DNA from: Lachnospiraceae bacterium
GTDB taxonomy: Bacteria; Bacillota; Clostridia; Lachnospirales; Lachnospiraceae
Reading direction: 5' to 3'
Assembly: GCA_902363665.1 (NCBI GenBank)
Contig: CABJAW010000031.1
Coordinates: 1-17,829, forward strand
Length of the DNA stretch: 17,829 nt
Positions 1-17,829 of the stretch are shown piece after piece. A program made the position numbers and the translations under genes. Below the pieces are notes generated by a model. It was not told where the DNA came from. It ran no database searches and saw only the letters and a list, made by a program, of their open reading frames with translations. The first letter of the stretch is position 1. Every line of letters starts with the position of its first letter.

Positions 1-227
1 CCCTCTCAGGTCGGCTATGGATCGTCGGCTTGGTAGGCCGTTACCCCACCAACTACCTAATCCAACGCGGGCCCATCCTGTACCACCGGAGTTTTTCACA
101 CTGTATCATGCGATACTGTGCGCTTATGCGGTATTAGCAGCCGTTTCCAGCTGTTGTCCCCCTGTACAGGGCAGGTTGCCCACGCGTTACTCACCCGTCC
201 GCCACTCGGTATTAAACTCTCTGATAA
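1..227 (-). rRNA. rrs: 16S ribosomal RNA, 5' part, partial and internally deleted
   Basis: Read on the minus strand, the segment contains classic conserved 16S stretches: GAGTGGCGGACGGGTGAGTA (191-209 region), CTGCTAATACCGCATAAG, AACTCCGGTGG and the GACCTGAGAGGG-like end at the contig edge. The variable regions fit Lachnospiraceae. The 5' end is odd. AGAGTTT-AT (normally the first ~18 nt) runs directly into ACCGAGTGGCGG, which normally lies about 80 nt further in, so the helix containing V1 and the GCTGGCGGCGTGC stretch is absent. The rest of the gene is beyond the window. The 5' boundary (about 227) is estimated from the usual distance to AGAGTTT. Whether the deletion is biological or an assembly error cannot be decided here. 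Confidence 0.93.
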
Positions 228-440
228 AATGTGTTTGATTCGGTCAGAATAACTACTTGGCTATTCATTCCCTTTTTACTGTTTTTAAAGGTCAGTTCCT
301 TGAATACAATAGAAAACTGCTCCGCACTTTTCTATTGTCATGAATAAAACTTTTTAAGAATTTTCAAGGTTGTTTCACTGTTCAGTTATCAAGGTTCTTA
401 AGTTGTTTCTCTGTTGTCCCCCTACCGGAGCAACTCTGAT
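228..440 (-). other. rRNA operon leader (pre-16S region)
   Basis: This is the transcribed spacer between the downstream rRNA promoter and mature 16S. It holds a perfect 11-bp inverted repeat, ACAATAGAAAA at 306-316 and TTTTCTATTGT at 328-338, which would form a leader hairpin. On the minus strand it also has CTTGATAACTGAACAG (about 378-396) and CCTTGAAAATTC (about 359-370), sequences common around Clostridia rRNA genes and reminiscent of boxA-type antitermination/processing signals. The antitermination role is inferred. No protein gene is seen. Confidence 0.7.
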
Positions 441-469
441 ATCATATCACAGCTTTTTCAGTTTGTCAA
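441..469 (-). promoter_or_regulatory. rRNA promoter P2 (sigma-A type)
   Basis: On the minus strand: -35 TTGACA (464-469), 17-nt spacer, -10 TATGAT (441-446). The upstream side (470-495) is A/T-rich, as an UP element would be. It points into the 16S gene about 210 nt downstream. Confidence 0.9.
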
Positions 470-578
470 CAACTTTTTTCAACTTTTTTATTTTTGTTTA
501 TCGGTGCTGTTCTCATTTCTGAGGTTTGCATCCGGCTTTTTCTGTGTCTCTGTGGTGTCTTCCGCAGCGACGTGTTAC

Positions 579-607
579 ATAATACCACCACCTTCCTCAG
601 ATGTCAA
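579..607 (-). promoter_or_regulatory. rRNA promoter P1 (sigma-A type)
   Basis: On the minus strand: -35 TTGACA (602-607), 17-nt spacer, -10 TATTAT (579-584). A strongly A/T-rich tract with A/T runs (608-665) lies just upstream, fitting an UP element. It is tandem with P2, about 138 bp further up, the usual dual-promoter plan of rRNA operons. Confidence 0.88.
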
Positions 608-758
608 CACTTATTTTTGAAATTTTTCAATTTTTTTGTATTTTATATTTTATATCTATTTTTCATACATTTTAGACTATTCTTTTCATCTTACACTTCC
701 TCTTTTCCTGTGCCTTTCTGCTATTACGCTTTATCTGCTTTAGGCATCAAATGCATAA

Positions 759-801
759 AAATTCACCGCATTCCATCCATTTCGAATCATGCGGTGAATT
801 T
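759..801 (-). terminator. Intrinsic terminator of the CLC transporter gene
   Basis: A perfect 13-bp inverted repeat (AAATTCACCGCAT at 759-771, complement at 789-801) with a 17-nt loop lies 90 bp after the transporter stop. On the minus strand the stem ends in a short T run. It separates the transporter transcript from the rRNA promoters. Between it and the stop, GTCAGGCAA...GCGAATT occurs twice as an imperfect direct repeat (about 809-830 and 855-876) with no known role. Confidence 0.75.
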
Positions 802-891
802 AACCGAGTCAGGCAAACAGCAAAGCGAATTGCAAATATCCTCATTAACCCATGTCAGGCAACGCTGCGAATTACGACGATCCACTTCGTT

Positions 892-2148
892 TTACTCTTT
901 TGTCTTTTCATTGATAAACTGAAGCTTCGTCTTGGAATACATGATCTTCTGGCTGTGATAAAGGCCAAAATAACCGGACTCCAGATAGCCGACCGACACC
1001 GCAATCAGAAAAAACGGCATACAGTCAAATCCAAATAACTCAAAGCTCAGCAGCAGCGAGGAAATCGGTGCGTTTGTGACACCGCAGAATACTGCTGCCA
1101 TACCACAGGCCGCAGTAAGTGACGGGGAAATACCTGTGGTCTGTCCGAACAGACAGCCAAATGTCGCACCGACAAACAATGTCGGGACGATCTCACCGCC
1201 CTTAAACCCGCAGGACAGTGTAATCGCCGTAAAGACCATTTTTAATAAAAAGGCCTCCGGCACCGTTTCTCCGGAAATTGCCTTCTCTACGATATTCATG
1301 CCGGTTCCCAGATAATCTGTCGTATGCAAAAGCTTTGTGAGCACAATAACCAATACACCGCCAACTACTGCGCGCAGCCATGCATTTTCTATGTTTGTCT
1401 TAAAAAAGCGCTCTGTCCGATGCAAGATCTCGCAGAACAGTATGCTCACTCCCGCGCACAGCAGCGCCAGCAGAACAATGAGAACACCGTTTTTCAGATC
1501 AAAATTCACTGATGCCGGGATGGTAAAATGTTCCCCGTGTGCCCCCACCATCTCCGCAATCTCCCTCGCAATCAACGCAGAAATAGCACATGGTACGAGC
1601 GCTGCATATTCCATAATTCCGATGCTGATTACTTCCATTGCAAAGATCGCCGCGGTCAAAGGTGTCCCAAAAAGTGCTGAAAAGGCAGCACTCATACCGC
1701 ACATAATCATCGCTTTCTGGTCATACTCATCCAGCTTCAGCCATTTTCCGATCGTCCCGCCAAGGCTTCCGCCAAGCTGCAGCGCCGCGCCCTCTCTTCC
1801 GGCAGAACCGCCGCATGCGTGCGTCAGGATAGTAGACGCAATGATCAGCGGAGACATGCGAAGCGGCACGTATTTTCCGGACTGGATTCCTTCCAGCACA
1901 CGGTTCGTATCGCTTTTATATGGATCGAATCGATACATTGCGACAATCACCAGACCGGCAAGCGGCAGCAGATACAGCATCCACTCATGTGTCTGCCGAA
2001 ATCCTGTCACAATTGTAATACAGCGGCCGAACAGCCCAGCCACAAATCCAAGCACCACGCCGCATACACAGGCCAGCAGCAGCCAGCGCCCCAGTATGTA
2101 TACTCTGCCCACACATTTTTTTACAGATTCCCTGATAAAATTTTCCAT
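892..2148 (-). CDS. CLC-family anion transporter, probably fluoride/proton antiporter subclass
   Basis: This 418-residue integral membrane protein has about ten hydrophobic spans and no CBS domain, the size of short bacterial CLC proteins. The gating-glutamate motif is GGSAGREGAALQLGG (residues 113-127, E119) and the second filter motif is GGEIVPTLFVGA (about 315). The usual GSGIP chloride filter is absent; the equivalent position reads SDTNRVLEGI (about 79-88). The GGSAGREG block and the early glutamate resemble the CLC-F branch that expels fluoride, against canonical GKEGP in chloride exchangers. The subclass is inferred from these motifs. The ATG at 2148 follows GAGGGAGA. No crcB-type fluoride riboswitch is visible upstream. 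The HExxH-protein gene lies 189 bp upstream on the same strand and the rRNA promoters lie downstream. Confidence 0.9.
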   Translation of the reverse strand: MENFIRESVKKCVGRVYILGRWLLLACVCGVVLGFVAGLFGRCITIVTGFRQTHEWMLYLLPLAGLVIVAMYRFDPYKSDTNRVLEGIQSGKYVPLRMSPLIIASTILTHACGGSAGREGAALQLGGSLGGTIGKWLKLDEYDQKAMIMCGMSAAFSALFGTPLTAAIFAMEVISIGIMEYAALVPCAISALIAREIAEMVGAHGEHFTIPASVNFDLKNGVLIVLLALLCAGVSILFCEILHRTERFFKTNIENAWLRAVVGGVLVIVLTKLLHTTDYLGTGMNIVEKAISGETVPEAFLLKMVFTAITLSCGFKGGEIVPTLFVGATFGCLFGQTTGISPSLTAACGMAAVFCGVTNAPISSLLLSFELFGFDCMPFFLIAVSVGYLESGYFGLYHSQKIMYSKTKLQFINEKTKE

Positions 2149-2260
2149 GATTCTCCCTCTTTTCCCCTTCTCTTTTCTGGTTGCAGCGTAGAACGTATGT
2201 AAAATACTTTCTTCAAAATTCTTATTTTTCCGCCGTTTTTTTCAAGCACGTTCCAGCCAT

Positions 2261-2301
2261 TTTGCTGTACAAATCACAGCTGACATCTGCATTACAGCAA
2301 A
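2261..2301. repeat. Inverted repeat in the gap before the CLC gene
   Basis: TTTGCTGTA (2261-2269) and TACAGCAAA (2293-2301) form a perfect 9-bp inverted repeat with a 23-nt spacer. It lies between the HExxH gene stop and the CLC start. No T run follows on either strand, so it may be an operator or an mRNA stem rather than a terminator. Confidence 0.45.
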
Positions 2302-2337
2302 TACAGCCTTATATCACATTTATGCAATTGCGTACTT

Positions 2338-3216
2338 TTACTCTCCTGCATACGCATAAGCATCCGCGATCCGCTCACAGTTCTCGTAAACCACAGCGCC
2401 CTCTTCCCAATAGCTAAACGCAATCAGTGACTGCGCATCCAACAGTTCTTTTCCAATGCCTGCTCCAAGCCGTTTGTCAATCCGCGCCGCGATATCATTT
2501 TCTTTTCCGCTTACCAGATCAACCACAAGCCGTGGATCTGACTCCATGATTTTTCCGCTGTAAATAACAAGCGTGCCGTATGTACTGGTATCCTCATATA
2601 CTTTCCCGGCATCTTCTATCACAGCTTTCGTGAGCGCTTCGGTAAGCCCCTCATAAAACGCATTGCTTCTCAATCCGTTTTTATCATTATAGAAATCCAC
2701 GCCGATTGCGTGTATCATCTCATGAAGCACCGTATGGCACATCCGTGCATCATTCTCTTTGTACTGCTCCACATCTTCCTGATTCAGAAAAATTTTTCCG
2801 GTTCCGTCCGAAAAGCCGCCGATCGTTTCCGGAATTGCATCGGAAGTCCAGACCTCGATTGCTTTCATTTTTTCGGCCAAATCAACCTGATACGTCTTCT
2901 GAAAATAATTAGTAAGAAGCTCCCTCGCATCCGAAATCCAGCTGTAATCAGATTCCTCAAGCACTGTCCCTGCCTCCTCCCACTGAACACTTTCAGTATA
3001 CAGATCCTGCATCCCGTCCAGGTCCTCCTGAAGGCTCTCTGCATACATGCTCAGGTCATTTAACTGCAGCTGGCTCATCTGCACGCCCGCCATGCTCAAG
3101 TCTGTTTGTTCCGTCTCTGCTTTTGTCCCGCACATCCAAAACTGCAGAAATACAGCTCCAATTGCAGCCAACAGTGTGCCGCATCGTAGAAGCGGTTGTT
3201 TTTTCTCTTGTTTCAT
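2338..3216 (-). CDS. Membrane-anchored or secreted HExxH zinc-metallopeptidase-like protein
   Basis: This 292-residue protein is not recognised as a named family. A basic N-terminus (MKQEKKQ) precedes one hydrophobic segment (about residues 12-29), a signal peptide or anchor; no good lipobox is seen. A charged linker follows, then HTVLHEMIHAIG carrying HExxH (about residues 165-169), and some 20 residues later FYEGLTEALT, whose glutamates suit a third zinc ligand of a gluzincin. The C-terminal third has no motif I know. The ATG at 3216 is chosen over an in-frame GTG at 3228 because AAAGGTG sits 9 nt before it, while the GTG has no spaced ribosome site. It is divergent from the ECF sigma operon, so it could be a regulon member. 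The catalytic role is inferred from the motif alone. Confidence 0.8.
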   Translation of the reverse strand: MKQEKKQPLLRCGTLLAAIGAVFLQFWMCGTKAETEQTDLSMAGVQMSQLQLNDLSMYAESLQEDLDGMQDLYTESVQWEEAGTVLEESDYSWISDARELLTNYFQKTYQVDLAEKMKAIEVWTSDAIPETIGGFSDGTGKIFLNQEDVEQYKENDARMCHTVLHEMIHAIGVDFYNDKNGLRSNAFYEGLTEALTKAVIEDAGKVYEDTSTYGTLVIYSGKIMESDPRLVVDLVSGKENDIAARIDKRLGAGIGKELLDAQSLIAFSYWEEGAVVYENCERIADAYAYAGE

Positions 3217-3269
3217 CTTTCTGTTCACCTTTTCATTCTTACTTCTCCGTTTTCTGCTCTCTGCGCCTT

Positions 3270-3298
3270 ATTATACTACCATTTCCCGGCGCTGACCA
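3270..3298 (-). promoter_or_regulatory. Promoter of the HExxH gene
   Basis: On the minus strand: -35 TGGTCA (3293-3298, 4 of 6 consensus bases), 17-nt spacer, -10 TATAAT (3270-3275, perfect). It is about 45 bp upstream of the start codon. Confidence 0.65.
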
Positions 3299-3332
3299 TT
3301 CCCGGCTTTAATTTTTATTATCGTTCAGAACC

Positions 3333-3353
3333 ACGCAAAACGTTTGCGTTTTT
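3333..3353. repeat. Palindrome with T run between divergent genes
   Basis: ACGCAAA (3333-3339) and TTTGCGT (3343-3349) form a 7-bp stem with a 3-nt loop, followed on the plus strand by five T. It lies between the two divergent promoters. It could be a small terminator shielding the sigma promoter from upstream transcription, or an operator. Confidence 0.45.
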
Positions 3354-3362
3354 AAAAAAACT

Positions 3363-3392
3363 TGTAACCTTCCGCTCTGTTTACTTGTATTA
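3363..3392 (+). promoter_or_regulatory. ECF-type promoter of the sigma operon
   Basis: TGTAACC (3363-3369) followed after 16 nt by TGTATTA (3386-3392) matches the general ECF promoter form (an AAC-containing -35 and a CGT/TGT-like -10). It lies directly upstream of an ECF sigma gene, so autoregulation is likely. The A run 3354-3360 before the -35 is also typical. Confidence 0.6.
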
Positions 3393-3435
3393 TTAGTGAA
3401 GGTACCTCAGGAACAACTAAAGGAGCACTCATGAC

Positions 3436-3918
3436 ATGAGAGAACCAGTACAGAAACTGGTCGAACGCTATCAGCAGAATCTTTACGCAGCCGCTTTTAA
3501 TGTCTGCAAAAACCAGATGGACGCGGAAGATATCGTGCAGGAAGCGTTTCTCCAGTATTACACAAGCAAAAAAGAATTTGACGATGAGCAGCATATCCGT
3601 GCATGGCTGATTCGGGTCGTTATTAATAAAGCAAAGAACTGTAATCTTACTTTCTGGCGGCGCAATAAATGCTCGCTTGACGATTATATCGAAACATTAG
3701 TGTTTGAAACGCCGGCGTCTAAAGAACTATTTGAGGAAGTCATGAAACTTCCGGAAAAATACCGGATTGTAATTCACCTGTTTTATTATGAAGATTATTC
3801 CGTGCGCGAGATCGCCGATATCCTGAAGCTTTCAGAAAGTAATGCAAAGGTACGGCTGACGCGTGGGCGAACGCTGCTGCGGAATGTGTTGAAGGAGGAA
3901 TGGGACGATGACAAATAA
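3436..3918 (+). CDS. ECF-family RNA polymerase sigma factor
   Basis: At 160 residues this is standard length for an ECF sigma factor. Region 2 spans about residues 8-75, with the DAEDIVQEAFLQYY core (29-42) and the IRAWLIRVVINKAKN segment of regions 2.3-2.4. Region 4 spans about 105-155, with LPEKYRIVIHLFYYEDYSVREIAD and the helix-turn-helix LSESNAKVRLTRGR. It would recruit RNA polymerase to promoters like the one at 3363-3392. The ATG at 3436 has AAAGGAG 10 nt upstream. An earlier ATG at 3431 opens a two-codon frame (ATG ACA TGA) that overlaps the real start, a small oddity that could tune initiation. The next gene overlaps by 11 nt, so the two are translated together and the partner probably controls the factor. 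Confidence 0.95.
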   Translation: MREPVQKLVERYQQNLYAAAFNVCKNQMDAEDIVQEAFLQYYTSKKEFDDEQHIRAWLIRVVINKAKNCNLTFWRRNKCSLDDYIETLVFETPASKELFEEVMKLPEKYRIVIHLFYYEDYSVREIADILKLSESNAKVRLTRGRTLLRNVLKEEWDDDK

Positions 3919-4498
3919 AGAAAAGTACAAAATGGCATTTTCTGCATTACAGCCCTCTGAACGCTTGTCGTGGGAGGCAGAACGTATGATGAGATTACAG
4001 AAACAGAAAAAAATGAAACTTGCAGCAGCAATCATCAGCGGTTGCATCCTTGTCGGCGGCACCGGAACGGCATACGCCGCAAACGTCGGCGGTATTCAGC
4101 GCACGGTCCAGACCTGGATCCATGGCGATCAGACAAGCGCCACACTTGAAATCAGTGGAGATGGTTCGTATCAGATGAATTATACCGATGAAAACGGAGA
4201 AGAAAAGACCATTGGCGGAGGCGGTGTCTCGTTCGGAGCGGACGGCAGCGAGCATCCGATCAGTGAGCAGGAAATTCTGGAACAGCTGAATGCCCCGGAC
4301 GTTGAATATGAAACGGATGGAAGCATCTGGGTCTACTATCAGAATCAGAAAATTGAGATCACTGACAAATTCGACAAGGACGGCGTCTGCTACGTGAAAA
4401 TCAAAAACGGAGATGAGCTGCTGTATCTGACCGTGAAATACCAGAACGGTTTTGCTTACTCGACCAAATGCTATATTGAGCCATGGGCGTTTAACTGA
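3908..4498 (+). CDS. Single-pass membrane protein, probable anti-sigma partner
   Basis: This 196-residue protein is co-transcribed with the ECF sigma gene and overlaps it by 11 nt. It has a short charged cytoplasmic N-terminus (1-36, including SERLSWEAERMMRL), one membrane segment (about 38-58) and a polar extracytoplasmic domain with a glycine-rich stretch (TIGGGGVSFGADG) and several beta-prone segments ending in a tryptophan-containing tail (PWAFN). The layout is that of a transmembrane anti-sigma factor holding the sigma factor through its N-terminal part. No zinc-finger HxxxCxxC anti-sigma motif is present, so the role is inferred from gene order and topology. The start ATG lies 5 nt after the GGAGG at 3895-3899, inside the sigma gene's last codons. 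A strong terminator ends the operon directly after the stop. Confidence 0.82.
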   Translation: MTNKEKYKMAFSALQPSERLSWEAERMMRLQKQKKMKLAAAIISGCILVGGTGTAYAANVGGIQRTVQTWIHGDQTSATLEISGDGSYQMNYTDENGEEKTIGGGGVSFGADGSEHPISEQEILEQLNAPDVEYETDGSIWVYYQNQKIEITDKFDKDGVCYVKIKNGDELLYLTVKYQNGFAYSTKCYIEPWAFN

Positions 4499-4500
4499 TA

Positions 4501-4550
4501 AAACAGCGCTCTGCGGCAGTTTTCTTTCTGCACGCAGGGCGCTGTTTTTA
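4501..4550 (+). terminator. Intrinsic terminator of the ECF operon
   Basis: AAACAGCGCTCTGCG (4501-4515) pairs with CGCAGGGCGCTGTTT (4532-4546) in a 15-bp stem with one G-U pair, followed by a T run (4544-4550). It begins within 3 nt of the stop codon of the membrane partner. Confidence 0.92.
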
Positions 4551-4561
4551 TCCATTACTTC

Positions 4562-4791
4562 TTATAATATGATGTAAGTGTCAAAAGTATAAATTGCGTT
4601 TGTGCTCGCACAAATAAGCAATTTATGCTTATTGACACGCCGAACACCGAAAACGGAATAAAATGGTGTGAACACGCCATTTTATGGGAGTTTGAGGTGT
4701 TCGAGGATTGCGGGAATTGCATAGCAATGGAGCAATCCGGTTACATCAGTGAGTGGCAAAATTTATTTTTGACACTCACATCATAATATAA
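4562..4791. mobile_element. MITE-like non-coding element with nested hairpins
   Basis: A ~230 bp segment is bounded by imperfect ~33-bp terminal inverted repeats (4562-4597 and 4756-4791) sharing the core TATGATGT-AGTGTCAAAA. It contains four successive hairpins: 4579-4638 (GTGTCAA...TTGACAC, almost fully paired through AAATTGC/GCAATTT), 4641-4703 (CGAACACC...GGTGTTCG enclosing AAAATGG...CCATTTT), 4705-4737 (GGATTGC...GCAATCC enclosing ATTGC-ATA-GCAAT) and 4749-4779 (GTGAGTG...CACTCAC). No open reading frame is seen. The layout fits a non-autonomous transposable element or a folded RNA. No second copy is in the window, and target-site duplications are not clear. Confidence 0.65.
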
Positions 4792-4871
4792 TAATACACC
4801 TTCGTCTCATACGGTCGCACAGTCAGCTCTTCGTTGTACGCGGCCTCGGCATAGTTGCTGATCAGAAGCTC
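4776..4871 (-). pseudogene. Remnant of the C-terminus of an alpha-glucosidase-like (GH13) protein
   Basis: The minus-strand frame reads ELLISNYAEAA, then LTVRPYETKVYYY, and stops. This looks like the last beta strands of GH13 oligo-1,6-glucosidase/alpha-glucosidase proteins, which typically end in a LISNY...LRPYEA.VY pattern. No upstream catalytic part exists; the frame runs into unrelated sequence at about 4872. The stop codon (4776-4778) and the last few codons fall inside the terminal repeat of the folded element at 4562-4791, so that element has replaced or abutted the natural end. The family call rests on recognition of about 28 residues. Confidence 0.5.
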
Positions 4872-4885
4872 CGCCTGTCTGTCCC

Positions 4886-4969
4886 TTACGGATAACCATC
4901 TCCGCCGCCTGTTCCGCTGCGCTTTTTCCAGTGTGCATAAACCGTGATATTTTTCGTCACTTTGTATGA
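4886..4969 (-). pseudogene. Remnant of an InlB-type (Listeria-Bacteroides) repeat surface protein
   Basis: The minus-strand frame reads SYKVTKNITVYAHWKK and then RSGTGGGDGYP before a stop at 4886-4888. The VTKNITVYAHWKK string is the characteristic end of InlB B-repeats found in cell-surface proteins of Firmicutes. An in-frame stop lies just upstream, where IS66 sequence begins at about 4972, so the rest of the gene was lost. The frame differs from the neighbouring glycosidase tail, so these are two separate remnants. Confidence 0.55.
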
Positions 4970-4971
4970 TG

Positions 4972-5850
4972 GTAACTATTCAGAACCAGCTTTACTCAAA
5001 GATGAAATCAGGGTGACCTGAGATTGCATTTTTGATTGCTTGGTAAGCATTATCTCCCTGCTTGTGTGCCGTGCCAACGTAGGACATGATTTTCAGATAA
5101 TCTCTGGCACCTTCCTCAGTTCGGAAGCATCCAGATACTTTGGTCTTGACCTTTATCATCCGAAGATCACGTTCCGCCTGGTTGTTATCAAACGGGACAT
5201 TGAAGTTATGGATAAAAAGGCAGACTGAGGCCTTGTAATTCGCAAGGCGTTCTACCAGGGCAAGGATTTTTCCTTTTTTCTTCCGGCCACGTTTTTTCTC
5301 CGTGGTTTCGGGAAGTGGATTTTCCTTCCGGGCCTGTTCGATAAGTTCATCATACTTCTTATCGAACTTATGATAGTGATAATAGCTCAGAGAGTCCTTA
5401 CCTTTCTCTACAGCTTTATCTTTGACCTTTTTCATTTCCAGTAAAAGGTCTGTAAATGCAGATGCCCACTTCTGCTCAGGATGATTTTCATCAATCCCCG
5501 TTAATTCACGGAGAAGATGGGCACAGCAGACTGCATGCTGAATATCCGGATAATTCCAGTAGGAAGACCAGCAGTCATGCATGGCAATCCCTTTGAATTC
5601 CGGGAGAACACCGCATTGTTCCATGCCTGCGCTTCCACGTTTGGGACTGATATCAAGATAGGTGTATTCACAGTTTGAGGCATCATGAACCCACCAGAGT
5701 TTTTTATCCACTCTGATTCCTGTTTCGTCGAAATGTCCAAGTGCAGAACCAATCATTTTATCCTTGATTTTACCTACTGTTTCACTCAGACTGTCAGCGC
5801 ATCTTTTTACCATGCTGCTGATTGTTCCTGTTGCAATTGGAATGTTAAAA
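4972..5850 (-). mobile_element. IS66-family insertion sequence, truncated
   Basis: The element keeps one terminus: 4972 begins GTAACTATTCAG, and IS66 elements characteristically start with GTAA. The other terminus is missing because the element breaks at 5842-5850, where it joins an XRE regulator fragment through the shared nonamer AATGTTAAA. The tnpA and tnpB accessory genes and the 5' part of the transposase gene are absent. Confidence 0.8.
4992..5850 (-). pseudogene. tnpC: IS66 transposase (TnpC), N-terminally truncated
   Basis: About 285 residues of genuine IS66 transposase remain out of the usual ~450-530. They start at FNIPIATGTISSMVKRCAD and end GHPDFIFE. The three catalytic acidic residues of the DDE domain are still present: GHFDETGI, IAMHDCWSSYW and NNQAERDLRM; the family-specific GCFRTEEGARDYLKIMSY block follows. 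The N-terminal zinc-binding and leucine-zipper parts are gone. The open frame continues upstream to an ATG at 5906, but those first 19 codons are the antisense of the XRE fragment and not transposase. It is unlikely to be active in transposition. Confidence 0.85.
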
Positions 5851-6012
5851 CAATCCACCGTTGATAATATCATCCGCGGCACAAGCAAAAATCCAAAGGT
5901 CCGCACGCTTCACAAGATTTCAAACGTCTTTGGAATGACTTTAAGTGAATTTCTTGATTTTCCAGAGCTGAATAATTATTCCTTCGATGATGAAGAAGAT
6001 TCTGAGCAATAA
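5845..6012 (+). pseudogene. XRE-family regulator, C-terminal half only
   Basis: The plus-strand frame reads LKQSTVDNIIRG (recognition helix region of an XRE/Cro HTH), then NPKVRTLHKISNVFGMTLSEFLDF and an acidic tail (FDDEEDSEQ). This pattern is usual for small Lachnospiraceae XRE proteins of about 75-110 residues. The first half of the HTH is missing because the IS66 fragment abuts it at about 5845. The plus-strand frame upstream of this point is only the antisense of the transposase. Confidence 0.8.
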
Positions 6013-6074
6013 TCTGAGCTGAGACCTTTTGGCGATAACCTTTCCACCTGACGCCTTAAACGCACTCTGCAGAC

Positions 6075-6103
6075 TATACAAACGTTCTGAGCCGTGGTAT
6101 ACT
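6075..6103 (+). promoter_or_regulatory. Promoter of small-peptide mRNA, locus 1
   Basis: -35 TATACA (6075-6080, 4 of 6 consensus), 17-nt spacer, -10 TATACT (6098-6103), with an extended -10 TGG (6095-6097). Transcription would start near 6110, giving an ~80-nt leader. Confidence 0.7.
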
Positions 6104-6141
6104 GATCTCACGGAAAGTCAGAACACAGAAAAGGCGGTCTA

Positions 6142-6183
6142 CCCTCTTCGGAGGGGCAACCCTCCAGACGAAAGAAAGGAGGG
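6142..6183 (+). promoter_or_regulatory. Leader RNA switch controlling the ribosome binding site of the peptide gene
   Basis: Four complementary blocks follow one another: CCCTC (6142-6146), GGAGGG (6150-6155), CCCTCC (6160-6165) and GGAGGG (6178-6183), the last being the Shine-Dalgarno sequence. Three perfect but mutually exclusive stems are possible: block 1 with 2 closed by a UUCG tetraloop, block 2 with 3 closed by a GCAA tetraloop, and block 3 with the ribosome site over a 12-nt loop. The 2:3 stem leaves the ribosome site open; the 1:2 stem frees block 3 to hide it. The direction of switching in the cell is inferred. Confidence 0.75.
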
Positions 6184-6189
6184 ATGCCG

Positions 6190-6282
6190 ATGTACGTTAC
6201 ATACTCTGATTTAATTCAGGCAGGTATCTTCATCGTCTCTCTCATAGGATTGTGCTACACAGTCTTTGGGAGAAAAAAATAG
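6190..6282 (+). CDS. 30-residue single-pass membrane peptide, putative type I toxin
   Basis: The peptide starts MYVTYSDLIQAG, has a hydrophobic core (about residues 8-26, including IFIVSLIGLCYTVF) and ends in a basic GRKK tail. This is the size and shape of type I toxins and of the small 'holin-like toxin' peptides of Firmicutes; similarity to a named family could not be tested. The ATG at 6190 is preferred: GGAGGG ends 6 nt upstream, whereas an in-frame ATG at 6184 touches the ribosome site. The gene has its own promoter, a switchable leader and a convergent RNA overlapping its last codons. The long inverted repeats around it, and a second locus of the same design at 16707, support a real gene. 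Membrane toxicity is inferred. Confidence 0.75.
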   Translation: MYVTYSDLIQAGIFIVSLIGLCYTVFGRKK

Positions 6283-6376
6283 CCGCCCACTACTCGCAAT
6301 AGTGAACGGCTGGTGCTAAAAAGTACCAAGTTTTCATCTTATCAAGGGTAGACCGTGTGTTTCTGGCTTTCCCTTT
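6273..6376 (-). ncRNA. Convergent small RNA, putative antitoxin of locus 1
   Basis: The predicted RNA starts near 6375 from the promoter at 6382-6410 and ends at a strong intrinsic terminator. On the minus strand AGCCGTTCACTA pairs with TAGTGGGCGGCT across a short loop (6281-6311), followed by a run of seven T (6273-6279). Its length is about 100 nt. Its last part is antisense to the final codons and 3' hairpin of the peptide mRNA. Its 5' end (GGGAAAGCCAGAAACACACG) copies the 5' end of the peptide mRNA in the same polarity. Base pairing with the toxin mRNA through the 3' overlap, and with a read-through 3' arm, is inferred. Confidence 0.7.
6311..6336 (+). terminator. Weak terminator-like hairpin of the peptide mRNA
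   Basis: GGUGCU (6312-6317) pairs with AGUACC (6322-6327) over an AAAA loop, with TTTT at 6331-6334. It lies after the larger hairpin shared with the convergent RNA. It is weak, so part of the mRNA may run on into the right inverted-repeat arm and stop near 6374-6377. Confidence 0.4.
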
Positions 6377-6381
6377 TCTAT

Positions 6382-6410
6382 ACTATAACACTTCTTTTTT
6401 GATTCTTCAA
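6382..6410 (-). promoter_or_regulatory. Promoter of the convergent RNA, locus 1
   Basis: On the minus strand: -35 TTGAAG (6405-6410), 17-nt spacer, -10 TATAGT (6382-6387). A perfect 7-bp inverted repeat, AACACTT (6388-6394) and AAGTGTT (6410-6416), frames the spacer and could be an operator or a hairpin in read-through RNA from jetD, whose stop codon is at 6417. Confidence 0.75.
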
Positions 6411-6416
6411 GTGTTT

Positions 6417-7808
6417 TCAATTGAACTTATCTGAGACTATATGAAGAAAACGTCTTCCTACCATATCCCCCAGCAGCTCCTCCAGCAGATTCTCCTGATA
6501 CCCGGCCATCTGCTCTTCTTTCACACACCTTGCCGTCCCGCGAAGCAGGGGATGGTGAAGCTGCTCCAGCTTTACCAGACCATTTTCTGTGATGTGTTCT
6601 GCGGAAATGCTCTTCTGATAATCCTCCGGGGACATACGCCAGATCTGAATCCCGTCTCCGAATTTCTGCCACAGCCGGTCGGCAATCCGCATTCCGTCCG
6701 GATCGATATCGCCGCTGTAGTAAATGGATGCGCCGCTTTTTAAAAGCAGCGGAAGCAGTTTCTGCGCTGCCGCGCGTGGCTGGCCGGAGGTGCAAAGCAG
6801 CGTATACGGCAGGATTTTCTCGCCGGTATTTTTCTGTTCGCCCTGCTTTTCCTCACCGCTTTTTATCAGATGGGCCACCAGATAGCTGAAGACCATCTCA
6901 TTCTCCACAATATAAATCCGCTCTCCGAGCGGCTCTGCTCCGGTTACTCCGCGCAGGTTCTCCATCGTGATCACAAAGGGCTGGCGCAGTCTGCAAAACG
7001 CCTCATAAGCAGGATGTGCCTGCTGTCCCAGGTAGAGCAAAAGCCCGAATGCATGCAGACTTGAAGAAACATTGTCCGGCAGGATCCCGGCCTGCTCCAT
7101 CCGCTCACGCCACTCATAGGAATTTTCTGGCAGCTCTGCCTGTTCCAGCCAGCATACTGCCTGTGTCAGAAGCTGGCCGGGCAGCGTTCCACGGTCAAAA
7201 TAATGCGGATTGCCCGAAATATCCGCTGCAAATACGGCAAGTGGAACTTCAAGTTCATCCATGTTTCTTCCTGCCTCCAGCCTTGTAAATGCCTTCGCGA
7301 TATGGCATACCAGCTGTTTTGTCTGCTGCGGGTCTTCGGCGTATTCCCGGTTCAGGATCTGATAACCATACTTTTTTTGTGAAAATGCCGCTTCAAACCA
7401 CCTGACTGCTGCGGACTCCTGGCCTGTTTTTTCAAAAAGAACCGCTGCGGTTTCCTGCCAGAAATCGTTTTTTTCTTTTTCCTTCGTTTCTTTTTGTTCC
7501 TGCCTTGAGCACAACGGCTTTCCAAAGTATTCCTCCAGAAGTGCTTTCAGTTCTATCGGCGCAAACCTTGTTTTCTGCAATCCTGCCTCAAATTCAGAAA
7601 CAGAAAAACGGACCTCTTCCCCATAATATATTTTTCCGGTAATCCCGCCGACTGCGCGGCGTTCTTCTTCTGAAGCGCCGTGCAGCGTGATTTTCCCGGC
7701 TGCCCTTCCGTAGGAGCGCCATTTTTTCCAGAGCTCCCCGAAACAGCGTCGATATTCTTCCCTGCTTTTAAAGTAGGTCGCACATTCCCTATCCTTATTA
7801 TTGTGCAT
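6417..7808 (-). CDS. jetD: Wadjet protein JetD, toprim-domain nuclease (type II)
   Basis: The product has 463 residues from the ATG at 7808, which has GGGAGAG about 9 nt upstream and overlaps the jetC stop by 11 nt; an in-frame ATG at 7829 has no good ribosome site. The C-terminal part carries the topoisomerase VI-A-like toprim fold: IYIVENEMVF (glutamate about residue 302) and YYSGDIDPDGMRIADRL (acidic residues about 367-371). The family (DUF2399/TIGR02679 type) is known as the nuclease subunit of Wadjet, cutting DNA that the JetABC motor has loaded and extruded. The N-terminal region, with the lysine- and glutamate-rich insert around 105-120, is less conserved and probably binds DNA. It is the last gene of the operon. 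No terminator is seen between its stop and the convergent RNA promoter at 6410. Confidence 0.9.
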   Translation of the reverse strand: MHNNKDRECATYFKSREEYRRCFGELWKKWRSYGRAAGKITLHGASEEERRAVGGITGKIYYGEEVRFSVSEFEAGLQKTRFAPIELKALLEEYFGKPLCSRQEQKETKEKEKNDFWQETAAVLFEKTGQESAAVRWFEAAFSQKKYGYQILNREYAEDPQQTKQLVCHIAKAFTRLEAGRNMDELEVPLAVFAADISGNPHYFDRGTLPGQLLTQAVCWLEQAELPENSYEWRERMEQAGILPDNVSSSLHAFGLLLYLGQQAHPAYEAFCRLRQPFVITMENLRGVTGAEPLGERIYIVENEMVFSYLVAHLIKSGEEKQGEQKNTGEKILPYTLLCTSGQPRAAAQKLLPLLLKSGASIYYSGDIDPDGMRIADRLWQKFGDGIQIWRMSPEDYQKSISAEHITENGLVKLEQLHHPLLRGTARCVKEEQMAGYQENLLEELLGDMVGRRFLHIVSDKFN

Positions 7809-10800
7809 CCAACACTCTCTCCCGTCCATTCCACGTGTAACGGATCACAGTTACCGTTTTTGAATTCTGCGGGCGCAGCAGCTCTGCAATCCGCAGTCCT
7901 CTTACCGTATCAAAACAGCCCCACAGTGCCTGTGAATTCATGATGTAATCAAAATCAAGCTTTTCCACAAGCTCAAACATACTGCTGATGTTTTTGTCAT
8001 CGACTCCGGCAAACGCTTCATCGAGCGCTACCATCCTCGGATGATCCTTTCTTTCCGCCTTTTTATACTGTGCGTTCACGGCTGCAAAAAGCGGAACGTA
8101 CATTGCCATCGCCTTTTCACCGCCGCTGAAGCGGTTGAAAGCCGCGTTCGTCAGAAGCTTTTTCGGTTCCTCTCTTCGCTGGAAATACATATGGAATTCA
8201 AACCATTTCCGGTAATCCAGTGCATCTCTTACGAGCTCCATGTAATTGATGATTCCGTTTCCCTCTTCTACCTTCATCTTCTCCATGCGGATCCGGCTGC
8301 GGAAGTGAGCAGCCACCCGTTCAATATCCTCCATCGATAAAAGCGACCGGTCGCGAAGCAAAATCTGCTCCAGCTCGGCGGTGTCAAGCTCGCTGTCATT
8401 TTCCGCCTTGTGCGGCTTCCAGTCCAATGAGAAGCTCAGTCCCATCGAGGTGTCCATCGCTTTCATAAGGTTTGACATATCCGTCACCCACTTCCGGCTC
8501 TCTGCGATCCGGTCTGTCAGCTGCTGGCTGATTGTCTGTGAAAGGATATCCTCAAACAGCTCCCGGTCTTTCTTCTGGATCAACAGCTCTGTCTCATCGA
8601 TTGCTGCCTTTAAAATCTTGTAAAATTCCTCCAGATAAACCTTCTTACCGTTCCAGACGGATACGACGCGCACACGACTGCGCAGTGCGCTGCCGCCCTC
8701 TTCCCCGTCTGGCTGTGCCGCCTCAAAGCAGTTTTCCACGGAAGTTCCGTAATTGATCAGGCTTCCATTGTGTTTCTGATAGACCTGCAGAAGCGAATTC
8801 AGCAGTTCACCGGATTCTCTGTTTTTGTCACTCTCCCGGAGAAAACCTGCCGCCATTTTGGCACATTCCGGCAGTGATCTGCCCTCACGGTCCAGTACAA
8901 GCTTCAGAGAAAGCTCTTCCTCAAAATACGTTCGGAGATTTGTCTCTGTCTCAATTTTCCGCTGCAGCTCTTCCTTTCTCTTCGGCTCCTCTCTTTCCAG
9001 ACGATTCAGACGGTCTGCAAATACTGCGAGTCCTTCGCGCAAAGAAGCAGTATCTCTTTCTATCTGTTTCAGTTCTTCGCGCAGCTCCTTCAGCCGATTT
9101 GCCTTTTCCGCAATATCCGGCCGGCTTAAGTAGTCTTCGTACTGGCGGATCTGAATCTCACACTCTTTTCTTTTTGTCGTATAGCCGCGTTTTTCGACGA
9201 ACGCATCATCCAGCTGCTGCTCATCGCGTTCCATTGCATCCCGTTTCAGCGCAGCATTGTTTTGTTCTGTTGCCATCTGCAGCACGTTCTGGCGGATTTC
9301 CTGCCAGATACGGCGATACTCGCCCGCTGCATCCAGCGCCTCCTCATACGCTTTCTCTGTCCTGCCATAAGGGAACGGCGTGCACTTTTTCAGCATTACC
9401 TGATATTTCTGATTTTTTCTCTCACCGGCTTCTCTTTCCTGCGTCTCCTTCTGGTCACGCAGAGTTCTGGCCATCTCAGCCGCAAATATGCACTGACGCT
9501 CCAGCTCCAGTGCACCATTGATTCCTGAAAATCCCGGTATTTTCCGGTATTCCTCCAGCAGCATTGCAAGCGCGCCTGTGATTTCTGCGATTTCCTCTTC
9601 TGCGCCCTGCACAAATGCTTCCAGTTCGCGCTGCAGCTCTTCCAGTTCATGGATTTTCTGTTCTTTCCGGCGCGCCCTTGCAAGTGTTCCGATAAACTCC
9701 GCTTCGCCGCTTTTCTCTGCGCGCCCAACCAGCATGCCCTGCCGGAACCATCCATCCGTTCCCAGATAAATGCCATTTCCGTTTTCTTCCTTATATAGAT
9801 TGCTCAAAATGCAGCCGACCATTTCTTTCAGTGCGGGATCCAGTGCTTCACTGATCTGCAGACCGTCAAATGCCGAGCTTCCTTTTTTCCATGCAGATAA
9901 AACCGTGTCCTGAAACTCCGGGTATTTTCTGCGGATAACCCCAAAATCTGCCGCTGAAACGACGAGCGCATCCAGGATTCCTGCCCTTTGCAGCTGTGCC
10001 TCCAGCCTTACACAATCTGCATCGTCCAGCTTTGCTGAAAATTCCACCGTTTTATAAAACGGCACCGCTGTGATTCCCATTTCCTGCAGTATGCGCCTCG
10101 TCTGCTCCGTCTGCGGATCACGCTCCGGTTCCAGCTCCGGCTGGTTTAAAATGCGAAGCAATTCCTCGCCGATCTCTTCCAGGCGTTTCTTCTCTGTTTT
10201 CCATTCCTGCTCTTTTACGGCCTTTTTATCCAGTAACAACGCTCTCTGTACATCGTAATCGTCCCGAAGCAGCTCCTGAATCGCGCCTGCATCCTCCACG
10301 GATCGGTATTCCTGAATCATCTGCTCTGCTTTTTTCAGCACTTCCTGTTTTGGATGCCACCATTTTGCACTTTTTTCTGTTTCAAAAAGAGTCACGATCC
10401 ACTGGTCAATGCTTAAATTTACCGCTTCCTGTGCCTGCTCCAGCTCCTGCTCTTTTCTGGCGCTTTCCTTTCTGCACTGCTCCAGCTCGCTTAAAACCTC
10501 ATCATACGCTGCCGACATGACTTCATACTGCGCAATCGCCCTGCGGCACTCTTCCAGCTGGCGCCTCAGTGCATCCAGCTCTTTTCCAATTTCGTCACGC
10601 GCAAAGCCTGTAGCTTCCCCGATGCTTCTCATCGCGGCTTCATGCTGCTCCCACTGCAGAATTTCCTGCTGCTCCAGAAGCTCCTCCTGCTGTTCCTGCA
10701 GCTCCTGACGCTTTTGCTCCAGACGATCTTCTATCTCCCTCAGCTGCTGCTCCGCTTCCCAGATCCGCTCTTTGTACTCCTGAATCTTCGACTCCCACCG

Positions 10801-11856
10801 TGCTTCTTTTTGGGCTGCCTCGTCCCTCTGTGTTTTCGCATAATCCAGCTTCCGGTCTATTTCTTCCAGATCCAGATCCAAAAGTCCGTTTCGCTCTGTT
10901 TCCGCAAGCTGTTTTCGCTCTTCCAGCGCGTTCAGCCTGTCGGTGCTTTCTTTCTGGCGCTCTTTTGTTTCTTTTATTTCCTGCTCCTGCTTTTCCAGCT
11001 GCTGCTGCATGCCGGAAACTTCCTGTCTTTTCGCCATATATGCCTGCGCCTTTTTTGCAAGCATGTATTGATTGTACCTTGTATACTCATTCCGAATAAT
11101 CTTCACGTCATCAAATGCACGGTTCAGCATTTCCAGGCTGTCCTGAATCTCATCCATTTTTTCCATGGCATCGACCATCGCACGCAGATCCTCATCCGTC
11201 AATGTCTGCAGCGAATCATTCAAAATCTCATATACCTTTGTCGGTTTGAATTCCTTGGAAAGCTTCGGCGCCCGCACCTTTACCAGCAGCCGGATAAACT
11301 GTTCGTACTGCTCTGCCTTGCGGAATCCGAAAATATGCTGGTTTACCAGCTTTTTATACTCGCTCTGGCTGTCAGTAAAGAGATTTTCCTCTCCAAGTAC
11401 CGCTTTCACTTCGCGCTTATCAAGCGGAATCCGGCTGGAGCCGATTTCTTTGTACAAATGCAGATCTGTTCCGATCCTGCTTCCGTCCAATAAAAGAAAG
11501 CCCCAGAAATCCATTGGTTTCCCGCGCTTTGCCCTCTGTCCGATGCCGATCGTCCGGTATTCGTCCGACTCTTCCTTTTTAAATTCCAGATACAGATAGC
11601 CGGTCGCCTCGTCTCTTCCCTCTTCGCCAAGGAAATAGTATTCCATTCTCCGGTCGCTGGAGCCAAACGGATCCAGGCGACTTGGTGTACGGTCACCATC
11701 TAATACAAATGGAATAAAACTCTGCGTTGTGATTGACTTACCGGAGCCATTCTGTCCACGCAAAAGCAGCTTTCCGTCTTCAAATTCGAAATCCTCTTCA
11801 TCGTACAGCCAGAAATTGACAAAACCGATGCGGTTCATCTTCCAGCGATTGTTCAT
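7798..11856 (-). CDS. jetC: Wadjet protein JetC, SMC-like ATPase (type II, MukB/MksB-like)
   Basis: The protein has 1352 residues from the ATG at 11856, which has GGGAGG 8 nt upstream; an in-frame ATG at 11913 would start inside an inverted repeat and has no ribosome site. The Walker A motif GQNGSGKS is at residues 34-41. Long charged Glu/Lys/Gln-rich coiled coils (about 250-490 and 840-1000) flank a globular hinge-like middle. The C-terminus has the ABC signature FSGGEKAMA (about 1243-1251) and Walker B MVALDEAFAGVDD (about 1275-1287). This is the TIGR02680 type of SMC ATPase. It forms the DNA-loop-extruding motor with the JetA kleisin and JetB KITE subunits, which recognises circular plasmid DNA. 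All catalytic motifs are intact. It follows jetB after a 181-nt gap and overlaps jetD. Confidence 0.95.
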   Translation of the reverse strand: MNNRWKMNRIGFVNFWLYDEEDFEFEDGKLLLRGQNGSGKSITTQSFIPFVLDGDRTPSRLDPFGSSDRRMEYYFLGEEGRDEATGYLYLEFKKEESDEYRTIGIGQRAKRGKPMDFWGFLLLDGSRIGTDLHLYKEIGSSRIPLDKREVKAVLGEENLFTDSQSEYKKLVNQHIFGFRKAEQYEQFIRLLVKVRAPKLSKEFKPTKVYEILNDSLQTLTDEDLRAMVDAMEKMDEIQDSLEMLNRAFDDVKIIRNEYTRYNQYMLAKKAQAYMAKRQEVSGMQQQLEKQEQEIKETKERQKESTDRLNALEERKQLAETERNGLLDLDLEEIDRKLDYAKTQRDEAAQKEARWESKIQEYKERIWEAEQQLREIEDRLEQKRQELQEQQEELLEQQEILQWEQHEAAMRSIGEATGFARDEIGKELDALRRQLEECRRAIAQYEVMSAAYDEVLSELEQCRKESARKEQELEQAQEAVNLSIDQWIVTLFETEKSAKWWHPKQEVLKKAEQMIQEYRSVEDAGAIQELLRDDYDVQRALLLDKKAVKEQEWKTEKKRLEEIGEELLRILNQPELEPERDPQTEQTRRILQEMGITAVPFYKTVEFSAKLDDADCVRLEAQLQRAGILDALVVSAADFGVIRRKYPEFQDTVLSAWKKGSSAFDGLQISEALDPALKEMVGCILSNLYKEENGNGIYLGTDGWFRQGMLVGRAEKSGEAEFIGTLARARRKEQKIHELEELQRELEAFVQGAEEEIAEITGALAMLLEEYRKIPGFSGINGALELERQCIFAAEMARTLRDQKETQEREAGERKNQKYQVMLKKCTPFPYGRTEKAYEEALDAAGEYRRIWQEIRQNVLQMATEQNNAALKRDAMERDEQQLDDAFVEKRGYTTKRKECEIQIRQYEDYLSRPDIAEKANRLKELREELKQIERDTASLREGLAVFADRLNRLEREEPKRKEELQRKIETETNLRTYFEEELSLKLVLDREGRSLPECAKMAAGFLRESDKNRESGELLNSLLQVYQKHNGSLINYGTSVENCFEAAQPDGEEGGSALRSRVRVVSVWNGKKVYLEEFYKILKAAIDETELLIQKKDRELFEDILSQTISQQLTDRIAESRKWVTDMSNLMKAMDTSMGLSFSLDWKPHKAENDSELDTAELEQILLRDRSLLSMEDIERVAAHFRSRIRMEKMKVEEGNGIINYMELVRDALDYRKWFEFHMYFQRREEPKKLLTNAAFNRFSGGEKAMAMYVPLFAAVNAQYKKAERKDHPRMVALDEAFAGVDDKNISSMFELVEKLDFDYIMNSQALWGCFDTVRGLRIAELLRPQNSKTVTVIRYTWNGRERVLDAQ

Positions 11857-11895
11857 CTTCTTTTCCTCCCGTTTGTAAGCCTCCCGTGCCTGTTC

Positions 11896-11939
11896 CAAAC
11901 CAGAGTCTGACATGTCAGCAACATGCTGACTCTGGTTTG
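11896..11939. repeat. 12-bp inverted repeat upstream of jetC
   Basis: CAAACCAGAGTC (11896-11907) and GACTCTGGTTTG (11928-11939) form a perfect stem around a 20-nt loop that itself contains the palindrome TGACATGTCA (11908-11917). It lies 40 bp before the jetC start. No T run follows on either strand, so it is not a classical terminator. It may be an mRNA-stabilising or processing stem, or a protein-binding site setting jetC level apart from jetA and jetB. Confidence 0.7.
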
Positions 11940-12014
11940 CCTCGGATCAGTATGAGATACCGTTTTCTATCCGCCCAATACTGTTATTTATTTTCCCGTC
12001 TGCAATTCACTTCA

Positions 12015-12030
12015 CCACCTGTAGAGGTGG
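12015..12030. repeat. Small hairpin after jetB
   Basis: CCACCT (12015-12020) and AGGTGG (12025-12030) form a perfect 6-bp stem with a 4-nt loop, 8 bp beyond the jetB stop. It could partly attenuate transcription into jetC, though it lacks a T run. Confidence 0.45.
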
Positions 12031-12037
12031 AATTCGG

Positions 12038-13183
12038 TTATGAAGCCGGATTTCCGGTATCTCCCTCAAAGTCATCCGGATAAACTCCGGTCAGTCTGCC
12101 AACGGCCGGCGGCAAAATCACCTGATGCTCCACCTGCCTCAGCATCATCCAGTTTTTCATATATTCTGTCACTGTCTGCAGCAGCTTTTCCTCTTCCATT
12201 TCACGGAACTCTTTGCTCCAGCCACTCTTCCACTGTTTCCGGCAGGAAAATAACAGATCTGCAAATTCCTCATCGGTCAGATAAATGCACTCATCCTCTC
12301 GTTTTTGCAGCCTCCCTTTTTCAAGCTCTTCCCGGATCCTTCCGCACAGCAAAAGCACAAGCTCCGGCAGCATCGCATCTCTTGGATGCACTGCGCCGTA
12401 GCAGTCATCCTCATCCAGCGTCAGGCAGGCCATATTTTTGTAGATATCCAGATTTCCGCCCAGATTTTCCCCGAGATATTTTGCCACCCACTGGCGCTGA
12501 TTTTTGAGATAATAAGCATCGGCATCCTCGTTTCCATCCCAGTACATCACCGGGCAGACCGCAAGCTGCCGGTAAACGCGGTTGATGCGCATGGCTCCTC
12601 TGTTTTGCTCGACCTCATCGAAATCTGCCGTCTCAAAATCCCGCCATGACTTATATCCGGAAATATCCACCGGAAAGCTGCTTGCAAAGTACCTGGAATA
12701 CCCCGTATTTTCGTACAGTACCTCCTGTCCGGCCTCCGTACTGAAGGCCTCGCTTTGCCCTTCATAAACACGGAGCATCTGCAGCTTTTCCATATATAAA
12801 AGAACACGCACCAGTGATTTTCTCTGTGCAAAAGAGGTCCAGTCAACCGTCATATACTCAGACAGCCGTGCCTCCACATAAGAAATCAGCTCCGAGAGCA
12901 GAAACTGCTTCTGCTCCTCCATATCCTCCAGGTACATCAGCACAATGCACAAAATACAGTAATCTCTGATGTCTGTAAATTCCTGGATTCCCATAAACGG
13001 CTCTGCATGAGCCGGTTTCTTTTCCAGCTTCAGCAGATGCTCCGTATGAACCAGCTTCCATCCGAGCTGCTCCCGGACAAAGCGCTGAAACTTCGGAATA
13101 TCCCGTTTGACCTTATAGTAGCTTTCTCTGTCCGTATCGCGGCAGATCCAGAATTGCTCAAATAATGTTCTGATCTCGTTCAT
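12038..13183 (-). CDS. jetB: Wadjet protein JetB, MukE/KITE-like subunit (type II)
   Basis: The protein has 381 residues and no transmembrane segment. The N-terminal stretch IPKFQRFVREQLGWKLVHT followed by LLKLEKKPAHAEPFMGIQEF and DYCILCIVLMYLEDMEEQ is typical of the TIGR02678/DUF2398 family. That family supplies the paired winged-helix (KITE) subunit of type II Wadjet and is much longer than type I JetB. The middle part includes RSLVRVLLYMEKL and YSRYFASSFPVDISG; the C-terminal part has a basic, tryptophan-rich segment (CRKQWKSGWSKEF). Its start overlaps the jetA stop by 4 nt (ATGA), so translation is coupled. Its role is to bridge the JetA kleisin and the JetC heads; this is known for the family and not visible in the sequence. 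Confidence 0.9.
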   Translation of the reverse strand: MNEIRTLFEQFWICRDTDRESYYKVKRDIPKFQRFVREQLGWKLVHTEHLLKLEKKPAHAEPFMGIQEFTDIRDYCILCIVLMYLEDMEEQKQFLLSELISYVEARLSEYMTVDWTSFAQRKSLVRVLLYMEKLQMLRVYEGQSEAFSTEAGQEVLYENTGYSRYFASSFPVDISGYKSWRDFETADFDEVEQNRGAMRINRVYRQLAVCPVMYWDGNEDADAYYLKNQRQWVAKYLGENLGGNLDIYKNMACLTLDEDDCYGAVHPRDAMLPELVLLLCGRIREELEKGRLQKREDECIYLTDEEFADLLFSCRKQWKSGWSKEFREMEEEKLLQTVTEYMKNWMMLRQVEHQVILPPAVGRLTGVYPDDFEGDTGNPAS

Positions 13184-14655
13184 ACTTCTTTAAACTCCAA
13201 TACAAATGACGGCATCACCAGATCGCCGTCCTCACACTTCAGCACGCAGTTTCCTTTTTTGCGGATCATCCGGTATTCCTGTCCGTATTCTGTCCTCCCA
13301 AGCTTCTGTGAGCTCATATTCGCCTGCGCGATCCACTGCAGAAAAACGGTGCGCGTTTCCGCTGAGATGATCTCCTGAATCTCCGAAAAAATAATTCTGT
13401 CTTCCTTAATATAATGCAGCACGATTTCCTTTTGCCGCCTCGCCTTGCTCAGATACACCTGACGCTGCATCAGCTTCTCCATCGATTTGTCTTCAAATCC
13501 CCGTTTTTCTTTCTTTTCCCGGTAGCTTCTCGTATGCGGCTTCAGCAAAAAGGAAGCAGGCTCTTCCCCGTAAACACTGCTATTGATCGAGTCCTCTTCG
13601 CGCGGCACGATCGTCTTAAAATGCTGGATTTTCTGTACGCCAAACACATGCGCCGATACTCTCCTGGCCTCATCGAGATCCTCGCACGCCAAAAACAGCT
13701 CAAGAAACTTTTTATATTCATTTTTTCTGCTGACTCCCATATTCTGGATCTGCACAAGCAGCGCCGCATTCTGAAGAATGCTTCGGATCACATCATTCGT
13801 AATTCGAAGTACCTTCTTACATTCACACTCCCGTTTTTCCGAGTCAAGGAACCAGTTTTTCAAGGATTCCCATTTCCCCATCACATTTTCACGGATGCCT
13901 GCTTCTGCGTTTTTCTGCATTTCCAGCATGGCGTGTGGAATCTCCAGTTCGCTGCGCACCACCTTTTCCAGAAGCTTCTCCTCCATAAGCGCCTCATTTT
14001 TCCGAAGCGTCTGCTCGATCCGTCTTGAGTGGCGCTGCATTTCTTGAACAAATTCTTTCAAATACGTAACAAATTTGTCCTTATGCGTGACAAATTCAAT
14101 CGATTTCATCAGCTGCTCCGATTTTCCGGAGTAAAAATCCCGCAGATAGTCCTGATAATTCTGATTCAGTCGTTTAAAATCCTCCTGCAAAAGATTCCAC
14201 CATTCGTTCACTTCCTTCAGTGACGCCTGCTCCATTTCCGGCGCCTCCTCAAGGCTCTTTTCCAGACGGACAAAAAAATTGGTGGAAAGACTCCCCGATT
14301 CCAGAAAAATATTTTCCAGCCGAACCGTCAGACGTTCAATTTCCACCGCATATTCCGACATCGAATATTGATACTGTTTATTTTTATAGTCCGCAATCGT
14401 ATAAACTCTCCCCGGATCCTGAATCGGAGTCAGATTTTTCCATTTCACCAGTGCCTCCAGATCCAAAACCAGCTGCTCCATCGTGTAATCCGAAAATTGT
14501 TCCTCTTTTTTCAGAAGCTCCAGCACATCTTCTTTGTAAAGCTGAAAGTTCATTTTCTCATATTCACGGTAAAAGCAGCGCATGATCTGACGATAGACCG
14601 GTGCGTTTGGAACGGAAAGATAGGAAGTTTCATTGATCGGTTCTAAGTAGTGCAT
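13180..14655 (-). CDS. jetA: Wadjet protein JetA, kleisin/MukF-like subunit (type II)
   Basis: This 491-residue protein is the first gene of the Wadjet operon. The N-terminus (SVPNAPVYRQIMRCFYREYEKMNFQLYKEDVLELL) and the following winged-helix-like segment (DLEALVKWKNLTPIQDPGRVYTIADY) are characteristic of the TIGR02677/DUF2397 family. A long helical middle (about 90-290) with heptad-like charged and hydrophobic spacing fits the kleisin coiled part, and the C-terminus holds a second small domain (about 420-490). In family models it closes the JetC ring as MukF does for MukB. The ATG at 14655 has AAAGGA 4 nt upstream. The four proteins are intact and collinear, so the system is probably functional. 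Confidence 0.9.
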   Translation of the reverse strand: MHYLEPINETSYLSVPNAPVYRQIMRCFYREYEKMNFQLYKEDVLELLKKEEQFSDYTMEQLVLDLEALVKWKNLTPIQDPGRVYTIADYKNKQYQYSMSEYAVEIERLTVRLENIFLESGSLSTNFFVRLEKSLEEAPEMEQASLKEVNEWWNLLQEDFKRLNQNYQDYLRDFYSGKSEQLMKSIEFVTHKDKFVTYLKEFVQEMQRHSRRIEQTLRKNEALMEEKLLEKVVRSELEIPHAMLEMQKNAEAGIRENVMGKWESLKNWFLDSEKRECECKKVLRITNDVIRSILQNAALLVQIQNMGVSRKNEYKKFLELFLACEDLDEARRVSAHVFGVQKIQHFKTIVPREEDSINSSVYGEEPASFLLKPHTRSYREKKEKRGFEDKSMEKLMQRQVYLSKARRQKEIVLHYIKEDRIIFSEIQEIISAETRTVFLQWIAQANMSSQKLGRTEYGQEYRMIRKKGNCVLKCEDGDLVMPSFVLEFKEV

Positions 14656-14799
14656 GGCATCCTTTCCAGCTTGTACAATTCAGCAAAACAGATCAGTAAA
14701 ACGGAAAACCATTCATTTCAGTATATAAAAACAGCTGATCTTTTTATGTTTCTGCTATTCTGTATTGCAAATCTTTGCTTTGATTCTTACTATGATACT

Positions 14800-14822
14800 A
14801 GGGGCAAAATACCTTTGCCCCT
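14800..14822. promoter_or_regulatory. Palindrome just after the jet promoter, candidate operator or leader hairpin
   Basis: AGGGGCAAA (14800-14808) and TTTGCCCCT (14814-14822) form a perfect 9-bp inverted repeat with a 5-nt centre. It begins about 20 bp downstream of the -10 box of the jet promoter, so a bound protein would block initiation or early elongation. There is no T run on the jet strand. Confidence 0.55.
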
Positions 14823-14841
14823 GACATCTTATTATTTACTC

Positions 14842-14870
14842 ATCATACTATATTATAGTTCCAAATTCAA
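14842..14870 (-). promoter_or_regulatory. Promoter of the jetABCD operon
   Basis: On the minus strand: -35 TTGAAT (14865-14870), 17-nt spacer, -10 TATGAT (14842-14847). The 5' leader would be about 180 nt. The gap 14656-15010 holds this promoter, the palindrome at 14800-14822 and otherwise only A/T-rich sequence with no gene. Confidence 0.7.
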
Positions 14871-15010
14871 CGCTATCAGACATAATAATTTCGTAACGCT
14901 TCAGAGGCAGACAAAATTTCGCAAAATATACGTAAAACACTTGCATTTTTAAGTACACTCGTCAAAGCGGATTGCGAATATTCTCTTTACCATTGACTTT
15001 GAACAGTAAC

Positions 15011-15964
15011 TTACTTTGCACAGGTCACCCTGCCATCCTTGCTGTAATCAAATTTCCCATCATTTTTTTCTTCCAGCGCTTTGATCATGTGGTAGGTATA
15101 TTCATTGTAGGGTGTCGGAATTCCAAGCTCTCTGCCCATCCGAACAAGCGCACCGGAAAACATATCAATCTCTGTATGGCGGCCTGCATCCAGATCCTGC
15201 AAGGTAGAATACCGCGCGGATGGCGGAACCGCACTTCCATGGCTGGAGGAACTGTCTGCTTGGCTGATGTCAATTCCTTTTGCCGCTGCGACCGCTTCCA
15301 GTTCCCGTCTGAGGCCGCCGCTGATCTGCTTCATATGAACGCTGTCCTGATAGCATCCCACCCCTGCGCCAAGAATAGCCTGCGGCAGATTGTTACAGAC
15401 ATTCAGCCGGAATTTGCTCCAGATTTCTTCTCTGATGTGTTCTGTGACGCGGTAATGCAGCCCCGTATCTTTAAAAAGAGACTCTACTGCCTGTACCCGC
15501 TCACTCTGATACGGCGCAGTAAGTTCTCCGAAAATGATTCCGATCGTTGTCTCCGGATTGAAATAATATCCATTTTCCTCTTTGTGGGAGGCGATTTTAA
15601 TCAATGAGTGCAGGACATGGGAAGCTCCGATCTTTTCAGAAATGAGTTCTTCACTGTCTACCCCGTTCATAAGGCTCATAACAGTCGTATTCTCACCTGT
15701 AATCATTCGGATGCCCTCCAGTGCAGCTGGCAGCGCACCGTATTTCAACGCAACGATCAGCAGGTCTGTCTCTCTTGCATCCTGTGGTGTCCATACCTCA
15801 GGATGATACACTGTGCCATTGATCAGACAGCCTTTTTTCATGCGTTCTGCGCGCTCTCCTTCTGCGATCACGCCCAGTCTGATATCCTTCCGTCTGGAAA
15901 GTCCCCATATCACATAAGAGCCAACTGCTCCTGCACCGAGAACGGCGACTGTTTTTATCTCCAT
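15011..15964 (-). CDS. panE: 2-dehydropantoate 2-reductase (ketopantoate reductase family)
   Basis: At 317 residues this is the usual length of the ApbA/PanE family, which reduces 2-dehydropantoate to pantoate with NADPH in pantothenate/CoA synthesis. The N-terminal Rossmann motif VAVLGAGAVGSYV (about residues 6-18) is intact. SLMNGVDSEE (about 97-106) contains the conserved asparagine, and EEIWSKFRLNVCNNLPQAIL (about 183-202) the catalytic lysine region. The C-terminal helical domain has HTEIDMFSGALVRMGRELGIPTPYNEYTY, the family's substrate-side helix. The ATG at 15964 follows GGAGA at about 9 nt. Paralogues of this family sometimes act on other 2-oxoacids, so pathway assignment is likely but not certain. 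It stands alone, with no pan genes nearby. Confidence 0.9.
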   Translation of the reverse strand: MEIKTVAVLGAGAVGSYVIWGLSRRKDIRLGVIAEGERAERMKKGCLINGTVYHPEVWTPQDARETDLLIVALKYGALPAALEGIRMITGENTTVMSLMNGVDSEELISEKIGASHVLHSLIKIASHKEENGYYFNPETTIGIIFGELTAPYQSERVQAVESLFKDTGLHYRVTEHIREEIWSKFRLNVCNNLPQAILGAGVGCYQDSVHMKQISGGLRRELEAVAAAKGIDISQADSSSSHGSAVPPSARYSTLQDLDAGRHTEIDMFSGALVRMGRELGIPTPYNEYTYHMIKALEEKNDGKFDYSKDGRVTCAK

Positions 15965-16199
15965 TTTCTGTATCTCCTTCTTTTTTGTATATTTTTGCTA
16001 CTGCTCAGAACCAACTTCCAAAATGCTGCGCATTTCGTCAAATCTGTCAATAATTCTTATTCTCTCCTGATTTCAACTTGAATTTATCGCCATATTCCAC
16101 TCTTGAATTATACCCGCTTATAAATAATTGGTTCGTCATATCCAAAAGTTTTCTTTCCATTAACTTCCATGCTTTCAGATACCTTTTCTTAGAGTACAG

Positions 16200-16229
16200 A
16201 AAAACCCCGGAAACCTTAGGATTCCAGGG
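16200..16229 (-). terminator. Intrinsic terminator after the tuf tail
   Basis: On the minus strand an 11-bp stem (CCCTGGAATCC with GGTTTCCGGGG, one U-U mismatch and one G-U pair) with a UAA loop is followed by TTTTT. It lies about 70 nt after the tuf stop codon and is presumably the original tuf terminator. The stretch 15965-16199 between it and panE shows no supported gene. Confidence 0.85.
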
Positions 16230-16296
16230 TATCTTACGCTTGGACACATGGTATCTTCTGATACTGATTTATATATTATTATCTGTCAATCAGTGA

Positions 16297-16350
16297 TTAC
16301 TCGATGATTGTAGCAACACGTCCTGATCCTACAGTACGTCCACCTTCACG
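16297..16350 (-). pseudogene. tuf: 3' end of tuf (elongation factor Tu), last 17 codons
   Basis: The minus-strand frame reads REGGRTVGSGRVATIIE and stop, the exact C-terminus expected of bacterial EF-Tu. Immediately upstream (above 16350) the EF-Tu sequence ends abruptly: the normal FAI before REGG is replaced by unrelated sequence (PHK in frame). With its terminator at 16200-16229 intact, this is the true chromosomal end of a tuf gene separated from its body, or a copied 3' end, as produced when a site-specific integrase inserts an element into the end of a gene. Confidence 0.85.
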
Positions 16351-16503
16351 TTTGTGAGGTTCTTAAAATCTCATTATTTCCTGTGATTTTCGTGTCCATA
16401 TTGTCCTGTATTGCCGATTTTCCGAGTTATATTTTAATTCTCTTTACATTTTAGTATCAAAATGGTATCACAGCCCCATTTTTATGCACTGGCAACTTTC
16501 CGA
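16351..16503. other. Gene-free stretch beside the tuf tail, possible element edge
   Basis: This A/T-rich sequence has no supported gene. It includes the near-repeat TTTAGTATCA / ATGGTATCA (16450-16470), a kind of motif often seen beside tyrosine-integrase genes and their arm sites; no integrase gene is present. Its base composition differs from the tuf tail. Confidence 0.35.
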
Positions 16504-16532
16504 TTGCGGATTCCTGTCCTGACTGTTATAAT
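16504..16532 (+). promoter_or_regulatory. Promoter of small-peptide mRNA, locus 2
   Basis: -35 TTGCGG (16504-16509), 17-nt spacer, -10 TATAAT (16527-16532, perfect). Transcription would start near 16540, giving a leader of about 165 nt. Confidence 0.82.
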
Positions 16533-16540
16533 CGAAACAT

Positions 16541-16700
16541 GGGTGCTACCATAACGGTAGGCGGTTAGTCCTTCAACAGAGGGACTGTGGTCTACACTCC
16601 GTTGCGGTCGGTGCTAAACGAGTGCCACCGGCACTCAGCCCCCCTCTGATTACATAGAAATCCCCAGAGTTTTCTGGTGGAAATCTCTCGAAAGGAGGGC
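16541..16700 (+). promoter_or_regulatory. Highly folded leader of the locus 2 peptide mRNA
   Basis: Successive hairpins can be drawn: CUACC-AUAAC-GGUAG (16546-16560), AGUCCUUC-AACA-GAGGGACU (16567-16586), GAGUGCC-ACC-GGCACUC (16620-16636) with a competing CGGUG...CACCG pairing, and CCAGA-GUUU-UCUGG (about 16664-16677). AGCCCCCCU (16637-16645) can pair with the ribosome site region AGGAGGGCU (16693-16701) with one mismatch, hiding it. As in locus 1, translation would depend on how the leader folds; the regulation is inferred. Confidence 0.6.
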
Positions 16701-16706
16701 TAAGCC

Positions 16707-16805
16707 ATGAGTATTGTTGACTTCATAGCTATGGTTAGCTTCGGCTTAACCTGCTTTGGTCTTGGATATACCTTTGGCAAAGATAATAATAAATCACAAA
16801 AATAA
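16707..16805 (+). CDS. 32-residue single-pass membrane peptide, putative type I toxin
   Basis: The peptide starts MSIVDFIAMVSFGL, has a hydrophobic core (about residues 3-24, through CFGLGYTFG) and ends polar and basic (KDNNKSQK). AAAGGAGGG ends 7 nt before the ATG. As with the 30-residue peptide at 6190, it combines a short single membrane span, a positive C-terminal tail, its own promoter, a folded leader, a hairpin right after the stop and a convergent RNA. It resembles the small holin-like/type I toxin class in shape; no family search was possible. Membrane action and toxicity are inferred. It lies in sequence beside the tuf scar, suggesting it came with a mobile element. Confidence 0.75.
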   Translation: MSIVDFIAMVSFGLTCFGLGYTFGKDNNKSQK

Positions 16806-16890
16806 CCGCCCCAGCCTGCAAACTGAACGGTTATTTTTAATCAATTAAGTAAAACAGGACTAACCGTCTATCGGTAGCACTCTTTTTCTA
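16797..16890 (-). ncRNA. Convergent small RNA, putative antitoxin of locus 2
   Basis: The predicted start is near 16889 from the promoter at 16896-16924. It ends at the terminator shared with the peptide mRNA: AACCG at 16828-16832 complement pairs with CGGTT, then TTTTT at 16798-16802 complement. Length is about 93 nt. It overlaps the peptide mRNA over its 3' hairpin and the last two codons. Its 5' end repeats the 5' end of the peptide mRNA in the same polarity. Confidence 0.72.
16798..16838. terminator. Bidirectional terminator shared by the two RNAs of locus 2
   Basis: AATAACCG (16801-16808) and CGGTTATT (16828-16835) pair, extended by G-U and C-G pairs inside. The plus strand continues TTTTT (16833-16837) and the minus strand continues TTTTT (complement of 16798-16802), so it can end both transcripts. 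Confidence 0.82.
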
Positions 16891-16895
16891 TAATC

Positions 16896-16924
16896 ATATT
16901 ATCACGCATCTGTGAAAATGTCAA
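16896..16924 (-). promoter_or_regulatory. Promoter of the convergent RNA, locus 2
   Basis: On the minus strand: -35 TTGACA (16919-16924, perfect), 17-nt spacer, -10 TAATAT (16896-16901). It is stronger by consensus than the peptide promoter, as expected if the antitoxin RNA must be in excess. Confidence 0.85.
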
Positions 16925-16966
16925 AAAGTTCTTTTTCCATAGTATGTAATACGAATTTGAAAATAC

Positions 16967-17572
16967 TTATAAGCCGAAAAAATACACCAGTACCAGCTTG
17001 ATCACAGCAGCTCCACCAAAAGCAACAACTGCAGTTACAACTAATTGCATAGGTTTTGGGAAATTTTCGAACACAAAAACTTTCCTACTCTTGCTCCGCA
17101 CCTTGCTTAAAGATCCTGTCGTAAATGCTGCCATCATTATGACTGACACAGATACCAAGGTCTCACAATAGCCGGCAAGCTTTCCTAACACATCATTATA
17201 CATATATGCACCTGTTTCATGCAGAATCCAGTATAGAACCAATGCACAAACTCCCATGACACTTTGGAGCTTCATTTCCTTAAAAATCTTCTCTTTCTCT
17301 GTAGTTGCATAATCTGACATTGTTTTAGCAATTTTTCTTTCTTCTTCGTTCATCATCTCGCTTTTCCTTTCTCCACTGATAATCTCAGGAATGCTGATAT
17401 CATAATAATCTGCAATATCCACAAGAATACTGATATCCGGCATATTGTTTCCGTTTTCCCATCTGGATACGGTTCCTCCAGAGACATTTAATATTTCTGC
17501 CAACTGCTCCTGTGTAATGCCTTTTTCTTTGCGAAGTTTTTTTAAAAAATTTCCGATTTTTACTTGGTCCAC
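16967..17572 (-). CDS. XRE-family transcriptional regulator with C-terminal membrane segments
   Basis: The product has 201 residues from a GTG at 17572, which has AAAGGAGG 7 nt upstream; an in-frame ATG at 17665 would add 31 residues without a domain and cross the operator. Residues 5-60 form a Cro/C1-type HTH (IGNFLKKLRKEKGITQEQLAEILNVSGGTVSRWENG). A charged helix (70-104) follows, then three hydrophobic segments (about 106-122, 137-155, 180-199). Proteins with a cytoplasmic XRE domain anchored in the membrane are common in Clostridia and may respond to envelope signals. A target is not evident; the inverted repeat at 17658-17675 suggests autoregulation. It lies beyond the tuf scar, so it may belong to a mobile element. 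Confidence 0.88.
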   Translation of the reverse strand: MDQVKIGNFLKKLRKEKGITQEQLAEILNVSGGTVSRWENGNNMPDISILVDIADYYDISIPEIISGERKSEMMNEEERKIAKTMSDYATTEKEKIFKEMKLQSVMGVCALVLYWILHETGAYMYNDVLGKLAGYCETLVSVSVIMMAAFTTGSLSKVRSKSRKVFVFENFPKPMQLVVTAVVAFGGAAVIKLVLVYFFGL

Positions 17573-17657
17573 CTCAACTCCTCCTTTCATCATCAAATAT
17601 AGAATCTGGTATCTGCAAATAACACGACACAAAGCGAGAAATGTCGTATTTTCACTA

Positions 17658-17675
17658 ATAGACACAGTTGTCTAT
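17658..17675. promoter_or_regulatory. Candidate operator upstream of the XRE regulator
   Basis: ATAGACA (17658-17664) and TGTCTAT (17669-17675) form a perfect 7-bp inverted repeat with a 4-bp centre, the usual form of XRE-regulator operators. It lies about 85 bp before the GTG start. Confidence 0.55.
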
Positions 17676-17701
17676 GCGTTTTTAATTTTTTCAATTTATG
17701 C

Positions 17702-17720
17702 ACAGGAAATCCTGTATAAT
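17702..17720 (+). promoter_or_regulatory. Possible divergent promoter with overlapping palindrome
   Basis: A TATAAT (17715-17720) on the plus strand overlaps the palindrome ACAGGA-AA-TCCTGT (17702-17715). No good -35 exists at 16-18 nt, so the site may depend on an activator or be repressed by the neighbouring regulator. Confidence 0.4.
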
Positions 17721-17754
17721 AAAGGTGTTGTTGACTTCTTAAATTAACTCTATC

Positions 17755-17829
17755 ATGATCTTCTTGCATGTCTCTGGAATGATCTGTATACTGTCAGTAG
17801 TCTACAGAAAGAAAAAGATCCCAGAGCAC
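17755..17829 (+). CDS. Possible start of a small membrane protein, cut by the window end
   Basis: An open frame from ATG at 17755 to the window edge gives 25 residues with a hydrophobic start (MIFLHVSGMICILSVV) and a basic end (YRKKKIPEH). It is downstream of the possible promoter at 17715, but no ribosome binding site precedes the ATG, so this may be chance. Confidence 0.2.
   Translation, partial: MIFLHVSGMICILSVVYRKKKIPEH

Follow-up and report, generated by a model that had tools for sequence, protein, structure and literature searches.

A probable Hol_Tox-family type I toxin-antitoxin locus in Lachnospiraceae with complementary toxin mRNA ends

In the bsrG/SR4 system of Bacillus subtilis SPbeta, binding of the antitoxin SR4 at the 3′ end of the toxin mRNA lengthens the stem holding the bsrG Shine-Dalgarno (SD) sequence from 4 to 8 bp, as described in three reports (PMC4147584, PMC6562991, PMC7430163). 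TxpA/RatA and BsrE/SR5 have 3′ overlaps of about 114-120 nt and a sequestered ribosome site, and TxpA/RatA is reported without an antitoxin-induced change at that site (PMC6562991, PMC7430163). For bsrE/SR5, whose structures are described as similar, probing is reported to have found no ribosome-site change on antitoxin binding (PMC7430163). Direct repeats and a shared terminator are described for par (PMC4147584). In the Salmonella timP/TimR system, the antitoxin disrupts a pseudoknot on which translation initiation depends (PMC11228461). That long-distance 5′-3′ pairing silences a type I toxin mRNA (aapA) and that an antitoxin can break a translation structure (timP) is already known. Among the titles and abstract openings covered by our search, outside which most subscription papers lie, we found none on such loci in Lachnospiraceae or on mimicry of a Hol_Tox leader.

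Here we analyse a locus in a 17,829-nt stretch of Lachnospiraceae DNA (the window) that, judged from its sequence, very probably encodes a small bacterial toxin restrained by a short opposing RNA, as in a type I toxin-antitoxin system. Its central feature, which the original prediction for this site had missed, is that the two RNAs have near-identical starts, and hence that the ends of the toxin mRNA are complementary to each other. Such toxin mRNAs need to be silent during synthesis and translatable later, and the pairing of the ends, conserved and in part covarying, offers a concrete candidate for the switch.

Architecture of the locus

The original prediction had proposed a two-RNA locus around a small membrane peptide, and both promoters, the leader, the 30-residue open reading frame and the minus-strand terminator all lie where it had placed them (Table 1). 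By eye, the peptide has a hydrophobic core and a charged GRKK C terminus. It passes the curated cut-off of the Pfam family Hol_Tox (PF16935) marginally (23.4 versus 23.3 bits), so the peptide family is not new, as had been suggested, but one that Pfam already holds. The SD sequence lies in AAAGGAGGG, which ends 6 nt upstream of the ATG at 6190; an alternative start, the in-frame ATG at 6184 immediately after the SD, is less likely.

Table 1 Predicted features of the toxin-antitoxin locus, with positions in the window
Feature	Position	Strand	Basis
Toxin mRNA promoter, TATACA-17-TATACT, TG before -10	6075..6103	+	Promoter scan; conservation
Panhandle 5′ arm at the start of the toxin mRNA, with 6112-6126 and 6134-6145 paired	6112..6145	+	Fold, covariation
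Arm 1, CCCTC, alternative SD partner when the 3′ end is absent	6142..6146	+	Leader-only fold; inference
Arm 2, GGAGGG, partner of arm 3 in the panhandle form	6150..6155	+	Fold
Arm 3, CCCTCC, anti-SD	6160..6165	+	Folds
SD, GGAGGG (arm 4)	6178..6183	+	Sequence; kept in relatives
Hol_Tox toxin peptide, 30 aa + stop	6190..6282	+	PF16935 23.4 bits, cut-off 23.3; dN/dS 0.28
Panhandle 3′ arm, also terminator-like hairpin of the plus RNA, then T-rich run	6345..6372	+	
Antitoxin RNA (predicted, ~100 nt), complements toxin mRNA from last codons to 3′ end	6273..6375	-	
Antitoxin terminator, stem-loop then T-run (RNA U-tract)	6311-6281, 6280-6273	-	Terminator scan
Antitoxin RNA promoter, TTGAAG-17-TATAGT, TG before -10	6382..6410	-	Promoter scan; conservation

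Four promoter-like sites occur between 5500 and 7000, compared with 1.7 expected, so both promoters are weak evidence on the window alone. The predicted overlap of the two RNAs spans 97 nt in the window (median of 93 nt among the 100 units of the folding set described below). As had been proposed, the convergent RNA reaches the last codons of the peptide: the U-tract of its terminator and the last pair of the terminator stem are encoded within these codons and the stop. This double use may have shaped the basic tail of the peptide.

The plus RNA has its own hairpin followed by a T-rich run at 6345-6381 (-5.8 kcal/mol), recognized by eye and by folding and absent from the terminator-scan list. 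The only plus-strand terminator-like site that the scan listed, at 6311-6328, is weaker; if it were used, the mRNA would end before the 3′ arm.

Conservation in relatives

We identified relatives by scanning genome contigs with a degenerate nucleotide pattern that covers the ten N-terminal residues of the peptide. At least 119 stretches matched, containing 125 peptide copies whose first ten residues are identical by construction and whose length is mostly common too. Among the matches listed (80 titles), 33 were Lachnospiraceae and 26 named Blautia, Roseburia, Lachnoclostridium and other genera, which we take to be members of Lachnospiraceae; the other 21 were labelled Clostridium, Eubacterium, Eubacteriaceae, Eubacteriales, Clostridia or bacterium. 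In even draws of genomes, the peptide was matched in 50 of 250 from the family and 8 of 391 from the class, and Hol_Tox matches at E values up to 0.01 occurred in 43 of 291 class genomes (32 above the cut-off). Searches of plasmid and phage DNA with the 441-bp locus gave no match; the peptide had none in plasmids and three weak ones in phages (E 2-9). Neither the locus nor the scanned subset of the first loci (8 of 119) gave an Rfam match that reached the gathering score. A sub-threshold match to rli38 on the minus strand of the locus (E 3.8) was taken as chance.

For alignment, 126 units were reduced to 114 by removing short ones, and the folding set of 100 was obtained by removing 14 with end gaps or without an SD match. 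A further 48 matches yielded 28 units once duplicates and short ones were removed, 27 of them from the 250-genome family draw. Promoters and terminators were counted in 137 units, that is, 142 minus those with gaps at the anchors. When the scan was anchored at the start of each RNA, the plus promoter reached 8 or more of 12 consensus matches in 110 of the 137 units and the minus promoter did so in 130 (mean 8.6, shuffled 5.8), the latter count depending on the allowed distance and dropping to 62 of 137 at the same threshold when that distance was too short. A TG accompanies the plus promoter in 102 units; in the minus promoter, TTG is kept in 117 units, the spacer is 17 nt long in 120, and 123 have TG ahead of the -10. 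The T-rich tract of the antitoxin terminator (five or more T among the 9 nt preceding the complement of the stop) is present in the last codons of the peptide in 129 of 137 relatives. Most relatives found from the peptide keep the flanking promoters and the antisense T-tract, which the original prediction had proposed as a check. On the plus strand, where we required a hairpin of -4 kcal/mol or lower and five or more T within the following 8 nt, the 3′-arm hairpin and T-run occur in 106 of 137 relatives and an earlier site of the same kind in 34. GGAGG or GGGGG lies within 20 nt upstream of the peptide start in 121 of the 125 copies.

The peptide frame is under purifying selection (median dN/dS of 0.28 over 6,960 pairs with pS of 0.1-0.7, from 129 of 142 sequences). 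Relatives with a broken frame and the rest of the locus kept, which the original prediction had named as counting against it, are rare: one of the 125 copies (L042) has an early stop, two are cut by the end of their stretch (the fourth copy of L035, and L081) and a few, such as L014, L085 and L113, have altered C termini. Collectively, the Hol_Tox peptide, purifying selection and the conservation of both promoters and the antisense terminator support the type I reading as the best one.

Two observations concern individual relatives. In L042, the copy with the early stop (2020-2049) retains its leader and downstream parts, where shown, and is possibly a decaying copy. Toxin-antitoxin peptide genes also occur in tandem, with four copies in L035 (5941-7094, 370-380 bp apart), three in L152 and two each in L107 and L112.

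Complementary ends of the toxin mRNA

The plus RNA starts with GGAAAGUCAGAACACA...CGGUCUACCCU and the minus RNA with GGAAAGCCAGAAACACACGGUCUACCCU. Because both RNAs begin almost alike, the two ends of the toxin mRNA complement each other: its first 34 nt largely match, as a complement, the last 28 nt before the U-tract. Common to both RNAs is CGGTCTACCCT, at 6135-6145 (+) and 6345-6355 (-), giving two matches where 0.11 were expected. The 270-nt plus RNA folds into a closed panhandle of -111 kcal/mol, and none of 200 shuffles (-70.4 +/- 5.2) was as stable; energies for folded RNAs of this length are rough, and the relatives considered below are not independent of one another.

Covariation also supports pairing of the two ends. 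Among the 365 columns of the 114 aligned units, the top covarying pair was 6121/6363, whose members lie 248 alignment columns apart, with 0.47 false pairs expected in the all-against-all scan despite this rank. The pair is formed in 98 of 107 units, with three Watson-Crick types (U-A 56, G-C 21, C-G 14), and seven compensatory same-branch changes map to the tree. In 7 of 1,000 simulations, the highest-scoring pair anywhere in the leader-tail matrix reached its score. The outer helix (6112-6125 with 6359-6372) has a covariation sum of 148, compared with -2 +/- 20 when simulated without coupling, and none of 1,000 tree-aware simulations was as high. The inner helix C, which is nearly invariant and whose register is uncertain owing to differences in tail length, showed no significant covariation (241 of 1,000 simulations). 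The covariation analysis of the leader suggested in the original prediction thus came out positive for the outer leader-tail helix and not for the inner one.

Most of the 28 further units kept the pairing, sometimes with both arms rewritten (NL155, NL150 and NL128), and pair 6121/6363 was formed in 18 of the 24 with letters on both sides; in five (NL139, NL143, NL145, NL152_1015 and NL153), a leader of this kind was missing from the aligned position. In all 142 units together, the outer helix shows 21 double Watson-Crick changes, compared with 0-6 in six slid controls. One-sided transitions in both helices favoured G.U over A.C by 120 to 70 (p = 3.5e-4), and two of the six slid controls leaned to G.U as well, not significantly (31:18 and 44:29). 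As a G.U in the plus RNA corresponds to an A.C in the opposite strand, and would count as a mismatch if only identity mattered, this excess points to pairing within the toxin mRNA, although sequence alone cannot fully separate self-pairing of the plus RNA from a need for both RNAs to start alike.

When leaders and tails were exchanged between units, the own leader-tail duplex, trimmed to the transcript, was stronger than the mean of the swapped duplexes in 90 of 100 units (0 of 5,000 permutations, with relatedness not removed). For the window, the trimmed duplex scored -43.9 versus -35.6 swapped, with 5 of 99 partners better; with promoter DNA included it was no better than the swapped mean (-50.3 versus -50.8).

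A distant set consisted of Hol_Tox-type loci from the class draws, with peptides mostly quite different: 41 picks gave 31 after removal of eight wrong ORF picks and two duplicates, and 26 after removal of five without a plus promoter. In these 26 Clostridia loci, the own trimmed duplex averages -47.3 kcal/mol versus -31.4 kcal/mol swapped, is stronger than the swapped mean in all except L209 and is the best of all partners in 19 (0 of 20,000 permutations). The five dropped loci were compared with promoter DNA included: L193, L208 and L217 were best of all, L214 was intermediate (three partners better) and L220 unfavourable (12 better). In several distant loci, L191 and L198 among them, the tail-pairing part of the leader extends, by eye, into the anti-SD. 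In B. subtilis bsrG, located in SPbeta by its peptide, the trimmed leader-tail duplex scored -41.0 versus -25.9 +/- 4.4, with 2 of 500 shuffles as low. Computation thus gave us the architecture, its conservation, the outer-helix covariation and the complementarity in distant relatives.

Predicted opening of the ribosome site

In the 100 folded units, the predicted cost of opening the SD in the full-length RNA was 5.0 kcal/mol. Masking the last 36 nt raised it to 9.4, and either masking the antitoxin footprint or shuffling the tail raised it to 9.3; opening was cheaper at full length than with a masked tail in 88 units and dearer in 4. The gain in the window is small (4.1 kcal/mol at full length versus 4.9 with the 36-nt mask, 5.8 with the footprint mask and 7.3 shuffled), and the SD is mostly paired even in the full-length fold (mean unpaired 0.15 versus 0.035 for the leader only). 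Full length was cheaper in 20 of the 26 distant loci and dearer in 3. For bsrG the costs were 5.4 at full length versus 7.7 masked, and published probing, in which the SD stem lengthens, agrees with the predicted direction for that system. These costs suggest that the 3′ end would aid translation and that the antitoxin, its complement, would be a decoy leader.

The reading that we favour, with a probability of roughly 0.6, is a chromosomal type I toxin-antitoxin system of the Hol_Tox family, similar to BsrG/SR4, in which a panhandle would open the SD and the antitoxin would close it. The first ~34 nt of the toxin mRNA would pair, internal loop included, with the last ~28 nt before the U-tract. 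Without this pairing the leader would fold back and shut the SD; the panhandle would remove part of the anti-SD material, the SD would open more easily and translation of the complete mRNA would be favoured. Since the antitoxin RNA complements the 3′ end, its first nucleotides nearly repeat the leader of the toxin mRNA. By capturing the 3′ end, it would displace the leader and return the SD to its closed form, and the resulting duplex of ~95 bp might be a target of RNase III. Once the antitoxin was exhausted, the membrane peptide would be made. The direction of this switch is predicted from the folds, and we infer transcription, toxicity and RNase III cleavage. Two points slightly lower our confidence in an activating panhandle: the findings reported for bsrE/SR5 and the terminator-like site that lies earlier on the plus strand. 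The panhandle predicts paired base changes that are directly testable.

A general rule for Hol_Tox/BsrG-type loci in Clostridia and Bacillus, in which pairing of the 3′ end with the leader activates and the antitoxin is a leader mimic competing for the 3′ end, is one that we put forward tentatively and at somewhat less than even odds. The bsrE/SR5 and txpA/RatA systems, with no ribosome-site change reported, argue against an exceptionless rule. If the rule were true, the inverted repeat at the locus ends would be a signature for finding unannotated loci from DNA alone.

Other functions of the panhandle would also be consistent with part of these data. It might mainly protect the 5′ and 3′ ends from nucleases, with the antitoxin only creating an RNase III target, as for RatA/txpA. 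The pairing does join the extreme ends, the RNA overlap is ~95 nt, and RatA and SR5 binding is reported without a ribosome-site change, suggesting degradation only (PMC6562991, PMC7430163); but protection leaves unexplained both the role of the leader part beside the anti-SD and the mostly one-directional shift in SD opening across distant loci, and we regard it as unlikely. Quite unlikely, too, is the logic of hok and AapA, in which 5′-3′ pairing silences the full-length mRNA, a nuclease must trim the 3′ end and the antitoxin acts on the trimmed form. Silencing long-distance interactions were shown for aapA/IsoA (PMC6733600), and the panhandle here is very stable, yet with the 3′ end masked the SD becomes more difficult rather than easier to open in the 88 units and 20 distant loci given above, and in the predicted fold the SD is not occluded by the long-distance helix but lies outside it and is easier to open with it. 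Direct masking of the SD by the antitoxin, whose 5′ end copies the anti-SD side of the leader (the minus RNA and the leader share CGGUCUACCCU), is very unlikely, as pairing of the antitoxin to the SD region hardly exceeds chance (-14.1 versus -13.7 kcal/mol for shuffled antitoxin in 100 units).

Genomic neighbourhood

A four-gene Wadjet type II operon, jetA-jetB-jetC-jetD, occupies 14655-6417 on the minus strand (PADLOC JetA2-D2 models), and the jetD stop is 6 nt from the antitoxin -35. No terminator was listed between jetD and the antitoxin promoter, so the operon transcript may end at the antitoxin terminator. This raises the possibility that the toxin guards the operon, with read-through adding antitoxin and Wadjet loss freeing the toxin. 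The close spacing (jetD end at 6417, antitoxin -35 start at 6410) with no listed minus-strand terminator between, and the match of all four Jet proteins to type II models, would fit such a guard. However, a Jet gene was found in none of the 119 first peptide loci (up to 8 kb each) and a Hol_Tox-like peptide in none of 21 JetD loci (3.2-4.3 kb each), and the peptide occurs anywhere in 5 of 21 JetD genomes versus 50 of 250 genomes overall, showing no enrichment. A guard function is thus highly improbable, and the adjacency looks incidental. A JetD search of genome contigs and viral contigs returned no relatives.

On the other side, an IS66-type transposase remnant (4992-5906, minus strand; PF03050 from profile position 33 on) adjoins the toxin-antitoxin locus. 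A Clostridiales-1 RNA (RF01699, 131 bits) at 4570-4748 lies inside 39-nt inverted repeats that span 4559-4794 and are 82% complementary, an arrangement resembling a small non-autonomous mobile element. The window start cuts a 16S rRNA gene fragment (1-239, minus strand; RF00177 model positions 61-300). That the inverted repeat and short reading frame are by-products, for example of a mobile element end, with no toxin at all, is scarcely credible despite the transposase remnant and repeat-flanked RNA within 2 kb, given the compensatory changes in the arms, the purifying selection on the frame and the positioned promoters on both strands.

Comparison with known systems

The locus shares convergent RNAs and a small membrane peptide with Fst/par RNA I-RNA II of Enterococcus, and the original prediction had likened its plan to par. 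It differs in having an inverted repeat, as in bsrG, and separate terminator-like sites. We found no direct repeat common to both RNAs in 6000-6440, where the only direct repeat (6014, 6426) lies outside both, and no shared bidirectional terminator, as the minus-strand site (6311-6281) and the plus-strand sites (6311-6328 and 6345-6381) are different hairpins; the locus thus does not follow the par plan.

Like AapA/IsoA of Helicobacter and hok/Sok, the toxin mRNA has a 5′-3′ long-distance interaction, but in those systems the interaction silences the mRNA and 3′ trimming is needed (PMC6733600), whereas the fold predicts the reverse here. With B. subtilis TxpA/RatA and BsrE/SR5 it has in common the 3′ overlap and a sequestered ribosome site. 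As proposed for this locus, the antitoxin of timP/TimR breaks a structure that translation requires, although in timP that structure is a pseudoknot.

BsrG/SR4 differs from the locus in peptide sequence, in the length of the antitoxin (~100 nt here, 180 nt for SR4; PMC7430163) and in the 3′ arm, which here forms both the end of the plus RNA and the first nucleotides of the antitoxin, whereas bsrG has a separate terminator hairpin after the arm. The two are alike in their small membrane peptides, in convergent RNAs that overlap at the 3′ end and in leader-tail complementarity, which for bsrG was computed in this analysis. Pairing of the ends would explain how an antitoxin acting at the far 3′ end alters the ribosome site, as reported for SR4.
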